From Thermosynechococcus sp. HN-54 (GTDB lineage: Bacteria > Cyanobacteriota > Cyanobacteriia > Thermosynechococcales > Thermosynechococcaceae): a DNA stretch of 64,000 nt. The stretch spans positions 1,364,001 to 1,428,000 of the forward strand of contig NZ_CP098039.1 of assembly GCF_023650955.1 (NCBI RefSeq), written 5' to 3'. The notes under the pieces were generated by a model. The model saw nothing but the letters and a program-made list of their open reading frames with translations. It was not told where the DNA came from and searched no databases. Below, one piece after another: positions 1 through 64,000 of this stretch (positions are counted from its first letter, which is position 1; each line of letters starts with the position of its first letter). The translations under genes were made by a program, and so were the position numbers.

Positions 1-84
1 GATCGTGATAGTCTGACGGAAGATTTTCATTTAGATTTTCAATGGTCACTCGTTCTCTTGCGGCCTTGCTACAACCGGATTTAA
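1..84 (+). CDS. 3' end of an upstream gene (partial, unidentified)
   Basis: Frame 1 is open from the window edge to TAA at 82-84 and gives 27 residues starting [14 protein letters not shown]. It overlaps the start of the next gene by 43 bases. The acidic first half could be the tail of a real protein entering from the left, but the piece is too short to assign a family. The overlap is longer than usual, so it may also be chance. Confidence 0.3.
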   Translation, partial: DRDSLTEDFHLDFQWSLVLLRPCYNRI

Positions 85-581
85 TTCTGGAAGGCACGAT
101 TGAGCAGTTGCATCCCCGTCTGTTGCAGAAATATGATCTGCGCGGCATGGTTCTCGATGTGGATGATACCTTGCTCCCCACTTGGGACGCGGATCTGCCT
201 CCCCAAATTCTCAGGTGGTTACTGGAGATCAAATGCCAAATGCCCATCTGGCTGGTGAGCAATAACTTGAACCACCGCCGCATTGAGCGCATTGCGCAAC
301 AGGTTGACTTACCCTTTTTGATGGGGGCGGGCAAGCCCTCGCGTCGCAAGCTTCGCCAAGCGGTACAGGCCATGAATTTGCCTTACCATCAAATTGCAAT
401 GGTGGGCGATCGCCTGTTTACGGATATTCTCGCGGGTAATCGCTTGGGGATGTTCACCATCTTGGTACAACCCGTGCTGGTCAAACGGGTTGACGGTAAG
501 TCTTGGGTACGCAATGTGGAGTTCTGGCTGGCACGACAACTGGGAACGCCGCTAGAGATCGCGCCCTCCTCTGAAGGCTAG
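42..581 (+). CDS. YqeG family HAD IIIA-type phosphatase
   Basis: A 179-residue soluble protein of the haloacid dehalogenase superfamily. HAD motif I is DVDDTLLP near residues 40-47, with the nucleophile Asp and the acid/base Asp both present. Motif II is the Ser in WLVSNN, and motif III is the Lys in GAGKPSRRK followed by [10 protein letters not shown], whose acidic residues hold magnesium. Length and motif order fit the YqeG/GEP4-like subfamily, whose eukaryotic members dephosphorylate phosphatidylglycerophosphate. The cyanobacterial substrate is not known, so a role in phosphatidylglycerol synthesis is only an inference. It converges on aroQ with a 4-base overlap. Confidence 0.85.
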
Positions 582-1030
582 CCTTTGGCGTGTAAATAGT
601 TCACCAATGCGCGCAGCCCTAAAAGATAACTGTCAGCACCAAAGCCGGCAATTTGACCGATCGCCACCGGGGCAATGTAGGAATGATGGCGAAAGGCCTC
701 CCGCTGATGAATGTTACTCAGGTGAACTTCCACCGTTGGCAGGGCAACGGCAGCGATGGCATCCCGTAAGGCAACACTCGTATGGGTATAGGCGGCTGGA
801 TTAATTAAAATGCCATGGGCACGTCCTATTGCCCCCTGAATGGCATCCACCAAGACTCCTTCGTGATTGGACTGGAGGCACTCGATGGTCACCCCTAACT
901 CCTGCGCCAAGGCTGCCAAGGATTCATTAATACTCCCTAGGGTAACCACACCATAGATTCCCGGCTCCCGTTGTCCCAATAGGTTTAGGTTTGGGCCGTG
1001 AAGCACTAGAATATGAAAGGCCAAGCTCAA
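578..1030 (-). CDS. aroQ: Type II 3-dehydroquinate dehydratase
   Basis: A 150-residue enzyme of the shikimate pathway that dehydrates 3-dehydroquinate to 3-dehydroshikimate. The type II signature is clear: [18 protein letters not shown] at the N-terminus, where the catalytic Tyr lies in the flexible loop, then NPAAYTHTS, and the substrate-binding [11 protein letters not shown] with the catalytic His. Length matches the dodecameric AroQ family (about 145-150 residues). The ATG at 1030 sits a few residues before the conserved ILVLHGPN strand, as expected. It is transcribed alone and converges on yqeG. Confidence 0.97.
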
Positions 1031-1070
1031 CCTAACTGCTCAAGATTGCAATAACTCAATACTCATTGAA

Positions 1071-1199
1071 CTAACGGCGATCATGCACGGGAATCGGAAT
1101 CGGCTCCAGTTCAGGCGTGGGTTCGGCTCCGCCCAAAAGCTCCAAGAGTTTTTTCAACCACGATTTGAGGGTGTCAAGCAGGCTCTCTAGATAATCCAT
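1071..1199 (-). CDS. Small amphipathic hypothetical protein
   Basis: A 42-residue candidate starting MDYLESLLDTLKSW. The first 24 residues would form a strongly amphipathic leucine/lysine helix, followed by a Pro/Glu-rich tail. A purine-rich AGGGA lies a few bases upstream of the ATG at 1199, better placed than for an upstream in-frame start at 1268, so the shorter form is preferred. The family is not recognised. Helix amphipathicity suggests a membrane-surface or protein-binding peptide. It lies between aroQ and psb28 on the same strand. Confidence 0.5.
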   Translation of the reverse strand: MDYLESLLDTLKSWLKKLLELLGGAEPTPELEPIPIPVHDRR

Positions 1200-1323
1200 T
1201 GATGTCCCTACTGTATCGCTATAGAACTTAGGGATGCCCTTTCTCGTGCATAAAGACAAAAAAGGCATCGTAACTTTAAGCTAGCACAATCTTTCTGAAT
1301 CAGCACCCGATTAGTTGGGACTT

Positions 1324-1656
1324 CTAAGACTTTTGGAAGCCAAGGCCATGGCTCGCCGCATAGCGATCCATAAAGCGAATAAAGCGATCCCACTCTTGGG
1401 GGCTACGCATCGTGTAGGTGGCCTCAATGGCAACGGGTTGGCCGTTAATGAACTTGGCATTGACGTCACGGGTAACAATTTCGCCTTCTTCATCCACCAT
1501 GTACATTCCCGTGATCTCTAGATTGCCCTCTTGGACGATTTTCGGGTTATCGAAGTAAAACATGGCCTGACCGCTGCTGCCATCCCGAGCCCGCGTCAAA
1601 CGCACATCGGGCACCACTTCTTCATCAACGCCACGAATAAATTGAATTTCTGCCAT
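1324..1656 (-). CDS. psb28: Photosystem II assembly factor Psb28
   Basis: A 110-residue soluble protein of the Psb28 (Psb13/Ycf79) family. It opens [13 protein letters not shown] and contains the family-typical [21 protein letters not shown] and [17 protein letters not shown] segments. Psb28 binds the cytoplasmic face of PSII assembly intermediates near CP47 and cytochrome b559 and protects the acceptor side during assembly; it is not part of mature PSII. Length is normal. The gene is on its own, 50 bases downstream of the alpha/beta hydrolase gene on the same strand. Confidence 0.95.
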
Positions 1657-1706
1657 TGCACCAACACTTCAATCCATATCTCTAGGATACCTGTATCGGG
1701 GACAGC

Positions 1707-2585
1707 TCAAACCAAGAAATCGCGCCGTAGGCTGTAAATGACCCATTCGGGCTGCTCCAGATGGGGTAAGACCCCTGCCTTGGGAATCACTTGAAACTGT
1801 TGCAGGCGATCGCGGGCAGTGGCATAGAGTCGCTCGCCAAGGGAAAGGGGGGTCAGCTTGGCCTTTTCTCCCCAAAGCATCATGGTGGGGATGCTCAACT
1901 GCGGCAAATAGTGGCTGAGATCAAACGAAAGATTGCCCTTAAGGGTGGCAAGGGCTGACCACTCGGCATTTGGGCGGCAGGCAGAGTCAAGGTACGCTTC
2001 TACGGTTTCTTCCCTAAGCCGCTGGGGATCGGCAAAAATAAACTGACTCAGAAAATTCCGCACTGCAAGGGGATTGGCCGCCGCGACGAGGTAAATCAGG
2101 CGATCGAGAAGCGGTACACTTAGCAAAGCATTGGCCATGGCTTGGCCTTGATCTTCGCCAAAGTCATTGAATCCACTGGGGCAGACCAGACACAAACGCT
2201 CAAAAAGATGGGGTTGCTGAATCGCCAAGCGCACGACAATCCCCGCCGTTAGGGAGGAGGCAACCACTGTCACAGGGGTACCGAGCATCCGCAACAATTC
2301 TGCAATCATCAGCCAGTAGTCGCTGCTGGTGTAGTCACGGGCAGGGTGATCCGACTCGCCCCAACCAATGAGATCCGGGGCAATCACGCGGTAGCGAGCC
2401 GCAAAGGCAGGATACACCTGTGACCATTCATAGTGACTGGAGCCGCCCCCTAAGCTGTGGAGAAAGACCAAGGGAGGCCGGGATTGCACTGAACCCCAGT
2501 AGCGATCGCTGGGGGTGTAATAGACCATGCGACCAATCGTCGTGCGCAGGCTCTGCTGGACAAAGGTGGGCGGACAAAAGGCCAT
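1707..2585 (-). CDS. Alpha/beta hydrolase
   Basis: A 292-residue alpha/beta-hydrolase fold protein. Visible are the oxyanion strand LVFLHSLGGGSSHYEW, the VIAPDLIGWGESDHP loop, and a nucleophile elbow VVASSLTAG in place of the canonical G-x-S-x-G. The acid is probably in LWGEKAKLTP and the His in GVLPHLEQPEWV. The substrate is unknown; cyanobacterial relatives are usually annotated only as hydrolases. The gene starts 1 base after the sufR stop, so it is very likely co-transcribed with sufR and subject to the same operators. Confidence 0.85.
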   Translation of the reverse strand: MAFCPPTFVQQSLRTTIGRMVYYTPSDRYWGSVQSRPPLVFLHSLGGGSSHYEWSQVYPAFAARYRVIAPDLIGWGESDHPARDYTSSDYWLMIAELLRMLGTPVTVVASSLTAGIVVRLAIQQPHLFERLCLVCPSGFNDFGEDQGQAMANALLSVPLLDRLIYLVAAANPLAVRNFLSQFIFADPQRLREETVEAYLDSACRPNAEWSALATLKGNLSFDLSHYLPQLSIPTMMLWGEKAKLTPLSLGERLYATARDRLQQFQVIPKAGVLPHLEQPEWVIYSLRRDFLV

Positions 2586-2586
2586 G

Positions 2587-3246
2587 CTACTTCAGAGGAC
2601 GAATCAGGTAACCACAGCGATGTTCACCATCCACAATCCACTGGGTGCGCTCCACAGCACAATCTCCAAGGGCGATCGCAAACATCTCTAACTCATGATT
2701 GCAAACTGTGGGAAACGACTGCGCCACCGCGGAAATCGCACAGTTGTATTCCGTAAAGAGATAGGCACCTTTAGGTTCACTCACAGGGTAAAACTCTGCC
2801 ATATATCCCTCCTGTCGTCGCAGAGCCACCAGCCGTGCCAAGCGTTCGGCCAAGGTTCCCGTTCCCAGCTGCTCCCGATAGGTCAGTGCCTTGCGCTGCC
2901 AAGCCGCTTGAAGAACATCCTGCATCTGCTCTGGGCCAAGGGTTGCCGCCACCGATTCGAGGAGTTCAACCGCAAACCCCTTTGTGGGAGTGGGTTGGTG
3001 GCGCAGTTGAAGTTGCCGCAGTTCTTCCCGTCCCGCTTCGCTCAGCGTGTAACGGTATTGGGGACGCCCCACGGTGCCCGACAGGACTTCATAGGTGACC
3101 AGTTGCTCAGCCTCTAGATCCTTCAGATGCCGCCGCACCGCTTGGGGGCTAATGGCCAGCTGTGCCGCCAACTCTTGGGCACTGAGGTGACCATCGCGGA
3201 GAAGGCAGTGTAAGATGTCCTGTTTAGTATCGGATGTGAGCGTCAC
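2587..3246 (-). CDS. sufR: SufR, iron-sulfur cluster repressor of the suf genes
   Basis: A 219-residue regulator. Residues 1-70 form a DeoR/MarR-like winged helix (ISPQAVRRHLKDLEAE is the recognition region). The C-terminal part has four cysteines spaced C-x12-C-x13-C-x14-C, the exact spacing described for cyanobacterial SufR, which binds a 4Fe-4S cluster and represses suf genes when the cluster is intact. Translation starts at a GTG at 3246. It diverges from sufB across a 118-base region holding two CAAC-N6-GTTG sites, so autoregulation together with sufB is expected. The alpha/beta hydrolase gene follows in the same operon. Confidence 0.96.
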   Translation of the reverse strand: MTLTSDTKQDILHCLLRDGHLSAQELAAQLAISPQAVRRHLKDLEAEQLVTYEVLSGTVGRPQYRYTLSEAGREELRQLQLRHQPTPTKGFAVELLESVAATLGPEQMQDVLQAAWQRKALTYREQLGTGTLAERLARLVALRRQEGYMAEFYPVSEPKGAYLFTEYNCAISAVAQSFPTVCNHELEMFAIALGDCAVERTQWIVDGEHRCGYLIRPLK

Positions 3247-3267
3247 GCAACGCCCCCTTGACTAAAA

Positions 3268-3281
3268 CAACCGTTTTGTTG
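3268..3281. promoter_or_regulatory. SufR operator, upstream site
   Basis: Inverted repeat CAAC-CGTTTT-GTTG between the divergent sufR and sufB genes. It matches the CAAC-N6-GTTG motif established for Synechocystis SufR. It lies just downstream of a TTGACT -35-like hexamer (3258-3263) that reads toward sufB, so bound SufR would block that promoter. Confidence 0.85.
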
Positions 3282-3304
3282 CTAAATTAGTCCTAGAGAT
3301 AAAG

Positions 3305-3318
3305 CAACCATCTTGTTG
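3305..3318. promoter_or_regulatory. SufR operator, sufB-proximal site
   Basis: Second perfect CAAC-N6-GTTG repeat (CAAC-CATCTT-GTTG), 37 bases from the first and 47 bases before the sufB ATG. Two sites at different distances from the two genes fit the known high- and low-affinity arrangement, in which one regulates sufB and the other sufR. Confidence 0.85.
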
Positions 3319-3364
3319 CTTAATATACTCTAAATTTTGGCCATTCCACCCAAGAGAACACTCA

Positions 3365-5881
3365 ATGTCGGCAACGGTACACTCCCTCGTCAATCAGCCC
3401 TACAAGTACGGCTTTGTTACGCCAATTGAGACGGAAACCCTTCCCCGGGGTCTCAATGAGGACATTATTCGCCTCATCTCTGCCAAAAAGAACGAGCCAG
3501 AGTTTATGCTGGAGTTTCGCCTGCGCGCCTATCGCCAATGGTTGAAGATGAGCGAACCCACTTGGGCACGGGTGAGCTATCCCGCCATCAACTATCAGGA
3601 CATTGTCTATTATTCGGCTCCAAAACAAAAGGAAAAGCTGAAGAGCTTAGATGAAGTGGATCCAGTTCTCTTGGAAACGTTTGAGAAACTGGGGATTCCC
3701 CTCTCAGAGCAAAAGCGGCTCACCAATGTAGCCGTGGATGCCATTTTTGATAGTGTGTCGGTGGCAACCACCTTCCGCGAGGAGTTGGCCAAGCAAGGGA
3801 TTATTTTCTGCTCCATTTCTGAAGCACTCCAAGAATATCCCGACTTGGTGCGGAAATACTTAGGAAGCGTTGTCCCCATTGGTGATAACTTCTACGCTGC
3901 TTTGAATTCAGCGGTCTTTTCTGATGGCTCCTTTGTCTATATTCCCAAGAACACCCGCTGTCCAATGGAGCTATCCACCTATTTCCGCATCAACAACGGG
4001 GAGTCGGGGCAGTTTGAGCGTACGCTGATTATTGCTGATGAGGGCAGCTATGTTAGCTATCTTGAAGGCTGCCATCCTGCCGGTGAGCAAGTCTGTACGC
4101 CCGATGGCTGGGTAAATATTGAAAGTCTCAAGCCCGGCGACCAAGTCTATGACCATGAAGGGAATCCCCAGCGGGTACGGGCGGCGATGGTGCGTCACTA
4201 CAAGGGGGATATGATGACGGTGCGCCCTGTTTCCCCCTACAATGCTTTTCGCCTCACGACAGAGCACCCTGTTTTAGTGGTCAAGCGTCGGGATGTCGCT
4301 GTGAAACGGCAGCGGCGGGATGATTGGCTGCCAGAAGTGGACAGCAAGAAGTTAAAGCAAGCCCAACCCCAGTGGTTAAAAGCCGATGAACTTGAGGTTG
4401 GTGATTTCCTGCTTGTACCCAAGCTCCACGCGCCCACTCAACAAACCCTCGCGGATCCTGAGGTGGAACTGCTGGGATACTACTTGGCTGAAGGTAGCAC
4501 CTATTTGAACTCCGCCAATGGTCAATACACCAATCAGCTCAGTTTTGGCCTACATGAGCGCCCCCTCGCAGAGCGTGCCAAGACTCTTGTGGCAACGGTT
4601 ACAGGGCGTAAGGCTTACCTGACGGAGCAGCGCGATCGCCATGCCCTTGGTCTTAGTTTCTACTCTGCTGAAGCATCTAGTTGGCTCTCCTACCACTGTG
4701 GCAAAGGAGCCAGTCAAAAACGCCTCAGCTCAGAACTCATGCATTTGGATCAACGGCAGACACAGATTCGCCTCGATGCCTACTTAACAGGGGATGGCAA
4801 TGTTTGCGATCGCCAAGGTTCAACCCTAGTTCGCTATTGCACAACCTCGCCAACCCTAGCCCAGCAAGTGCAACAACTGCTCAATCGTTTGGGAATTTAT
4901 GGCTGGATCCAAACGCGGAAGGGGGGCTTCAGTTGTTTTTCTCGCCACTCTGATCGCTGGATTCATCGTCAACCCCTTTACCAAGTTGGCTATACAGCAA
5001 ATAAACGTTGGGATCTTGTCCGCGAAACCGAGACTCATTTCCTTGTCCCCATTCGCGAAATTAGTCGCGAGCCTTGGGATGATCTCGTGTTCAACATTGA
5101 TGTTGCTGAAACCCACAGCTACCTTGTGCGGGGCATTGCTGTTCACAACTGTACAGCACCAATGTTCGATACCAATCAACTCCACGCAGCAGTGGTAGAA
5201 CTGGTTGCCCTTGACAATGCCGAAATCAAATACTCCACGGTGCAAAACTGGTACGCTGGCGATGAAAACGGCAAGGGGGGCATCTACAACTTTGTGACTA
5301 AGCGTGGACTCTGCCTTGGCCGCAACTCTAAGATTTCTTGGACACAGGTGGAAACCGGCTCAGCCATTACGTGGAAGTATCCCAGTTGCGTTTTAGTGGG
5401 GGACAACTCGGTCGGTGAATTTTACTCCGTTGCCCTGACAAATAATTACCAGCAGGCAGACACGGGCACGAAGATGATCCACATTGGCAAGAATACCCGT
5501 AGCAGGATCGTCTCGAAGGGGATCTCGGCGGGGCACTCGCAAAATAGCTATCGCGGCTTGGTGAAAATTGGGCCGAAGGCAACGGGGGCACGCAACTACT
5601 CCCAATGCGATTCGATGCTGATTGGTGATACGGCCGCCGCCAATACCTTTCCCTATATTCAGGTACAAAACCCGACAGCGCAGGTGGAACACGAAGCGTC
5701 AACCTCAAAAATTGGTGAGGATCAACTCTTCTATTTTGCCCAGCGGGGAATTGCTGCTGAGGATGCAGTTTCAATGATGATTAGTGGCTTCTGTCGGGAT
5801 GTGTTTAACCAGTTGCCGATGGAATTCGCCGTCGAGGCCGATCGCCTGCTGAGCTTGAAGCTCGAGGGGAGTGTTGGCTAA
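3365..5881 (+). CDS. sufB: SufB Fe-S scaffold subunit interrupted by an intein
   Basis: An 838-codon gene. Residues 1-235 and 596-838 join into a 478-residue SufB, the normal length. SufB is the cytosolic scaffold of the SufBC2D complex that builds Fe-S clusters. Conserved C-half segments are present: [36 protein letters not shown], and [11 protein letters not shown], which holds the Cys equivalent to E. coli Cys405. The first extein residue after the intein is the Cys of CTAPMF, equivalent to E. coli Cys254, which receives sulfur. The sufC, sufD and sufS genes do not follow; a terminator and an opposing WD40 gene come next. SufR operators lie upstream. Confidence 0.97.
4070..5149 (+). other. 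LAGLIDADG-type intein within SufB
   Basis: In-frame 1080-bp, 360-residue element. It begins at Cys236 (block [21 protein letters not shown]), has block [12 protein letters not shown] with the T-x-x-H motif, and ends with block [21 protein letters not shown] before Cys596. All residues needed for class 1 splicing (Cys1, block B His, terminal His-Asn, Cys+1) are present. Two dodecapeptide motifs, [10 protein letters not shown] near residue 370 and [10 protein letters not shown] near 470, identify a LAGLIDADG homing endonuclease domain. The first retains Glu where Asp is more common; the second retains Asp. The element is intact, so splicing is expected; endonuclease activity is uncertain. Confidence 0.96.
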
Positions 5882-5908
5882 AGAACAGTCAAGCCGTTGT
5901 TCTCAGTG

Positions 5909-5942
5909 GCTAAGATGCTTGGAAAGCTTAGCCTTTTTTTCT
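5909..5942 (+). terminator. Rho-independent terminator after sufB
   Basis: GCTAAG (5909-5914) and CTTAGC (5927-5932) form a stem over a 12-base loop, followed by a C and a run of T from 5934. It ends the sufB transcript and separates it from the opposing WD40 gene. Confidence 0.75.
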
Positions 5943-5966
5943 TCGCAGTTGAGGTCAGCAACTTCC

Positions 5967-7028
5967 CTATGAGGTTGCGGGAAAAAGGCGCCACACCTTA
6001 ATGGTGCAGTCTTCACTGGCGGAAATCAGTTGATCTTGACCAAAAATGACACTGTACACGGCACCAGAGTGACCTTTGAGGGTGCGCAATGGCTGACCAG
6101 AGAGGGACCAAAGTTTGACGGTTTGATCGCCGTGGCCACTGGCAATGGTGCTGCCATCGGGACTCACCGCCACACTAAAGACTTGCCCGCCCTCCGTGCC
6201 AAACTGATGCTGAACTTCCCCTGTGGTCAGGTTCCAGACTTTGATCCCGTCTTTGTCGCTGCCGCTCACTAGTTGGCTGCTGTCGGGGGTGAAGGCGAGG
6301 CTATTGACATCGCTGGTGTGTCCTTCGAGGGTGCGCAGAAGGCGGCGGGAGGGCAAATCCCAAATGCGGATCAGCTTATCCACTCCGCCAGTGGCTAAAA
6401 AACGCCCATCTTGACTGATGGCCACGCTGAGCATGATGCCCTCATTGCCTTTTAGGGTAGTGATTTCCTGACGGCTAGGGACATCCCACAGTTTGACGGT
6501 GTGATCATAGCTGGCACTGGCAAGGGTGCGACCATCGGGACTCAGGGCTAAGCCATTCACAAAATCTTGGTGGCCACTGAGGGTGGCTTGGAGCTGGCGA
6601 TCGCCCACGCGCCATAATTTGATGGTCTTGTCTTTACTACCGCTAATTACCGTTTGACCATCGGGGGTGATGACAAGGGCATAGATCCAATCGCTGTGCC
6701 CTGTGGTTTGTCCTAGATCAGTTCCGGTGGCCAAATTCCAAAAATACAGCCTGCGATCGTCGCCACCACTGACGAGTAAATTACCATCGGGACTGAGGGC
6801 GATCGCATTCACTTCATCTTGATGGCCACGCAGTGTCGTAGCGAGAGCCAGTTTTTGCCACTTCGAGGTGCCTGTCTCTGGGGTGGCTCCCCTGTTTTGA
6901 GCAGGAGAGGAAAGCCCCCAGCGTTGACTGAGTTGCCAATAGGCCAGTCCTGCAACCAATCCGCTGATGATCAGTATGCTCACAAGAAGTCGAAGATCAG
7001 AACTGCCTTTATTCCGCATCCTTGCCAA
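5967..7028 (-). CDS. Membrane-anchored WD40 repeat protein
   Basis: 353 residues. Residues 13-35 (LRLLVSILIISGLVAGLAYW) form one N-terminal membrane anchor, followed by a short linker. Seven WD40 units then run to the C-terminus, most with the GH...D-x-T/hydrophobic-x-LW pattern (for example GHQDFVNGLALSPDGRTLAS, then VKLWDV). Seven blades make one complete propeller, so this is a protein-interaction platform with no enzymatic domain. Blades 4 and 6 have lost the GH dipeptide. A short basic N-terminus followed by a single TM helix suggests the propeller faces the periplasm or lumen. The partner is unknown. Confidence 0.85.
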   Translation of the reverse strand: MARMRNKGSSDLRLLVSILIISGLVAGLAYWQLSQRWGLSSPAQNRGATPETGTSKWQKLALATTLRGHQDEVNAIALSPDGNLLVSGGDDRRLYFWNLATGTDLGQTTGHSDWIYALVITPDGQTVISGSKDKTIKLWRVGDRQLQATLSGHQDFVNGLALSPDGRTLASASYDHTVKLWDVPSRQEITTLKGNEGIMLSVAISQDGRFLATGGVDKLIRIWDLPSRRLLRTLEGHTSDVNSLAFTPDSSQLVSGSDKDGIKVWNLTTGEVQHQFGTEGGQVFSVAVSPDGSTIASGHGDQTVKLWSLSGQPLRTLKGHSGAVYSVIFGQDQLISASEDCTIKVWRLFPATS

Positions 7029-7261
7029 CCTCGAAATCGCGAATCTACACCCTAGGTTCAGCCCTTTTCACAAGGATGGGACATGCACACAACAATCACT
7101 GTCAGACAGCATGATTTTCCCTTGGCGTATCCCGTAGTTGAGACAAGCGCTGTACCCTACATTAACAATAAAGGCTGTGGCACGTTTTTGCGTATTGCTC
7201 ACCTGTGGCAAAGATGGTTTTATCAATGCCAAGCCAAAATTTTGCAACTGGATTCAAGTCC

Positions 7262-7702
7262 ATGACTAAAACACCCTTTCGAGACTATGAGCGCATGGTT
7301 CATTTTGCTGACACCGATGCTGCGGGGGTCGTTTATTTTGCCAATCTGCTGCGCTTTTGCCATGAGGCCTATGAGGATGCCCTTGCCCAGTTGGGGGTGG
7401 ATTTGCGGCAGTTTTTTAGCAACAGTGGACTCATTGTGCCGATTACGGAGGCGCAGGTGCGGTTTCTGAAGCCGCTCTACTGTGGCGATCGCCTGCGGGT
7501 GACGATTACCCCCCAGGAACTCGACACCAGTCGTTTCCAACTCACCTATACGCTTTACAACACTAAGGGTGAGCGGGTGGCCGTTGCCTACACCCAACAC
7601 ATTTGCCTGCAACTGCCAGAACGACAGCGAGTGGCCATTCCTAAACTGTTGCATACTTGGTTAAAGTCGGTACCAAAGGAAACCAGCGATCGCGAGGATT
7701 AG
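7262..7702 (+). CDS. 1,4-dihydroxy-2-naphthoyl-CoA hydrolase (phylloquinone pathway)
   Basis: 146-residue hot-dog fold thioesterase. The signature VHFADTDAAGVVYFANLLRFCHEAYE holds the catalytic Asp of the 4-hydroxybenzoyl-CoA thioesterase family (D-T-D-A-A-G-V-V-Y). In Synechocystis the orthologue Slr0204 hydrolyses DHNA-CoA in phylloquinone (vitamin K1, PSI cofactor) synthesis, and the same role is inferred here. The ATG at 7262 (MTKTPFRDYER) fits family length better than the in-frame start at 7205, which adds 19 unconserved residues. About 230 bases upstream are gene-free. A ferredoxin gene follows 42 bases downstream. Confidence 0.85.
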   Translation: MTKTPFRDYERMVHFADTDAAGVVYFANLLRFCHEAYEDALAQLGVDLRQFFSNSGLIVPITEAQVRFLKPLYCGDRLRVTITPQELDTSRFQLTYTLYNTKGERVAVAYTQHICLQLPERQRVAIPKLLHTWLKSVPKETSDRED

Positions 7703-7744
7703 GGGGATAATAGGGAAGATGTCGCGTCATAGCTCACTGCAAGA

Positions 7745-8071
7745 ATGACCCAAACCTTTCGTGTTGAGATTCTGCACCAAGGACAAACCTACACGTTTGA
7801 AGCCAGTGCTGATCAACCGATCCTGCGATCAGCCACTGCTGCCGGCATTGATCTCCCCAGTTCCTGTAATGCCGGGGTGTGCACCACCTGTGCTGCACAA
7901 ATTCAAGAGGGCAGCGTTGATCACGGGGATGCCATGGGGCTGAGTCCCGAACTGCGGGAAAAAGGTTATGTGCTCCTCTGTGTGGCTCGCCCCTGTTCGG
8001 ATCTGAAACTCATCTCTGAAAAAGAGGAAGAGGTCTATAACTTCCAATTTGGTCAATTCCAGAAAGCCTAG
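7745..8071 (+). CDS. Plant-type [2Fe-2S] ferredoxin
   Basis: 108 residues with the plant-type cluster motif C-x4-C-x2-C-x29-C (SSCNAGVCTTCAAQI ... LLCVARPC). The fold order, an N-terminal beta sheet then the cluster loop then a C-terminal strand and helix, is typical of soluble electron carriers. The cluster loop CNAGVC differs from the abundant photosynthetic PetF (usually CRAGAC), and the C-terminal tail EEEVYNFQFGQFQKA is longer. It is therefore more likely a specialised minor ferredoxin than the main PSI acceptor. It is followed after 4 bases by the CPBP protease gene. Confidence 0.9.
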   Translation: MTQTFRVEILHQGQTYTFEASADQPILRSATAAGIDLPSSCNAGVCTTCAAQIQEGSVDHGDAMGLSPELREKGYVLLCVARPCSDLKLISEKEEEVYNFQFGQFQKA

Positions 8072-8075
8072 GCCT

Positions 8076-8672
8076 ATGGAAGAGTCCCCCCTGCCCGATG
8101 AGCCGCTGAGTCGGACACAGGTCTTAGTGGCCATGGCGTTGACAGCCATTTTGTGGCTAATTTTGGCGCGGGTGTGGTTATTTACCCCCTTTTCCGGGGG
8201 ACTTTTGCCACTGCGCTGGGATGGCTGGGCAGTGGTTTTGGGGATTGCCCTCTGCCTAGGAATTACGGGGATGGGGGCTATTGTGTATCACCTCTGGCCC
8301 GCCTACCGCCATGCCTCGGATACCTATCTGAAACTGGTACTTTCACCGCTGCTGTGGCCTGATCTGTTTTGGATTGGCGTTTTGCCCGGCCTCAGTGAAG
8401 AACTGCTCTTTCGCGGTGTGCTCCTGCCGAGTCTGGGTCTCAATTGGGCAGGGATTGTGGGCAGTGCGGTGTGTTTTGGGATTTTGCACGCTGGATCGCG
8501 GCAGCAGTGGCCCTATGCCCTGTGGGCAACTATTGTTGGCGGGCTGTTTGCCTATAGTGCTGTAGCAACGAATAATTTACTCCTAGCGATCGTGGCTCAT
8601 ACCTGTACCAATTGGCTGGCGGCTACGCTTTGGAAAGTCTCCTTTTTGCGATCGTCTCCCCATCAACCCTAG
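8076..8672 (+). CDS. CPBP (CAAX/Abi) family intramembrane glutamic protease
   Basis: A 198-residue membrane protein with about six hydrophobic segments. The three CPBP motifs are visible: SEELLFRG (E-E-x-x-x-R), CFGILHAG (F-x-x-x-H) and IVAHTCTN (H-x-x-x-N). Family members cleave prenylated or other membrane proteins; some cyanobacterial members affect stress responses. Substrate unknown. The ATG at 8076 starts 4 bases after the ferredoxin stop, which is preferred over a start at 8049 inside the ferredoxin gene, so the two genes are probably co-transcribed. The gene converges on the HD-GYP gene with a 4-base overlap. Confidence 0.9.
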   Translation: MEESPLPDEPLSRTQVLVAMALTAILWLILARVWLFTPFSGGLLPLRWDGWAVVLGIALCLGITGMGAIVYHLWPAYRHASDTYLKLVLSPLLWPDLFWIGVLPGLSEELLFRGVLLPSLGLNWAGIVGSAVCFGILHAGSRQQWPYALWATIVGGLFAYSAVATNNLLLAIVAHTCTNWLAATLWKVSFLRSSPHQP

Positions 8673-10282
8673 CGCTGGTGCCCCAGCACCCGAAAGACCT
8701 CCTGTTGCTCAAAGAGTTCAACAAGATCGGGATTAATCTTAAATTCCTTGGCCTCCTGCCACAGAATCTCTAAGGCTGCATCCACGGGTAGGCTCTTTTT
8801 GTAGGGGCGATCTTTGGCCGTGAGGGCATCGTAAATATCCGCGATCGCCAGCATCTGGGTTTGCAAAGGAATCTCCGCCACCCCAATGCCGCGGGGGTAG
8901 CCACTGCCATTCAAGCGCTCATGGTGACCATAGGCAATGATCGGTACATTTTTCAGATGGGGTGTCCAAGGAATGCGGGAGAGAAATTGGTACGTGTGGG
9001 TGACATGGGCTTCAATGATCCGCCGCTCCTGTTGGGTGAGGTTCCCTCGCCGTACCAAGAGTTGTTCGAGTTCGCTGGCCGTAATTAAGGGATAGAGTTC
9101 GCCATCAGTTCCGCGATAATAAAATTGGGTTAATTCCTGAAGGCGGGCAAGGGGGTCTTGATCCAGAATTTGTGGCTCATTGGCCTGCTCCAACAACTGC
9201 CAGTAAGCTTCTAGGGTCAGAAGTTGTTGTTGTAGTTCTTGATCGAGATGCCGCAAAAAGGCACAGTCGTGACAAGCTTGCTCGGAACCATGGGGGGTGT
9301 GGGGATGGCACAGGAGATAGTTCACCTTAGCTTGCGCCGTCTCCATTTCTAAGGTGCGGCGAACGAGGGCAAAGCGCTGGCGAATCACCTCTAGTTGTTC
9401 GGGGAAGATTTTCTTTTGCTTGTTGAGAATGGCTTCGGGGACAGCCACCTTGCCAAAGTCATGGAGCAGGGCGGCATAGCGGATTTCCTGTAGCTGGCGA
9501 TCGCTAAAGGACACCTGCTGAAATGGCCCCCTAGAGGTTGCACTGGTGATCTCGGCAAGGCGCACTGTTAGAGCTGCCACCCGTTCCGAATGCCCCGCGG
9601 TTGTTGGATCCCGTGCCTCAATGGCCTGAACTGAAGCCGTGACAAATCCCTCAAAGAGCTGTTCAATACTTTTGAGGAGATGGTTGCGCTCGATAATCAC
9701 AGCAGCTTGACTGGCCAGGGATCGCACAATATGTTCTTCCCAAGGGCTATAGGGCTGCGTGAGAGCCACAGTAGTTTCTGGCGTCAGCAGTGCGTCGGGC
9801 GATCGCTTGCGATTAATGAGTTGCAGAACCCCAATCACCTCACCACTGACGTTTTGCATCGGTACCACCAGCACCGAGCAGGTTCGATAATTCAAAGCTA
9901 CATCGAAGGAGCGATTGAATTGGTACAGCTCGCTTCCCGCTAGGGCATAGACATCGGGAATATTCAGGGATTCTCCCGTGAGGGCGGCATAGCCCACCAA
10001 ACTATCAGGGGTGAGGGGGAGTGTATAGTCCTCTACCTGCTCAGGGAGAGCCACGCTCTCGTTTTGAGCCGCCTTGAATTCAAGAACCGCGGCTTCCCGC
10101 TGCACCAGAAAAATCGTGCCGGCATCGCTAGCCGTAATCTGGCGACTTTTGGTGAGGATCAGGTGCAGCAGCTCCTCTAGGGATTGAGTGGCAGAGAGGG
10201 CGATGCCAATTTCTAAAAGCTGATCGACGAGCGTTGCCCCATTTTGCCTAAGAATGGCTCGTTCAAGGGGACTAGTAATCAT
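8669..10282 (-). CDS. GAF / HD-GYP domain phosphodiesterase-type signalling protein
   Basis: 537 residues. A GAF domain (about 15-195) opens with LLEIGIALSATQSLEELL. An HD-GYP domain (about 215-525) has HSERVAALTVRLAEI, LLHDFGKVAVPEAILNKQK, and HHERLNGSGYPRG followed by IADIYDALTAKDRPYK. HD-GYP proteins hydrolyse cyclic di-GMP to pGpG or GMP with a bi- or trinuclear iron centre. An insert of roughly 110 residues lies between the HD and GYP parts and contains the Cys/His cluster CHPHTPHGSEQACHDC, which could bind metal. The gene lies 61 bases downstream of nadK in the same direction as the kai cluster. Confidence 0.88.
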   Translation of the reverse strand: MITSPLERAILRQNGATLVDQLLEIGIALSATQSLEELLHLILTKSRQITASDAGTIFLVQREAAVLEFKAAQNESVALPEQVEDYTLPLTPDSLVGYAALTGESLNIPDVYALAGSELYQFNRSFDVALNYRTCSVLVVPMQNVSGEVIGVLQLINRKRSPDALLTPETTVALTQPYSPWEEHIVRSLASQAAVIIERNHLLKSIEQLFEGFVTASVQAIEARDPTTAGHSERVAALTVRLAEITSATSRGPFQQVSFSDRQLQEIRYAALLHDFGKVAVPEAILNKQKKIFPEQLEVIRQRFALVRRTLEMETAQAKVNYLLCHPHTPHGSEQACHDCAFLRHLDQELQQQLLTLEAYWQLLEQANEPQILDQDPLARLQELTQFYYRGTDGELYPLITASELEQLLVRRGNLTQQERRIIEAHVTHTYQFLSRIPWTPHLKNVPIIAYGHHERLNGSGYPRGIGVAEIPLQTQMLAIADIYDALTAKDRPYKKSLPVDAALEILWQEAKEFKINPDLVELFEQQEVFRVLGHQR

Positions 10283-10343
10283 AGCAAACGCTCCTTTAGG
10301 AATGCCCCCATTATAGATACCGCCTTAAATCCCCTTCTGTGAT

Positions 10344-11264
10344 CTAATTGCGGTGATTGTTGTGATAGGGAATACGTGCTCCTGCCCAAGCCAACTTCTC
10401 CCGCAGAGTCTGATAAAACGAGTAATGATCCCGCAGGATAATAAACCGGGCTTGACAATCGGCCATTGTCACTTGCACCCGCTGCCCCGGCCAAATGGAG
10501 GTGGCCAGTACGCCATCCATCCACAGTTTCGTATTGAGGCTGTGATCATCCAGCGGCCAAATGCTGACTGAAGAGCGCGCCGGTAAGACAATGGGGCGGC
10601 TAGAAAGACTCAAGGGACAAATGGGGGTTACCACAAGCGCTTCCATCCCCGGATGCAAAATAGGGCCATTGGCTGCGACCGTATAGCAGGTAGAGCCGGT
10701 GGGGGTGGCTACCAGCAATCCATCGCCTTGGTACTGATCGACCACATCGCCATCAATTTCCATTTCCAATAGGGCGGTGATCATGCGATCGGCAGAGGCC
10801 GGCTTGATGCACATTTCGTTCAGGGCATAGTAGCGATCGCCCACCCCTTCAGGATGCAATTTTGATCCCTCAAACACTTGGGCTTGCAGCATCATTCGCT
10901 GTTGCATGGCGTACTCGTCCCGCTCGAGGCGATCCCAAACCGCCTCCATATCGCGAAATAGCTCCAGCGGCTCCGTCAAAAATCCCAAATGCCCCCCCAC
11001 ATTCACCGCCAAAATCGGAACCCCAGCCGCAGCGAGGTGCCGTGCCGCCGCTAAGGAGGTGCCGTCTCCCCCCAAGACCACGGCCAGATCAATCGGCTCT
11101 GTGACCGAAGCCATAAAGACAGGGTAGGGGTTGTCCTTAGGCCCACTCGGCCCCACGAGTACATTGGCACCCCGTTGCTGTAGCTGACGGGAAGCGCGAT
11201 CCGCCCATTCTTTGCTCTGGCGATCGCCCGCCTTGTGCACCACAATGACTTGGTTTAATTGCAT
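10344..11264 (-). CDS. nadK: NAD kinase
   Basis: A 306-residue NAD kinase (PpnK family) that phosphorylates NAD to NADP, controlling supply of the photosynthetic electron acceptor. Key motifs are VVLGGDGTSLAAARH (GGDG, substrate and catalysis), VNVGGHLGFLTE, ALNEMCIKPAS (NE motif), YQGDGLLVATPTGST, and NGPILHPGMEALVVTPICPLSLS. Length is normal. The ATG at 11264 is only 4 bases after the kaiC stop on the same strand, so translation is probably coupled to kaiC. Cyanobacteria usually have two NadK paralogues; which one this is cannot be told from the sequence alone. Confidence 0.95.
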   Translation of the reverse strand: MQLNQVIVVHKAGDRQSKEWADRASRQLQQRGANVLVGPSGPKDNPYPVFMASVTEPIDLAVVLGGDGTSLAAARHLAAAGVPILAVNVGGHLGFLTEPLELFRDMEAVWDRLERDEYAMQQRMMLQAQVFEGSKLHPEGVGDRYYALNEMCIKPASADRMITALLEMEIDGDVVDQYQGDGLLVATPTGSTCYTVAANGPILHPGMEALVVTPICPLSLSSRPIVLPARSSVSIWPLDDHSLNTKLWMDGVLATSIWPGQRVQVTMADCQARFIILRDHYSFYQTLREKLAWAGARIPYHNNHRN

Positions 11265-11268
11265 GGGG

Positions 11269-12825
11269 CTACTCGTTCCCTAGGTCTTGCATCCCCTTAG
11301 CAATTCGTGCCAACTCTGTTTTTTCATCCACCGAAATGCGGGTTGGGGTACCGCTGATAATGCCCTCAAAGTTGCGGAAAGAATCGCGAATTTCAGCGCC
11401 CTTCTCAGTGATCACATACTCTCGAATTCCCTTGTCGTGCCAAGAGCCACGCATCTTGAAGACGTTAATCGCCCGCGACATTTCACCGCGAATTTCCACA
11501 TACTGCAACAGCAAAATCGTGTCCGTAATCGTGGAAATATGGGACTCGGTAATTGAGTTTGACCCCATAAACTGATCCGTCGTGTTAGTGAAAAATCCGG
11601 TGATCTCCTCCTGTTTGGCAAATCCAGTGACCCCAATCACAAACTGACGGAAAGCATTATTGCTCACCCCCCGTGCCAAGGCAGACAGCGAGTCAATGGC
11701 CACCCGTGAGGGCTTAAAGTCAGCAATCTCAGATTTAATAATTTGCAGGTGATCCTCTAGCCCCGCTGACTCTGGGTAGGCACAAATAATCCGCAATAGA
11801 TCTCGCCGTTCTAGCTCCTCAAAATCAATTCCCCAGGAGGAGGCATTACGAGACAACTGTGCCCTTGACTCTTCATAGGCGAACAGCAGTGCCCGTTCCC
11901 CCTGTTGGCACCCCGTCTCCAAGAATTTGCTCACCAGCAGGGTCTTGCCAGTACCCGTTGCCCCTGTGGCCAAAATGATTGAATCCTTGAAGAAGCCGCC
12001 CCCACACATCTCGTCGAGGGTTTTGACCCCCGAAGACACCCGCACATTGGAAGAACGTTGGGTGAGACGCATGGCTCCCAAGGGAAAAATATTGATGCCA
12101 TTGTTGATCGTAAAGGGATATTCCCCCTTCATGTGGGTCGTCCCCCGCAGCTTGAGAATTTCCACGGTGCGCCGCCGCCGTTCCCCCTCAAGCACATTGC
12201 GTAAAATCACTACGTTATCGGAGACAAACTCCTCAACCCCAAAACGCGCCACTGGCCCATATTCATCGACCCGCTCCGTGGTCATAATTGTGGTTACGCC
12301 GAGCTGTTTGAGCCGAAAAGCCAAGCGAAAAATTTCCCGCCGCACCACCGAGGCGGCATCGTATTGCTGAAAGACGGCTGTGACTGAATCAATGGAAACG
12401 CGCGTTGCTTTGTATTTGCGAATCGCATATTGAATGCGCTCAATCAGCGCCGATAAGTCAAAATCGCCAGCCACCTCTTGACCATCAGGGTCTGGAGACG
12501 CATCGAGAATAAATAGCTTCCCTTGATCAATCAGGCTTTGCAGATTCCAGCCAAAGCTCAGGGCGTTTTTAATAATGTCTTGGGGGGACTCTTCAAAGGT
12601 AACAAATATCCCTGGCTCATTAAAAATCGTAATGCCATTGTAGAGGAACTGAACCGCAAAAAGGGTCTTCCCTGTGCCTGAAGTGCCGCTGACCAAGGTG
12701 GTACGTCCTTGAGGAAGTCCCCCATGACTGATGTCGTCAAATCCCTCAATCATCGTCGGGATTTTCTTTACTTCCGCAGGAGACTGCCCAGTTGCACTTA
12801 ACTGACTTTCAGGTAGGTTCGTCAT
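11269..12825 (-). CDS. kaiC: KaiC circadian clock ATPase/autokinase/autophosphatase
   Basis: 518 residues, two RecA-like domains. CI (about 1-247) has P-loop GTSGTGKT (47-54) and a catalytic Glu pair in FEESPQD. CII (about 261-518) has P-loop GATGTGKT and Glu pair YEESRAQ. The phosphorylation sites are Ser431 and Thr432 in SHISTITD (position counted from the C-terminus). CI ATP hydrolysis sets the period and CII autophosphorylation marks phase. The C-terminal tail that KaiA grips is present. The gene starts 76 bases after kaiB and is followed by nadK after 4 bases. Confidence 0.99.
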   Translation of the reverse strand: MTNLPESQLSATGQSPAEVKKIPTMIEGFDDISHGGLPQGRTTLVSGTSGTGKTLFAVQFLYNGITIFNEPGIFVTFEESPQDIIKNALSFGWNLQSLIDQGKLFILDASPDPDGQEVAGDFDLSALIERIQYAIRKYKATRVSIDSVTAVFQQYDAASVVRREIFRLAFRLKQLGVTTIMTTERVDEYGPVARFGVEEFVSDNVVILRNVLEGERRRRTVEILKLRGTTHMKGEYPFTINNGINIFPLGAMRLTQRSSNVRVSSGVKTLDEMCGGGFFKDSIILATGATGTGKTLLVSKFLETGCQQGERALLFAYEESRAQLSRNASSWGIDFEELERRDLLRIICAYPESAGLEDHLQIIKSEIADFKPSRVAIDSLSALARGVSNNAFRQFVIGVTGFAKQEEITGFFTNTTDQFMGSNSITESHISTITDTILLLQYVEIRGEMSRAINVFKMRGSWHDKGIREYVITEKGAEIRDSFRNFEGIISGTPTRISVDEKTELARIAKGMQDLGNE

Positions 12826-12901
12826 AGAAGATTTTTAGATTCAGTATTCTGCAAAAAATTCCAAAAGGTTATTCTAAACTGAGACACTCTAACCACTGCG
12901 T

Positions 12902-13228
12902 TTATTCCAAGCCTAGATCATCGTCGGACTGCTCACCAATTTCTTCATACAGCAAGTCCAAGCCAATGAGCACCTTCTCACGATTGGAGAGGTCACCAAT
13001 GATGCGACGTACGGGCGGCGGTAAGACTTTGGCGAGGGTGGGTGTGGCCAAAATTTTATCCTCCTCAGCCAGTTGTGGATTTTTGAGGACATCAATCACT
13101 TTAAGCGCATAGACTCCCTTAAATTCTTTTTCAAGGATGTTATTAAGCGTCTTCAGGGCACGCACGGAGTTGGCGGTGTTACCAGCAACGTACAACTTGA
13201 GAACGTAGGTTTTCCGCAGGGGAGCCAT
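12902..13228 (-). CDS. kaiB: KaiB circadian clock protein
   Basis: 108-residue thioredoxin-like, fold-switching protein that binds the KaiC CI ring at night, sequesters KaiA and recruits CikA/SasA. It starts [18 protein letters not shown] and contains [19 protein letters not shown] and an acidic tail ending DDDLGLE. The ATG at 13228 has a strong ribosome binding site (GGGAGGTG, 8-9 bases upstream) that overlaps the kaiA stop codon, so it is chosen over the in-frame start at 13273. Only 5 bases separate the kaiA stop from this ATG, unlike S. elongatus PCC 7942, where a kaiBC promoter lies between. Confidence 0.99.
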
Positions 13229-13233
13229 CGGCG

Positions 13234-14085
13234 TTACACCTCCCGCGGAATCGAGCGACGATACATTTCGCACAGATGGGCGATGACATCAATGAGCGTC
13301 AGGCGATAATCCAGCAAAATGTCCTCACTGCGGCCTTCGAGTTTGAGTTGCTTCGAAAAATTATCCATGAGTTCAACGTGAATCTCTAGGACTTGGGAAA
13401 CAGAAATGTCTGCGAAGAACGCTTTACTAACAAATTCGTCAATATGCTCATTTACTTTGGCATCAGTGTTAAAGTACTCAAGGACAATGGTACGATAGAC
13501 TGAGCGCAATTCGTCGAGCAGTTTGCGCTTATCCGCAGGCGACATCCGCCGGAAGAAAAAGGCCGTATCTCGCTTGTAATACACGCCAAGGTAGCCAAGG
13601 CGCTCTTTTAATTTTTGGGACAGGCGGTGCTGGGGATCGACGTTGCTACTTTCCTTGAGCGCCGGCATGCGAAACATGACGTGGGGCGGCACGGCGCACC
13701 CCGGACAGAGCTTGACAAAGCCGGTAATGGCTTCCTCGATTTGATGGTTGAGTTGGTAAAGGTTATCTGTGGTCAGAATCACTTCGGCGATGTGGTAGTG
13801 GGGGCCAAGGGGGGGCGGGGATGGCGCAGCTGGAAAAATGAGGATGGCCGGTAGGAGGGTGGCGCTGTGGTGGAGGTACGTGATGATTTGCGGCGTACCC
13901 TCTCCCCATTCTAAAATTAAACAAGCGACGCTATTTCGCCGCTCCTCTAGGTAGTTACAAAACTCTCTCTCGGTGGAGAAGTAAACAAGTTCATCAATGT
14001 CGGAGTTGTGCAAACGGATTAGTTCTTGGCCGATAGCGGGCGAGTAAACTAAGCCACAAATTGTTAGTGCGGTTGACTGCGCCAC
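13234..14085 (-). CDS. kaiA: KaiA circadian clock protein
   Basis: 283 residues. The N-terminal pseudo-receiver (about 1-135) lacks the phospho-acceptor Asp and binds quinones in characterised orthologues. A linker leads to the C-terminal four-helix bundle (about 180-283: [20 protein letters not shown] ... [20 protein letters not shown]), which dimerises and pulls on the KaiC C-terminal tail to stimulate phosphorylation. Translation starts with GTG at 14085 (GTG GCG CAG TCA). It is full length, unlike the shortened KaiA of some filamentous strains. It is the first gene of the leftward kai cluster and diverges from a pseudokinase gene. Confidence 0.99.
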
Positions 14086-14111
14086 GTGCTTTCAGAACTT
14101 GGGTTTGCATC

Positions 14112-14127
14112 TGATAGCATCCTATCA
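14112..14127. promoter_or_regulatory. Inverted repeat in the kaiA / pseudokinase divergent promoter region
   Basis: TGATAG (14112-14117), CATC spacer, CTATCA (14122-14127): a perfect 6-bp dyad in the 112-base region between the divergent kaiA and the gene at 14198. It lies 27 bases upstream of the kaiA start. It could be a regulator site shared by both genes or overlap the kaiA -10 region. No known motif was assigned. Confidence 0.4.
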
Positions 14128-14197
14128 CTTTCACGCTGGTGGTGGCAGTGTTTTCTGAAGGTGTGTTGCCATTTCATTACAACTTTAGGAATACCCC

Positions 14198-16330
14198 ATG
14201 GATGCCCTCTCCCTAGCCGCTTTGACTGAACCTGCAATCACAGTGGGGGCAAGCCTCTCTCTAGGCAAGGTGTACCAGCGGTGGCAAGACACCTTTGCAG
14301 AGGTCATCGTCATTGTGGATGAACGGCAAAAACCTCTAGGGGTGGTGCAGGGCTGGCGGTTGGCCCTGAGTTTGACCCAGGAGGGGACATTGGCGGAGCT
14401 GCCTGTGGGAACGGTAGCGGCTTCTTGGCGATCGCCCGTGGTGGTGGTACCGGCAGGGTGGACGTTATTGCAGTTTCAGGTATGGTTACGTGGCCAACCG
14501 GAATTGCCGACCTATATTGCGCTCGTGGATGCGGAGGGCGGCTTTGTGGGACTGTTGGATCAGCGGCAGCTGCTTCATCACTGGGCGTCCCAACCTCCCA
14601 TGCCTTGGCTAGAGGTGATCGAACAATTGCCCTTGCCCCTACAAATTCAAAATGCCCAAGGGAGTGTCGTTTGGCAAAATCGGGCGTGGTCAGAACACCT
14701 CACGGACTTTTTGCCCTTGGTGCAGCCCCAGTTTGAGGGGATGAATTGTCAGGCGCTAGAGGGGCGATCGCCATGGCAGGTGTGTTCCTTGCCCTTGAAT
14801 TTAACCCCCTTTGATCGGGAGAGAGAAGAGGGAAATGTGGCAGTGGCCAGCGATCGCTATTGGTTATTTTTTGCCCAACAGCAACAAGAAACCAAGCCTA
14901 CAACTCCCACCCACTTGTACCAACTGCGCCTCCATCAGCAAAAGCGCCTTCTCCTGAGCTTAGGGCATGAACTCAAAAATCCCCTGACGGCGATTCTCGG
15001 CCTCACCCAACTGCTGTGGCAGCACCCCCTACCAGAGCAACAGGACTACCTTGCCCTCATCCAACGTAGCGGTTGGCAAATGAATCGCCTGATTCAAGCG
15101 TGGCAGGACTATACCCGTGCCCTCTGGCGAGAGTTGGAATTGCAATGGGAAACTGTAGAATTGGCGGGTTTATGGTTGCGATCGCAGGAATTGGCGGAGC
15201 ATCTCTACAATCTGACCCCGCCAGGTTGGCAGTGGCAATGGCAAATTGATCAGCCCTTGAGCCATGTGTACCTCTACGGCGATGCTCTGCGGCTACGGCA
15301 GATTCTTGCCCATCTCTTGGGGTGGCTGATGCTCTTTCCCAGCGATCGCTACGGATTGCGCTTGAGTCGCTGGCAAAATTGGCTGGCGCTGCAACTGTGG
15401 GAAGAGGGACATGGCATTCCCCTTAAGGATCACGATCGCCTGCTGCACGAATGCCTCGAGGACTACGCCGAAGTAACCATGGGGCTGATGCTTGCCCGCC
15501 AACTCTGTCGTCTCCACAATGGTGAGCTTTCCTTTATTGCCCAAGCTGACAGCTCTAGTGAATGGACAGTACTGCTGCCCTTTGCTGAGGAACTTCCCCC
15601 TGAATTACCCACTACGGCTCAATTGATCCTTTTGGTCAGTAATGATGCCACGTGGATCATGGACACGACTTCCGCATTGCGACGCAGTCACTACGGCTAT
15701 ATGGTCGCTCGCCATCCCCTTGAAGCCCTAGATAAGCTGGAGCAATTGCAACCCACGGCCATTGTCGTCCGCCCTGCCAGTAGTCTGATTTTGGCTGACG
15801 TGGTTGAGAGTCTGGCCACCAGCCCCTTCAGTGCGACTGTCCCATTGATCATCCTCTCCGATGAAGCCACTCCCTTGGGCTTGACCGGTTTTGTGCAACG
15901 GCTGCCCTTGAGTAGTCATCCCAGCCTGCTGATTGATGTCCTCGATCGCTGGTGTTTTCCACGACTGACTGCTCCAAGGGAAGAATCGACCTTTGAGCGT
16001 CCCCTCCTCAATCAAACGGTACTCCGCCTCGGCCTACTCCATGAAATTAGCCTGCCCCAACTGCGGCTCCTTGAAGCAGAAGACCTCGAACAGGCCGAAC
16101 TCTTGGTAGAGATTTGGCAGCCCGATGTTCTGATTTGGGATTTACCCGCTGACGAGGTCGCCCATCTGGAAAATCATCCCAAACTGCGAAAACTCCCCAT
16201 GATTACCTTGGCCGAAGATAGCAGCAGAGCCATTCATCAATTGGGAGATGTGGTGGTCTTTCCCTGCCTCAACCTTGCAGACTTAATGGATGTGGTGCTC
16301 CTTGCTGCAACCGTAAAAGCTCAAAGCTGA
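14198..16330 (+). CDS. CBS-PAS-histidine pseudokinase with two degenerate receiver domains
   Basis: 710 residues. Apparent order: two CBS motifs (about 1-130), PAS-like segment (about 140-230), HisKA (about 245-310, His257 in [15 protein letters not shown]), a HATPase-like region (about 340-465), then two receiver-like domains (about 470-590 and 600-710). The phospho-acceptor His is intact, but the ATP-binding lid is not: the N-box reads [10 protein letters not shown] without the Mg-binding Asn, G1 reads EEGHGI and G2 reads MGLMLARQL. Receiver 1 has Arg/Pro where the phosphorylated Asp should be (AIVVRPAS). It is probably a non-catalytic signalling scaffold. It diverges from kaiA across 112 bases, and an AGGA ribosome site precedes the ATG. 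Confidence 0.75.
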
Positions 16331-17619
16331 CTCAGCACTGTCCGCGCTGCCGCAATGGTGCGCTCAATATCGGCCTCCGTATGGGCAAGGGAGGTAAAGC
16401 CCGCTTCAAACTGGGATGGCGCAAGGTAAATTCCCTGCTCTAGCATGCCTCGATGAAAGGCCGCAAACTTTTTCAAATCCGACTGCTTGGCCTGCTCGTA
16501 GTTGGTCACTGGCCCTGCGGTGAAAAAGAGACCAAACATACCGCTGATGTGACCACCACAAACCTCGTGGCCAAACTCCCGTGCGGCGTCTAACAGTCCC
16601 TGTACCAGCTTGCCTGTGATTCGATCCAGTTGTTCGTAGCTGCCGGGGCGACTCAGAATTTCCAAGGTTTTGATGCCCGCTGTCATCGCCAAGGGATTAC
16701 CGGAGAGGGTGCCCGCTTGATATACAGGCCCTGCGGGTGCCACCAGTTTCATAATGTCAGCGCGACCGCCATAGGCTCCCACTGGTAAACCACCACCAAT
16801 CACTTTACCCAAGGTGGTCAAATCGGGAGTGACGCCAAATTTTTCCTGAGCACCGCCATAGGCAATGCGAAAGCCGGTCATCACTTCATCAAAGACCAAG
16901 AGGGCACCGTATTGCTGGGTGAGTTCCCGCAACCCTTCAAGAAAACCAGCATCCGGGGGAATAAAACCGGCATTGCCGACGACGGGTTCGAGGATGACGC
17001 CGGCAATCTCATCGGGATACTGTTCAAAGAGACGACTGACCGCTTCCAGATCGTTGTAGGGGGCGGTTAAGGTGGCGGCGGTGGTGGCTTTCGGCACGCC
17101 GGGGGAATCGGGCAATCCCAATGTGGCCACTCCTGAACCCGCCTTGACGAGGAACATATCGGCATGGCCGTGGTAGCAGCCTTCAAACTTGATCACTTTT
17201 TCCCGCTGGGTATAGGCACGCATCAACCGCAGCACTGCCATACAGGCCTCTGTCCCAGAATTGACAAAGCGCACCATTTCGACGCTGGGGACAGCGGCAA
17301 TCACCATTTCCGCCAAGATGTTCTCAAGGACGCAAGGAGCACCAAAGCTGGTTCCTTTTTCGAGGGCAGCATGGAGGGCTTCAATGACTTCGGGATGGGC
17401 ATGGCCGACGATCGCGGGTCCCCAAGACCCCACGTAGTCAATGTATTGGTTGCCGTCCACATCCCAAATGTGCGCCCCTTTGACGTGATCAAACACAATG
17501 GGTTGGCCGCCGACGGACTTGAAGGCACGCACGGGCGAACTGACGCCACCGGGCATGAGTTTTTGGGCAGCGGCAAAAATTTCTTGGGACTTTGTGGTTT
17601 GAAAAACGGTCGTGGTCAA
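16321..17619 (-). CDS. hemL: Glutamate-1-semialdehyde 2,1-aminomutase
   Basis: A 432-residue PLP enzyme that converts glutamate-1-semialdehyde to 5-aminolevulinate, the committed tetrapyrrole precursor for chlorophyll, haem and bilins. It is identified by [68 protein letters not shown] and [18 protein letters not shown], where Lys binds PLP. No ATG is available; several TTG codons are in frame. The TTG at 17619 is chosen because a GAGGGAG sequence lies about 6 bases upstream and the length then fits other cyanobacterial HemL. The longest form would start at 17634. The 3' end overlaps the pseudokinase gene by 10 bases. Confidence 0.96.
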
Positions 17620-17785
17620 CGTCAACTCCCTCAAGCATTGGCGTGCTCAAAGTATTATAGGCAATTCCCTACCCCTTCCTCTAGAACTTCGCATGTTGCA
17701 ATTCTTTACAGTCTTGGTTGCCCATTTATGGCTTTTGGGAGAATAACACTGGGTTTTGTACCCACAGAACGGCTACCTCTGCAAG

Positions 17786-18829
17786 ATGTCTATGTCCTCC
17801 ACGCCACTTCTGCCAACCTTCTCCATCATCTTGGAAACTGAGAACTTGGCGAATGCAGATATGGCTGGACTTCACCGTGCCCTCCAGTCCCTTGCTAGTC
17901 AAGATTTACCCCCCACTGTTGCCAATGAAGTCCTGCTCTTGGAAACAGGGGATGCTCCCCAAGCGTATCTTGCGCAACTGGCCGATGCCTACCCTTGGCT
18001 GACGTTTTGTGCCGTGCCTAAGGAGCTGAGCTATTACGAGGTGAAGATGTGGGCAGCGAAGAAAGCAACAGGTGAGGTGATTGTGTATTGTGATTCGGAC
18101 TGTTGCTATGAGCGCAGTTGGTTGCGCAGGATGGTGACGAGCTTTACAGCCGATGAACAGATTCGAGTGGTGGCTGGGGAAACGGCCATCCGCGGGGCTG
18201 GTATTTACCGCACAGCCATGGCACTGACTTACATTTTTCCGCAGTACAGTGGGGGACAACGAATGGAACCTGCGGCGGGCTACTTTTTGAATAATGTGGC
18301 TTTTCGCCGTCAGTTTTTGCTAGATCATCCAATTCCCACTGAATTACCCCTCTACCGTGGCAACTGTGTCATTCATGCCTACACACTGCTGCAACAAGGG
18401 GAGTGTATTTGGTGCCAACCCCAAGCCCGTGCGAGTCACGCTCCCCCCAATGGCCTCTCCCACTTTTACTGGCGATTTTTGCTCATTGGCCACGATTACT
18501 ATTGGCAGCAGCGCCTGTTAGGCAAGCTCTCTCAACGGCTAAGGGGGCAAGATCATCAGGGTTGGCGGGGCAAGTTCAGGATTTTTGGTCAACGGTTGCG
18601 ACAGATGGTTCGCCATGATCCAAGACACATATTTTTTCTTCCGTTGGCGTTACCCATCATTCTCGTTTCTGTGCTGCTAATTCTGATTGGCTACCAACTG
18701 ACGACTCTCAAGCCCCACTATCTGCTAAAGGCCTACGAACGAATCCTTGGGAAACCCGAACTTAAGCATAGCAATAGCGATCGCGCCCTCCCTGCTTGGC
18801 GAGATAGAGCTGCTGATCGGCAAGGCTAA
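17786..18829 (+). CDS. Family 2 glycosyltransferase, membrane associated
   Basis: About 347 residues from ATG 17786; an in-frame ATG at 17792 and a TTG at 17756 are alternatives. A GT-A fold domain opens with LLPTFSIILETENLANAD and has the DxD-type metal motif VIVYCDSDCCYE. A C-terminal hydrophobic helix (FFLPLALPIILVSVLLILI) and a positively charged stretch before it suggest membrane attachment. It probably transfers a sugar onto a lipid carrier or surface polysaccharide; donor and acceptor cannot be told. The last 68 bases overlap the opposing diguanylate cyclase gene. Confidence 0.82.
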   Translation: MSMSSTPLLPTFSIILETENLANADMAGLHRALQSLASQDLPPTVANEVLLLETGDAPQAYLAQLADAYPWLTFCAVPKELSYYEVKMWAAKKATGEVIVYCDSDCCYERSWLRRMVTSFTADEQIRVVAGETAIRGAGIYRTAMALTYIFPQYSGGQRMEPAAGYFLNNVAFRRQFLLDHPIPTELPLYRGNCVIHAYTLLQQGECIWCQPQARASHAPPNGLSHFYWRFLLIGHDYYWQQRLLGKLSQRLRGQDHQGWRGKFRIFGQRLRQMVRHDPRHIFFLPLALPIILVSVLLILIGYQLTTLKPHYLLKAYERILGKPELKHSNSDRALPAWRDRAADRQG

Positions 18830-21404
18830 GGAAGTTGTTCACTGGTTGCCCTACTTGGGGCTGCAAACTGGCAATGCCTATACTGAGGGTGACACGATCG
18901 CTCACTGATGAAGCTGGATGGGGAATCTTCAGGGAATGCAGGAGCCGTCGAATTCGCTCAGTGACACAAATACTGCCGACCAGATCCGTGTTTGGCAAGA
19001 TGAGGGCAAATTCCTCACCCCCATAACGAGCAGCCAGATCGCCAGGGCGGCGCGCCGCTTGGGTTAAAACTTGGGCGATCGCTACAAGGCAATCATCCCC
19101 CGCTTGGTGCCTCCAGTGGTCATTGAAGTTCTTAAAGAAATCCACATCACAGAGAATTAGGGAAATGGGAGTTCCTTCTCGCTGCGCTAACTGCCACTGC
19201 TGCTGCAAATACTGGTCAAAATAGCGCCGATTGGCAATTTGAGTGAGGCCATCAATGGTGGCAAGGCGCGAGAGTTCGGCATTGGCCAACTGGAGAGAGT
19301 CATACAAGGTCGTCTGCTGAATGGTAATGGCCAGTTGATCTGTGAGGGAGAGAATCAGTTGTTTTTCCTCAGCAGTCCATCCCGTGGAATTGTGGAGGCG
19401 CTGGCAGGAAAAGGCACCCCAAGTCCCCTGACTGATGCGAATGGGAGCAATCAACCAGCCGCCACCCAGCACCCTAGCAATTGAACGGTTAATCTCATCA
19501 TGAGGAGGCAGCTCATGCAAAGGAGGTATCTCAGCCATCTTGCCTTGGTGTAAGGTTGGTGCAATCGGGTTATGTGTGTCGGGAATTGTCAGTCCCACAC
19601 TCGGTACCAGAGGTGTTGTGTTGAAAGACTCTACTAGGGGAATCCAGTACCGCTGTTCTTGTTCGTACTTGACAACCACTGCGCGATCCACCCGCAGGAT
19701 TCGACATCCCTGCTGCACGGCTTGGGCAAATACCTGATCTAAGTTAGCGGCCTCGCGAATTCCCTGAATGAGGTAATTGAGGTCGCGCTGGCGAGTGGCT
19801 TGATCTTGGAGGTAGGACTCATAACGTTTGCGATCGCTAATGTCGCTAAAGGTGAGAATTACCTGCTCAATGCTCCCCGTTGCCGTTACTTCTGGATCAG
19901 CAGTCACTTGCAGCCAGAGCCGCTGTTGGGTTTGTTGATTGAGAATGCCCATTACTCCTTGTACCCGCCGCTTTTGAGCAATGGCAATCATCAGGGGAAA
20001 GGCTGCTGGCGGCATTGGCTTGCCGGCGTCATTCAGGGCATCCCAAGCCATCTCAGTCGGTTTTTGACCCATCATCTCTTGCGCGTTGACCCCCAGTAAC
20101 TCACAGCCGCGGGGATTAATAACCTGCACTCGGAGGTCAGCAGAGATTAACATCACCCCCACGTCCAAATCATGGATGAGATTGCGAAAGAGGGCTTCCC
20201 GTCGGCTGAGTTCTTTGGCGATCGCCACTTGAGTCTCTTCAAAACGCTTGATTTGAGTAATATCGCGGATGACGCAGAGGACTTGATCTTTGCCTTTGTA
20301 GCGCAACCGTCTGGCAAAGATATCTACATCAATGATCTGGCCATCCCTACAGCGATGCTTGCTGACACTGTGCCAAGTGTGCTGATGCCGAATCGTGTCT
20401 AGAAATTCCTGAAATTGATCGCGGTAGTCGGGGTGCAGAAAATCCTCAGCTCGAAGTTCAAGGCATTCACTGCGACTGTAACCATAGATGTCACAGATGG
20501 CATCGTTGACCTCAACGATCTGTAGGTTTTCAGTGTCATAGATGACTAGACCATCGGCCACGGACTCGAAAACACTGCGATATAGAGCCTCGCGCTCATT
20601 CAGTTCAGCAAGGGCACGCTTGCGATCGCTGATATCGGTACAGACAACCACACAGCCAACAATTGCTTCCTCCCCATCCAGTAGGGGAAAAAGGTGGCTC
20701 AGCATATCACAGGGGGCATCGGTGCGGCAACGCAGCAGAATTTCCTCGTCGTTAATGGTTTCTCCCGCCAAGACGCGGTCAATCAGTGCTTCCACCCGAG
20801 TCACTGATTCTTGGGGATGGAGCAGTGCCGAAAATGGCATACCGGGAACCACTTGAGCCGCGGCTAGCGTCTTCAAGCCAACCCAATTACTGGTTAAAAG
20901 CGTTTTGTCGCGATTGAGGGTCAAAATGATGACAGGGCAATTGTTCACTAACTGCTCGTAGCGGTTGTGCTCGCGCTCAAGAGCCAATTGGAGTTGCCGT
21001 TGGGGGGTAATGTCTTCAATGAGGGCAATGAGGAGCTGGGGGTCGCCCTTGGCAGTGCGCACACAAGAGAGGGTTAAATTTCCCCAGACTATTTGGCCGT
21101 TTTTGTGGCGGTAACGTTTGACAATGCGATAGGTATTGCGCCGTCCTTGTTGACATTGTTCGATCAGGGCAGCCTCCTCAGGCCAATCTTCAGCAAACGT
21201 CAGATCGTGGGCAGTGAGGCTTGCCAGTTCAGCAGCAGTGTAACCAATGAATTGACAAAAAAAGGGGTTGCAATAGGTGAGGCGATAGTGGTTGGCAGGA
21301 CTGGTGATAACAATTCCTATCTGAGCGTTTTCAAAAACAGCACGCCAGCGATATTCACTTTCTCTGAGAGCCTGTTTTGCTCGAAGTCGCTCCATTTCAT
21401 CCAC
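18762..21404 (-). CDS. Multi-PAS, GAF, GGDEF diguanylate cyclase
   Basis: 880 residues. Four PAS/PAC units (about 10-540; for example GIVITSPANHYRLTYCNPFF and GLVIYDTENLQIVEVNDAIC), then a GAF domain (about 550-705), then GGDEF (about 720-880). The active-site loop is GGEEF in ARYGGEEFALILPN, and an inhibitory-site RxxD (RPGD) lies five residues before it, so cyclase activity with product inhibition is expected. The metal-binding Asp is in LCDVDFFKNFND. No EAL or HD-GYP domain follows and there is no membrane segment. One PAS or the GAF domain may sense light or redox; no bilin-binding Cys motif is obvious. Confidence 0.9.
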   Translation of the reverse strand: MDEMERLRAKQALRESEYRWRAVFENAQIGIVITSPANHYRLTYCNPFFCQFIGYTAAELASLTAHDLTFAEDWPEEAALIEQCQQGRRNTYRIVKRYRHKNGQIVWGNLTLSCVRTAKGDPQLLIALIEDITPQRQLQLALEREHNRYEQLVNNCPVIILTLNRDKTLLTSNWVGLKTLAAAQVVPGMPFSALLHPQESVTRVEALIDRVLAGETINDEEILLRCRTDAPCDMLSHLFPLLDGEEAIVGCVVVCTDISDRKRALAELNEREALYRSVFESVADGLVIYDTENLQIVEVNDAICDIYGYSRSECLELRAEDFLHPDYRDQFQEFLDTIRHQHTWHSVSKHRCRDGQIIDVDIFARRLRYKGKDQVLCVIRDITQIKRFEETQVAIAKELSRREALFRNLIHDLDVGVMLISADLRVQVINPRGCELLGVNAQEMMGQKPTEMAWDALNDAGKPMPPAAFPLMIAIAQKRRVQGVMGILNQQTQQRLWLQVTADPEVTATGSIEQVILTFSDISDRKRYESYLQDQATRQRDLNYLIQGIREAANLDQVFAQAVQQGCRILRVDRAVVVKYEQEQRYWIPLVESFNTTPLVPSVGLTIPDTHNPIAPTLHQGKMAEIPPLHELPPHDEINRSIARVLGGGWLIAPIRISQGTWGAFSCQRLHNSTGWTAEEKQLILSLTDQLAITIQQTTLYDSLQLANAELSRLATIDGLTQIANRRYFDQYLQQQWQLAQREGTPISLILCDVDFFKNFNDHWRHQAGDDCLVAIAQVLTQAARRPGDLAARYGGEEFALILPNTDLVGSICVTERIRRLLHSLKIPHPASSVSDRVTLSIGIASLQPQVGQPVNNFLSLADQQLYLAKQGGRDRYCYA

Positions 21405-21865
21405 AATCCTGCCCTCATTGTCATAGGCTGAACCCGTGATATCCTCCTACTCATGTCATGAACCTAATCCTCTGTCCCATCGATGTAGGAGCCTGTCCTG
21501 TCTCCTGTGGTGATGAATAGGGCTGGTCAAGGAAGACGGCTGCGAGTTCATGGCTAGGCGGCAGGAGTGTGAGGGAACAAGGAACATCGTATTGGAACCG
21601 TACTTAGAAATGGCTAAACTCGCGATCGCAAGCTGTCTTTAGAAGAATCGAGGAGACCAATTCTTCAGTAGCTTGCCTCCTGCGGTCATGCCACAAGAAA
21701 ACATCTGGGGCTTCTTTTCTACTCCTATGCTATCGCTTGGCTGAGGAAACAGTCTTGGATTTCAGGTCTGCTTTTGCATAGGTGGGGCGCTTGTTCAGAA
21801 CTGATGATTGGCTCAACACTAAACATGACCTTTTCTGATTGTTCGATTGCCGAGGAGTGGGGCAC
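21405..21865. other. 461-base gene-poor region with a long imperfect hairpin
   Basis: No convincing coding frame. The clearest structure is a two-part stem: GCAAGC (21628-21633) with GCTTGC (21671-21676) outside, and GAAGAAT (21642-21648) with ATTCTTC (21660-21666) inside, separated by unequal internal loops. A GCGATCGC octamer overlaps its left base. A 18-codon ORF (ATG 21688, MPQENIWGFF) follows. It may be a small RNA or the remains of an old element; no IS ends or transposase fragment were recognised. Confidence 0.35.
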
Positions 21866-22093
21866 ATGCCAGTCTTGCCAACCATGGAAACCGTTGATAC
21901 TCCCCTATTAGCTGCTGCTCAATCCATCTATAATCTCTACCAGCAGGTTCATGGGGTCAAAACGGTGCCTGCGGGTGTCGTTGTCAATCGGCAAACCCTG
22001 CGGGGCTATGTGCTGTTTACGAGCCAGCCTGTGCTGCTACCCCAAGAATCCTTTATTCCTTATGATCATTTGCCAGAAGTAACACGCCTATAA
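21866..22093 (+). CDS. Small hypothetical protein upstream of pilD
   Basis: 75 residues from ATG 21866, chosen over 21839 because GAGGAG sits 8 bases upstream. It starts MPVLPTMETVDTPLLAAA and contains a predicted helix (AAQSIYNLYQQVHG) followed by short strands (VPAGVVVNRQTLRGYVLF). There are no Cys pairs, signal peptide or membrane helix. Family not recognised. It precedes pilD by 14 bases on the same strand and is probably co-transcribed with it. Confidence 0.65.
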   Translation: MPVLPTMETVDTPLLAAAQSIYNLYQQVHGVKTVPAGVVVNRQTLRGYVLFTSQPVLLPQESFIPYDHLPEVTRL

Positions 22094-22107
22094 CTGCACT
22101 GACCTTT

Positions 22108-22899
22108 TTGACCTTTACTAGCTACTGCCTTGTCTTTGGCTTAGGAGCGGCGGTCGGGAGTTTTCTCAATGTCGTGATCTACCGTGTACCAAGCGGGCGA
22201 TCGCTCCTGTTTCCGCCATCCCGTTGTCCGCTGTGCTTAACAACTCTACGCCCTTGGGACAATATCCCGATTTTCGGCTGGCTGCTGCTGCGGGGGCAAT
22301 GTCGCTACTGCCATGCACCGATTTCTTGGCGCTATCCCGCCATTGAACTGTTGACGGGGCTGCTGTATGTCCTCATCTTTGCCGTGAGTGGTTGGCAGGG
22401 GGAAACCCTTGCACTGTGGCTATTGAGTGCATGGCTCTTGGCGTTGGCCTTGATTGATCTAGACACAATGACGCTGCCCCATCCCCTGACAAAGTGGGGG
22501 TTGATTCTCGGCTTGCTCGTGAGAGGGTTAACGACGGGTCTAGGCGGACTCACCGAGGGCATCATTGCCGCGGTGATTGGCATTTGGCTTTTTGATCTGA
22601 TCCGCTGGGGGGGGGCGATCGCCCTTGGTCAGGAGGTCATGGGGGGAGGGGATAGCAAATTAGCAGCGATGATCGGGGCTTGGTTAGGTTGGCAGGGATT
22701 GCTCGTGACCTTTTTCTTGGCCTGTGCCCTCGGTGGCCTGATGGGTGGACTGGGGATTGCCCTCGGTTGGATTCAGCGGCGGCAGCCAATTCCCTTTGGC
22801 CCTTTTTTGGCCGTGGCGGCTATTGTCAGTGGTCTCTTTGGCCGCCAATTGATTCATCTTTACCTTGAAACCTTTTTGCCGGGTGTGTTTGTTCCCTAA
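22108..22899 (+). CDS. pilD: Type IV prepilin peptidase / N-methyltransferase
   Basis: 263-residue polytopic A24 aspartic protease that cleaves the leader of type IV pilins and methylates the new N-terminus, needed for motility and DNA uptake. It opens GAAVGSFLNVVIYRVP, then carries the cytoplasmic zinc-type CPLC ... CRYC pair typical of full-length bifunctional enzymes. The two catalytic Asp lie in LALIDLDTMTLP and GGGDSKLAAMIG (G-x-G-D). At least seven hydrophobic segments. The start is probably TTG at 22108; no ATG is in frame before the conserved region. The other pil genes are not in this window. Confidence 0.95.
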   Translation: MTFTSYCLVFGLGAAVGSFLNVVIYRVPSGRSLLFPPSRCPLCLTTLRPWDNIPIFGWLLLRGQCRYCHAPISWRYPAIELLTGLLYVLIFAVSGWQGETLALWLLSAWLLALALIDLDTMTLPHPLTKWGLILGLLVRGLTTGLGGLTEGIIAAVIGIWLFDLIRWGGAIALGQEVMGGGDSKLAAMIGAWLGWQGLLVTFFLACALGGLMGGLGIALGWIQRRQPIPFGPFLAVAAIVSGLFGRQLIHLYLETFLPGVFVP

Positions 22900-22909
22900 G
22901 CTGGATTCA

Positions 22910-23095
22910 CTAAAGACAACAACACAACATCAGCCCAGCCAAAATTGCCCCTAGAGGCGCCAAAATTTCCTGAGCAACGCCTTCTGTAGTCCGTGGAATG
23001 CCAACTTGTAATCTCTGTGTCAAGGCTATAACTTCTAGGAGCATCAGCTGCTGATCTCGCGATCGCCGGGGATCAAGAATAGCACCGCCTAGCAT
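22910..23095 (-). CDS. Possible small hypothetical protein
   Basis: A 61-residue frame from ATG 23095 (MLGGAILDPRRSRDQQ) ending AGLMLCCCL, with a helical middle and a hydrophobic C-terminus. A TATAGA-like box lies about 12 bases upstream on this strand, but no clear ribosome site is visible. It lies between pilD and the CHAT gene, antisense to the latter's leader. It may be a chance frame; no family recognised. Confidence 0.3.
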   Translation of the reverse strand: MLGGAILDPRRSRDQQLMLLEVIALTQRLQVGIPRTTEGVAQEILAPLGAILAGLMLCCCL

Positions 23096-23215
23096 TTTGG
23101 AAGTTTGACCAGCGTATCTATAATGGTTACAACCTACTTCCATAACAGCCTCTGGACTCCCCCCACAAGAGTTGCCAGTGGCAAGGCTCAATCAATCCTT
23201 CTAGAGGCTGGTGCT

Positions 23216-26200
23216 ATGAAACCCCTACAGCAGTGGCTATTTTCCATCACCTTGGTCTGTTGGGGGCTGTTGAGTGGCAACGTTTACAGCCAAATCACAC
23301 CAGCAACTCATGGAACTGGAACCACCGTCATCCAAAATGGCCAACAAATTGATATTGATGGGGGTCAGCTATCGGGGAATGGTCAAAATCTTTTTCACCT
23401 CTTTCGAGACTTCAATGTTGGTAACGGCCAAATTGCCAACTTTCTCTCTAACCCGCAAATTCGCAACATTCTCGCGGGTGTCAATGGTGGTAACGCTAGC
23501 TATATCAATGGTTTGATTCAAATCACGGGTGGCAACAGCAATCTTTATCTGCTCAACCCCGCAGGAATTGTTTTTGGCCCCAATGCTCGCTTGAATCTCC
23601 CGGCGGCATTCCACGCTTCCACAGCTCAACGGGTACTTTTTGAAGGTGGTGTTTTTGATGTTAACGGCCAGAACCTCTATCCATCCCTCAATGGTCACCC
23701 CACTGGCTTTGAATTCCTGAGTAAAGGGCTGATCATTAATGAAGGTGAGCTGAGAGTCCGCAGCGGTCAAACCCTGAGCCTCATGGCGCACCAAGTGATC
23801 AATACGGGTACGCTTTCAGCCCCCGCAGGCCATATCCAAATTGCAGCCGTACCTGAAACAGGAATGGTGCGGGTCTCCCAAGCGGGAATGCTCCTTAGCC
23901 TTGAAATTCCTCAGGATCGACTGCCACCCCATGGGGCGATCGCTGCCGTGGACTTACCCAGCTTACTGACAGGACAGAGTTCACAACCGGTCAACAGCGT
24001 CATTCGAAATTCCGACGGCACGATTCGCCTTGTCCATGATCCCAGCAAAATCCCCCTCACGACACCTACCGCAGTTATCAGTGGCAACCTTTCTGTGGGT
24101 AATCCCACAGGTATCGGCGGCCAAATCACGATCAGCGGTCAAAATATCGCCCTCATCAATGCCAACTTAACTGCCTCCGGTTCACTGGGGGGTGGCACGA
24201 TTCTCTTGGGGGGCGATTACCGAGGGGGAACAACAGGCACCAATCGGCTAGATAGTAGTTTCAATGCCCAGAACCTCTTTATCAGCAGTGGCAGTGTGAT
24301 TGCAGCAGATGCCCTGAATCAGGGAAATGGCGGCACCGTCATTGTCTGGGCAGACAACAGCACCCAATTTGCCGGCACCATCACTGCACGGGGGGGGCAA
24401 CTTAGCGGCAATGGTGGCTTTGTTGAGACTTCTGGACGAGAACTGCTCAGTGTTCAGGGAACAGTTGATGCCAGTACAGTTAATGGCCAGCCCGGTATAT
24501 GGCTCCTTGATCCACGAAATGTCATCATTTCTACCACCCCTACGAATGGTGGGAGTTTTTCTGGGGGTAATCCCGATGTCTTTACTCCCACCACTGATGA
24601 CGCTTTTGTTGAAAATACCGCCATTGAAGCTGCTCTTAACCTCGGCACTAGCGTGACAATTACCACAGGTGAGACCGGTACACAAGCTGGCAACATTTCT
24701 GTTTTTGCTCCCATCACAAAGACAACTGGTGGCGATGCCTCCCTAACATTCCAAGCCGCAAATGACATTCTTGTTTCCTATGACATTAGATCTGAGGCAG
24801 GCCGACTGAATCTCATTTTCCATGCAGATGCCGATAACAGCGGTGCAGGAGCAATTAGATTAGACTCAGCTGCACTCATTTCCAATGGCGGCAATATTAT
24901 CTTGGGCGGTGGCTCTAATCCCTTTACAAGTCCAGCGATTGGTGTAAACACTCCCGGTGTCAATATCAACAACTCTACCCTCAATGCAGAGGGCGGTAAC
25001 ATTAGGATTCATGGTCGCGGTGCAGCAACCGATGGCCAACTAGGGGTGTTCATGAGTGAGAGTTCAATTCTCACCTCAGGTTCTGGAGAGATCACCATTT
25101 TAGGAACGGGTGGCTCCAGCGTTTACAGCGCCATTGACGGTATTTCAATTCAGAATTCCTCAATCAGCGCCGAGGCTGGCAATCTTACCTTAACGGGTAC
25201 CGGTGGCAACGGCCTTGAAGTATTTTCTAACGTTGGCATCAGTCTTGAAGAGTCGGGAATTCAAACCACGACTGGGAATATTACCCTTACAGGTACTGGT
25301 GGTACGGGCTTTGCCTACAACCAAGAAGGTATTCTGAGTAGCTTCACAAGCATTACCAGTCAAAGCGGCGATATCATCCTTAGAGGCACAGGGGGGCAAT
25401 CCGCTGCTGGTCTTCTTTTTAGGGCAGCAACTGACACAGACTACCCTGCTCAGGTGAGAACGGCTGGGAATGGGAATATCCTCATTGAAGGTCGCGGCAC
25501 GAATGGTAGTTCGGGTCTAGTCATGGAAATTTCTGACCTCCTCACCGTTGCTGTCCATAATGGTGTGCTGACACTGGCAGCCCAAGGGGGCATTGAGCTT
25601 TTTGGTGACTCCACCTCTTTGCTAGATATAGATAGCACAGGGTCAGGCCGCCTTGTTTTTCGACCCATTGATGCCAACACTCCTGTTGGTGTTGGTGATG
25701 GTGCAGCAGGTAACTTAATCGTTGATCAGTTTCTCCTCAATCAAATCACAGGTGGATTTTCTTTAGTGACCATTGGTCACCCTAGTGGTACTGGTCTCCT
25801 TGATGTTCGCCCCTTTAGCCTCAACTACAATCTTGCCCTACAAACACCCGGCGTAAGTTCCCTAGGTATTCAGTTCAATGGCTCTGGAACAACTGACCTC
25901 AATGGTCGCAATCTCACGCTTATTAGCGGTGGCGGGGTTGCTCAGGGCAGTCACGCCATTTCAGCAGCAACTCTTCAACTGCTTGGACAGGGCATTGTCA
26001 TACTAAGTAATTCCAACAACCAGTTTCAGGCGCTCTCAGGGAATGTTACTGGCAATGTAAATCTCAACAACCAAGGCAACCTGACCATTAGTAGCTTTAG
26101 CAACGGTGTCAATGGTCTCACTACTGGCATCAACACCAATGGCAATACTTTAATTCTCAACCTAGGCAGTGGTAACTTAACACAAAGTGCACCGATTCGA

Positions 26201-28162
26201 GCTGGTAGCTTGGGCTTGACCCTACGAAATGGCAGTGCAATTCTGACCAACCCAAATAACCAAGTGGGCATACTTGCGGCTCAGTTGAACAGTTCTAGCG
26301 ATCTTCAATTTGTCAATAACGGTACCCTCACTGTTGGCAATGTCAATCCAACGGGTATTACAGGGCGCAGCATTTTCCTACAAACACTAACAAGTGATAT
26401 TGTTCTCAATGCGCCAATTTCTGCCTTTGGCGCTGGGGATGCCATTATTCTTACTGCGGAAAATAACTTTATTAACAATTATGGCTCTAGTGTCTTCAGC
26501 ACACCCAATGGTCGCTGGCTAGTTTATTCTACTGACCTCAACCTGAATATCAACGGTGGCCTCACGGGTTCAGAGCAATTCAATACCATCTATCCTCAGC
26601 CTGCTCTATTCTCTGGTTCTGGTTTTCTCTATCGGGTTTCTCAAGCACCGCCCACCCCTCCAACGCAACCCCCTGCACCTCCGACTCCGCCCCCGCCTCC
26701 CGTAGAACCGCCCACACCACCGCCTTCACAACCTCAACTTCAAGAGAATCTCGGCCAGATTTTATTCGGCGAGGAGGCAAAAGGCACTAAACTGCCAGAG
26801 AATACAGCTCAAGTCATATATTTTCCGGGCGTTGAGATCATCCGTCAGCAAATCGGTGCCGCTTTTGATCAAGGAGACTACAACAGTGCCATCAAACTGC
26901 TTCAGCAGCTTTATTCCTTTGAGTTTAGTGAGTACTTTAGTGAATTTTTGAGCACTCCCGGCCAAACAGGATTACAGATTCTGGATATTGATCAAATTAA
27001 AGAGTTACTGGCACGCATAGCCAAAGAAACAGGTCAAAAACCTGCCCTGACCTATGTCTTTTGGCGACCTGAACAACTAGATATATTTATCATCACACCG
27101 GAAGGCGAACCCATTTACCAACCCGTTCGAGTGCCCCAAGAAGCGGTGCGCCGTGTCATTGCTGCCTTTAATCGTGAGGTGCGAGATCCAACGAAAACAA
27201 ACAGCGATTCCTACTTATCCTTTGCTCAACAACTTTACCAATGGATCATAGGCGGTGTTGATACAGAACTACAAGAGCGCGGCATTAACACGCTAGTTTT
27301 TGCCCTTGATCAGGGGCTACGGGGTCTGCCGATAGCTGCTTTGCACACAGGGTCAAATGTTGTGGCCTCGGCAGTCAATGATAGTTCCCTAGACCGTAAT
27401 AGGCAGTTTCTGGTGGAACGCTACAGTTTGGGTCTCATCCCTAGTATCAATTTGGTTGATACCCGCTATCAACCCTTACAAAATGCCTCAATATTGGCAA
27501 TGGGGGCATCTGAGTTCCCAAATCAAAATCCCTTGCCAGCCGTTCCTGTAGAGCTACAAACCATTACTCAACTGGTCGGCCGCGGGAAGATGTTTCTCAA
27601 TGACACCTTCACAGTCTCGAACCTAGAAACCCAGCGTCGCCGCAGTCTATACCCCATTCTCCATCTGGCCACCCATGGTGAATTTAATCCGGGTAAACCA
27701 CACAATTCCTACATTCAATTTTGGGATAGGCAGCTTTCAATAACTCAATTACGGCAGTTGCGTTTATTCCAGCCACCCACAGAATTAATGACGCTAAGTG
27801 CCTGTCGAACAGCAGTAGGAGACGCGAATGCAGAACTGGGGTTTGCTGGACTGTCGCTACAAGCGGGGGCGAAGAGTTCTGTGGCTAGTCTGTGGTATGT
27901 GAGTGATGAGGGAACACTGGCACTGATGACGGCGTTTTATAGCCAGTTAGCAACTGCCCCAATTAAAGCAGAAGCATTGCGACAGGCTCAGCTTGCCATG
28001 ATCCACCAGCAGATTGTAATTGAAGGGAACCACCTGCGTAGCGGTAGCGTGCGAGGACAGCTTTCAATTCCTTTGCCCCAAGCAGTCCAAGGTAGTGGCG
28101 GGCATCAACTTTCCCATCCCTATTTTTGGGCAGGATTTACCCTGATTGGTAGCCCTTGGTAG
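23216..28162 (+). CDS. Secreted TPS/filamentous haemagglutinin protein with C-terminal CHAT protease domain
   Basis: 1648 residues from ATG 23216 (AGAGG 8 bases upstream). Signal peptide at 1-26 (MKPLQQWLFSITLVCWGLLS). A TPS/haemagglutination-activity domain follows (about 30-165, with LLNPAGIVFGPNARLNLP), then a long Gly/Asn/Thr/Ser beta-helix with many GNITLTGTGG-like rungs to about 1130. A proline-rich linker (near 1143-1175) leads to a CHAT domain (about 1330-1645) with catalytic His1487 in HLATHGEF and Cys1530 in LSACRTAVG. N-terminal features predict two-partner secretion; CHAT is a caspase/separase-type protease. No TpsB/Omp85 partner is adjacent. Both catalytic residues are intact. 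Confidence 0.9.
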   Translation: MKPLQQWLFSITLVCWGLLSGNVYSQITPATHGTGTTVIQNGQQIDIDGGQLSGNGQNLFHLFRDFNVGNGQIANFLSNPQIRNILAGVNGGNASYINGLIQITGGNSNLYLLNPAGIVFGPNARLNLPAAFHASTAQRVLFEGGVFDVNGQNLYPSLNGHPTGFEFLSKGLIINEGELRVRSGQTLSLMAHQVINTGTLSAPAGHIQIAAVPETGMVRVSQAGMLLSLEIPQDRLPPHGAIAAVDLPSLLTGQSSQPVNSVIRNSDGTIRLVHDPSKIPLTTPTAVISGNLSVGNPTGIGGQITISGQNIALINANLTASGSLGGGTILLGGDYRGGTTGTNRLDSSFNAQNLFISSGSVIAADALNQGNGGTVIVWADNSTQFAGTITARGGQLSGNGGFVETSGRELLSVQGTVDASTVNGQPGIWLLDPRNVIISTTPTNGGSFSGGNPDVFTPTTDDAFVENTAIEAALNLGTSVTITTGETGTQAGNISVFAPITKTTGGDASLTFQAANDILVSYDIRSEAGRLNLIFHADADNSGAGAIRLDSAALISNGGNIILGGGSNPFTSPAIGVNTPGVNINNSTLNAEGGNIRIHGRGAATDGQLGVFMSESSILTSGSGEITILGTGGSSVYSAIDGISIQNSSISAEAGNLTLTGTGGNGLEVFSNVGISLEESGIQTTTGNITLTGTGGTGFAYNQEGILSSFTSITSQSGDIILRGTGGQSAAGLLFRAATDTDYPAQVRTAGNGNILIEGRGTNGSSGLVMEISDLLTVAVHNGVLTLAAQGGIELFGDSTSLLDIDSTGSGRLVFRPIDANTPVGVGDGAAGNLIVDQFLLNQITGGFSLVTIGHPSGTGLLDVRPFSLNYNLALQTPGVSSLGIQFNGSGTTDLNGRNLTLISGGGVAQGSHAISAATLQLLGQGIVILSNSNNQFQALSGNVTGNVNLNNQGNLTISSFSNGVNGLTTGINTNGNTLILNLGSGNLTQSAPIRAGSLGLTLRNGSAILTNPNNQVGILAAQLNSSSDLQFVNNGTLTVGNVNPTGITGRSIFLQTLTSDIVLNAPISAFGAGDAIILTAENNFINNYGSSVFSTPNGRWLVYSTDLNLNINGGLTGSEQFNTIYPQPALFSGSGFLYRVSQAPPTPPTQPPAPPTPPPPPVEPPTPPPSQPQLQENLGQILFGEEAKGTKLPENTAQVIYFPGVEIIRQQIGAAFDQGDYNSAIKLLQQLYSFEFSEYFSEFLSTPGQTGLQILDIDQIKELLARIAKETGQKPALTYVFWRPEQLDIFIITPEGEPIYQPVRVPQEAVRRVIAAFNREVRDPTKTNSDSYLSFAQQLYQWIIGGVDTELQERGINTLVFALDQGLRGLPIAALHTGSNVVASAVNDSSLDRNRQFLVERYSLGLIPSINLVDTRYQPLQNASILAMGASEFPNQNPLPAVPVELQTITQLVGRGKMFLNDTFTVSNLETQRRRSLYPILHLATHGEFNPGKPHNSYIQFWDRQLSITQLRQLRLFQPPTELMTLSACRTAVGDANAELGFAGLSLQAGAKSSVASLWYVSDEGTLALMTAFYSQLATAPIKAEALRQAQLAMIHQQIVIEGNHLRSGSVRGQLSIPLPQAVQGSGGHQLSHPYFWAGFTLIGSPW

Positions 28163-28273
28163 TCTTAGAGTGTTTTTTTCCGTCCTGATGGGGCGTCTCG
28201 TTTGAAGAGGCCAATCCAGTATGATGAAATAGTATCTTTGCTGTTTGTTGCGCTCCGTTGAGACTTTGCTCCA

Positions 28274-30943
28274 ATGACCTCGTCACCATCAGCGATAACT
28301 GCTCTCACAGGTGATCAAATTCGCCAAAAATTCCTTGAGTTCTATGCCGCTAAGGGACACACGATTTTGCCCAGTGCCTCGCTGATTCCAGAGGATCCGA
28401 CGGTGCTGCTGACGATCGCCGGCATGCTCCCCTTCAAACCTATTTTCCTCGGTCAAGAAGCGCCAAAAGTCCCTCGTGCTACCACCGCCCAGAAATGTCT
28501 GCGCACCAATGACATTGAAAATGTGGGTCGTACTGCTCGCCACCACACCTTTTTTGAAATGCTGGGCAACTTCAGCTTTGGTGACTACTTCAAGGCAGAG
28601 GCGATTGCTTGGGCATGGGAACTGATGACCACGGTCTATGGTTTGCCCCCGGAGCGTCTGTTGGTGAGTGTCTTTGAGAATGATGATGAGGCCTACGAGA
28701 TCTGGCATCGCCAAGTGGGCTTGCCCAAGGAGCGCATCCAGCGCATGGGAGAGGAGAGCAACTTTTGGACGGCTGGGCCGACGGGTCCCTGTGGCCCTTG
28801 TTCTGAGATTTACTACGACTTCTATCCGGAAAAGGGGCTAGCTGACGTTGATCTCGATGACGATCGCCGGTTCATCGAACTCTACAACTTAGTGTTCATG
28901 GAGTTGAACCAAGACGATCAAGGGCGCCGCACGCCCCTCAAGGCGAAAAACATTGATACCGGTATGGGCTTGGAGCGGATGGCCCAGATTCTCCAAGGGG
29001 TGCCCAACAACTACGAAACGGATTTAATTTTCCCGATTATTGAGGCAGCAGCGCAGCGAGCCGGGATTCAATACCGCAAAGCCAATGCCAGTACCAAAAC
29101 CTCCCTCAAGGTGATTGGCGATCACACCCGTGCGGTGGTTCATTTGGTTGCGGATGGCGTCACTGCCAGTAATGTGGGTCGCGGCTATGTCCTGCGGCGG
29201 TTGATTCGGCGGATTGTGCGCCATAGTCGGCTACTCGGCATCAATGAAGTGGTCACCCCTGAGCTTGCCCAAGTGGCGATTGATTTAGCGGCGACTGTCT
29301 ATCCCAATGTGCGCGAGCGGCAGGCAGTGATTCTCAGCGAACTGCAACGGGAGGAGGAACAGTTTCTCAAGACTTTGGATCGGGGTGAGAAGCTCTTGGC
29401 GGAGATGCTGGCTCCTCTGAAGACGGCTAAGGGCAAAAAACGCAGTAAACCACAACTGGCAGGGCGCGATGCCTTCGTTCTTTTTGATACCTATGGCTTC
29501 CCCTTGGAGTTGACCCAAGAGATTGCCGCCGAGCAGGGAATCAGTGTGGATGTGGCTGAGTTTGAAGCCTGTATGGCCGAGCAGCGGCAACGTTCCCAAG
29601 CAGCCCACGAAACCATTGATATTACCGTTCAGGAGGGGATTGACTCCCTAGCGGATCAACTGCACCCTACGCAGTTTCGTGGCTATGACGAGTTTAGTTT
29701 GACCACGACAGTAACAGCGATTTTGGTGGCGGGTCATCCGGTAACTACAGCAACGGCGGGGACGGAAGTACAGGTCATCCTTGAGGAAACTCCCTTCTAT
29801 GCTGAATCCGGTGGCCAAATTGGCGATCGCGGGTATCTCGCCACCAGTGATGCGCTAGTACAAATCCACGATGTGCAAAAGCAAAAGGAAGTGTTTGTTC
29901 ACTACGGCAAAGTGGAGCGGGGCAGCCTCAGCGTTGGCGATCGCGTGAGCGCCCAAATTGATCTCAGTTGTCGGCGACGGGTACAGGCGCACCACACCGC
30001 AACGCATCTCTTGCAAGCAGCCTTGAAAAAGCTAATTGACGAGAACATTTCCCAAGCGGGGTCGCTGGTGGCCTTTGATCGGTTGCGGTTTGACTTTAAC
30101 TGCCCCCGTTCCCTCACGCGCGAAGAGCTGCAACAGATTGAAGATCAAATCAACACGTGGATTAGTGAAAGCCACGCCACCCACACGAGTATCATGGCGC
30201 TCAATGAAGCCAAGGCCAAGGGGGCGATCGCCATGTTTGGTGAAAAATACAGTGAGCAGGTGCGTGTTCTCGATATTCCCGGCGTCTCCATGGAACTCTG
30301 TGGCGGCACCCATGTCCATAACACAGCGGAAATTGGCCTCTTTAAGATCATGAGTGAAAGTGGCGTGGCCGCTGGGATTCGCCGCATTGAAGCCATTGCT
30401 GGGTCGGCGGTGCGAGAGTATCTGCAACAGCGCGATAGCATTGTCCGTGAGTTGTGCGATCGCTTCAAAGCCAAACCCGAAGAGGTTCTCGATCGCATTA
30501 GCCAACTCCAAGCAGATCTCAAAGCCCAGCAAAAGGAACTGGAACGCCTCAAAGCCGAACTAGCTCTTGCCAAAACCCAAGCCCTCTTGGAACAGGCGGA
30601 AGCCGTCGGCAATACCCACATTCTCATTGCCTCGTTGGTGGGGGTGGATCCCCAAGGGCTGAAAACTGCCGCCGAATGGCTGCTGAATAAACTGGGCAGT
30701 GGTGTCGTTGTCTTGGCTATTCACCCTACGTCTGACAAAGTGAACCTTTTAGTCGCCGCCAGTCCGGATGTTGTGCAGCGGGGTGTCCATGCCGGTCAAC
30801 TGGTGGCCGAGCTTGCCCAAGTCTGTGGTGGGCGCGGGGGTGGTCGTCCCAACTTTGCTCAGGCTGGTGGCTCTGAACCCCAGAAATTGACCGAGGCGTT
30901 TGAATTAGCACAATCTCGCCTCAAAGGGATTCTGGAATCCTGA
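28274..30943 (+). CDS. alaS: Alanyl-tRNA synthetase
   Basis: 889-residue class II synthetase that charges tRNA-Ala and edits Ser/Gly. Domains: catalytic core (about 1-250; LEFYAAKGHTILPSASLIPEDPT, then RTARHHTFFEMLGNFSFGDYF), tRNA recognition, editing domain with HHTATHLL and the zinc site CGGTHV, and a C-terminal coiled-coil (about 735-780) plus C-Ala domain. A run of Lys (TAKGKKRSKPQ) near 385 is a small cyanobacterial-type insertion. Normal length and intact motifs. It is followed by dapL after a 33-base gap. Confidence 0.98.
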   Translation: MTSSPSAITALTGDQIRQKFLEFYAAKGHTILPSASLIPEDPTVLLTIAGMLPFKPIFLGQEAPKVPRATTAQKCLRTNDIENVGRTARHHTFFEMLGNFSFGDYFKAEAIAWAWELMTTVYGLPPERLLVSVFENDDEAYEIWHRQVGLPKERIQRMGEESNFWTAGPTGPCGPCSEIYYDFYPEKGLADVDLDDDRRFIELYNLVFMELNQDDQGRRTPLKAKNIDTGMGLERMAQILQGVPNNYETDLIFPIIEAAAQRAGIQYRKANASTKTSLKVIGDHTRAVVHLVADGVTASNVGRGYVLRRLIRRIVRHSRLLGINEVVTPELAQVAIDLAATVYPNVRERQAVILSELQREEEQFLKTLDRGEKLLAEMLAPLKTAKGKKRSKPQLAGRDAFVLFDTYGFPLELTQEIAAEQGISVDVAEFEACMAEQRQRSQAAHETIDITVQEGIDSLADQLHPTQFRGYDEFSLTTTVTAILVAGHPVTTATAGTEVQVILEETPFYAESGGQIGDRGYLATSDALVQIHDVQKQKEVFVHYGKVERGSLSVGDRVSAQIDLSCRRRVQAHHTATHLLQAALKKLIDENISQAGSLVAFDRLRFDFNCPRSLTREELQQIEDQINTWISESHATHTSIMALNEAKAKGAIAMFGEKYSEQVRVLDIPGVSMELCGGTHVHNTAEIGLFKIMSESGVAAGIRRIEAIAGSAVREYLQQRDSIVRELCDRFKAKPEEVLDRISQLQADLKAQQKELERLKAELALAKTQALLEQAEAVGNTHILIASLVGVDPQGLKTAAEWLLNKLGSGVVVLAIHPTSDKVNLLVAASPDVVQRGVHAGQLVAELAQVCGGRGGGRPNFAQAGGSEPQKLTEAFELAQSRLKGILES

Positions 30944-30976
30944 TATATTGACGTTTTGTTCTCTCTCAACCGCACT

Positions 30977-32209
30977 ATGGCCTTTGTTAACGCAAACTAC
31001 CTCAAACTGAAGGCTGGGTATCTCTTTCCGGAAATTGCCCGCCGCGTCAATCAATTTTTGCAAGCCCATCCCGATGCCCCCTTAATTCGCCTAGGAATTG
31101 GTGATGTTACCGAACCGTTGCCGGCGGCCTGTCGCCAAGCAATGATTCAAGCCGTTGAAGAAATGGGCGATCGCGCCACCTTCAAAGGCTATGGGCCTGA
31201 GCAGGGGTATCCTTGGCTGCGGGAAAAAATTGCGGCTCATGACTTCCAAGCGCGGGGCTGTGACATTGATGCCAGTGAGATTTTTATTTCCGACGGCTCT
31301 AAGTGCGACACAGGCAATATTCTGGATATTTTTGGCGACGGCAACCGCATTGCAGTTACGGATCCTGTCTATCCCGTCTATGTGGATACCAATGTCATGG
31401 CCGGGCACACGGGGGAAGCCAATGAACGCGGGGAATACGCTGGACTGGTCTATTTGCCGATTACCGCTGAAAACCACTTCACCGCCACCCTGCCCAGCGA
31501 ACCAGTAGATTTAATCTACCTCTGTTTCCCCAACAATCCCACCGGTGCGGTAGCTACACGGGAACATTTGCAGGCGTGGGTGGACTACGCCCGTGCCCAC
31601 AAAGCAATCATTTTCTTTGATGCCGCCTACGAAGCCTTTATTACGGATCCAACCATTCCCCACTCCATCTATGAAATGCCCGGTGCCCGCGAGTGCGCCA
31701 TTGAATTCCGTTCCTTCTCGAAAAATGCCGGCTTTACGGGAACGCGCTGTGCCTTTACCGTAGTGCCCAAGGGTCTCAAGGGGCAAACTCCCAGTGGCGA
31801 GGCCGTCGAACTCTGGGCGCTGTGGCAGCGGCGGCAATCCACTAAGTTCAACGGTGTGTCCTACATTGTGCAGCGGGGTGCTGAGGCAGTGTATTCTGAG
31901 GCAGGTCAAGCCCAAGTACGGGAGCTAGTGGCCTTTTATATGGAAAATGCCCGTCTCATTCGCGAAAAACTCACCCAAGCGGGCTTTGAGGTCTATGGCG
32001 GCGTCAATGCGCCCTACGTTTGGCTGAAAACGCCCCAAGGGATTGGCAGTTGGGACTTTTTCGATAAACTGCTACACACCTGCTATGTCGTAGGGACGCC
32101 GGGGGCAGGTTTTGGGGCAGCGGGTGAGGGCTACCTGCGCCTCTCGGCCTTCAATAGCCGCGAAAATGTGGTTGAGGCCATGAATCGCGTGGTGGCAGCC
32201 TTTGCCTAA
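30977..32209 (+). CDS. dapL: LL-diaminopimelate aminotransferase
   Basis: 410-residue PLP aminotransferase that converts tetrahydrodipicolinate directly to LL-diaminopimelate for lysine and peptidoglycan. This short pathway is typical of cyanobacteria, plants and chlamydiae. Signatures: [36 protein letters not shown], and [16 protein letters not shown] with the PLP-binding Lys. ATG 30977 ([20 protein letters not shown]) is chosen because the alignment-like conserved N-terminus starts there; TTG 30956 adds unconserved residues. It lies directly after alaS and could share its transcript. Confidence 0.95.
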
Positions 32210-32236
32210 GAATTCACAGGCTAGAATCAGAAAAAT

Positions 32237-32308
32237 GGCGAGGGAGCGCAGTCCGGCACCTTGGCAACCGGGAGGCGCCATCGCGGATCGAGGGATGCTT
32301 TGATCCCT
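32237..32308 (+). other. Structured leader before the O-antigen ligase-like gene
   Basis: Two potential hairpins in the 159-base gap. The first pairs GGCG (32237-32240) with CGCC (32276-32279) around an inner TCCGG/CCGGG stem. The second pairs AGGGAT (32291-32296) with ATCCCT (32303-32308) over a 6-base loop. No T-run follows, so this is not a simple terminator. It may be an RNA leader; no known riboswitch was matched. Confidence 0.35.
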
Positions 32309-32368
32309 TGGTTTGGACGAACGGAATCGAAGTGGTTGGAGAGGCTTTAACCCCTTTTAGCATCACCG

Positions 32369-34864
32369 ATGACGACAAAAGATTGGGGCGAACAAGCAGC
32401 GAAACAGGAGGGCATTCTGCTGGGGTTGTTGACGGCAGCCGGCTATGCCTTTTTTACGCTCCTACCCGACAGTCATAGTCTCATGGTGGCGTGGCCTTGG
32501 GTTCTCCTGTGGCAAGCAGCGCTGGGGGTACCTCTACTTTGGTTTTTGCAGGTGTTGGCCTATCAACGGCGAGTGCAGCCCTTGGGGAATGGCTTCGATG
32601 GCGTGGTGCTGTTGCTCCTGTTGGCATTGGCCATTTCCGGAACGTTCAGCACTTTTCCCAATCAAGCTCGCTGGTATGGCTGGGCACTCTTGGGGGGGAT
32701 CGCTGTGCTTTATCCCCTAGGGGCTTGGTTGCGCACCCCAGAACGCCGCTGGCAAATCGTGCGCTGTCAAGGCTATCTCACTGCCCTCGTAATCCTTGTC
32801 AGTTTAGGCCTCTGGTTGGGCACGACGATCGCTCCCGCACTTTTGAATAGTCCTCAAGGATTCACCCCCCATTTGAATCCAGATACCCTAGAACTCCGCA
32901 ACTGGGCACCCTTTGGCCACCAAAACTATGTGGCGGGGTATCTCCTGTTGGCTTTACCCTTGGTGGGACTCTTGGCCATAGAGGCCGAAGCCAGTGAACC
33001 GTGGTGGCGATCGCGCCGGTTTTGGATTGCTGTGCTGCTCTTGGGTCTAGTCACCCTCTATACAACATTTTCACGGGGGGGCGGCCTCGGCTTACTGGCA
33101 ATGGTGATTCCCCTTAGTGTGGGTTGGCTTTGGTACTATCGCCGCCAGCGTCGCTCTTGGTGGGGCTTTTTGGCTTTGGCGGGCTTAGTGGTGGTCGCTT
33201 TGGCTAACAATCGCCTGCGACGCAGTTTAGCTGCCCTATTTCAGGGGGGACAGGGAGGTGAACTAGCCTATCGCTGGATTACCAGTATGGTCGGTTGGCG
33301 GATGGGGGCAGCACATCCTCTGAGTGGCAATGGCTTGGGCAGTGTGCCCCTGTGGTATCAGCACTATCGCCCGGGCTGGGCAGGCCGCGAAGCAGAGTGG
33401 ATCTATCAACTCCACAGTACCCCCGTACAACTGTGGGCCGAACTTGGGCTTTGGGGCATTGTGGTATTGCTCTTGGGGGTGGGGCTACTGGTGTATTGGG
33501 CAATCCGCTACCGCCGCTGGTGGCTTAACCTAGAACAACGGGAACAACGGCTGGCGATCGCCCTCTCCCTTGCCCTTTGGGGCTATGGGGTGCTCAGTCT
33601 CACGGATTTTCAACTGGACAATGTCGGCATTGGTGGCCTCTTCCTGATTGAACTCACCCTCTTGACGACACTCATTCGCACAGGCCAAAGGCAAGTCCCT
33701 CCGGAACGGTTGCGGGCACGCTGGGCACTTTCACTGGTGGGTCTGGGTCTGGGAGTGATGACCGTAATGGTAGTTTGGCTAACACCGATTCATCGAGCTT
33801 GGGCGAGTAGCAGCGAAGGCTTCCTAGCCCTTTTGGAAAGACCCCCTGACTGGAATCAATTTAGTGAAAAGCTCTTCCATGCTCAGGAGCTTGCCCCTTG
33901 GGAACCCTATTATCCGCTGCAACTGGGGTGGAACTATGGCCAGCGGGGCATGATGACAGAGAACCCTGCTGCACGGGCGAACCTTTTGCGTACAGCAACA
34001 GTTGAGTTTGAGAAAGGAATTGAGCTATCTCCCTACCTCGAGTTTGGTTATAGCAACTTGGCATGGCTTTACTGGCAGGAGGGCAATTTTGGCGCAGCAA
34101 TTCCTACCTTTGCCAAAGCGGCTCAACTGGTACCGGCGAAACGGGGGAATTTTCTGGGTCTGGGGTTAGCCCTCATTGGTGAGCATCAACGGCAACTCGC
34201 GACCCAAGCCCTAACCCTTGAGGTGCTGCGCCATCCCATCTTCATCACCAGTCCGGCGTGGCGGGTGGCACCCTTGGCGCCCTTCTATCAGCCGGTTCTC
34301 AGGGCGGTCACGCAGCGCTATCGTCAGCTGGCGCAGGAACTTCCTAGCGATCGCCCCTCCGGAGCCTATGTGCGTCAAGTCGCAACCTTGCTAGGTTGGT
34401 GGCAAGGGGAACTTCCCTCGGATGCTGAACCTCTAGCTGCATGGCTACAACCCTTGGCCAACCCCCAAGAGACAACACTGAAGGCACCCGCAACGCTGCA
34501 AGTCTTTCTCAAGGCATGGGATGACCCCGACAACCGCCGTGACCTCTTGGCCTCCATTTGGTCGGGTAGCCCCGAGCAACTGGAACAGATGGTGCGCTCC
34601 ATGGCCGGGCAGCCAACCCCCCTTGATTGGTTGCGTTCTGCGGCGCCTGCCGTTGCGATTACCTATACGCGTGCGGGTTTTGGCGTGAATAGCCGCCACA
34701 TTGATGGCCCTCAACCCACGGACTTTTTCATTGCCATTGATAACTTACCGATGGTGACCTTGTTTGCGCCGTTGTGGCCAGACAACTACTTTTTGCCCGA
34801 ACTGGATCAAGCCCTAGAGAGCGATCGCCAGCGTCTTTTTATTGCCCTTAACCAAAGGCTCTAA
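32369..34864 (+). CDS. O-antigen ligase/Wzy-type membrane protein with C-terminal TPR region
   Basis: 831 residues. The N-terminal about 470 residues hold roughly a dozen membrane segments with the Wzy/WaaL-type GHQNYVAGYLLLALPL motif and a large periplasmic loop (GNGLGSVPLWYQHYRPGWAGREAEW). The C-terminal half is soluble: a TPR-like region (about 500-600, EFEKGIELSPYLEFGYSNLAW) and an alpha-helical remainder. The ligase/polymerase fold suggests assembly of cell-surface polysaccharide. The cyanobacterial IctB family shares this fold but is shorter and lacks the TPR extension. Specific substrate unknown. The 3' end overlaps the next convergent gene by 4 bases. Confidence 0.85.
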   Translation: MTTKDWGEQAAKQEGILLGLLTAAGYAFFTLLPDSHSLMVAWPWVLLWQAALGVPLLWFLQVLAYQRRVQPLGNGFDGVVLLLLLALAISGTFSTFPNQARWYGWALLGGIAVLYPLGAWLRTPERRWQIVRCQGYLTALVILVSLGLWLGTTIAPALLNSPQGFTPHLNPDTLELRNWAPFGHQNYVAGYLLLALPLVGLLAIEAEASEPWWRSRRFWIAVLLLGLVTLYTTFSRGGGLGLLAMVIPLSVGWLWYYRRQRRSWWGFLALAGLVVVALANNRLRRSLAALFQGGQGGELAYRWITSMVGWRMGAAHPLSGNGLGSVPLWYQHYRPGWAGREAEWIYQLHSTPVQLWAELGLWGIVVLLLGVGLLVYWAIRYRRWWLNLEQREQRLAIALSLALWGYGVLSLTDFQLDNVGIGGLFLIELTLLTTLIRTGQRQVPPERLRARWALSLVGLGLGVMTVMVVWLTPIHRAWASSSEGFLALLERPPDWNQFSEKLFHAQELAPWEPYYPLQLGWNYGQRGMMTENPAARANLLRTATVEFEKGIELSPYLEFGYSNLAWLYWQEGNFGAAIPTFAKAAQLVPAKRGNFLGLGLALIGEHQRQLATQALTLEVLRHPIFITSPAWRVAPLAPFYQPVLRAVTQRYRQLAQELPSDRPSGAYVRQVATLLGWWQGELPSDAEPLAAWLQPLANPQETTLKAPATLQVFLKAWDDPDNRRDLLASIWSGSPEQLEQMVRSMAGQPTPLDWLRSAAPAVAITYTRAGFGVNSRHIDGPQPTDFFIAIDNLPMVTLFAPLWPDNYFLPELDQALESDRQRLFIALNQRL

Positions 34865-35640
34865 CGGCAAACCCCCGTGGGTTGCTCAACTTGGGTGGCG
34901 GGGGGATTGGCAACAACGTCCAACACAATCTGTAGGGTTCGCACTGCTGCACACTGGTCTTGGGGCAAGGGCATGGGCATCAAAGGGCGCGTCACCCCTG
35001 CAAGAACATATTCCCGTTGCGGGCGCACCTCAAAGAGCCGTTGACCATTCTGCGCCAAGCCTCTGACTTTGATTTGATCCGCCTCGATATGCACATTGCC
35101 CTGATTCCTGAGAGTCATTTGGAGTGTGCCCTGCTGCACTTGGGCATTGAGAAGTTGCCCCTGCCGACGAATGACCGCTGGTTTGATAAATACGGGTAGG
35201 CTATGCACCGTGACTAAGCGCGTTTCTGAGCTGGGTCCTTGGGGGGCTGGAAGAATTTCTGCAACTAGGAGGCGATATGTCCGCTCCACCTCAGGAGCAG
35301 GGAAGCGATGCCGAATGCGAATTTCAGCCCGTCCACCCACGGGTAGATGCAGGAGGTTGGGAAAGGCAACCAACTCTAGGCTATTTGGGGGCAGGAGATG
35401 CAGTTCATCCTCGCCAGTTTCTCGCTGTTGCCAGTGCTGCACCCGCACCTTAAAGTCAAGGGGCACACTGCCAGTGTTGGCGATCGCCAGTACCCCGAAA
35501 GGCACTTGGGGCAACAATTCAATCTTCAGTGCACTGAAGCGATACTGAGCTATTTGCGCCACGGCCGAAGCCATCCCCACAATCAGGAGAATCCCAGAGA
35601 CGCAGAAAGTAAACAGCCGCCAGAATTTGCTTGTCTTCAT
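34861..35640 (-). CDS. Exported PapD-like protein
   Basis: 259 residues from ATG 35640. The signal peptide is MKTSKFWRLFTFCVSGILLI with a cut near MASAVAQ. The mature part resembles the N-terminal Ig domain of periplasmic pilus chaperones (VPFGVLAIANTGSVPLDFKVRVQHWQ, then LLPPNSLELVAFPNL). A second Ig-like domain follows. There are no usher genes nearby, so a pilus role is not supported. The ATG lies 3 bases after the tRNA-fMet 3' end, and no ribosome site is visible within the tRNA, so translation initiation is unusual or the start is further in. Confidence 0.75.
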   Translation of the reverse strand: MKTSKFWRLFTFCVSGILLIVGMASAVAQIAQYRFSALKIELLPQVPFGVLAIANTGSVPLDFKVRVQHWQQRETGEDELHLLPPNSLELVAFPNLLHLPVGGRAEIRIRHRFPAPEVERTYRLLVAEILPAPQGPSSETRLVTVHSLPVFIKPAVIRRQGQLLNAQVQQGTLQMTLRNQGNVHIEADQIKVRGLAQNGQRLFEVRPQREYVLAGVTRPLMPMPLPQDQCAAVRTLQIVLDVVANPPATQVEQPTGVCR

Positions 35641-35643
35641 GAA

Positions 35644-35717
<74 letters not shown>

Positions 35718-35724
35718 TCACCTC

Positions 35725-35753
35725 AGTTTACCTAAGATAGCGTATTGTCTCAA
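35725..35753 (-). promoter_or_regulatory. Promoter of tRNA-fMet
   Basis: On the minus strand: TTGAGA (35748-35753), a 17-base spacer, and TAAACT (35725-35730). Seven bases then precede the tRNA 5' end, so transcription should begin at or just before the mature 5' end. The two hexamers each match the consensus at four to five positions. Confidence 0.75.
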
Positions 35754-35920
35754 GGATTGGCAAGCGATCGCCGGAAGATTTGTAAAGTTTATAAAGTTCT
35801 ATCAAGATGCTAAGTTTTTTTTGGGTCAACTGTAGTAACCCATACTTCCATAATCCCGACAAACAAATATAAAAAAATTATTAAGATTAGCTAGGTCTTT
35901 TTAGACTAACTCCTTGAGCA

Positions 35921-36523
35921 ATGCTGCTACCTCCTCTTCTCCTCGATACTCTGAGGGAAATTTATCAGCGCCAAGGCTCAGCTCTCTCTGCCAGTCCCTT
36001 GCGAACTGAAAATCAGCTTCTCCTGTTGATTGAAGCACTCCCAGAGGTGAGCCATGCCACCCTAGAAACACTGCTGATGTCCTACTCTCGGGCTAAGGCG
36101 TCTCTCCCCATCAATTTGGCCTACCTCTTGGCACTGGAGGGTGAAATCCTTAACCTGCTTGGCGTGACATCCGCAGTACGCCCCTTGTTTACGCCGCCAG
36201 TAGTACAGACGCTGCAAAACTATCTACCTTGGTTTAGAACAGTCAGCCAAATCGTGCAAAATTCTCTTGGCAGCGCCCTTGTGCGTAACTACTGGTTGCT
36301 GACTCGTCCTGCCGACCCTTGGCTGCGCACTATTCCCGTTGAGATTTTCTACACTGAGCAGGTGCTCCCTCGCGATCGCTATCTCAACAACCATCAGCAG
36401 GAGCGACTGCAAACATGGTTAGAGCAATTTATGCTCTACTGTAGTCGTCTTGTCCCCAGCCTGCCCGCAGAAGCGACAGCAGCAGGCATTCCTGTCCCCC
36501 CTCAATTGCTAAAAGCAGCGTGA
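35921..36523 (+). CDS. Conserved hypothetical protein, cyanobacterial
   Basis: 200 residues, mostly helical, starting MLLPPLLLDTLREIYQRQ. No signal peptide or clear membrane helix. Segments such as LYQRQGSALSAS, NYLPWFRTVSQIVQNSLGSALV and LQTWLEQFMLYCSRLVP have the alternating hydrophobic pattern of a helical bundle. Family not recognised and no catalytic motif seen. It precedes a response regulator gene by 44 bases, with which it may form a transcript. Confidence 0.7.
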   Translation: MLLPPLLLDTLREIYQRQGSALSASPLRTENQLLLLIEALPEVSHATLETLLMSYSRAKASLPINLAYLLALEGEILNLLGVTSAVRPLFTPPVVQTLQNYLPWFRTVSQIVQNSLGSALVRNYWLLTRPADPWLRTIPVEIFYTEQVLPRDRYLNNHQQERLQTWLEQFMLYCSRLVPSLPAEATAAGIPVPPQLLKAA

Positions 36524-36567
36524 GGATTTCGCTAAAATTTTGGTATTCACCGGCAGTCACTGGAGTC

Positions 36568-37266
36568 GTGGAGCACATTCTCCTGCTAGAGGACGAAACG
36601 GAACTCGCCGATCCCTTGGGTCATATCCTGCGCCAAGAGGGCTATGACGTTGACGTGGCCTATGATGGTGAAACTGCCCAAGCCTATTGGCAAACGCAAC
36701 GTCCCTACCACCTGTTGATCTTGGACTGGATGGTGCCACCGCCCACGGGTTTAGAACTCTGTCAACGATTGCGCCAAGCCGGGGATGAGACGCCTGTGCT
36801 CTTTCTAACTGCGCGGGACACGGTGGACGACCGCGTCTGTGGCCTTGATGCCGGCGCCGATGATTACTTGGTGAAGCCCTTTGAACTGCGGGAATTACTC
36901 GCACGGGTACGGGCACTCCTGCGACGGCGCCACACGATAGGGTGTACTGCACCGATTCTTTGCTGGCAGGATTTGCGGCTCGATGTCGAAGGTCGCCTGC
37001 TCTACCGCGGTCAACAGTGTATCTCCCTCTCTGAGAAGGAAACAGCGCTGCTGGCTCTTTTCCTCAAGCACCCGACAGAACTCCTCAGCCATGAATTGAT
37101 TGCCAGCCACCTCTGGCCAGATCAGCCCTGTGTCAATCGCAACCTACTAGCTGCTCAGATTCGACTGTTACGCCGCAAAATTGAGCATGCCGACGAACCC
37201 TCACTCATTCAGACGGTTTATGGTCAAGGCTATCGGCTGCGCCCCATCACCGTTGGCGAAGGATAA
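36568..37266 (+). CDS. OmpR-family response regulator
   Basis: 232 residues from GTG 36568 (read as MEHILLLEDETELAD). A receiver domain has the Asp pair, phospho-acceptor in LLILDWMVP, LTARD and YLVKPFE, all intact. A C-terminal winged-helix DNA-binding domain follows (LSEKETALLALFLKHPTELL, NRNLLAAQIRLLRRKIEH, TVYGQGYRLRP). The longer frame from 36520 would overlap the preceding gene and add residues not seen in response regulators. No histidine kinase gene is adjacent, so the partner is unknown. It is not RpaA or RpaB by its N-terminus. Confidence 0.88.
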   Translation: MEHILLLEDETELADPLGHILRQEGYDVDVAYDGETAQAYWQTQRPYHLLILDWMVPPPTGLELCQRLRQAGDETPVLFLTARDTVDDRVCGLDAGADDYLVKPFELRELLARVRALLRRRHTIGCTAPILCWQDLRLDVEGRLLYRGQQCISLSEKETALLALFLKHPTELLSHELIASHLWPDQPCVNRNLLAAQIRLLRRKIEHADEPSLIQTVYGQGYRLRPITVGEG

Positions 37267-37327
37267 CCGCGCTTGGTTAGCTAGGCTCCAGATACAATAG
37301 ATAAGCTGTTCTTTCGGGAAAACTGTT

Positions 37328-39895
37328 GTGGACGATCGCTACGACCCCCAAGTGATTGAGGCCAAGTGGCAGCGGGAATGGGCTGCGCGCCAGCTCGATC
37401 GCACCGATACCGATCCGCAAAAGCCGAAATTCTATGCCCTCTCAATGTTTCCCTACCCCTCTGGGAATCTCCACATGGGGCACGTTCGCAACTACACCAT
37501 CACTGATGTCATTGCCCGCTGTCGGCGGATGCAGGGCTATCGCGTTCTCCACCCCATGGGCTGGGATGCCTTTGGCCTGCCGGCAGAAAATGCTGCCATT
37601 GAACGCGGGATTCATCCCCGCATCTGGACGCAACAGAACATTGCCCAAATGCGCCAAGAACTCCAGCGCTTGGGGCTGTCCTATGACTGGGAACGGGAGG
37701 TGACCACCTGTCATCCTGACTACTACCGCTGGACGCAATGGCTGTTTTTGGAATTTTTTGAGGCGGGCTTGGCCTACCAGAAGGAGGCCGCAGTGAACTG
37801 GGATCCGGTGGATCAAACGGTTTTGGCCAATGAGCAGGTGGATAGCGAAGGGCGATCATGGCGATCGGGTGCCTTGGTGGAACGGCGACTCCTCAAGCAG
37901 TGGTTCCTGAAAATTACTGCTTATGCTGAGGAACTGTTGAATGACTTGGAACAACTGACAGGCTGGCCAGAGCGGGTAAAATTGATGCAGGCCAACTGGA
38001 TTGGCAAGTCCACCGGTGCCTACCTTGAATTTCCCGTTGTTGGCAGTGATGAAAAAATTGCTGTTTTTACCACCCGTCCCGATACGGTTTATGGGGTCAC
38101 CTATGTGGTCTTGGCGCCTGAACATCCTCTAACCCTGCAAGTCACCACTCCCCGTCGTCGCAAAACCGTTGAAGCCTTTATTGCTAGTGTGCAACAGGAA
38201 AGTGAACTCGAGCGCACTGCTGGCGATCGCCCCAAACGCGGGGTGGCCACTGGTGGCAAAGCCCTGAATCCCTTTACTGGCGAAGAAATCCCCATTTGGA
38301 TTGCCGATTATGTCCTCTACGAATACGGTACCGGCGCCGTGATGGGCGTCCCTGCCCACGATGAGCGGGATTTTCAGTTTGCTAAAGCCCACAAGCTCCC
38401 CATCCGTCAAGTGATTATCCCCCCAGACGGCAAAGTAAGTACTCGCCCTAAGGCAGCCTACACAGAGCCGGGCATCCTCATCAACAGTGGCCAATTCAAT
38501 GGCATGGACTCCACCACCGCCAAAGCAGCGATTACCGAGTATGCTGCTACCCAAGGTTGGGGACGCGAACAGGTGCAGTATCGCCTGCGGGATTGGCTCA
38601 TTTCTCGCCAACGCTATTGGGGCGTACCAATTCCGATCATTCACTGTCCCCAGTGTGGAGCGGTGCCGGTGCCGCGCTCAGAGTTACCGGTGCTCCTCCC
38701 AGAAGAGGTGGAGTTTAGCGGTCGTGGGCCTTCTCCCTTGGCCAAACTTGCCGCGTGGCGCGATGTCCCCTGCCCGAAATGTGGTGCGCCTGCCCAGCGG
38801 GAAACGGATACAATGGACACCTTTATTGACTCCTCTTGGTACTACTTCCGCTATGCGGATGCCCACAATAGTGAAGCCCCCTTTGACCCCGCAGCCATTA
38901 AGGACTGGTTACCCGTGGATCAGTATGTGGGGGGGATTGAGCACGCCATTCTCCATTTGCTCTACTCGCGCTTTTTCACCAAAGTTTTGCGCGATCGCCA
39001 GTTGGTTCATGTGAGTGAACCCTTCCAACGCCTACTCACCCAAGGTATGGTGCAGGGGCGTACGTACAAAAATCCGAGAACCGGTAAATACGTCATTCCC
39101 AGCCGCATTGCCGATCTCAATCACCCCACCGACCCCGACAGTGGCGACCCCCTAGAGGTCGTCTATGAAAAAATGTCCAAGTCCAAGTACAACGGTGTTG
39201 CCCCCAGCGATGTCATCCAACAGTACGGTGCCGATACTGCCCGCATGTTCATTCTTTTCAAAGCGCCCCCCGAAAAAGACCTTGAATGGGACGATGCCGA
39301 TGTCGAAGGCCAGTTTCGCTTCCTCAACCGTGTCTGGCGACTGGTACAAACCTTCAAAGCCCATGGCGGTCAGCTGGGTCAACCCCTACCCACAACCCTG
39401 ACGAAAGCCGAAAAAGACCTGCGCCGCGCCATTCATACCGCCATTAAAGAAATCAGCGCGGACATCGAAGGCGACTACCAACTGAATACCGCTGTTGCCG
39501 AACTCATGAAACTCAGTAATGCCCTCAGTAGTGCCGACTGCTACACCTCCGGGGTGTATAGCGAAGGTATCCAAACCTTACTCACCCTACTCGCTCCCTT
39601 TGCCCCCCACATCAGCGAAGAACTCTGGCAACAACTGGGGGGCACAGATTCAATCCACCGCCAACCTTGGCCAAAAGCCGACCCCAGCGCCCTCGTTGCC
39701 GATGAGATGACCCTTGTCATTCAAGTGATGGGCAAAACCCGTGGCGCCATTCAAGTGCCGGCCACTGCCAGCCAAACTGAACTGGAGGAAGCGGCCAAAC
39801 AGTCGGAGATTGGCCAACGCTACCTAGCAGGCAAAACCATTCAAAAAGTAATTGTCGTTCCTGGCAAATTAGTCAACTTTGTCTTAGCCCCTTAA
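37328..39895 (+). CDS. leuS: Leucyl-tRNA synthetase
   Basis: 855-residue class I synthetase charging tRNA-Leu, with an editing domain against Ile and Met analogues. HIGH region [19 protein letters not shown] (about 38-56), editing CP1 domain (about 230-420), and [10 protein letters not shown] (about 615) are intact. It starts GTG 37328 ([14 protein letters not shown]). A zinc-ribbon-like CPKCGAP and CPQCGAV pair sits in the middle, as in other bacterial LeuRS. Transcribed on its own; no regulator seen. Confidence 0.98.
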
Positions 39896-39953
39896 ACGCT
39901 AACAGTTTGCCGCAGCCCACCTGAAGGAATTTCTGGTTCTTGCTCTCGCTTTG

Positions 39954-40006
39954 CAGCAGTTATGCTACGTTAGCAGCAGTTCTAAATTGTACTCTCAGCA
40001 GTTATG
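39954..40006 (+). repeat. Three direct copies of CAGCAGTT upstream of the OLD pseudogene
   Basis: CAGCAGTT starts at 39954, 39974 and 39996, spacing of 20 and 22 bases, about two helical turns. The first and third copies continue as CAGCAGTTATG, and the ATG of the third is the start codon at 40004. They may be operator repeats of the decayed gene or an insertion footprint. Confidence 0.5.
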
Positions 40007-41202
40007 AAGGCGACGAAGCTCACTATTCATCATTTTCGATCATTTGCTGAGGCAGAGGTTTTTCTTAATCCCTATACGTTGGTAGTGGGCACAAATAACG
40101 CAGGCAAGACAAATCTCATAGATGCTATTCGTCTTTTTTATAGCAAAGATATTAAATTAATTATGAGGAGCAGCGAGACTTCCCTAAGTTTGAGGTTAGT
40201 GATCCCGAGTCTTGGGTAGAACTTGAGTTTTTACTTACATCAGATGAGCAGAGGGTTCTGAAGCCAGAATATCTTCAGCCGAATAGCAACTTCAAAGTAC
40301 GGCGCTACCTAAAAAGCACTGATAAACAGAATGAGTGGTATGTGCAAAACACTGGTACTCAGGAATACACCAAATTTCATGGAGGAGGACGCAGTGCTCA
40401 AAGAAGACTTGGAAAAATTATCTATATTCCAGCATTCAGTAAGCTTGATGATCAAACAAAGTTAACGGGTTCTTCACCACTCCGAGATTTAATCCATTCT
40501 TTTATGATGCCTGCACTTGAAAATGGTAAGGCTTATCAGCACTTGAAAAGAGCTTTCAAGGCATTTGAAGAAAACCTGAGAGATGAAGCACATACAAGCA
40601 TTTCTCGCTTAGAGAAGCTTATTTCCGACAAAATTTATCATTGGGGCGCTAAAGCTGAAATTATCCGGTGGCAACAAGCAGGTATTAGAGTTCATGAAGA
40701 TGACCAAAGAATTGAGATGGAATCAATAAAGTACACACTTTGGCTAAACTCAAATCGTTGCAGTGCATTTTTTTATAATCGAGTTCTATTGGTAGAAGCA
40801 GCAACGCAAGTAGCACTTGTAGCACTTTTTGAATATATGACTAGTGAAGCTGGATTGCTTGATTCAGGCCAGTTTTTTGTTTTTGATTGTATGGGCAAAT
40901 ACAACATACATCGCTTCATGAATCTTTTTGGGGAGTTAGGTATTTGCCATGCTGTATTATGTGATACAGATAACGAGTGCGTATCCAAAACCATTGAAAA
41001 TTCAAAAAATAATTATACCCTTGGCATAGATTATATTCAGAAGGACATTGAGTCCTTTTTAGGTATTTCAATTAAAAGCAGCGAATCACACCGTAAGCCT
41101 CAGAACTGAATGTGGCATATCCAGCATAAAAACTTTGATACTCAAAAGCTTAATCAGCTAGCTGATAAAGTTAAAACTATATTACAAAAAACTGAAAATT
41201 AG
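40004..41202 (+). pseudogene. Decayed OLD-family (AAA ATPase / TOPRIM) nuclease
   Basis: Residues from ATG 40004 (LTIHHFRSFAEAEVFLNPYTL, then Walker A VVGTNNAGKTNL) match the N-terminus of OLD family proteins. The reading frame shifts by one base near 40156-40160; restoring a T in AAATTAATTATG gives continuous protein (NYEEQRDFPKFEVSD ...) to a TOPRIM-like end (RVLLVEAATQVAL, then VLCDTDNE). TGA at 41107-41109 is in frame before a residual tail to TAG at 41202. At about 400 codons versus about 600 for OLD, the ABC signature and Walker B region appear deleted. The gene is much more AT-rich than its neighbours, suggesting transfer. Confidence 0.88.
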
Positions 41203-41297
41203 CCATTTATTTGCTTCAATATAATTTGGTTAATTGAATTGTTGGTTTCTGATAAATATCTAATTTAGTTAATTTTACATACAATTGTCATGGTAGT

Positions 41298-41356
41298 ATC
41301 CTTTTTTATAAGGATGGCGTCCTAGGGGGTCGATCGCTCCCCAAAAGCCTCTAGGA
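41298..41356 (+). other. Two tandem hairpins between the pseudogene and the DUF2839 gene
   Basis: ATCCTT (41298-41303) pairs with AAGGAT (41310-41315). TCCTAG (41320-41325) pairs with CTAGGA (41351-41356), with GGGG/CCCC inside. The 184-base gap from 41203 is otherwise AT-rich and empty. The second hairpin may lie in the 5' leader of the gene at 41387; neither ends in a T-run on this strand. Confidence 0.4.
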
Positions 41357-41386
41357 TAAGGAGTGTAACTGTTTGAGCAGCTAAGT

Positions 41387-41593
41387 ATGGGTGAGGCAAA
41401 ACGGCGCAAAGAAACCCTCGGTAATGCCTACGGTCAAGAAAAGGGGGGCTGGCTCAAGAAAGAGCAACTGCTGCTGATTCAGAAGTGGGTGACGCGGGGT
41501 ACGTGGGTGGGAATTGGCCTACTGGTGGTCATTTGGCTCACGGTTCGCTTTATTGGCCCTGGTCTAGGATGGTGGGAATTGACGGTGAATTAG
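41387..41593 (+). CDS. DUF2839 family small membrane protein
   Basis: 68 residues starting MGEAKRRKETLGNAYGQEK. A charged N-terminus precedes one transmembrane helix (about 41-60: WVGIGLLVVIWLTVRFIG). The MGEAKRRK opening is the hallmark of the cyanobacterial DUF2839 family. Function unknown. It is followed by dacB after 7 bases and probably starts an operon with dacB and the HerA-like gene. Confidence 0.88.
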   Translation: MGEAKRRKETLGNAYGQEKGGWLKKEQLLLIQKWVTRGTWVGIGLLVVIWLTVRFIGPGLGWWELTVN

Positions 41594-41600
41594 AACTGGC

Positions 41601-42848
41601 ATGTTGGATCTGTTGGCAGCATTGGCGTGGTACTGGGGACAACCGCGTCTTGAGGCGTTAAAAGCAGTGATCTTGCCCTATGAGGCTGCGCTGCATCAGT
41701 ATCGCGATCGCTACCTGCAAACATTGGCCCAAGAGGGTTTTTCTCCCAATCAACAGGGCATCTGGGTTCAAAGTGGTCAGCAGTTACTGGTGAACCACCA
41801 AGGCGATCGCCCCCTTTCTGCTGCCTCGGTCACTAAAATCGCCACCAGCCTTGCGGTTCTGGACAAATACCCCTTTGACTATCAGTTCCTCACGCGCATT
41901 GGCACCACTGGCACACTTCAAAATGGCCGCCTAAGGGGAGATTTGGTGATTATTGGCGGGAATGATCCTTTGTTTGTTTGGGAGGAGGCGATCGCCATCG
42001 GCAATGCCCTCAATCGCCTTGGAATTCGCCAAGTGCAAGGGAACTTAGTGATCGTCGCCCCTTTTATTATGAACTTTTACCCTGAACCGCAGACCGCCGC
42101 AGAGCTATTCAAGCTGGCTTTGGATCACCGCCGCTGGACGCCGGAAGTTCAATCCGCCTATGCACAGCACCTCAAAGGACAACCACGCCCCCCAGTAACG
42201 ATTACGGGTGGAACCCGCATCCAAGGCACAATCCCTGCCAATGTGACGATTCGTTTGGAACATCGCTCACTGCCCTTGGGGGAGATTGTGCGACAAATGA
42301 ATATCTACAGTAATAATGAGATTGCCGAAACCTTGGCTGAAATGGCAGGGGGTGCTGCTACCGTTGCCCAAGTGGCTGCCCGTAAGGCGAATGTGCCTGT
42401 CCAAGAGATCCAACTGATCAACGGCTCAGGTCTGGGGGAGGAAAATCGAATTTCACCGCGAGCCGCTTGCGGCATGCTCTTTGCACTTCAGAAGGAGTTA
42501 GCTGAGAACAACCATAGCTTGGCGGATGTGCTACCAATGGCAGGGCGCGATCGCGGCACCGTTGAGTCTCGCCAGTTACCCCCCGCCACACTGGTGAAAA
42601 CCGGTTCCCTTTGGAATGTCAGTGCCTTGGTCGGTGTCTTGCCTACAGCAAAGTACGGCACCGTCTGTTTTGCCCTCCTCAATGGCGGAGATAACTTAGA
42701 AGGGTTTCGGCGGGCACAGGATCGCTATGTACAGCACTTGAGTCAAACGCTACAAGCGCCTCAAAGACAGGGTGCTGAATTCCACAGCCAAGCCCCTGCG
42801 CCGCGGTTTGGCGATCCCCAACGCATCCAACTCGTGACGGCTCAATAG
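41601..42848 (+). CDS. dacB: D-alanyl-D-alanine carboxypeptidase, PBP4/DacB type
   Basis: 415 residues, peptidase family S13. It trims or cleaves cross-links in peptidoglycan in the periplasm. The active-site motifs are SxxK in AASVTKIATS, SxN in IYSNNEIAETL and KTG in LVKTGSLWNV. A short N-terminal hydrophobic stretch could act as an anchor or signal. Length is somewhat under the roughly 470 of E. coli PBP4, mainly because the domain between SxxK and SxN is smaller. It starts 7 bases after the DUF2839 gene and ends 3 bases before the HerA-like gene. Confidence 0.9.
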   Translation: MLDLLAALAWYWGQPRLEALKAVILPYEAALHQYRDRYLQTLAQEGFSPNQQGIWVQSGQQLLVNHQGDRPLSAASVTKIATSLAVLDKYPFDYQFLTRIGTTGTLQNGRLRGDLVIIGGNDPLFVWEEAIAIGNALNRLGIRQVQGNLVIVAPFIMNFYPEPQTAAELFKLALDHRRWTPEVQSAYAQHLKGQPRPPVTITGGTRIQGTIPANVTIRLEHRSLPLGEIVRQMNIYSNNEIAETLAEMAGGAATVAQVAARKANVPVQEIQLINGSGLGEENRISPRAACGMLFALQKELAENNHSLADVLPMAGRDRGTVESRQLPPATLVKTGSLWNVSALVGVLPTAKYGTVCFALLNGGDNLEGFRRAQDRYVQHLSQTLQAPQRQGAEFHSQAPAPRFGDPQRIQLVTAQ

Positions 42849-42851
42849 ACA

Positions 42852-44483
42852 ATGACAGCTCAACAACTGGGAATTGTCGTCCAAGGCTCCCTCAGTCAAG
42901 GCCTAGAAGTGCGACTCAGTGGTCATGTTTCAGTCGAAGAACTGCGGGTTGGCCAATTTTTGGTAGTGCAAGGCCGGCGATCGCGCTTCTTTTGCCTGCT
43001 CACAGATGTTGTGCTCGGCACTGCCAATCCTCGCATTCTCCTGAATCCACCCGCCCTTGAGGATACCTTTTTGCAGGAGGTGCTGGCGGGCAGCGGCACG
43101 TTTGCCACATTGAGTCTGGCTCCTATGTTGATGATTCTCAACGATGCGCAGGAACTCCTGCCGGTGAAAACAATTCCTGCCCATTTCAGTCCGGTCTATG
43201 AAGCCAGTGAGCGGGACTTTCGCGCCGTGTTTGGCTGGGAGGACGATCCGCAGCGGCGCAACTTTGCCATTGGCACCCCCTTGGATATGCAGGTACCCAT
43301 CTGTCTAGACTTAGATCGCTTTGTCGAGCGCAGTAATGGCATATTTGGCAAGTCGGGGACAGGCAAATCCTTCTTAACGCGGCTGCTGCTGTCGGGGATT
43401 ATTCGCAAACAGGCGGCAGTGAACCTGATTTTTGATATGCACTCGGAGTATGGCTGGGAGGCAACCCGTGAAGGCAAGCAACTGAGTACGGTTAAGGGAC
43501 TGCGGCAACTGTTTCCCCGCCAAGTAAAGATCTATACCCTTGATCCTGAATCCACCCAACGGCGCGGCGTGCGCGATGCCCAAGAACTCTACATTGGTTT
43601 TGATCAAATTGAGGTGGAGGATCTGGCGCTGGTGCAGGGGGAACTGAACCTCTCGGAGGCCAGCCTCGAAAATGCAATTATTTTGCGCAATGAGTTTGGC
43701 AAGGGCTGGATTACTCGGCTGCTGATGATGACCAATCAGGAGATTCAAGAGTTTTGTGAAACGAAAATGGGCAGCAAGGCCTCAATCATGGCGCTGCAAC
43801 GAAAACTGACACGGCTAGAGCAACTGAAGTATCTACGCAACACCTGTACCAAGAACTACATTGGCCAGATTTTGGAGACCCTTGCTGCGGGTCAACACGT
43901 GGTAATTGAGTTTGGCTCCCAAGCCAATATGCTCTCCTATATGCTGGCGACAAATATTATTGCCCGTCGCATCCACCAAGCCTATGTCCAGCAGTCGGAG
44001 GTGTTTCTGCAAACGAAAAATCCCAGCGATCGCCCGCGTCAACTGGTGATCACGATTGAAGAGGCCCACCGCTTCTTAGATCCTGCCACTGTGAAGCAAA
44101 CGATTTTTGGCACGATCGCCCGCGAAATGCGCAAGTACTTCGTGACCTTGCTCGTTGTCGATCAACGGCCTTCGGGTATTGATAGCGAAATCATGTCGCA
44201 AATTGGGACGCGCATTACCGCCCTCCTGAATGATGAAAAGGACATTGAGGCGATTTTTACTGGGGTGGCTGGCTCGCAGCAGTTGCGTTCGGTGTTAGCC
44301 AAGCTCGATTCTAAACAACAGGCGCTTGTCCTTGGTCATGCAGTGCCAATGCCCGTGGTGATCCAAACCCGCAGTTATGACGAAACCTTTTATGCGGAGA
44401 TGGGCGATCGCGATTGGGAAGAACTACCTACACCACTGTTATTGGAGGCGGCGCAAGCGGCGAAGTCAGATCTAGGGATTTAG
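42852..44483 (+). CDS. HerA/VirB4-like ATP-binding protein (DUF87)
   Basis: 543-residue P-loop ATPase. N-terminal beta-barrel-like region (about 1-150; LEVRLSGHVSVEELRVGQFLVVQG), then Walker A GIFGKSGTGKSFLTRLLLSG (about 155-175), and Walker B/Glu VITIEEAHRFLDP (about 400). The C-terminal ARG/sensor part VVDQRPSGIDSEIMSQIGTR resembles HerA-type hexameric translocases. HerA usually works with NurA in end resection, but no nurA lies nearby. It is probably a DNA translocase; role uncertain. Adjacent to dacB by 3 bases, which is likely an operon rather than a functional link. Confidence 0.85.
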   Translation: MTAQQLGIVVQGSLSQGLEVRLSGHVSVEELRVGQFLVVQGRRSRFFCLLTDVVLGTANPRILLNPPALEDTFLQEVLAGSGTFATLSLAPMLMILNDAQELLPVKTIPAHFSPVYEASERDFRAVFGWEDDPQRRNFAIGTPLDMQVPICLDLDRFVERSNGIFGKSGTGKSFLTRLLLSGIIRKQAAVNLIFDMHSEYGWEATREGKQLSTVKGLRQLFPRQVKIYTLDPESTQRRGVRDAQELYIGFDQIEVEDLALVQGELNLSEASLENAIILRNEFGKGWITRLLMMTNQEIQEFCETKMGSKASIMALQRKLTRLEQLKYLRNTCTKNYIGQILETLAAGQHVVIEFGSQANMLSYMLATNIIARRIHQAYVQQSEVFLQTKNPSDRPRQLVITIEEAHRFLDPATVKQTIFGTIAREMRKYFVTLLVVDQRPSGIDSEIMSQIGTRITALLNDEKDIEAIFTGVAGSQQLRSVLAKLDSKQQALVLGHAVPMPVVIQTRSYDETFYAEMGDRDWEELPTPLLLEAAQAAKSDLGI

Positions 44484-44549
44484 CCTAGGGATTTACAATT
44501 GAATTGAGATCTATAAGATGCTCATTCCACTCTCAGTGAGGAGAACACT

Positions 44550-44777
44550 GTGGCGCACACCATTGTCACCAATACCTGCGAAGGGGTTGCCGATTGTGTT
44601 GAGGCCTGTCCAGTGGCCTGCATTCATCCGGGGGCGGGCAAAAATGCCAAGGGCACCGATTGGTTTTGGATTGATTTTGCCACCTGTATTGACTGTGGCA
44701 TTTGTTTGCAAGTGTGTCCGGTTGAAGGGGCAATTGTGCCGGAAGAACGCCCTGATCTCCAAGCCACTCCCGCATGA
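44550..44777 (+). CDS. Bacterial-type 4Fe-4S ferredoxin
   Basis: 75 residues from GTG 44550, with GGAG about 6 bases upstream. Two cluster motifs: CEGVADCVEACPVAC near the N-terminus (possibly 3Fe-4S or 4Fe-4S) and CIDCGICLQVCPVEG, the canonical C-x2-C-x2-C-x3-C-P. This is a low-potential electron carrier distinct from the plant-type protein at 7745. The last four bases (ATGA) overlap the start of nagA, so the two are translated together. Confidence 0.92.
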   Translation: MAHTIVTNTCEGVADCVEACPVACIHPGAGKNAKGTDWFWIDFATCIDCGICLQVCPVEGAIVPEERPDLQATPA

Positions 44778-45895
44778 TGGCAATCCAATGGCTCGATCGC
44801 GTGCGGCTTTTGGGGAGCGATCGCCTGCAACAGGTACAACTTGCTGAGGGGAAGGTAGCAGCCATTGGTTTGGATTTAATTCCACCCCAAGCGGTTGGCG
44901 TTCTTGATTTTGGTGGCGATTATCTCTCCCTTGGGGGCGTGGACTTGCAAATTAACGGTGCCTTGGGCATTCCCTTTCCTTGGTTACAGACAGCAGAACC
45001 GCTACCAAAAATTGGCCGCTACCTTTGGCAACAGGGCATTGACGCCTATGCCCCCACCATCGTAACTGCCCCCCTTGGGGAAATCCACACCGCCTTGCGA
45101 CTTATTCACCAGTACAGCCCGGCGTCCCCAGAGCCAGAAGCTGAGATTCTAGGCGTCCATTTAGAGGGGCCTTTTCTCAATCCCCGCAAGCGGGGTGCAC
45201 ATCCACAGCAGTATCTGCAATCCTTGACCGTTGAAGCGGTTCACCAAGTTCTGGCAGAGTTTAGCTCCGCCGTATGCATTCTCACCCTAGCACCGGAACT
45301 GGACGCCACTAATCAGGTTCTAGCCTACTTACGTGGGTTGGGAATTACCGTGAGTTTGGGCCACTCCATGGCCACCCTAGAGCAAGCCCAAGCAGCCTTT
45401 GAGGCGGGTGCCACGATGATTACCCATGCCTTTAATGCCATGCCCCCTCTGCATCATCGCGAGCCGGGATTGTTGGCGGCGGCCTTGACGGATCAGCGGG
45501 TCTGGTGTGGAGTGATTGGCGATGGGGTTCATGTTCATCCACAAATGCTAAAGCTGCTGGGGCAGTGCGCGGCGGATCGCCTGTTTTTGGTCAGTGATGC
45601 CCTCGCCCCCTTGGGGTTAGGGGATGGGATGTATCCTTGGGATGAGCGGCAGATTGAAGTAAAAAATGGTACCGCACGCCTAGCTGATGGTACCCTCTGT
45701 GGCACCACGGTGCCGCTGCTGGCAATGGTGGGGCGCTTGGTGGACTGGGGAGTTTGCAATTTTGAAGCAGCACTGACGTTGGCCACTGTGAACCCTCGCC
45801 GTGCCTTGGGCTTGTGTACTGAGTTACTCCAGCAACCGGTCACTCACCTGTTGCGCTGGCGATCGCCCCACCACTATGAACGACTGCTCAGTTGA
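44774..45895 (+). CDS. nagA: N-acetylglucosamine-6-phosphate deacetylase
   Basis: 373-residue amidohydrolase that recycles cell-wall or exogenous GlcNAc by deacetylating GlcNAc-6-phosphate. Motifs: GVDLQINGALG, HLEGPFLNPRKRGAHP, SLGHSMATLEQAQAA, ITHAFNAMPPLHHREPG, and the catalytic Asp in LVSDALAPLG. It starts ATG 44774, or the next ATG 44777, overlapping the ferredoxin stop. No nagB or PTS gene is adjacent. It converges on the CD225 gene with one base between stops. Confidence 0.95.
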   Translation: MMAIQWLDRVRLLGSDRLQQVQLAEGKVAAIGLDLIPPQAVGVLDFGGDYLSLGGVDLQINGALGIPFPWLQTAEPLPKIGRYLWQQGIDAYAPTIVTAPLGEIHTALRLIHQYSPASPEPEAEILGVHLEGPFLNPRKRGAHPQQYLQSLTVEAVHQVLAEFSSAVCILTLAPELDATNQVLAYLRGLGITVSLGHSMATLEQAQAAFEAGATMITHAFNAMPPLHHREPGLLAAALTDQRVWCGVIGDGVHVHPQMLKLLGQCAADRLFLVSDALAPLGLGDGMYPWDERQIEVKNGTARLADGTLCGTTVPLLAMVGRLVDWGVCNFEAALTLATVNPRRALGLCTELLQQPVTHLLRWRSPHHYERLLS

Positions 45896-45896
45896 G

Positions 45897-46166
45897 CTAC
45901 ATGCCCCCTTGCTTAGCCATGATTGAGAGCACCATGAGCAGCGCATAAACGGCACCACCAAGCAATCCCAAAATCACTGAAATCCAAGTAAATAGCTTGG
46001 CTTTGTTTGAAGCCTCCAACGCCCCAGCGCGATCGCCGGCGGCTAACCTTGAATTGACTTGGGAAGCAAAAATAATAGCGACAATACCGAAAGGCAAACA
46101 GCAGCAAATCGTGGATAGAATCGCTGGAACCATGTAATTGGGAATATTTTCATTTGAAGGGTTCAT
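45897..46166 (-). CDS. CD225/dispanin family protein
   Basis: 89 residues with two membrane segments: VPAILSTICCCLPFGIVAIIFA (about 13-34), a conserved cytoplasmic loop SRLAAGDRAGALEASNKAK, and a C-terminal helix ISVILGLLGGAVYALLMVLSI. This is the arrangement of the CD225 (IFITM-like) family, including the Cys cluster before PFG and the A-x-x-A-S-x-x-A-K loop. The bacterial function is unknown. The gene is on its own; about 217 bases to the next gene hold no other frame. Confidence 0.85.
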   Translation of the reverse strand: MNPSNENIPNYMVPAILSTICCCLPFGIVAIIFASQVNSRLAAGDRAGALEASNKAKLFTWISVILGLLGGAVYALLMVLSIMAKQGGM

Positions 46167-46383
46167 TGTTAAATTTCCTTAAAAATCAGGTTTGAATAGG
46201 GTTTAGAAAATTGACAGCAATTGATTAGCTATCTTTGAACAAGCACAGGCTAGCCTATTTTTTCTCTAAAGGCAATCATCTTCCTTCCGCTTTTGTCAAG
46301 AGTCGCCCTCAGTCGCCGCAAACGTCGGTAGGGTATGGCAAACTAAAGAGGAATTCACTTAGCTTGCAACACGGAAACTGATC

Positions 46384-47259
46384 GTGCCTAAAATGCTTGC
46401 CCGTTTAACCCTGAGTCTGGGTCTTGTTCTCCTGAGTGGCAGTCTGGCAACGGCACAAGTGGTGTTACCGCGCACCCTTGAACTCAATGCCAAGGAGATG
46501 GAGCAAAATGGTTTTATCGTGGCGCAAGAAGCCCTGCAACTGGCGCAGTTCCAGCAATTTCAAGATGCTTTGGTGCGGGCAAAACTGGCAGTGCAGTTGG
46601 CACCTCAAGCCCACGAAATTTGGGCATTGCTGGGGGGACTCTACCTGACCGTCAATCAACCCAAGGATGCGGTGCCAGCCCTAGAGCAGTCTTTGAAACT
46701 CAATGATAAGAATCCGGGGGCTTATTTCAACTTAGGCTCTGCCCATTTTCGCCTCGGACACTATGGAGCCTCGGTGCGGGCGATCGAGCAGGGGTTGGCT
46801 CTTAAACCGGATGCCACAGAGGAGTGGTTTAACCTTGGCAACGCCTATCTCAAACTGGGGCAAAAGGATCGGGCGATCGAGCAATACCGCCGCGCATTGC
46901 GCTTGGATCGTCAGTTTTGGCCAGCCTACACCAACATTGGCCTCGTGCTCTACGAACAGGGCAATATCCGCCAAGCAGCCAAGAACTGGGAACAGGCAGC
47001 AGACATTGACCCCAAGGCCAGTGAACCGAAACTGGCTTTAGCAACAGCCCTGCTGCAACTGGGGAATGAAGCAAGAGCACTACAACTGGCGGAGGAAGCC
47101 CTGCGCCTCGATAGCCGCTATGGCACCGTGGAATTTCAACGGGAAAACCTCTGGGGCGATCGCCTAGTGGCCGATACGCAAACCCTATTGGCCAAGCCCC
47201 CCCTGCGGGCACTGATGAGCCAACTCCAACCTGAACAATCTGCCCTTCCTCAGCCCTAG
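46384..47259 (+). CDS. Exported TPR repeat protein
   Basis: 291 residues from GTG 46384, or ATG 46393. A signal peptide (MLARLTLSLGLVLLSGSLATAQ) precedes about five TPR units between residues 60 and 250; typical units are AWALLGGLYLTVNQPKDAVPA and EWFNLGNAYLKLGQKDRAIEQYRRAL. The TPR superhelix implies protein binding in the periplasm or thylakoid lumen. There is no enzymatic domain. The following GNAT gene begins one base after its stop and is very probably in the same operon. Confidence 0.85.
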   Translation: MPKMLARLTLSLGLVLLSGSLATAQVVLPRTLELNAKEMEQNGFIVAQEALQLAQFQQFQDALVRAKLAVQLAPQAHEIWALLGGLYLTVNQPKDAVPALEQSLKLNDKNPGAYFNLGSAHFRLGHYGASVRAIEQGLALKPDATEEWFNLGNAYLKLGQKDRAIEQYRRALRLDRQFWPAYTNIGLVLYEQGNIRQAAKNWEQAADIDPKASEPKLALATALLQLGNEARALQLAEEALRLDSRYGTVEFQRENLWGDRLVADTQTLLAKPPLRALMSQLQPEQSALPQP

Positions 47260-47260
47260 G

Positions 47261-47800
47261 ATGATTGAGATTCGTGCGGCAGAAGTCACCGACCTGCCAA
47301 GTGTGGCTCAACTCGTGGCACTGAGTTTTCATCCCGGTGGCGGCTGGCAAGCCCTTTGGCGCAGTTTTGTCCAGTTGGGGATTGAGCAGGATTTGCGCGA
47401 TCGCTGGCAGCGCGAGCGTCCCCACTACCACTGTTGGCTAGCCGTCCTATCCACGGGAACCGCTGCTCTATGTGTGGGGAGTGTTGAAGTACAGCTCCGT
47501 GAGATCAAGGGTGAACCAAAACCGTATCTCTCCAATTTGGCGGTGCATCCGCACTACCGGCGTCGCGGCATTGGCCGTCGCTTGCTACACACTGTTGAGG
47601 GCGGCCTTTGCGCCACCTACTCCGATCTTTATCTCCACGTTCTTGCTCACAATCAAGCAGCGCAGCAGTTATATGCCTGCTGTGGCTTTGAAGTGGTTGA
47701 GGAAGGATTTACCTTTTGGGGAGAGCGGAAATTGCTGCTGCGGAAGTCCCTCGCGGGCGATCGCCCCTATTCCCCTTCGCCCATTTCCTCGTGGGTATGA
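47261..47800 (+). CDS. GNAT family N-acetyltransferase
   Basis: 179 residues. The acetyl-CoA-binding motif is [24 protein letters not shown] (R/Q-x-x-G-x-G/A: RRRGIG), followed by the [21 protein letters not shown] pattern of RimI-like enzymes. The substrate is unknown; it may be an N-terminal alpha-amine or a small molecule. It overlaps the 3' end of recA by 34 bases on the opposite strand, so the two transcripts converge. It starts one base after the TPR gene stop. Confidence 0.88.
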
Positions 47801-48825
47801 GTCACGGTATTGGCGGAGACGGCTGCCCCTTGGTCTAGTTTTTGGCGTACCTGCTGTTCCACTGCTTGGGCAAAGGCGGGGTTTTCCTCCATGTACTTGA
47901 TGGTGTTGTCGCGGCCTTGGGCAAGATTTTCGCCGTTATAGGAATACCAAGCCCCTTTGCGGCTAATCACACCCGTTTCCTCGGCCATATCGAGAATACA
48001 GCCGAGATTGGAAATGCCCTTACCAAAAATGATGTCAAATTCAGCAATGCGAAAGGGAGGAGCCACCTTGTTTTTAGCTACCTTGACCTTGGCACGAATC
48101 CCAAATTCCTCCGTCCCCCTTTTCAGAGTTTGAACACGGCGAATATCCAACCGCACGGAGGCATAAAACTTGAGGGCTGTTCCGCCGGTGGTCGTTTCAG
48201 GGTTACCGTAGGTGACGCCAATTTTTTGCCGCAATTGGTTCAGGAAAATCACGGTGCAACCCGTTTTACCGATATTGCCGGTAATTTTGCGCAGCGCTTG
48301 GCTCATCAGGCGGGCTTGCAGTCCCACATGGCTATCCCCCATATCCCCCTCAATTTCGGCGCGGGGTACCAATGCTGCAACGGAGTCCACCACCACAATA
48401 TCTACGGCTGTGGAGCGCACCAGTTGATCAACAATTTCTAAGCCCACTTCCCCAGTGTCTGGCTGGGCAACCAGTAGGTTTTCAATGTCCACGCCGAGGG
48501 CAGCCGCATAGGTGGGATCAAGAGCATGTTCCGCATCCACAAAGGCAGCCACCCCACCCGCTTTCTGAACTTCAGCCACGGCATGGAGCGCTAGGGTGGT
48601 TTTCCCCGAACTTTCAGGGCCATAAATTTCAATGATCCGCCCCTTCGGCAGTCCACCGCCCAAGGCAAGGTCAAGGGTGAGTGCGCCACTGGAAATGGTC
48701 TCCACCTTCATCCGGGTGGCATCCCCAAGGCGCATGATGCTGCCTTTACCAAAATTACGTTCGATTTGGGCAACGGCTAGATCGAGGGCTTTGCGCTTTT
48801 CGGGGGAGAGGGTGGCGTCACTCAT
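47767..48825 (-). CDS. recA: Recombinase RecA
   Basis: 352-residue strand-exchange ATPase for homologous recombination and repair. Walker A is [13 protein letters not shown], Walker [16 protein letters not shown]-type (here [13 protein letters not shown]). L1 and L2 DNA-binding loops are present (around [17 protein letters not shown] and [20 protein letters not shown]). The acidic C-terminus ends HEEMGEGE. Length and motifs are normal. No LexA-type box was recognised upstream; cyanobacteria often lack a classic SOS response. Confidence 0.98.
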
Positions 48826-48886
48826 AGGAAGTTGGCTGAAGAGAGGGGCACTTTATCTAGGGTAACGGATTGATCGGATTTGCCAC

Positions 48887-49702
48887 CTAGGCGCTAGGGG
48901 AGTTGAGCTTGCGGCGAACCACAATAGCATTCTCACCCACCACCGGATCGCGGACAAGCAGGCGACCTTGGGTATCCACAACAATAACGGTCTGATACCC
49001 CAAGTCATGGGCGGTTTGCCAAAGGTTCTGCGCGAGTTGATCCTGCTTTGTCGGACTGAGATCATACCAACTGTTGGCCAGCATCAATTCCAAGCGCTGT
49101 TCGCTGGGGGTGAGGGTGAGGGTCGGATCAAGGGCGTTGCTGTAGCGATCGCAAAGAGCGAGCAGTTGCTGGCGGACGGTAAGGCTGTCACTGACGAGGG
49201 AAGAATTGGCGATCAACCCTGGTGACGGCATGGGTGTCGGTGCGGGCGTTGGTATTGGGGTGGGAGGGGGGGGTGGGGGCGTTGCCGCCGTTGGTGGGGG
49301 TGCTAGGCGGGGTTGCACAAGGACACTGGGTTGGGGACGCTGGGTCGCTTTCACCGTTGGCCGAGGGGGAGATTGAAACCAACTGAGGGGATGCAACCAG
49401 AGCAGAATGAGGAGTAGGGCGATCGCGATCCCAGTTAGAGTAGCACGGTTATAACGCTCCTGGAGATGACTCGGCAGCCGTTGCTGTACCCAGCCCATTC
49501 CCTGCCACCATAGGGCTGCCCCTCGACCCACCCATGAACGTTCGGGAGTCAACTGCTCTGGGGCGATCGCCCCTTGTGTGGCCACCTCCTTGAGTTGCTC
49601 TGTGGCCTTGTTGAGCAGTTCACTGATCCCCTGAAGCATGGCGATCGCTTCGCGCAACAGCAGGGGGAAAAGTTTTTGCCAAAGGGTGGGCTTGGGGGTC
49701 AT
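48887..49702 (-). CDS. Membrane protein with a proline-rich linker, function unknown
   Basis: 271 residues from ATG 49702 (MTPKPTLWQKLFPLL); the 307-residue form from 49810 overlaps the next gene's promoter and is less likely. A helical N-terminal part (about 10-85) leads to a transmembrane helix (about 90-110: TGIAIALLLILLWLHPL). A proline-rich stretch of about 60 residues follows (APPPTAATPPPPPPTPIP), then a C-terminal domain of about 110 residues (RQQLLALCDRYSNALDP ... VIVVDTQGRLLVRDPVVGEN). The last domain is probably periplasmic. No family recognised. Confidence 0.65.
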   Translation of the reverse strand: MTPKPTLWQKLFPLLLREAIAMLQGISELLNKATEQLKEVATQGAIAPEQLTPERSWVGRGAALWWQGMGWVQQRLPSHLQERYNRATLTGIAIALLLILLWLHPLSWFQSPPRPTVKATQRPQPSVLVQPRLAPPPTAATPPPPPPTPIPTPAPTPMPSPGLIANSSLVSDSLTVRQQLLALCDRYSNALDPTLTLTPSEQRLELMLANSWYDLSPTKQDQLAQNLWQTAHDLGYQTVIVVDTQGRLLVRDPVVGENAIVVRRKLNSPSA

Positions 49703-49824
49703 TTGGGCGCGCCAATCGATCGTATGAGCTATTTTTGATCCTACGGCATCAGATCGCCGCAAATCGCTGCTGCAAAACCACCGCTGACTGCTACTATGAT
49801 CCCAAGACAAAACGAGATAACAAC

Positions 49825-50193
49825 GTGAAGGGCATTCAGCAATTTAATATTGAAGGATTCCAGCGGCAAATTCGCAGTGCCCCCGTGCCTGTGATTGTTC
49901 ACTTTTGGGCGCCTTGGTGTGGCCTCTGCCGCCTCATTGATCCCCTGCTGGATCAACTGGAGCAATCGCTGCCCCAACGGTTGCAAATTCTCAGGATCAA
50001 TGCCGATGAAAACTTTGCCCTTAGTCGTCACTTTCAATTGACGAGTCTGCCAACGCTCCTTTTTTTCGATCGCGGTGAATTGGTGCAGCGCTTTGATCCC
50101 GTCCTTGTCAAGGGGGACTTTCGTCAAGCCTTGCAGCAACTGCTTGCCCACTCGTTTCCTAGCCTCTTGCCCGCTGAGTCCCACCGCTCTTAA
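49825..50193 (+). CDS. Thioredoxin-like protein
   Basis: 122 residues from GTG 49825 (MKGIQQFNIEGFQRQIRSAP). Thioredoxin fold with active-site WCGLC in VIVHFWAPWCGLCRLIDPLLDQ, and a cis-Pro in TSLPTLLFF. The classic motif is WCGPC, so Leu replaces Pro, which usually shifts redox potential or substrate range. It lacks a signal peptide, so it is cytosolic. It starts divergent from the proline-rich gene and precedes the DUF58 gene by 14 bases. Confidence 0.85.
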   Translation: MKGIQQFNIEGFQRQIRSAPVPVIVHFWAPWCGLCRLIDPLLDQLEQSLPQRLQILRINADENFALSRHFQLTSLPTLLFFDRGELVQRFDPVLVKGDFRQALQQLLAHSFPSLLPAESHRS

Positions 50194-50207
50194 GGCCAGA
50201 ATTTGGG

Positions 50208-51365
50208 ATGATCAAGCTGCGTCGCCTCAGTCAATCTTTGGAGGAACGCTGGGTAACCCCCGCCTATGCAGGACTGCTGCTGTTGGGGATGAATCTCTTT
50301 CTCTTTGCCGCAGCGATTAACTCGATGGCGGGCTGGCTGTACGTCATTACGGGGATCATTTTTGGTTTGCTCTTGGTGGCCGCGATTCTACCGCCGCGCT
50401 ATTTGCGGGGATTGGTGCTGGAGCGGGCCAAGCTGGATCCGGTTCATGCGGGCGATCGCCTGCGCCTAACGGTCCTTCTCACCAATGCCACCCAAAAACC
50501 TCGCCACAATTTGCAAGTGATTGACCCCGTTCCCCGCGCCCTTTGGTCAGCCACCCAACGAGAAGCGCCCCAACAGGCGATCGAGCGGCTTCCACCCCAA
50601 GAAACAATCACTTGGCAGTACGATCTCATCCCACCGCGTCGGGGCATTTATGAGTGGCAGCAACTGATCCTCCGCACCGCCGCCCCCTTGGGACTCTTTT
50701 GGTGCCGGCGTGCATTTCCCGTGCCGCAGCAGGTGGTGGTTTATCCGCAGGTTCTGCAACTGCAACAGTGCCCTTTGCTGGATCAATTGGGGCAAGAGAT
50801 TTCCCAAGAATGGCGCGATCGCCAGCATCATCTCCACGTTGCCCAAGAGGGCATCACCCGTGCCTTACGTCCCTACCGCTGGGGAGATCCTTTGCGTCTA
50901 GTGCATTGGCGCACCAGTGCCCGTTATGGCGAACTGCGGGTACGCGAGTTTGATACCTTTAGCGGTGGCAATGCAGTGACCGTTGCCTTGGATACCCGTC
51001 CCCACTGGAGCGGGGAAGACTTTGAGCAGGCGGTGATTGCGGCGGCTAGTCTTTATCTCTACAGTTTGCAACAAAAAATTCCTGTGCAGTTTTGGAGTCC
51101 TGCCACGGGGATGCTCCATGGCCAATCAACGGTGCTACGGGAATTGGCGGCGATCGCCCCCTGCCCAACCCTTGCCGAATATCCCCTTGATTCCTTGGTC
51201 TGGCTCACCAGTGACTGGGCAAGTCCTGACTCTTTACCTGTTGGCAGTTTTACCGTGCTCTGGGGCGAACCACCCCCACGGCGACAAGGAGGGTTTCTTT
51301 GGATTGATCGCGATCGCCCCCTAGGGATGCAATTACAAGCCGCTGTCAGCTATATCCTCTCTTAG
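50208..51365 (+). CDS. DUF58 domain protein, no adjacent MoxR
   Basis: 385 residues. Two N-terminal transmembrane helices (about 20-65: AYAGLLLLGMNLFLFAAAIN and LYVITGIIFGLLLVAAILPP), then a beta-rich domain (about 75-200), then the DUF58/vWA-like core RWGDPLRLVHWRTSARYGELRVREFD. DUF58 proteins usually work with a MoxR AAA ATPase in complex assembly. Here the partner is not adjacent; the thioredoxin gene precedes it instead. The C-terminus overlaps the CHAT gene stop by 4 bases. Confidence 0.88.
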   Translation: MIKLRRLSQSLEERWVTPAYAGLLLLGMNLFLFAAAINSMAGWLYVITGIIFGLLLVAAILPPRYLRGLVLERAKLDPVHAGDRLRLTVLLTNATQKPRHNLQVIDPVPRALWSATQREAPQQAIERLPPQETITWQYDLIPPRRGIYEWQQLILRTAAPLGLFWCRRAFPVPQQVVVYPQVLQLQQCPLLDQLGQEISQEWRDRQHHLHVAQEGITRALRPYRWGDPLRLVHWRTSARYGELRVREFDTFSGGNAVTVALDTRPHWSGEDFEQAVIAAASLYLYSLQQKIPVQFWSPATGMLHGQSTVLRELAAIAPCPTLAEYPLDSLVWLTSDWASPDSLPVGSFTVLWGEPPPRRQGGFLWIDRDRPLGMQLQAAVSYILS

Positions 51366-54058
51366 GGAAGCGGGCGCCACTCCCCACTGCTGACAAAGGC
51401 AGCCCAAAAATAGGGAATTTGCTTACTGGGGTCATTCATTAACTGCAACTGGGCTTGCCGTAAGGCTTCGCTGCGTCCCTTGCCAGCTGCTAAGTTTTGA
51501 TAAAAGGCAACCATGAGTTGTTGCGTCGTTGTGTCATCCACCTTCCAGAGGGAACTGACTTGGGTGCGTGCCCCTGCCAAGGTAAAAGCTCGCCGCAACC
51601 CATAGACCCCATCGCCCTTGAGAATATCCCCCCGCCCCGTATCACAAGCGGACATCACCACTAACTCGGTGCCATCGAGGTTGATGCCGGTGACTTCAAA
51701 AGCCGTTAACACGCCATCATCCATGCCACTCTGCCGTTGATTGAAGCCCGCCAACGCAAGGCCAGAGCGCAAGAGGGGATTTTCACCGCCAAAGGGCACA
51801 TTGGCATTGAGACCACGGGTATTTTGCAGCCCTTGGGGAGAGACGGGCGGACTCTCCAAGAAAAATCCATGGGTAGCTAAGTGAAGTATCCGCGGTCGTG
51901 GGGTTTCCTTGATCGCGGTTTCGGTGGCACTGCTACCGGTAAGCACTTGGGCTTGGGGCAACAGCGTACTCAGGGTTTTCACCTCGGTGGCTGTCCCCGG
52001 CAATTCTGTAAATGTGAGGCTGCGCAAATCCAGCGATCGCGGGTTCACTCCCCGCTGGCCACCTGCCGCTGCTCGGCCACTGCTTTGACCAAAGGTGGGA
52101 TTGCCCACCACCAAGGGGGGATTTGCGGGTTTGCTTCGCTGTTGTAGCCGCAGCAAGTCGCGTCCTGAGGTGAGCAGCGTGATTGTATAAGACTGGATCA
52201 GATAGCGATCCTGCCGATCCACCAAGGCCTCAAAGGGCAGAGTATTCAACTGACCATCGGGGGCAACTAGCAGATGAGTACTGCCCGCTAGGAAGGGTTC
52301 CAGAGGAGCTAAGAGGCGCTCATAGGCTGCCTTCAGGGGGGGCTTCGTTACGGTTGCCGGTAATCTTGGATCCGCTACCCGCTGTCGCGCTGCTTTGATC
52401 AACCCATCCACCTCAGCCACGGTGCCCAAGTCTCGCCATTGGGGGGCACCCCTATTTTTCAGGGCATAGAGGGCATAGCGGGGGGCTTCCCAACGGTTGG
52501 TTTTTGGGTTGTAGGGCACATACTCGATAAACTCCAGTAGCACAGCATTGGCGGGAATCGCTTGCTGCACGGCACTGAGGGTGACGGGGGTGACTTCCAA
52601 ACGGAAGTTGGCATTTTGGCTGACCAGTTGCGCTTCCAGTTGGTTGGCACGCTGTTCGAGTTGACTAATTTGGCTGGCCGGGGGTGGGCGATCGCGCACA
52701 AACGTCAGGCTCGCAATTTGCGTCCGCACACGAATCAATTCATCCAGTTGCTGCTGGCCTGAGGCATCCAGTTGATTGCGTAGGCGACTGGCCGTTGCCG
52801 CTAAAACATCCAACAACCGACCTTTGCGGCGCAAAATGGTGGTCAAGGCTAGGTTGGCCACTGCTGGATTCTGGGGATTCCCCTGCAAATGGAAGGAAAT
52901 GGCGGTGTTGGTGGAGTCTTGAAATGTGGCCAGATAGTTGCGTTTATATTCCTCGGAGCCAACCACGAGGTTACGGCTAAGATTGACCTCTTCAATCTCA
53001 AGGGCGCGGTTGAGTGCGGTTAAGGCCTCGTTGATCATTCCCTGTGCCCAGTAGGCTTTGGCCAAATTGGCAAGAGTCAGCGCCAAGTAGGGATGCTCAC
53101 CACCAAGGGTACGCTGCCGTAGGGCAATGCTGCGTTGATAGAGGGGAAGCGCCGCCCCATAATTTCCTTGGACTCGATAGAGTTCGGCCAAGTTGTTGAG
53201 GCTGGTAGCAACATCGGGGTGATCTGCTCCTAGTACTTTTTCGCGGATGGCTAGACTGCGTTGGTAAAGGGGAAGCGCCGCACCATAGTTCCCCTGGGCA
53301 CGATATAACTCCGCTAGGTTATTCAACACCGTTGCCACCAAGGGATGTTCTGGCCCTAAGGCAGGTTCAAGTCCCCCCAGACTCCGCTGATAGAGCGGCA
53401 AGGCGGCACTCAAGTTGCCCTGCAAATGATACATGACGGCTAAGTTGTGCACACTCAAGCTCACATCGGGATGGTTCTTGCCAAGGGCTTGTTCCCGAAT
53501 GGCAAGGGCGCGCTGATACAGGGGCAAGGCCTCGCCGTAGTTGCCTTGATCGGTGTAGAGGTTGGCGAGGTTATTGAGGCTGGTGGCGACATCAGGATGA
53601 TTTGCGCCAAGGGCTTTTTCACGGATGGCCAAGCTGCGCTGGTAAAGGGGAATCGCCTCACTAAAATTGCCTAGTTCCTTGTAGGTAACGGCGAGGTTAT
53701 TTAAGGTTGCAGCAACCGTGGGGTGATTGGGGCCTAGAACCCGCTCGGCAATCGCCACCAATTCCCGCGAAGGTGCCACCGCTGCGCCATAATTCCCCTG
53801 TTTTTGCAACTGCTCAATCTGATTTGTGAGGGCAATGACAGTATTACTATCGCCGCCAAAAGAGGTTTTGCGAATCACGTCTAGTTCACTGACGGCGGCA
53901 CTATAGCGCTGTTGCAGGGCATCCAACCGCTGCATAATGTCGCGCAACTGTTGGGCTTCATTTTGTGCTAGCCCCCGTAGGCAAAATCCTGTGGTTGTGG
54001 CGATCGCCAACAGGATGGCAAAACAACGCCGATGGCTCGCGAACTGTTCCATAAACAC
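51362..54058 (-). CDS. TPR-CHAT protease-like protein
   Basis: 898 residues from 54058; an in-frame ATG at 54052 is an alternative. A hydrophobic N-terminus (FAILLAIATTTGFCLRGLAQ) suggests export. A coiled-coil region (about 35-85) is followed by six 42-residue TPRs (about 91-342; repeat form ALPLYQRSLAIREKALG). A helical linker leads to a CHAT domain (about 560-895) with His730 in LHLATHGFFLES and Cys805 in VMSACDTGRGD, both intact. The CHAT name reflects caspase-like proteases associated with TPRs and HetF. Likely substrate unknown; no gasdermin or CRISPR gene is nearby. Confidence 0.92.
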   Translation of the reverse strand: MFMEQFASHRRCFAILLAIATTTGFCLRGLAQNEAQQLRDIMQRLDALQQRYSAAVSELDVIRKTSFGGDSNTVIALTNQIEQLQKQGNYGAAVAPSRELVAIAERVLGPNHPTVAATLNNLAVTYKELGNFSEAIPLYQRSLAIREKALGANHPDVATSLNNLANLYTDQGNYGEALPLYQRALAIREQALGKNHPDVSLSVHNLAVMYHLQGNLSAALPLYQRSLGGLEPALGPEHPLVATVLNNLAELYRAQGNYGAALPLYQRSLAIREKVLGADHPDVATSLNNLAELYRVQGNYGAALPLYQRSIALRQRTLGGEHPYLALTLANLAKAYWAQGMINEALTALNRALEIEEVNLSRNLVVGSEEYKRNYLATFQDSTNTAISFHLQGNPQNPAVANLALTTILRRKGRLLDVLAATASRLRNQLDASGQQQLDELIRVRTQIASLTFVRDRPPPASQISQLEQRANQLEAQLVSQNANFRLEVTPVTLSAVQQAIPANAVLLEFIEYVPYNPKTNRWEAPRYALYALKNRGAPQWRDLGTVAEVDGLIKAARQRVADPRLPATVTKPPLKAAYERLLAPLEPFLAGSTHLLVAPDGQLNTLPFEALVDRQDRYLIQSYTITLLTSGRDLLRLQQRSKPANPPLVVGNPTFGQSSGRAAAGGQRGVNPRSLDLRSLTFTELPGTATEVKTLSTLLPQAQVLTGSSATETAIKETPRPRILHLATHGFFLESPPVSPQGLQNTRGLNANVPFGGENPLLRSGLALAGFNQRQSGMDDGVLTAFEVTGINLDGTELVVMSACDTGRGDILKGDGVYGLRRAFTLAGARTQVSSLWKVDDTTTQQLMVAFYQNLAAGKGRSEALRQAQLQLMNDPSKQIPYFWAAFVSSGEWRPLP
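53033..53788 (-). repeat. Six tandem 126-bp TPR-coding repeats
   Basis: Six consecutive 42-codon units encode the kinesin-light-chain-type TPR array of the CHAT protein (residues 91-342). Units share LPLYQRS, IRE, ALG-x-x-HP and NNLA-x-x-Y-x-x-QGNY. They are similar enough at DNA level that slippage or recombination between units could change copy number. Confidence 0.85.
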
Positions 54059-54471
54059 CTGCCGCTGCTGCCATTTCTATCCTAGACAACCCACTTTTAG
54101 AAAGGTTCCCAATGTAACGACAAATTACAGTTATCCCGTAACTCCTAGGCGTTGCCTATAATAGAAGTGTTACGGTTGTTAACAATTCACGACAATCTCT
54201 CATTTTCAAATCGCCCTAGTAATAGTAATAGCAGCTTTAATGCCTCACGGGCAGAGTTGTTGGCTATCCTTGGGAACACTAGCAAAAAAAACATTGCAGT
54301 TAGGGTAGGCTTATCGAGAGGTTATCAATCTGTAAAGAAGTATGATTCATTTTCCAATATTTCTATTGATGAGAAGGTAGCGCCTATGACGTATTTTCAC
54401 TCACCAGTCGTTCCAATTTATTAATGTTTCCTTAGGTGATTTTCTGCGTCAACTCAGCCGAGAGCCTTTTT
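54059..54471 (+). other. 413-base AT-rich region before the small membrane protein gene
   Basis: No confirmed gene. An open frame from about 54152 or 54167 to 54424 (ending MTYFHSPVVPIY) is uninterrupted, but its apparent start lies at or before the predicted transcription start. The final 12 codons have a well-placed ribosome site (GAAGG, 8 bases before ATG 54389), so a 12-residue leader peptide is possible. The left part also holds the promoter of the opposing CHAT gene. Confidence 0.35.
54157..54162 (+). promoter_or_regulatory. Consensus -10 box TATAAT
   Basis: TATAAT, matching the sigma-70 -10 consensus at all six positions, in CCTATAATAG. No good -35 was found at 17 bases (TCCCGT). If used, transcription would start near 54169 and give a leader of about 300 bases before the gene at 54472. 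Confidence 0.5.
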
Positions 54472-54714
54472 ATGGATAGTGATGGTTATTTACCAGAGAT
54501 TCTTACCCTTCTCAGACAATTACTCCCTTTGTTGATTAGCCTTTTAGATGATGCCTTTGCCGTTGTCCTGACCCGCATCGGCTGCCATATTCCTTGGCTT
54601 GAAAAAATGATGCCTTTTGTCCTCAGCGGAGTAACACTCTATATTGTCATCCATGGCAGCAAGGTCATCTACGAGTTTTGCCAACACAAACGCCAATCTC
54701 CCCAGTCCCCCTAG
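54472..54714 (+). CDS. Small membrane protein, hypothetical
   Basis: 80 residues from ATG 54472 (MDSDGYLPEILTLLRQLL). Hydrophobic stretches PLLISLLDDAFAVVLTRIG and FVLSGVTLYIVIHGSK suggest one or two membrane segments, with a charged C-terminal tail CQHKRQSPQSP. A GAGAG lies 7 bases upstream of the ATG. An in-frame GTG at 54436 is less likely. No family recognised. The 189 bases that follow to the next gene contain no other frame. Confidence 0.55.
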   Translation: MDSDGYLPEILTLLRQLLPLLISLLDDAFAVVLTRIGCHIPWLEKMMPFVLSGVTLYIVIHGSKVIYEFCQHKRQSPQSP

Positions 54715-54903
54715 GGTGTGTATCGGCTTTGCAACAGTGTTAGCAAATCCCCACAAATCCCACTGCATTTTGGTAGTCATTTTTACGATCGCTGGCGATC
54801 GCCGCTAAGATCAAAATTGAGGCTTGGAAAGTTTTTAATGTGGGTGTGGGAAGCGGACGGAAGCCTGTGTCGCCGTCGTTAACGGTGAACTTCGAGGCAA
54901 CCT

Positions 54904-55119
54904 ATGGAACTGCAACGTTCAGTCCCCCCAGCAATTGAGCAAGAATTTATTCGACGTCAGGTGGTGAGTCAACTGCTGCAAGCGCGTTTGCGGGCAACCT
55001 GTGGGCTGACGCAGACCTCGACACCGCTACCCTTGGCAACGCCAGCGGGCGATCGCCCCCCCTTGTGGCCACTGAAGCAGCCTGAGGATGCCAATGTGAT
55101 GGAGCCAGTACAATCCTAG
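54904..55119 (+). CDS. Small hypothetical protein
   Basis: 71 residues starting MELQRSVPPAIEQEFIRRQ, with a helical N-terminus and a Pro-rich C-terminus (LATPAGDRPPLWPLKQPE). A GAGG ribosome site lies 6 bases before the ATG, which supports translation. There are no Cys pairs or membrane helix. It converges on the second DUF58 gene with a 4-base overlap. Family not recognised. Confidence 0.55.
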   Translation: MELQRSVPPAIEQEFIRRQVVSQLLQARLRATCGLTQTSTPLPLATPAGDRPPLWPLKQPEDANVMEPVQS

Positions 55120-56561
55120 AGACGACCACGGGCTTTTAGCAGCAGATAGCGATCCACCAGTTGCTCACTCAGTTGATCCGCAGGGGCGTCAAGAACCAGA
55201 ACCCCCTGTTGCTCCAGATGGGCAAAGGCGCGCCGGCGCTGATGCAGAAGGTCGAGGGCAACCGCCTGTTCATAGAGGTGGGAAATTTGCTCGACGGGAG
55301 CTGTGAAGGGACGGTGGGCAACCGTTTCAATGTGGCGATCGCGCAAAGCAACACACAGGGGTAGAAACCGCGGCGTGAGGCGCGCCATGGCGGCCAACAG
55401 TTCTTGGGAGGCCACCTCATCAATCACTTCCGTGAGAACCACCACAAGGGCACGGCGGGTATAGTGTCCCAAGATTGCACTCACTGTGCCGACATAGTCC
55501 GATTCTTCAAGTACGGGTTCACAGCGATAGACCTGACTGAGAATCCGTCCTAGATGGGAATCCCCACTTTGGGGCGCAATCCACGTGTGCAGTTGCTGAT
55601 CAAAAATCCCCAAGCCCACCTTATCTCCCCGCCGTAGCCCGGTCAAAGCAAGCGCCAACGCGGCATTTAGCCCCCAGTCAAAGCGCTGTAAACCCGCCAC
55701 CGTTGCCGTCATCAGGCGTCCCCGATCCAAGAGAATAATCAGGGGTTGATCCCGTTCTGGCTCCATAGCACGCACAAGAGGGCGGCCGCGGCGGGCACTG
55801 GCTTTCCAATCCATAAGGCGCAGATCATCCCCCAGATGGTACTCCCGCAATTCGGCAAACTCGGTGCCCCCCAAGGCATAGCGTCGCCGCCGTAGGCTAC
55901 CACTGGACTCCAAACTGAGGCGAATCGAGAGCGATCGCAACCCGATCACATCGGGATAAACCTCTACTTCGGTAACCAGCGGTGCAAACCAGCGTCGCCA
56001 CGCCAACCCCCAAGCACTGCGCAGACGCACATCACAGCCTGACCATTGAAAGGCACCCCGTCGCGGCGGAAACACATGGTAAAGCAATTCCAACGTACGC
56101 TGGGCTGAGGCCGTAAAGGCAAAGTAGGGGGTTTCACCCGTAAACTCAGCAGGTACATAGTCGTAGAGTTCAACCCAGATCTGCTCACTCAAGGGAACCT
56201 CACCACGGGTGTGGAGCCTAAGGCGAATCGGATTTTGCCGACCAATGGAGAGCCGTGACTCACAGGCGCGATCGAGGGTCAGTTGCCAGCGACCAATGCG
56301 GATGTAGTCCCACAGGGACATCCCGAAAACTACTAAATCGTACAGTCCCATCAAGAGCAATCCCAACCCCAGAGGCCAGTAGTTCAACCATGCCCGCAGC
56401 CTCCCTTGGGAAACCGCCTCGGCGATCGGCCATAACTCTGCTGGCAGAAAGCTGGTCAGTACTGGAAAGAGAACCCCCAGCAGCAAGAGGCCATAGAAGC
56501 GAACTGTGGGCACCCAACGGGGGCGATGGCGACCAAACTGATAACTGGCAGGTGCTTTCAT
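55116..56561 (-). CDS. DUF58 domain protein paired with MoxR
   Basis: 481 residues. Two N-terminal membrane helices (about 20-85: FYGLLLLGVLFPVLTSFLPA and NYWPLGLGLLLMGLYDLVVF), a beta-rich domain, then the DUF58 core MDWKASARRGRPLVRAMEPERDQPLIILLDRGR with a vWA-like metal-site order. Its ATG overlaps the moxR stop as ATGA, the usual coupled MoxR-DUF58 pair. These systems are thought to act as chaperones or metal/cofactor insertion factors; the client here is unknown. Confidence 0.9.
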   Translation of the reverse strand: MKAPASYQFGRHRPRWVPTVRFYGLLLLGVLFPVLTSFLPAELWPIAEAVSQGRLRAWLNYWPLGLGLLLMGLYDLVVFGMSLWDYIRIGRWQLTLDRACESRLSIGRQNPIRLRLHTRGEVPLSEQIWVELYDYVPAEFTGETPYFAFTASAQRTLELLYHVFPPRRGAFQWSGCDVRLRSAWGLAWRRWFAPLVTEVEVYPDVIGLRSLSIRLSLESSGSLRRRRYALGGTEFAELREYHLGDDLRLMDWKASARRGRPLVRAMEPERDQPLIILLDRGRLMTATVAGLQRFDWGLNAALALALTGLRRGDKVGLGIFDQQLHTWIAPQSGDSHLGRILSQVYRCEPVLEESDYVGTVSAILGHYTRRALVVVLTEVIDEVASQELLAAMARLTPRFLPLCVALRDRHIETVAHRPFTAPVEQISHLYEQAVALDLLHQRRRAFAHLEQQGVLVLDAPADQLSEQLVDRYLLLKARGRL

Positions 56562-57499
56562 CGGGGAACAGCCACTTTAGCGAGAATACCTTGGATCACT
56601 TGAGGCAGCGTAGTGCCGTCTAACTGCGCTTCCGGCTTGAGGATTAAGCGGTGTTGCAACAGCGGGGTAGCGATCGCCTTCACATCTTCAGGAGTGACAT
56701 AGCTGCGATCCTCTAACCATGCCTGAGCTTGGGCGGCGCGTAACCAGCCCACTGCCGCTCGTGGGGAAGCCCCCAACAGCAGTTCGGGATGTTGACGACT
56801 GGCCTGCACCAAGGCTAAAAGATAATCCAGCACCGCCGGCTCTACATGAATTTGCCGCACTTGCTGCCGTGCTGCTAAGACGTGCTCAACGGTAATCAAT
56901 GGCTCCAAGTTGAGTTGATCGAGATCGCGGGCTTCAAAACCCCCAAGGGCATTCTCCAGCATTTGGCGTTCCGATTTGGGTTCTGGGTAGGGCACGACCA
57001 GCTTAAATAGAAAGCGATCCAGTTGGGCTTCCGGCAGGGGATACGTCCCTTCAAATTCCAAGGGGTTTTGGGTGGCCACTGTCCAAAATAAATCGGAGAG
57101 GGGGAGGGTGGTGCCATCTAGGGTCACCTGCCGTTCTTCCATCGCTTCTAGGAGGGCAGCTTGGGTTTTGGGCGGGGTGCGGTTAATTTCATCCGCGAGC
57201 AGCACTTGGGTAAAAATTGGTCCCTTGCGCAGGCGAAATGTGCGACTGTTGAAGTCAAAAATACTGGTACCGAGAATATCCGCAGGCAGGACATCAGGTG
57301 TGAGTTGGATACGGCGAAATTCGGCAGCAATGAGGCGAGCGAGGAGCTTCACAAGGAGAGTTTTGGCAGTTCCTGGAACCCCCTCAAGGATGACATGGCC
57401 TTCGGCGAGGAGCGCCACAACTAATCCGTGGGCGATCGCCCCTTGACCGACAACAATCTCATTAAGACGCTGCTGAAGGCTACGAAACAGCTCTTTCAC
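56558..57499 (-). CDS. MoxR family AAA+ ATPase
   Basis: 313 residues from GTG 57499 (VKELFRSLQQRLNEIVVGQ), chosen because AGGA lies about 6 bases upstream; 57571 gives a longer form with an unconserved N-terminus. Walker A is GVPGTAKTLLVKLLAR, Walker B/Glu is VLLADEINRTPPKTQAALLEAME, and sensor 1 lies in VATQNPLEFEGTYPLPEAQLDRF. The C-terminal lid contains ASPRAAVGWLRAAQAQA. It ends overlapping the DUF58 start. MoxR ATPases drive maturation of specific protein complexes. Confidence 0.93.
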   Translation of the reverse strand: MKELFRSLQQRLNEIVVGQGAIAHGLVVALLAEGHVILEGVPGTAKTLLVKLLARLIAAEFRRIQLTPDVLPADILGTSIFDFNSRTFRLRKGPIFTQVLLADEINRTPPKTQAALLEAMEERQVTLDGTTLPLSDLFWTVATQNPLEFEGTYPLPEAQLDRFLFKLVVPYPEPKSERQMLENALGGFEARDLDQLNLEPLITVEHVLAARQQVRQIHVEPAVLDYLLALVQASRQHPELLLGASPRAAVGWLRAAQAQAWLEDRSYVTPEDVKAIATPLLQHRLILKPEAQLDGTTLPQVIQGILAKVAVPR

Positions 57500-57629
57500 A
57501 CTCGTCCTATCGCTCCTAAACTCTCCCAATGCTAGCAGAGGCACTCCCCATCTCTTTGCCCTAACCTGCATTAAATTGCCCTCTAGGAAAATTGGCTAAA
57601 ATACAGATTGAGGGACTTTTGGCGAATCT

Positions 57630-58376
57630 GTGACCACCAGCACTTCTGCAATTGCCACCGCTGCCCAACACATCGTCCAGCACCCGCAGCACAGCCGCCT
57701 GTTTAAGCTACTGTATGCCCTGCAGCAGAATCAGTGGCCGACCCAAGCACCGCCGTGGGGCGTGAGCGATGTGCAACAGGCTGTGATCCAAATCCTTGAA
57801 CGGCTGAAAACCCCCACCCTCTTGGGACAACACCTAACGGCCATTGTCAATAGTCTCAACAAAGCACAGGCCTATCAGGTTCTCTCCGCGGCACTGCTGC
57901 AAATTTTGGTGCCCCTCTACACCCAATCCCCGACAGCCACACTGACCCTCGAGGCGCCCACCCTCAGCACCGCAGCTCTCTACGATTTGCGCTTGGAAGT
58001 CACCCGCTACTGTACCCCCCTGCATATGAAGCTTCTTGTGGCTGCCCTGTTGACCTCAAAACCTGTCCAGGCCGAAGGCCTAGAGCGGTTTACTCTGCTT
58101 GATTTACTGCAACGGCTGACCCGCCGCTATGGGGATTTAGAGCTATTGCAGACCCAAATGACCAGCGCTTTGGTGCGGTTGCCTAACGATCCTCTCTATG
58201 CCAGTGCGGGCGATCGCCTGATCAAACTTCTGACTACCCTCTATCAACGCTATCAACAAAGCCAAGCCCCAGACGATACCCTTGGCACTACCCCACCCAC
58301 TGTTGTCCCAGCCGCCACCTCAGAGGCCGAGGAAGAACTGACCTGCCAACTGTTTCCCACAGCCAATGAACAATAG
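57630..58376 (+). CDS. Cyanobacterial hypothetical protein, helical
   Basis: 248 residues from GTG 57630. Mostly alpha-helical with alternating hydrophobic pattern (VQQAVIQILERLKTPTLLGQ, LSAALLQILVPLYTQSPTA, LIKLLTTLYQRYQQ). The C-terminal about 35 residues are Pro/Thr/Glu-rich and probably disordered. No catalytic motif, membrane helix or signal peptide. Family not recognised. It is divergent from moxR across about 130 bases and precedes glgP, 127 bases away. Confidence 0.65.
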   Translation: MTTSTSAIATAAQHIVQHPQHSRLFKLLYALQQNQWPTQAPPWGVSDVQQAVIQILERLKTPTLLGQHLTAIVNSLNKAQAYQVLSAALLQILVPLYTQSPTATLTLEAPTLSTAALYDLRLEVTRYCTPLHMKLLVAALLTSKPVQAEGLERFTLLDLLQRLTRRYGDLELLQTQMTSALVRLPNDPLYASAGDRLIKLLTTLYQRYQQSQAPDDTLGTTPPTVVPAATSEAEEELTCQLFPTANEQ

Positions 58377-58503
58377 GAAAGGGCTTGCCCCCCTTTGCTA
58401 GTAAAGAGATTCTGTACTTAGCGGGGAATCCGTGGCGATCGCGGTAGAACAGAAGGGAAGGGCTGACTATTGATCGCGTTAATTCTTTGCGAGGATTCCC
58501 ACA

Positions 58504-61032
58504 ATGACTAGTCTGATTCCGCCCGGTTGTCCTACGGTGCTCACAGAAGACGATCGCACCGGTACCAGTGTTGAAACGCTGCGCCGCGCCTTTATGGATA
58601 ATCTCTTCTTTATCCAAGGCCGGTTTCCTGAAGTCGCGACGAGAAACGATTACTATTTGGCTCTCGCCTACACCGTGCGCGATCGCTTGCTGTTGCGCTG
58701 GCTGAATTCTGCCAAAACCTATCGTGATCAAGAAAGCCGCACTGTTTGCTATCTCTCCGCCGAATTTTTGCTAGGGCCGCACCTTGGCAATAACCTGATT
58801 AACCTCGGACTCTATGAGGCCGTTGAAGAAGCCATGCGGCAAACCGGTTTGAACCTCAAGGAACTCCTTGATCAGGAGGAAGAACCCGGTCTGGGCAATG
58901 GGGGGCTAGGTCGCTTGGCCGCATGCTACATGGATTCCCTCGCCACGTTGGAGATCCCCGCCATTGGCTATGGTATTCGCTATGAGTATGGCATCTTTGA
59001 CCAAGAGATCCGCGATGGCTGGCAAGTCGAGATCACGGATAAGTGGTTACGCTACGGCAACCCGTGGGAAATTCCGCGGCCAGAGTTGATTTTGCAGGTG
59101 AAGTTTGGCGGCCATACCTATAGCTACACCGATGATCAGGGACGCTATCGAGTGGTTTGGGAACCGCACCAAGTGATTCAAGGGGTGGCCTATGACACGC
59201 CAATCTTGGGCTACAAGGTGAATACGGCGAATCTGCTGCGCCTGTGGCGAGCGGAAGCAGTGGAGTCCTTTGACTTTCAGGCCTTTAACACGGGCGATTA
59301 CTACGGTGCCGTCAACCAAAAAATTGCCTCAGAAAACATCACCAAGGTGCTCTATCCCAACGATGAGCAATTGCAAGGCAAAGAACTGCGGCTGATGCAG
59401 CAATATTTCTTCTGCTCCTGTGCCCTTCAGGACATGATCCGCCTCTACAAGCAATCGGGGAATAAGGATCTCAATCGCTTCCACGAGAAGTTCACAGTGC
59501 AGTTGAATGATACCCACCCGGCAATTTCGGTGGCAGAACTGATGCGCCTGTTGGTGGATGAGTATCTTATGCCTTGGGAGCAGGCGTGGGACATTACTCG
59601 CCAAACCTTCGCCTACACCAACCACACCCTCTTGCCCGAGGCATTGGAAAAATGGCCGCTGGATCTCTTTGGCTCACTACTGCCCCGCCACCTGCAAATC
59701 ATCTATGAAATTAACCAACGTTTCCTTGATGAGGTGCGCCTGCAATATCCGGGGGACAACGATCGCCTGCGGCGGTTGTCAATTATTGATGAAAGTGGCT
59801 GTCGCTATGTGCGCATGGCACACTTGGCAGCGGTGGGGAGTCATGCCATCAACGGGGTGGCGGCGCTGCACTCGGAACTCTTGAAACAAACGGTGCTTAA
59901 GGATTTCTACGAACTGACGCCGGAGAAATTCTCCAATAAAACCAATGGCGTCACTCCTCGGCGCTGGATGGTGCTCAGCAATCCGGGATTAACCCGCCTG
60001 ATCACTGAACACATCGGTGAAGATTGGGTGAAGCACTTGGATCAACTGCGGCGATTGGAACCCTTGGCAGAGGATCGCGACTTTGCGGCCCAGTGGCGAT
60101 CGGTGAAGCATGGAAATAAGGAACGCCTCGCGCAATACATTAGCGATCGCGTGGGGGTCACAGTGGATCCCTATTCTCTCTTCTCCATTTTGGTGAAGCG
60201 CATTCACGAATATAAGCGACAGCACCTGTGTGTCCTCAATATCATTACCCTCTATCAGATGTTGAAGGACAATCCGCAACTGGAGATGGTGCCCCAAACG
60301 TTTATTTTTGGGGGCAAGGCGGCGCCGGGCTACTACATGGCCAAGTTGATCATCAAGCTCATTAACTCGGTGGCTGACGTGATTAACCGCGATCCAGCCG
60401 TGCACGATCGCCTGAAGGTGGTCTTTTTACCCGACTACAACGTAACTCTGGGGCAACGGGTCTATCCCGCAGCGGATCTCTCCCAGCAAATCTCAACCGC
60501 AGGCTACGAGGCTTCAGGCACAGGCAATATGAAATTTGCCCTCAATGGCGCCCTGACCATTGGAACCCTCGATGGTGCCAATGTAGAGATTCGCGAGGAG
60601 GTGGGGGCAGAAAACTTCTTTCTCTTTGGCAATACGGTGGAGCAATTGCAGGAGTTGTGGCACAATGGCTATCGTCCTTGGGAGTTTGCCAATCGTAACC
60701 CAATGCTGAAGCGAGTCCTTGACCTCCTCGGCTCTGGGTATTTTTCCCATGGCGATACGGAACTCTTTCGTCCGATTGTCGAGCACCTCTGGCAAAACGA
60801 TCGCTATTGCCTCTTGGCAGACTACCAAAGCTATGTGGACTGCCATCAACGGGTGCTTCAGGTCTATCAAGATCAAGCCCAATGGGCAAAAATGTCGATC
60901 CTGAATGTGGCACGGATGGGTAAATTTTCTAGCGATCGCGCCATTCGTGAGTACTGCCAAGACATCTGGCATGTTGAACCAGTGAAAATTGTTCTACCGG
61001 CAACGTCCTATATGACGCCGGCTGTGCAGTAG
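58504..61032 (+). CDS. glgP: Glycogen phosphorylase
   Basis: 842 residues, family GT35. It releases glucose-1-phosphate from storage glycogen, important at night in cyanobacteria. It contains EEEPGLGNGGLGRLAACYMDS, the phosphate-binding region, and the PLP Lys in SGTGNMKFALNGALTIGTLDGANVEI. Active-site segments FSNKTNGVTPRRWM and RIHEYKRQHL are present. Length matches bacterial phosphorylases. A strong terminator follows. Its occurrence in a clock-bearing genome fits rhythmic glycogen use, but no regulatory site was seen. Confidence 0.97.
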   Translation: MTSLIPPGCPTVLTEDDRTGTSVETLRRAFMDNLFFIQGRFPEVATRNDYYLALAYTVRDRLLLRWLNSAKTYRDQESRTVCYLSAEFLLGPHLGNNLINLGLYEAVEEAMRQTGLNLKELLDQEEEPGLGNGGLGRLAACYMDSLATLEIPAIGYGIRYEYGIFDQEIRDGWQVEITDKWLRYGNPWEIPRPELILQVKFGGHTYSYTDDQGRYRVVWEPHQVIQGVAYDTPILGYKVNTANLLRLWRAEAVESFDFQAFNTGDYYGAVNQKIASENITKVLYPNDEQLQGKELRLMQQYFFCSCALQDMIRLYKQSGNKDLNRFHEKFTVQLNDTHPAISVAELMRLLVDEYLMPWEQAWDITRQTFAYTNHTLLPEALEKWPLDLFGSLLPRHLQIIYEINQRFLDEVRLQYPGDNDRLRRLSIIDESGCRYVRMAHLAAVGSHAINGVAALHSELLKQTVLKDFYELTPEKFSNKTNGVTPRRWMVLSNPGLTRLITEHIGEDWVKHLDQLRRLEPLAEDRDFAAQWRSVKHGNKERLAQYISDRVGVTVDPYSLFSILVKRIHEYKRQHLCVLNIITLYQMLKDNPQLEMVPQTFIFGGKAAPGYYMAKLIIKLINSVADVINRDPAVHDRLKVVFLPDYNVTLGQRVYPAADLSQQISTAGYEASGTGNMKFALNGALTIGTLDGANVEIREEVGAENFFLFGNTVEQLQELWHNGYRPWEFANRNPMLKRVLDLLGSGYFSHGDTELFRPIVEHLWQNDRYCLLADYQSYVDCHQRVLQVYQDQAQWAKMSILNVARMGKFSSDRAIREYCQDIWHVEPVKIVLPATSYMTPAVQ

Positions 61033-61072
61033 GCTAGCCGTCTCTGGCTCAATGTAAAACTACCCCGATGCT

Positions 61073-61096
61073 CCCCCTCCCCGTGAGGGGGTTTTT
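61073..61096 (+). terminator. Rho-independent terminator after glgP
   Basis: CCCCCTC (61073-61079) pairs with GAGGGGG (61085-61091) around the loop CCCGT, followed by five T. A 7-bp GC-rich stem, so efficient termination is expected 40 bases after the glgP stop. Confidence 0.92.
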
Positions 61097-61108
61097 CGCA
61101 GCACAACG

Positions 61109-61471
61109 TTAAGGTTCTCGAGGCTGGTAATCGCGACAGTCTTGGCAGGAGCCTTGAGGGTTCATAGCACAGCGTAACAAGGGTGAAAGCGCATTCCAGC
61201 GGCAGGAGGGATCGCCAATCACCCACTGTCCATTGACGAGACGGCGATCGCTGGTGGTGTCACTGTGCTGCACGTAGAGAGCAATTTTTTCCAGTTGATA
61301 GCGCCCACCGCGAAACTGGTAGCGATGACGGCGTTCTAAGACCGTATAGGTTTCCCCTTCGTGATCCACATGGCAGCCGGGTTGGGGCATCCAGTCGAGA
61401 TAAACATGTCCCAGCGATCGCCGGGGGTTGATCAGGTGCAACTCTGTTGGGAGGTCAGAGGGGGTTGCCAT
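61109..61471 (-). CDS. DUF6464 family protein
   Basis: 120 residues from ATG 61471 (MATPSDLPTELHLINPRRSL); 61510 is a longer alternative. The pattern LGHVYLDWMPQPGCHVDHEG, YTVLERRHRYQFRGGRYQLEK and a Cys-rich end CAMNPQGSCQDCRDY fits the cyanobacterial DUF6464 family as remembered. Function unknown. The final three Cys (C-x7-C-x2-C), with the earlier Cys in SCRWN, could form a metal site. It stands alone between glgP and exoD. Confidence 0.75.
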   Translation of the reverse strand: MATPSDLPTELHLINPRRSLGHVYLDWMPQPGCHVDHEGETYTVLERRHRYQFRGGRYQLEKIALYVQHSDTTSDRRLVNGQWVIGDPSCRWNALSPLLRCAMNPQGSCQDCRDYQPREP

Positions 61472-61584
61472 GTGTTTCAGCTTGATCGCGCCCTTGGGAT
61501 CGCCTGTCAACTGTGTTGGGCATAACTAACGATCAATCTATCGTATCCTAGCAGTGGCAACATTTCCACCTCCCGTAATTGTTT

Positions 61585-62235
61585 ATGGCAAAACTGTCCA
61601 CTGATCTCGAACGTGCCTTTTTGAGTCCTGTGCCCAGCCCCAGCGATGGCGAGGTGTTAACGCAGCAACTGGTGTCCTTGGGGGATATTCTTCAGTTGGC
61701 GGGGGAGCGAACCTTTGGCTTTTTGTTGGCTGTGCTTTCGTTGCCATCGGCGCTGCCCCTTCCAGCCCCCGGTTACTCCACCCCCTTTGGCGTTGTCCTG
61801 TTACTGTTGGGCTGGCAATTGCTGGTGGGTGCCTCAACCCCTTGGTTGCCTCCTCGGCTACTCAAGCGCACGATGCCGCGATCCCAGATTCAAAAGATTG
61901 TGCGCACGGCTTTGCCTTGGCTGCGACGGATTGAATTGATCTCCCGTCCCCGCTTACGCCCCATTTGCACGACCCGAGGCGGACGTTTGGGCTTGGGAGT
62001 TGCCGTGTCGCTGATGGCAATCTCGATGATTTTGCCAATTCCCGGCACCAACACCATTCCTGCCATGGGCATTTTTACGATTGGCTTTGGTCTTTTGGAT
62101 GACGATGGTTTGATTAGTCTGGCAGGGGTAGTCATTTCTCTGATTGGTTTAGCGGTGACCACCTCCATTCTGGTTGCCCTTGCGTGGGGGGGGAATAGTC
62201 TCCTCGATGTATTGAAGGCTTGGCTCCATTCGTAA
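61585..62235 (+). CDS. ExoD-like exopolysaccharide synthesis membrane protein
   Basis: 216 residues from ATG 61585 (MAKLSTDLERAFL). About four to five membrane helices. The segment GERTFGFLLAVLSLPSALPLPAPGYSTPFGVVL is the ExoD-family signature, in which a hydrophobic loop holds several Pro. Rhizobial ExoD affects exopolysaccharide and alkaline tolerance; the cyanobacterial role is not known. The next gene, an exported protein, starts 33 bases after it. Confidence 0.85.
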   Translation: MAKLSTDLERAFLSPVPSPSDGEVLTQQLVSLGDILQLAGERTFGFLLAVLSLPSALPLPAPGYSTPFGVVLLLLGWQLLVGASTPWLPPRLLKRTMPRSQIQKIVRTALPWLRRIELISRPRLRPICTTRGGRLGLGVAVSLMAISMILPIPGTNTIPAMGIFTIGFGLLDDDGLISLAGVVISLIGLAVTTSILVALAWGGNSLLDVLKAWLHS

Positions 62236-62268
62236 CATAGGGAGTAATCTCTTTCACGACTCAAGGAA

Positions 62269-62871
62269 ATGAGAACCCTATCCCCTCCCAAGTCCTGTAG
62301 CCGATGGTTGAGTGCCGTGGGGGCGATCGCTCTATTAGGGTTGCATCCCCTCAGAACGGCTGCTAATACCTCAACAGAAAACTTACCGCCAGCAGTTGCG
62401 GGGGCGATCGCGCTCCCCGTCAATGAAAAGCAAGTTGTGGTTAGTGAGCAACCCTCGGCAGTGGGCTTAACGGTACCGAGTCTCTGGTGGGCAGTTCAGC
62501 AGTTTGGTGACGAGGTGATTCAACGCTGGCAGGCCTTTCCAGCCATCACAGCACCAGGAGGCAGAATTGAAGCTTTTGTGTCTCCTTCTGCTTGGGGACG
62601 CTTGCCCTATTTACGGCGCTTTGCCCTGATCAATCAGTTGGGCAATGCCAGTCGCAGCTTTGGCTATCAGTTGATCCTGCGCGATCGCCGGCAGGTCATT
62701 TATGGTGCCTACACCTGTCAATTTGATGCCCTACCCCTTGAATACCTGCCAGAAGTCACCGATGCAGCAGGCAACCCGATTCCTTTTTTCCCACCCAGTA
62801 CGGAACTCGACTGTCAAGTATGGGTCAATCCCAATATTCCCGTCATGTTCCCAACTCAAGGACTTCGCTAA
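62269..62871 (+). CDS. Exported hypothetical protein
   Basis: 200 residues. Signal peptide about 1-32 (SRWLSAVGAIALLGLHPLRTAAN). The mature part has PSAWGRLPYLRRFALINQLGN and a region YQLILRDRRQVIYGAYTCQF with strands; two Cys (TCQF and LDCQVWVN) may form a disulfide. Predicted periplasmic. No family recognised. Same strand and 33 bases from exoD; converges on the aminotransferase gene with 11 bases between. Confidence 0.65.
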   Translation: MRTLSPPKSCSRWLSAVGAIALLGLHPLRTAANTSTENLPPAVAGAIALPVNEKQVVVSEQPSAVGLTVPSLWWAVQQFGDEVIQRWQAFPAITAPGGRIEAFVSPSAWGRLPYLRRFALINQLGNASRSFGYQLILRDRRQVIYGAYTCQFDALPLEYLPEVTDAAGNPIPFFPPSTELDCQVWVNPNIPVMFPTQGLR

Positions 62872-62882
62872 AAGGACTGTAT

Positions 62883-63740
62883 CTAGGCCAGAGTCGCCTT
62901 TTCCATCACTGTTAATAACTCCCGCCATAACTTTTGGGTCACAGGTCCCGGACAGGTTGGAAAGATCACCTCATCCACTTGGCGAATCGGCATTAGAAGG
63001 CGCACCGATGAACTAAGAAAGCCCTCACTGGCCGTCGCTAGATCCTGCGGGCTGAGAATCACTTCCCGATGGGGAATACCCAAGTCTGCAACGATCTGCA
63101 ATAGGGTAGCTCGTGTAATTCCGTGGAGCATGCCAACGGCGGTGGGGGGTGTCTCGACCACACCATCACGGACAATCCAGAGGTTACTGGTCGTGGCCTC
63201 GGTCATCTGCCCTTGGGCATTGAGCAGCAGGGCATCCTCAAAACCCGCTTGCTGCGCTTCCAAGAGTGCCAAGATATTGTTGAGGTAATTGCCGGTTTTG
63301 GCGGCAGGATCAAGGGCAGCAGTGCTCGTGCGTTGCCGCTTGGCAATGGTCAGGCGAATTCCCTGTTCATTCAGCGTGGGTTCGGGGACGATCGCCATCA
63401 ACACAATCAATAATCTGGGCTGGGTGTTCGGTTCTGGCAATAGCCCAATGCGGCGATCGGCACCACGGGTAACAACAATGCGGATATAGTATTCTCCAGG
63501 CGGCGCCGCTGCTAACGTGCGTTGAACTTCGTGGGTAATGTACTCGTCAGACCACGGCACAGTCATGTAGAGATAGGCCGCTGAGGCGCGCAACCGTACG
63601 AGGTGCTCTGGTAGGGCAAAGGGAATCCCCCGGTAGGTACGAATCACTTCATAAACGCTATCGCCGTAGAGAAACCCGCGATCAAGCACAGAAATCGAGG
63701 CCTCTGGCGTAATTACCCCATCCAAATTGCAGAGCAACAC
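62883..63740 (-). CDS. Class IV PLP aminotransferase (BCAT/ADC lyase type)
   Basis: 285 residues from GTG 63740 (GTG TTG CTC TGC). Fold-type IV PLP enzyme: SVLDRGFLYGDSVYEVIRTY at the N-terminus, PLP-binding Lys in DPAAKTGNYLNN, and TEATTSNLWIV with the cofactor Glu. The family includes branched-chain aminotransferase, D-alanine aminotransferase and aminodeoxychorismate lyase. A typical IlvE extends to about 300 residues with other substrate-loop motifs. The pattern fits a generic branched-chain-type annotation; the substrate is not settled. Confidence 0.85.
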   Translation of the reverse strand: MLLCNLDGVITPEASISVLDRGFLYGDSVYEVIRTYRGIPFALPEHLVRLRASAAYLYMTVPWSDEYITHEVQRTLAAAPPGEYYIRIVVTRGADRRIGLLPEPNTQPRLLIVLMAIVPEPTLNEQGIRLTIAKRQRTSTAALDPAAKTGNYLNNILALLEAQQAGFEDALLLNAQGQMTEATTSNLWIVRDGVVETPPTAVGMLHGITRATLLQIVADLGIPHREVILSPQDLATASEGFLSSSVRLLMPIRQVDEVIFPTCPGPVTQKLWRELLTVMEKATLA

Positions 63741-63752
63741 TCGCCGTCTCCC

Positions 63753-64000
63753 CTAGGGTTGGCGTTCCACTTCGGCTTTCATGCGCTCAAGGGTTTGATG
63801 CATTTGATCAAACATGGTTTGGGGAGACATACCAAACTGGCTGAGTTGTGTTTCCAATTGTTTGATGGTCATCTGCGCCATAAAGTCATCAGACAACTCA
63901 AACCGCTTCATAAAAATACGGTAGCGGTCCATGAGTTCTTCCATTTTTTCGATATAAATTTTCTTCCCTTCGCGGTCAAACTTGCCGTACTCGGAGCTAA
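63753..64000 (-). CDS. DUF1825 family protein (5' end outside the window)
   Basis: The frame is open from the right edge (SSEYGKFDREGKK) to the stop at 63753, 81 residues visible, and the start lies beyond 64000. Segments YGKFDREGKKIYIEKMEEL, FMKRFELSDDFMAQMTIKQLE and QFGMSPQTMFDQM match the small, helical cyanobacterial DUF1825 family. Function unknown. It precedes the aminotransferase gene by 12 bases and may be in one transcript with it. Confidence 0.88.
   Translation of the reverse strand, partial: SSEYGKFDREGKKIYIEKMEELMDRYRIFMKRFELSDDFMAQMTIKQLETQLSQFGMSPQTMFDQMHQTLERMKAEVERQP

What the first reader, a model, noticed from the sequence alone, without database searches (positions are those of the whole stretch)
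23216..28162. Two-partner-secretion haemagglutinin fused to a CHAT protease
TPS, long beta-helix, proline-rich hinge and an intact His1487/Cys1530 CHAT domain are in one 1648-residue reading frame. CHAT enzymes are usually cytoplasmic TPR proteins, so a protease carried to the cell surface on a haemagglutinin shaft would be a surface effector, contact-dependent toxin or self-processing adhesin. A second CHAT gene lies in the window. The domain pair is seen in the sequence; the function is inferred.
Basis: partly seen in the sequence, partly recalled or inferred. Interest (0 to 1): 0.66.

Follow-up and report, generated by a model that had tools for sequence, protein, structure and literature searches.

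The report
Secreted adhesin carrying a caspase-like protease
A heat-loving cyanobacterium (a Thermosynechococcus) encodes a long secreted adhesin-type protein with an apparently intact caspase-like protease at its tail; the same pairing occurs across cyanobacteria, and in other bacteria the protease sits beside the adhesin's export genes as a separate gene, so it probably serves that export system at the cell surface.

Summary
ORF 23216-28162 (+, 1648 aa) has a signal peptide, TPS domain (E 1e-32), long shaft, Pro-rich hinge and CHAT domain (E 2.5e-69) with His1487/Cys1530 in one frame. It is not a sequence error: orthologues share it under purifying selection, and I read TPS+CHAT in one frame in 36 genomes of 15 cyanobacterial families. 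The host, a Thermosynechococcus, has two such fusions, its only TPS proteins, and one TpsB gene elsewhere. The premise that CHATs are usually cytoplasmic fails here: most complete-5' cyanobacterial CHATs sampled, including the window's TPR-CHAT, have a predicted signal peptide. The catalytic Cys is the only Cys of this mature protein. A separate CHAT gene lies beside TpsB, usually with TpsA, on plasmids of Nostocales, Acaryochloris, Planktothrix and Leptolyngbya, in Burkholderiaceae, and near a TpsB-like gene in Sphingobium; the Nostoc operonic CHAT is sister to the fused clade. Best reading: an exported protease dedicated to two-partner secretion, probably processing the exoprotein; an outward-acting surface protease is the main rival. 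A CDI toxin is unlikely (conserved C-terminus, no immunity gene). No paper describing the pairing was found in the library searched.

The parts
23216..28162 (+). TPS-CHAT exoprotein gene, 1648 aa
23216..23290 (+). Sec signal peptide (residues 1-25, ...VYS^QITPA)
   Evidence: sequence pattern and heuristic; orthologues have the same kind of N-terminus
23300..23890 (+). TPS secretion domain, residues 29-225, NPAG at 114
   Evidence: Pfam PF05860 E 9.9e-33; PDB match to EtpA 8vba E 4e-33 over the first ~430 mature residues
23891..26635 (+). long repetitive shaft (presumed beta-helix), residues 226-1140, no cysteine
   Evidence: shaft is 56-85% identical among orthologues against 72-89% for the C-terminal module; fold inferred
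26645..26743 (+). proline-rich hinge, residues 1144-1176; expands by about 285 residues of PTPPTEPS repeats in an orthologue
26816..27220 (+). conserved pre-CHAT module (helices then strands), residues 1201-1335
   Evidence: AF2 pLDDT mostly 50-89 for the pre-CHAT part of the modelled module
27221..28153 (+). CHAT caspase-like protease domain, residues 1336-1646
   Evidence: Pfam PF12770 E 2.5e-69; Foldseek best matches are caspases, with SAVED-CHAT and Csx29 lower, from a low-confidence model
27674..27676 (+). catalytic His1487
   Evidence: His kept in 50 of 50 TPS-type CHATs
27803..27805 (+). catalytic Cys1530, the only Cys of the mature protein
   Evidence: Cys kept in 50 of 50
51362..54058 (-). 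second CHAT gene: signal peptide + TPR + CHAT, 898 aa; separate clade, not part of the TPS-CHAT unit

Best explanation
The gene encodes a TpsA-type exoprotein with its own cysteine protease. Steps: (1) Sec export by the N-terminal signal peptide; (2) the TPS domain engages a TpsB encoded elsewhere in the genome (574 aa, G000:C1 about 1,687,770-1,689,500); (3) the shaft is laid out on the cell surface; (4) the CHAT domain, tethered by the proline-rich hinge, ends up in the periplasm or on the surface as an active caspase-fold protease; (5) it cleaves the TPS exoprotein itself (in cis, or the paralogue in trans) to mature or release it. Shown: architecture, dyad conservation, cysteine depletion, selection, TpsB in the genome, CHAT/TPS operons in other bacteria. 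Inferred: steps 3-5, above all the substrate. Confidence: about 0.85 that CHAT is exported, 0.75 that it works together with the TPS machinery, 0.45 that the substrate is the exoprotein.
For: Signal peptide, TPS and CHAT in one frame. Mature protein has one Cys, the catalytic one; 31 of 40 complete-5' TPS-CHAT frames have no non-catalytic Cys in the last 440 aa, 0.85 per 1000 against 10.6 per 1000 in twelve other window proteins and 8-9 Cys in two ~1000-aa Streptomyces CHATs without signal peptide. Dyad intact in 50 of 50. dN/dS 0.09-0.14 for CHAT, 0.09-0.13 for TPS, 0.2-0.33 for the hinge. TPS and TpsB co-occur over 291 genomes, 211/1/23/56, p 5e-40. CHAT as a separate gene overlapping or next to TpsB, with TpsA, in Nostoc, Nodularia, Fischerella (TpsB-CHAT in Acaryochloris) and in Caballeronia and Paraburkholderia; 13 of 20 records within 500 bp, 0.47 expected. 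The Nostoc operonic CHAT is sister to the fused clade, 99%. Since the unfused operonic CHATs have no TPS domain but mostly a signal peptide, a role on the TPS exoprotein in the periplasm fits both layouts.
Against: No cleavage site is visible: the hinge is variable and no motif in it is kept beyond the genus. The hinge expansion by about 285 residues in one orthologue (L078) looks like a spacer for displaying the CHAT rather than a cut site. Shaftless signal-peptide CHATs exist (two or more losses of the TPS part), so the CHAT is kept without a shaft in cis. CHATs occur in genomes with no TPS and no TpsB match (G023, G041), and the ones read there have signal peptides (L167, L168), so exported CHATs must also have other substrates. 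No proteolysis has been shown. The 13-of-20 count is biased: the queries come from one such operon and many of the records are related.
Confidence: 0.45

Rival explanations
1. Surface effector: the shaft and the proline-rich hinge display the CHAT protease outside the cell, where it cuts foreign proteins (competitors, phage or predator proteins, matrix or nutrient proteins).
For: C-terminal position at the far end of a TPS shaft; hinge variable and hugely expanded in L078; dyad and domain under purifying selection; several operons of the related unfused CHAT lie beside a kinase or kinase/NB-ARC pair.
Against: Unfused operonic CHATs carry no TPS domain and so could not ride on the shaft; no diversification of the CHAT as expected for an effector in an arms race; no sign of a specific foreign target.
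Confidence: 0.3
2. Envelope sensor: the exported CHAT is held inactive and is released or activated by contact, damage or secretion stress, and cuts an envelope protein to start a signal (as defence CHATs do in the cytoplasm).
For: Known CHATs act as triggered switch proteases (Csx29, SAVED-CHAT; general knowledge, and Foldseek matches); CHASE2/cyclase and kinase genes lie near some TPS/CHAT loci.
Against: No such partner lies near the window gene, and the location of the gene is not conserved.
Confidence: 0.15
3. Contact-dependent inhibition toxin of CdiA type with CHAT as the toxic tip.
For: TPS protein with an enzymatic C-terminus.
Against: No immunity-like ORF after the gene (111 bp to alaS), no VENN motif, no adjacent TpsB, C-terminus as conserved as the TPS end across species; CDI toxins are polymorphic and paired with immunity genes (general knowledge).
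Confidence: 0.03
4. Artefact or non-functional relic: a sequencing error joins two genes, or the CHAT is dead or never exported.
For: One orthologue (G003) is split by a frameshift in the shaft (L134).
Against: Same fusion in one frame in 36 genomes of 15 families, dN/dS about 0.1 on both ends, dyad 50/50, cysteine depletion.
Confidence: 0.02

Closest known systems
TPS exoproteins (FHA/FhaB, HMW1, EtpA)
   Same: Signal peptide, TPS domain with NPXG-type motif, long repetitive shaft, trans-acting TpsB; N-terminal part matches EtpA (8vba, E 4e-33) and an HMW1-type adhesin (2odl). FhaB also ends in a proline-rich region plus a C-terminal domain held in the periplasm (general knowledge).
   Different: The C-terminus is a caspase-like protease with intact dyad; in FhaB outside proteases do the processing (general knowledge).
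CHAT proteases of defence systems (Csx29, SAVED-CHAT) and HetF
   Same: Pfam CHAT, His/Cys dyad, caspase-like fold by Foldseek.
   Different: Those are cytoplasmic or membrane-bound (HetF: CHAT-TM-TPR, PMC8406250; a cytoplasmic conflict-system CHAT in PMC10907252); this one is exported, cysteine-depleted, without TPR, on a TPS shaft.
CdiA-type contact-dependent toxins
   Same: TPS protein with an enzymatic C-terminal part.
   Different: No immunity gene, no VENN motif, no polymorphic C-terminus, no adjacent TpsB.
TpsA-TpsB-CHAT(TPR) operons of Nostocales plasmids
   Same: Same three activities; the operonic CHAT is sister to the fused clade.
   Different: Here CHAT is fused to TpsA and TpsB is unlinked; the operonic CHAT carries TPRs instead of a TPS shaft.

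Membership tests
Two-partner-secretion exoprotein (TpsA) | N-terminal Sec signal peptide | tested here: met
   MKPLQQWLFSITLVCWGLLSGNVYS-Q by a simple heuristic, not a trained predictor
Two-partner-secretion exoprotein (TpsA) | TPS domain over curated cut-off, NPXG-type motif | tested here: met
   PF05860 114.5 bits (cut-off 33.5), TIGR01901 78.8 bits; NPAG at 114
Two-partner-secretion exoprotein (TpsA) | Long beta-helical shaft | tested here: inconclusive
   N-terminal ~430 residues match EtpA/HMW1-type structures; the rest was not modelled
Two-partner-secretion exoprotein (TpsA) | Cognate TpsB transporter in the genome | tested here: met
   One ShlB/POTRA_2 gene of 574 aa, unlinked; that it is the partner is inferred
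Two-partner-secretion exoprotein (TpsA) | Secretion to the surface | not testable with these tools
   needs experiment
CHAT domain proteins (PF12770) | CHAT profile over cut-off, full length | tested here: met
   234.4 bits (cut-off 24), profile 3-289 of 289
CHAT domain proteins (PF12770) | His/Cys catalytic dyad | tested here: met
   His1487, Cys1530; kept in 50 of 50 relatives
CHAT domain proteins (PF12770) | Caspase-like fold | tested here: inconclusive
   Foldseek best hits are caspases, with SAVED-CHAT and Csx29 lower, but model pLDDT is 49.7
CHAT domain proteins (PF12770) | Proteolytic activity | not testable with these tools
   needs experiment
TPR-CHAT proteins | TPR repeats N-terminal to CHAT | tested here: not met
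   No TPR match; tree separates the TPS-type from the cyanobacterial TPR-type CHATs
CdiA contact-dependent toxin | Adjacent immunity gene and CdiB | tested here: not met
   111 bp to alaS without ORF; TpsB unlinked
CdiA contact-dependent toxin | Polymorphic C-terminal toxin after a VENN-type motif | tested here: not met
   No VENN; CHAT 78-84% identical between species, like the TPS end

The most novel reading that the evidence does not exclude
CHAT is a third partner of two-partner secretion: an exported caspase-like protease dedicated to maturing or gating TPS exoproteins, encoded beside TpsB/TpsA in several cyanobacteria and Proteobacteria and fused to TpsA across cyanobacteria. TPS systems of this kind would carry their own protease instead of relying on general envelope proteases.
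Probability: 0.4. Interest if true: 0.78.

Novelty: new variant of a known kind. Interest (0 to 1): 0.56.

Why it matters
CHAT proteases are mostly discussed as cytoplasmic defence or cell-death enzymes. Here a large set is exported and tied to an outer-membrane secretion pathway, by fusion in one lineage and by operon in others. If CHAT processes TPS exoproteins, it gives those systems a built-in maturation step that can be tested by one point mutation in a small-genome cyanobacterium; if it acts outwards, it is a caspase-like enzyme displayed on a bacterial surface.

Tried and rejected
Sequence-error fusion: rejected (orthologues, dN/dS, 36 genomes). CDI toxin: rejected on missing immunity gene, VENN motif and polymorphism. 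Unique to this genome: rejected. PDB sequence search with the CHAT module found nothing relevant. The search for related loci in genome contigs gave 3 loci and in viral contigs none: the patterns were too narrow. Looking for a conserved cleavage motif in the hinge: none beyond the genus. Synteny of the window locus: alaS does not follow the gene in orthologues. Ten paper searches: no paper found that describes CHAT with TPS/FHA; the library is open-access only, so this is not proof of absence. PADLOC gave only a weak match of the CHAT part to BovA (E 1.8e-5).

Full report
1. Observation. The frame at 23216-28162 (+) is open from ATG to stop, 1648 aa. Pfam finds two domains: TPS at 29-225 (E 9.9e-33) and CHAT at 1336-1646 (E 2.5e-69); NCBIfam adds adhes_NPXG. 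The N-terminus is a plausible signal peptide. The first ~430 mature residues match the solved structures of EtpA (E 4e-33) and an HMW1-type adhesin. A low-confidence CHAT model still has caspase-1, caspase-2 and CED-3 as best fold matches, with SAVED-CHAT and Csx29 lower in the list. The second CHAT gene of the window is a TPR-CHAT at 51362-54058 (-).

2. The genome. G000 is a complete 2.71-Mb genome whose nearest named relatives are Thermosynechococcus. It has two TPS proteins, both fused to CHAT: the window gene and a 1414-aa paralogue at about 1,071,120-1,075,370 (-), 52-53% identical over both ends with a diverged middle. It has one clear TpsB (ShlB + POTRA_2, 574 aa) at about 1.688 Mb, beside trpA and not beside a TPS gene. 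The other CHAT matches are two TPR-type and one short one.

3. How common. A profile of the CHAT module matches 236 of 291 cyanobacterial genomes at E <= 1e-20; this includes CHATs that are not fused. Reading the fetched frames, I found TPS and CHAT in one open frame in 36 genomes of 15 GTDB families (counted by hand from handles and family labels); the longest frame has 5616 codons. TPS-bearing genomes almost always have a TpsB match at E <= 0.001: 211 with both, 1 with TPS only, 23 with TpsB only, 56 with neither (tallies, cells by hand; Fisher p 5e-40); a few of the TpsB matches are marginal. One CHAT frame whose 5' end is cut by the contig edge but whose shaft is of TPS type overlaps a TpsB gene (L099), and one locus has two fused genes in tandem (L137).

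4. Selection. Among orthologues in the genus, TPS is 76-89% and the pre-CHAT/CHAT part 72-89% identical to the window protein, shaft 56-85%, hinge 51-75%. dN/dS is 0.09-0.13 for TPS, 0.09-0.14 for CHAT and 0.2-0.33 for the hinge. One orthologue (L078) has about 285 extra residues of PTPPTEPS repeats in the hinge. His and Cys of the dyad are kept in 50 of 50 TPS-type CHATs. One orthologue (G003) is split by a frameshift.

5. Exported or cytoplasmic. The mature window protein has one cysteine, the catalytic one. In 40 TPS-CHAT frames with complete 5' ends, 31 have no other Cys in the last 440 residues, 6 have two and 3 have one: 0.85 per 1000 residues, against 10.6 in twelve other window proteins. 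Most of the cyanobacterial CHATs of other types whose 5' ends were complete, including the window's TPR-CHAT, have a predicted signal peptide and mostly one Cys in the last 400 residues. So do several alphaproteobacterial and Burkholderiaceae CHATs. The two full-size Streptomyces CHATs, without signal peptide, have 8 and 9 Cys. The signal-peptide call is a simple heuristic.

6. A link between CHAT and TPS that does not depend on the fusion. On plasmids, separate TPR-CHAT genes overlap or follow TpsB, with TpsA upstream, in Nostoc ATCC 53789, Nodularia and Fischerella. In Acaryochloris TpsB and CHAT overlap and the upstream gene is annotated hypothetical. Of 20 records in which both genes were placed, 13 have them within 500 bp, with 0.47 expected; the records are partly related and the queries come from one of them. 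In Caballeronia and Paraburkholderia the order is CHAT, TpsB, TpsA. In Sphingobium CHAT, a CHASE2-cyclase, a small protein and a POTRA_2 protein follow one another. A tree of CHAT modules puts the Nostoc operonic CHAT next to the TPS-fused clade (99%) and the Burkholderiaceae ones elsewhere, so the pairing arose more than once, or was kept while CHATs were exchanged. Within cyanobacteria the fused and short CHATs form one clade apart from TPR-CHATs, with a few shaftless forms nested inside.

7. Mechanism. The protein is very probably exported and engages TpsB through its TPS domain (established for the family, inferred here). The operonic forms have no TPS domain, so they would reach the periplasm but not ride a shaft; what fused and operonic forms share is an exported CHAT beside a TPS exoprotein. 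I therefore favour a protease that acts on the exoprotein, in cis when fused. Against it: no conserved cut site, a hinge that looks like a spacer, and exported CHATs in genomes without TPS. An outward-acting surface protease is the main rival, an envelope sensor the next. A CDI toxin is unlikely: no immunity gene, no VENN, no polymorphic tip.

8. Known or new. Both domains are well-known families, and public records annotate such proteins generically as 'CHAT domain-containing' or 'filamentous hemagglutinin N-terminal domain-containing'. None of ten full-text searches found a paper on CHAT with TPS or FHA. I rate it a new variant of a known kind; the recurrent TPS/CHAT pairing is the interesting part.

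Noticed in passing
window 51362-54058 (-): The window's TPR-CHAT starts with a signal-peptide-like stretch (MEQFASHRRCFAILLAIATTTGFCLRGLAQ) and has only the catalytic Cys in its mature part, so it too is probably exported.
   Followed up: partly
L204 65-8726; L205 4497-12462; L206 3690-13551: In Nostoc ATCC 53789, Nodularia and Acaryochloris plasmids, the TpsB-CHAT operon faces a convergent block of a hypothetical gene and a Ser/Thr kinase, with NB-ARC next in Nostoc and Acaryochloris; it looks like a conserved conflict-type neighbourhood.
   Followed up: no
L197 1449-8020: Sphingobium plasmid: CHAT, CHASE2-guanylate cyclase, small protein, then a POTRA_2 (TpsB-like) protein annotated as heme:hemopexin-binding.
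   Followed up: partly
L078 4093-9972: Orthologue with about 285 extra residues of PTPPTEPS repeats in the hinge.
   Followed up: partly
L118-L126, L131-L133: Short CHATs (about 440-540 aa frames), mostly with a predicted signal peptide, without a TPS shaft, related to the fused clade; at least two separate losses of the shaft.
   Followed up: partly
L134 4160-9105: G003 orthologue split by a frameshift in the shaft into 640- and 1060-codon frames.
   Followed up: no
L202 1-16798: Pseudosulfitobacter plasmid with two caspase-family genes, two trypsin-like/serine proteases and a signal-peptide CHAT in one region, present on many near-identical plasmids.
   Followed up: no
L203 1-15764: Nostoc C052 plasmid: TpsA, CHAT, DUF928, sigma-70, DUF1822 and CHASE2 genes close together.
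   Followed up: no
window 40342-41109 (+): Small protein with only an OLD-like TOPRIM domain (255 aa); possible fragment of an OLD-family nuclease.
   Followed up: no

Follow-up and report, generated by a model that had tools for sequence, protein, structure and literature searches.

An OLD-family remnant beside leuS

The window analysed here is a 64,000-nucleotide stretch of a Thermosynechococcus genome (G000:C1:1364001-1428000). This genome, G000, is a single contig of 2,705,963 bases with a completeness of 99.99%. An OLD-family remnant occupies positions 40004-41202 of the window, between leuS and a small gene starting at 41387 (Table 1). The name leuS follows an earlier, sequence-only reading of the window and presumably holds. 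The gene was matched in 18/18 genomes searched, near its whole length and in one piece except in the congener G009, where it is split. The end of leuS and the right flank, from 41311 on, were each found in 11/11 genus genomes. No other ORF of at least 60 aa lies between leuS and the small gene, save a 73 aa reverse-strand frame inside the remnant, and a single tRNA was the only RNA family detected in the window.

Table 1. Features of the leuS to small gene interval (window coordinates)
Feature	Position	Strand	Evidence
leuS (leucyl-tRNA synthetase), left neighbour	37328..39895	+	ORF, intact, 855 aa
AAA_31/ParA-type gene remnant, ~23 C-terminal codons	39892..39964	-	Aligns with whole gene in G007
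OLD N-terminal part with Walker A, first frame (open to 40219)	40004..40155	+	AAA_15, PADLOC Old, G010 fragment
Frame-shift stretch, net one base	40140..40165	+	Homology to relatives switches frame
OLD middle and TOPRIM part, second frame, closed by in-frame TGA 41107-41109	40156..41109	+	ORF and homology
Junction stretch of in-frame deletion, ~163 codons	40642..40701	+	18 residues vs 171-192 in 32 relatives
OLD-like TOPRIM domain, first motif altered (VEAATQ 40792-40809), DxD kept	40768..40971	+	PF20469 5.2e-10
Putative C-terminal tail past TGA, 30 codons	41110..41202	+	MAFFT placement on relatives' C-terminus
Conserved right flank and small gene 41387-41593 (putative DUF2839, named by the sequence-only reading)	41311..41593	+	Homology

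The remnant forms an AT-rich island, as the sequence-only reading had noticed. Its GC content is 0.375 against a window median of 0.537, and only 3/629 sliding segments of 1,199 bases are as low or lower, every one of them overlapping the remnant. On the leuS side, the 22-residue reverse-strand translation of the AAA_31/ParA-type remnant aligns with KTTAKRERESDIPAGGLRQPVSV of the congener G007, and BLASTN homology of the window to G007 and G008 ends at 39964.

Both pieces of the remnant carry the domains of an OLD protein. The N-terminal piece matches the ABC-type ATPase family AAA_15 (Pfam, 6.4e-12) and includes the Walker A motif. The middle piece matches OLD-like_TOPRIM with 40.1 bits against a cut-off of 23.2, which supplies the C-terminal TOPRIM domain. 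PADLOC 'Old' gave the lowest E-value for both pieces (9.8e-13 for the N-terminal, 1.9e-12 for the middle), with AriA near-tied for the N-terminal piece (1e-12, more bits). The window copy is the only OLD-type match in the genome, with nothing else in G000 matching the middle piece (E up to 10) or the OLD-like TOPRIM family.

OLD proteins are divided, in the available text of PMC10568477, into Class 1 (single genes), Class 2 (GajA beside GajB) and Class 3 (retron effectors). The remnant has the layout of Class 1, a single gene accompanied by neither a GajB-type helicase nor a reverse transcriptase. Both pieces also match models of GajA, the Class 2 OLD protein of Gabija, with weaker E-values than Old. 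The window differs from Gabija in that no second gene, and hence no adjacent gajB, is present in the leuS-small gene interval, which is too small for a GajB-type helicase gene.

Lesions relative to near-full-length relatives

In a plasmid collection, nine matching records are 29.8-33.3% identical, and in 7/9 the match spans 80% or more of the query piece, in two segments spaced wider than in the window. A GTDB contig scan gave no match with a single protein as query; with a four-row alignment it gave 35 loci, among them the Tistrella plasmid already counted, and 2 more came from viral contigs. Across the plasmid AAA family ATPases (Acinetobacter, Tistrella, Xanthomonas), the 34 other GTDB loci and the 2 viral contigs, the pieces keep the same order. 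These proteins are mostly ~560-590 aa long, and some adjoin type I restriction genes, unlike the window copy. For the N-terminal piece, the best outside relative is 55% identical over 49 residues. The four-row family profile found TsOLD 6p74 as its best solved relative (E 1.1e-18); a PDB search with the middle piece alone gave nothing at E up to 1. The middle piece had no match in phages and, in 386 genomes of the phylum, only the window's own. Among 97 genomes of relatives, it matched, beyond its own, only G036 (30% over residues 168-299, E 4.2e-6).

We also surveyed the neighbours of these relatives, scanning 77 of 116 neighbour ORFs from 36 loci, hand-picked as the nearer ones. Methylase_S was found in 5/77, HSDR_N in 4/77 and phage integrases in 5/77, which would fit a mobile defence gene. 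A UvrD-type helicase family was not among the 25 families listed for the 77 ORFs; the other 56 families have at most one member each. Type I specificity subunits adjoin the relatives at L079 and L081, and R subunits those at L081 and L093. The Acinetobacter plasmid relative at L018:1969-4810 is, per its annotation, interrupted by an IS30 transposase gene and is thus another broken copy.

From the 40 homologs, we aligned the 32 that are near-full-length and open (>540 aa), leaving out seven of at most 540 aa and one duplicate (L060 = P0005). The three window pieces were added to this alignment as separate rows. Compared with the 32 relatives, the window copy carries four lesions: a frame shift, a domain deletion, a nonsense codon and a changed TOPRIM motif. 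A pseudogene is defined by inactivating lesions that its intact homologs lack, and we have high confidence that the remnant is a genuine one, derived from an OLD nuclease of a known, Class 1-like kind.

The first lesion lies early in the gene. The N-terminal frame (40004-40219, 71 aa) carries the Walker A sequence GTNNAGKT and is homologous to the relatives through RLFYSKDI, after which homology continues in another frame from 40156 (INYEEQRDFPKFEVSDPESWVELEF). The sequence-only reading had proposed a missing T near 40156-40160. A net shift of one base is confirmed within 40140-40165, but the exact base is not resolvable, and we name none. The second lesion removes much of the ATPase. Between two anchors (nt ~40642 and ~40699) there are 18 residues here and 171-192 in the 32 relatives, with a median of 181, so ~163 residues are missing, in frame. 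In the relatives' alignment, the deleted block contains GxGFQR, LFEEPEAFLHP and THS, which we take to be the ABC signature, Walker B and the H-loop, just as we take EGxxE and DxD to be the TOPRIM metal-binding motifs. All three ATPase motifs are lost, the H-loop in addition to the signature/Walker B half already reported missing, which marks the window copy as a remnant rather than a working member of the family.

The TOPRIM domain is altered as well. Its first motif, read earlier as VEAATQ, has the form EAxxQ, and EGxxE is retained by 32/32 relatives. The DxD motif (LCDTDNE) is kept here, as it is in 32/32 relatives. Finally, the in-frame TGA at 41107 is present as described, and the 30 codons beyond it align with the relatives' C-terminus. 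The tail by itself gave a best BLASTP E of 0.39, which is not significant, and no Pfam, NCBIfam or PADLOC match, so homology past the TGA rests solely on the alignment. The reading as a decayed OLD gene stands, with all the features first named for it present.

Apart from these lesions, the frame remains open. Over the 349 codons of 40156-41202, the second frame contains 2 stops, the TGA at 41107 and the terminal one, whereas the five alternative frames contain 19-45. None of 2000 base shuffles of 40156-41106 was open. In a simple model with transitions weighted two, a single internal stop in 394 codons has a probability of at most 0.07 if neutral divergence since inactivation is at least 0.08 per site. 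This agrees with the proposal that the decay was recent.

The same locus across the genus and the history of the gene

In 6/10 congeners (G001, G003, G004, G005, G006 and G009) the distance from the end of the leuS match to the small gene is 112-176 bp, compared with 1494 in the window when measured identically; these distances may include up to three terminal leuS codons. The site is near-empty in G004, where homology to the window breaks off at 39923 and begins again at 41311. In G010 and G002, leuS and the small gene are far apart. The G008 contig ends ~240 bases past leuS, in sequence resembling the AAA_31-type gene of G007, and its right flank is on another contig.

In G007 the interval spans 11.2 kb and contains the AAA_31/ParA-type gene, a sugar transferase gene, an OLD gene, four glycosyltransferase genes and one frame with no Pfam match. 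The AAA_31/ParA-type P-loop protein is putatively a polysaccharide tyrosine kinase. The OLD gene of this cluster (L039:6695-8311) is intact and starts 24 bases past the sugar-transferase gene. Like the window gene, its product (P0007) is of the OLD family and encoded on the same strand in the same leuS-DUF2839 interval; unlike it, the protein is intact, 539 aa long and of another subfamily, with 25% identity over 48 residues around Walker A. It was ruled out as an intact ortholog, as the middle piece gave a best BLASTP E of 8 and no meaningful match. Genes of the G007 kind were matched in 3/386 genomes at E up to 1e-10, with 28-30% identity. The sequence-only reading had suggested looking in sister strains for intact versions between leuS and DUF2839. 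Among the congeners, an intact OLD gene of another subfamily is there in G007, but no intact ortholog was found in the 10 that were searched, and none of them matched the middle piece at E up to 0.001.

A second broken copy is present in G010. It preserves an N-terminal part of that OLD gene, with 69% identity to the window copy over 54 residues and a stop after 58 codons; the middle piece has no match in this genome. The two pieces are separately truncated. The G010 piece starts 110 bases past the leuS stop (108 in the window) and lies behind a similar remnant of the same AAA_31-type neighbouring gene, and FdtA and DegT-type sugar genes follow ~340 bases downstream. The 39-base spacer before the start codon is no more alike in the two genomes than in shuffles (854/2000 as good). 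Elsewhere in G004, a 646-codon open frame has an OLD-like TOPRIM match (L116, G004:C1, about 1667855-1669420). Apart from this frame and the G010 piece, matches to the N-terminal piece (P0001) in congeners are mostly frames of ~379 and 1170 codons, lengths that suggest RecF and SMC.

The two OLD pieces could be compared over 46 codons, of which 20 are identical, 14 synonymously different and 12 nonsynonymously different. By NG86, dN is 0.23 and dS 1.59, giving a dN/dS of ~0.14. The bootstrap range of omega is 0.06-0.32, from 399/500 resamples, the other 101 having no usable dS. For leuS of the same two genomes, dN is 0.08 and dS 1.37. Of 18 leuS blocks of matching length, 14 gave a dS of 0.94-2.31 and 4 gave none. 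With so few codons and a dS close to saturation, the statement that the OLD gene is of the same age as leuS is a loose one.

Nucleotide and protein trees of leuS, with seven further genera of the family as the root, both separate G010 and G002 from the nine remaining genomes, which form a clade (support 100 for nucleotides, 81 for protein). G000 is the first branch of the nine in the nucleotide tree, with a support of 42 for the other eight; in the protein tree it is nested beside G007, and G006 branches first (72). The deeper G000 is nested among the nine, the more separate losses an early gain requires. The leuS of G009 looks damaged and gives an absurd branch in both trees. It is split (L042, G009:C52:9929-12485) into matches 1-313, with a TGA inside, 299-338 and 337-853, and an assembly or sequencing fault in this 220-contig genome is the likely cause.

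The sequence-only reading had suggested a lateral gain followed by loss. Our results fit this sequence of events, with the qualification that the gain does not look recent, since the copy in G010, a congener that falls outside the clade of nine to which G000 belongs, also lies beside leuS and its synonymous divergence is like that of leuS. We lean towards one early gain beside leuS. Alternatively, and on a question of history only, G000 and G010 may have gained the gene by two events or by transfer between lineages instead of from a common ancestor. The failure to find the gene in the other eight congeners searched, spacers that do not align, a placement of G000 among the nine that differs between the trees and the established tendency of polysaccharide loci to recombine frequently would all suit such a course. 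Yet the two pieces share their position, each preceded by a remnant of one and the same gene, and their 69% identity compares with at most 55% for any outside relative. A recent transfer also predicts a much lower dS than the leuS-like value found. We consider either course rather unlikely.

With a single early gain, the OLD gene would have arrived next to leuS, at one end of a variable locus that in part carries polysaccharide genes, either before the deepest split within the genus or close to it. It would have been kept under purifying selection after its arrival and then have decayed separately in G000 and G010, with loss elsewhere. We infer the order and timing of these events: an arrival that probably predates the split of the genus, function during most of the time since, and recent, separate decay in two lineages.

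Loss of function and comparison with known OLD proteins

The intact ancestor would have been a stand-alone OLD protein of ~575 aa. In it, an ABC-type ATPase would gate a C-terminal TOPRIM nuclease directed against invading DNA such as phage, a function and mechanism that we infer from characterised OLD proteins. In G000 the gene product is dead, because the shift cuts Walker A off from the rest, the ATPase lacks its second half, the first TOPRIM motif is altered and a stop truncates the C-terminus.

Could part of the gene still be useful? The frame from ~40342 to 41109 might yield a shortened TOPRIM protein that lacks a complete ATPase; 317 codons are open, a GTG start at 40342 would give 255 aa, and the DxD motif is kept. 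Residual function of this kind is nevertheless very improbable. The first TOPRIM motif is without the glycine and the second glutamate that 32/32 relatives keep, the lack of any match to the middle piece in 10 congeners (E up to 0.001) gives no sign of selective retention, and recent lesions suffice to explain the open frame.

It is less probable still that sequencing or assembly errors have broken a gene that is really intact. A single-base shift is a common sequencing error, a six-T run (40134-40139) lies just before the shift, and the revised genome of one Thermosynechococcus strain has, by the available text of PMC8209445, far fewer pseudogenes than its earlier version. However, base-calling errors do not account for ~163 missing codons and changed catalytic residues. 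The frame is still correct past the T run (SKDI here, DKDI in G010), and within 40140-40165 no run is longer than three. In addition, the neighbouring leuS, like the 415 aa and 543 aa genes, has an open frame, and the genome is one contig of near-total completeness. Least probable of all is programmed frameshifting at 40140-40165, for although both frames are coding-like, the TGA, internal deletion and altered TOPRIM motif would make any fusion product defective, and the G010 copy continues in the original frame for ~eight codons beyond the corresponding point. We thus retain the reading of the remnant as a pseudogene.

P2 Old and Thermus scotoductus OLD, both Class 1, share with the window copy a stand-alone layout in which an ABC ATPase is followed by TOPRIM. 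The window copy differs in being broken in four ways. The available text of PMC10568477 states that killing of recBC cells by P2 Old requires the Walker A lysine and the TOPRIM acidic residues. For E. coli YbjD, the available text of PMC13261556 describes anti-phage phenotypes that require the ATPase domain, can do without TOPRIM and persist in a Walker A mutant. As far as these texts go, the remnant would be dead by either rule because half of its ATPase and its TOPRIM motif are lost.

The remnant is ordinary in kind; what it adds is a site in common with G010 and, in G007, an intact OLD gene that is not orthologous. Our literature searches found no paper tying Thermosynechococcus to overcoming lysogenization and nothing apparently related on cyanobacterial OLD family pseudogenes in defense. 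Views on how OLD proteins act are not changed. Two non-orthologous OLD genes have occupied the leuS-side locus in 3/11 species, as remnants in G000 and G010 and intact in G007. It is conceivable, if doubtful, that the locus is a recurrent docking site at which polysaccharide genes and OLD nucleases travel together. Were this true, surface variation would be exchanged together with internal defence, in a single cassette. In this small genus, a stand-alone OLD gene was probably gained, used for a long time and lost more than once. The locus, which combines near-empty sites, two broken copies and an OLD gene that is not orthologous to them, may be useful for estimating rates of defence-gene turnover.
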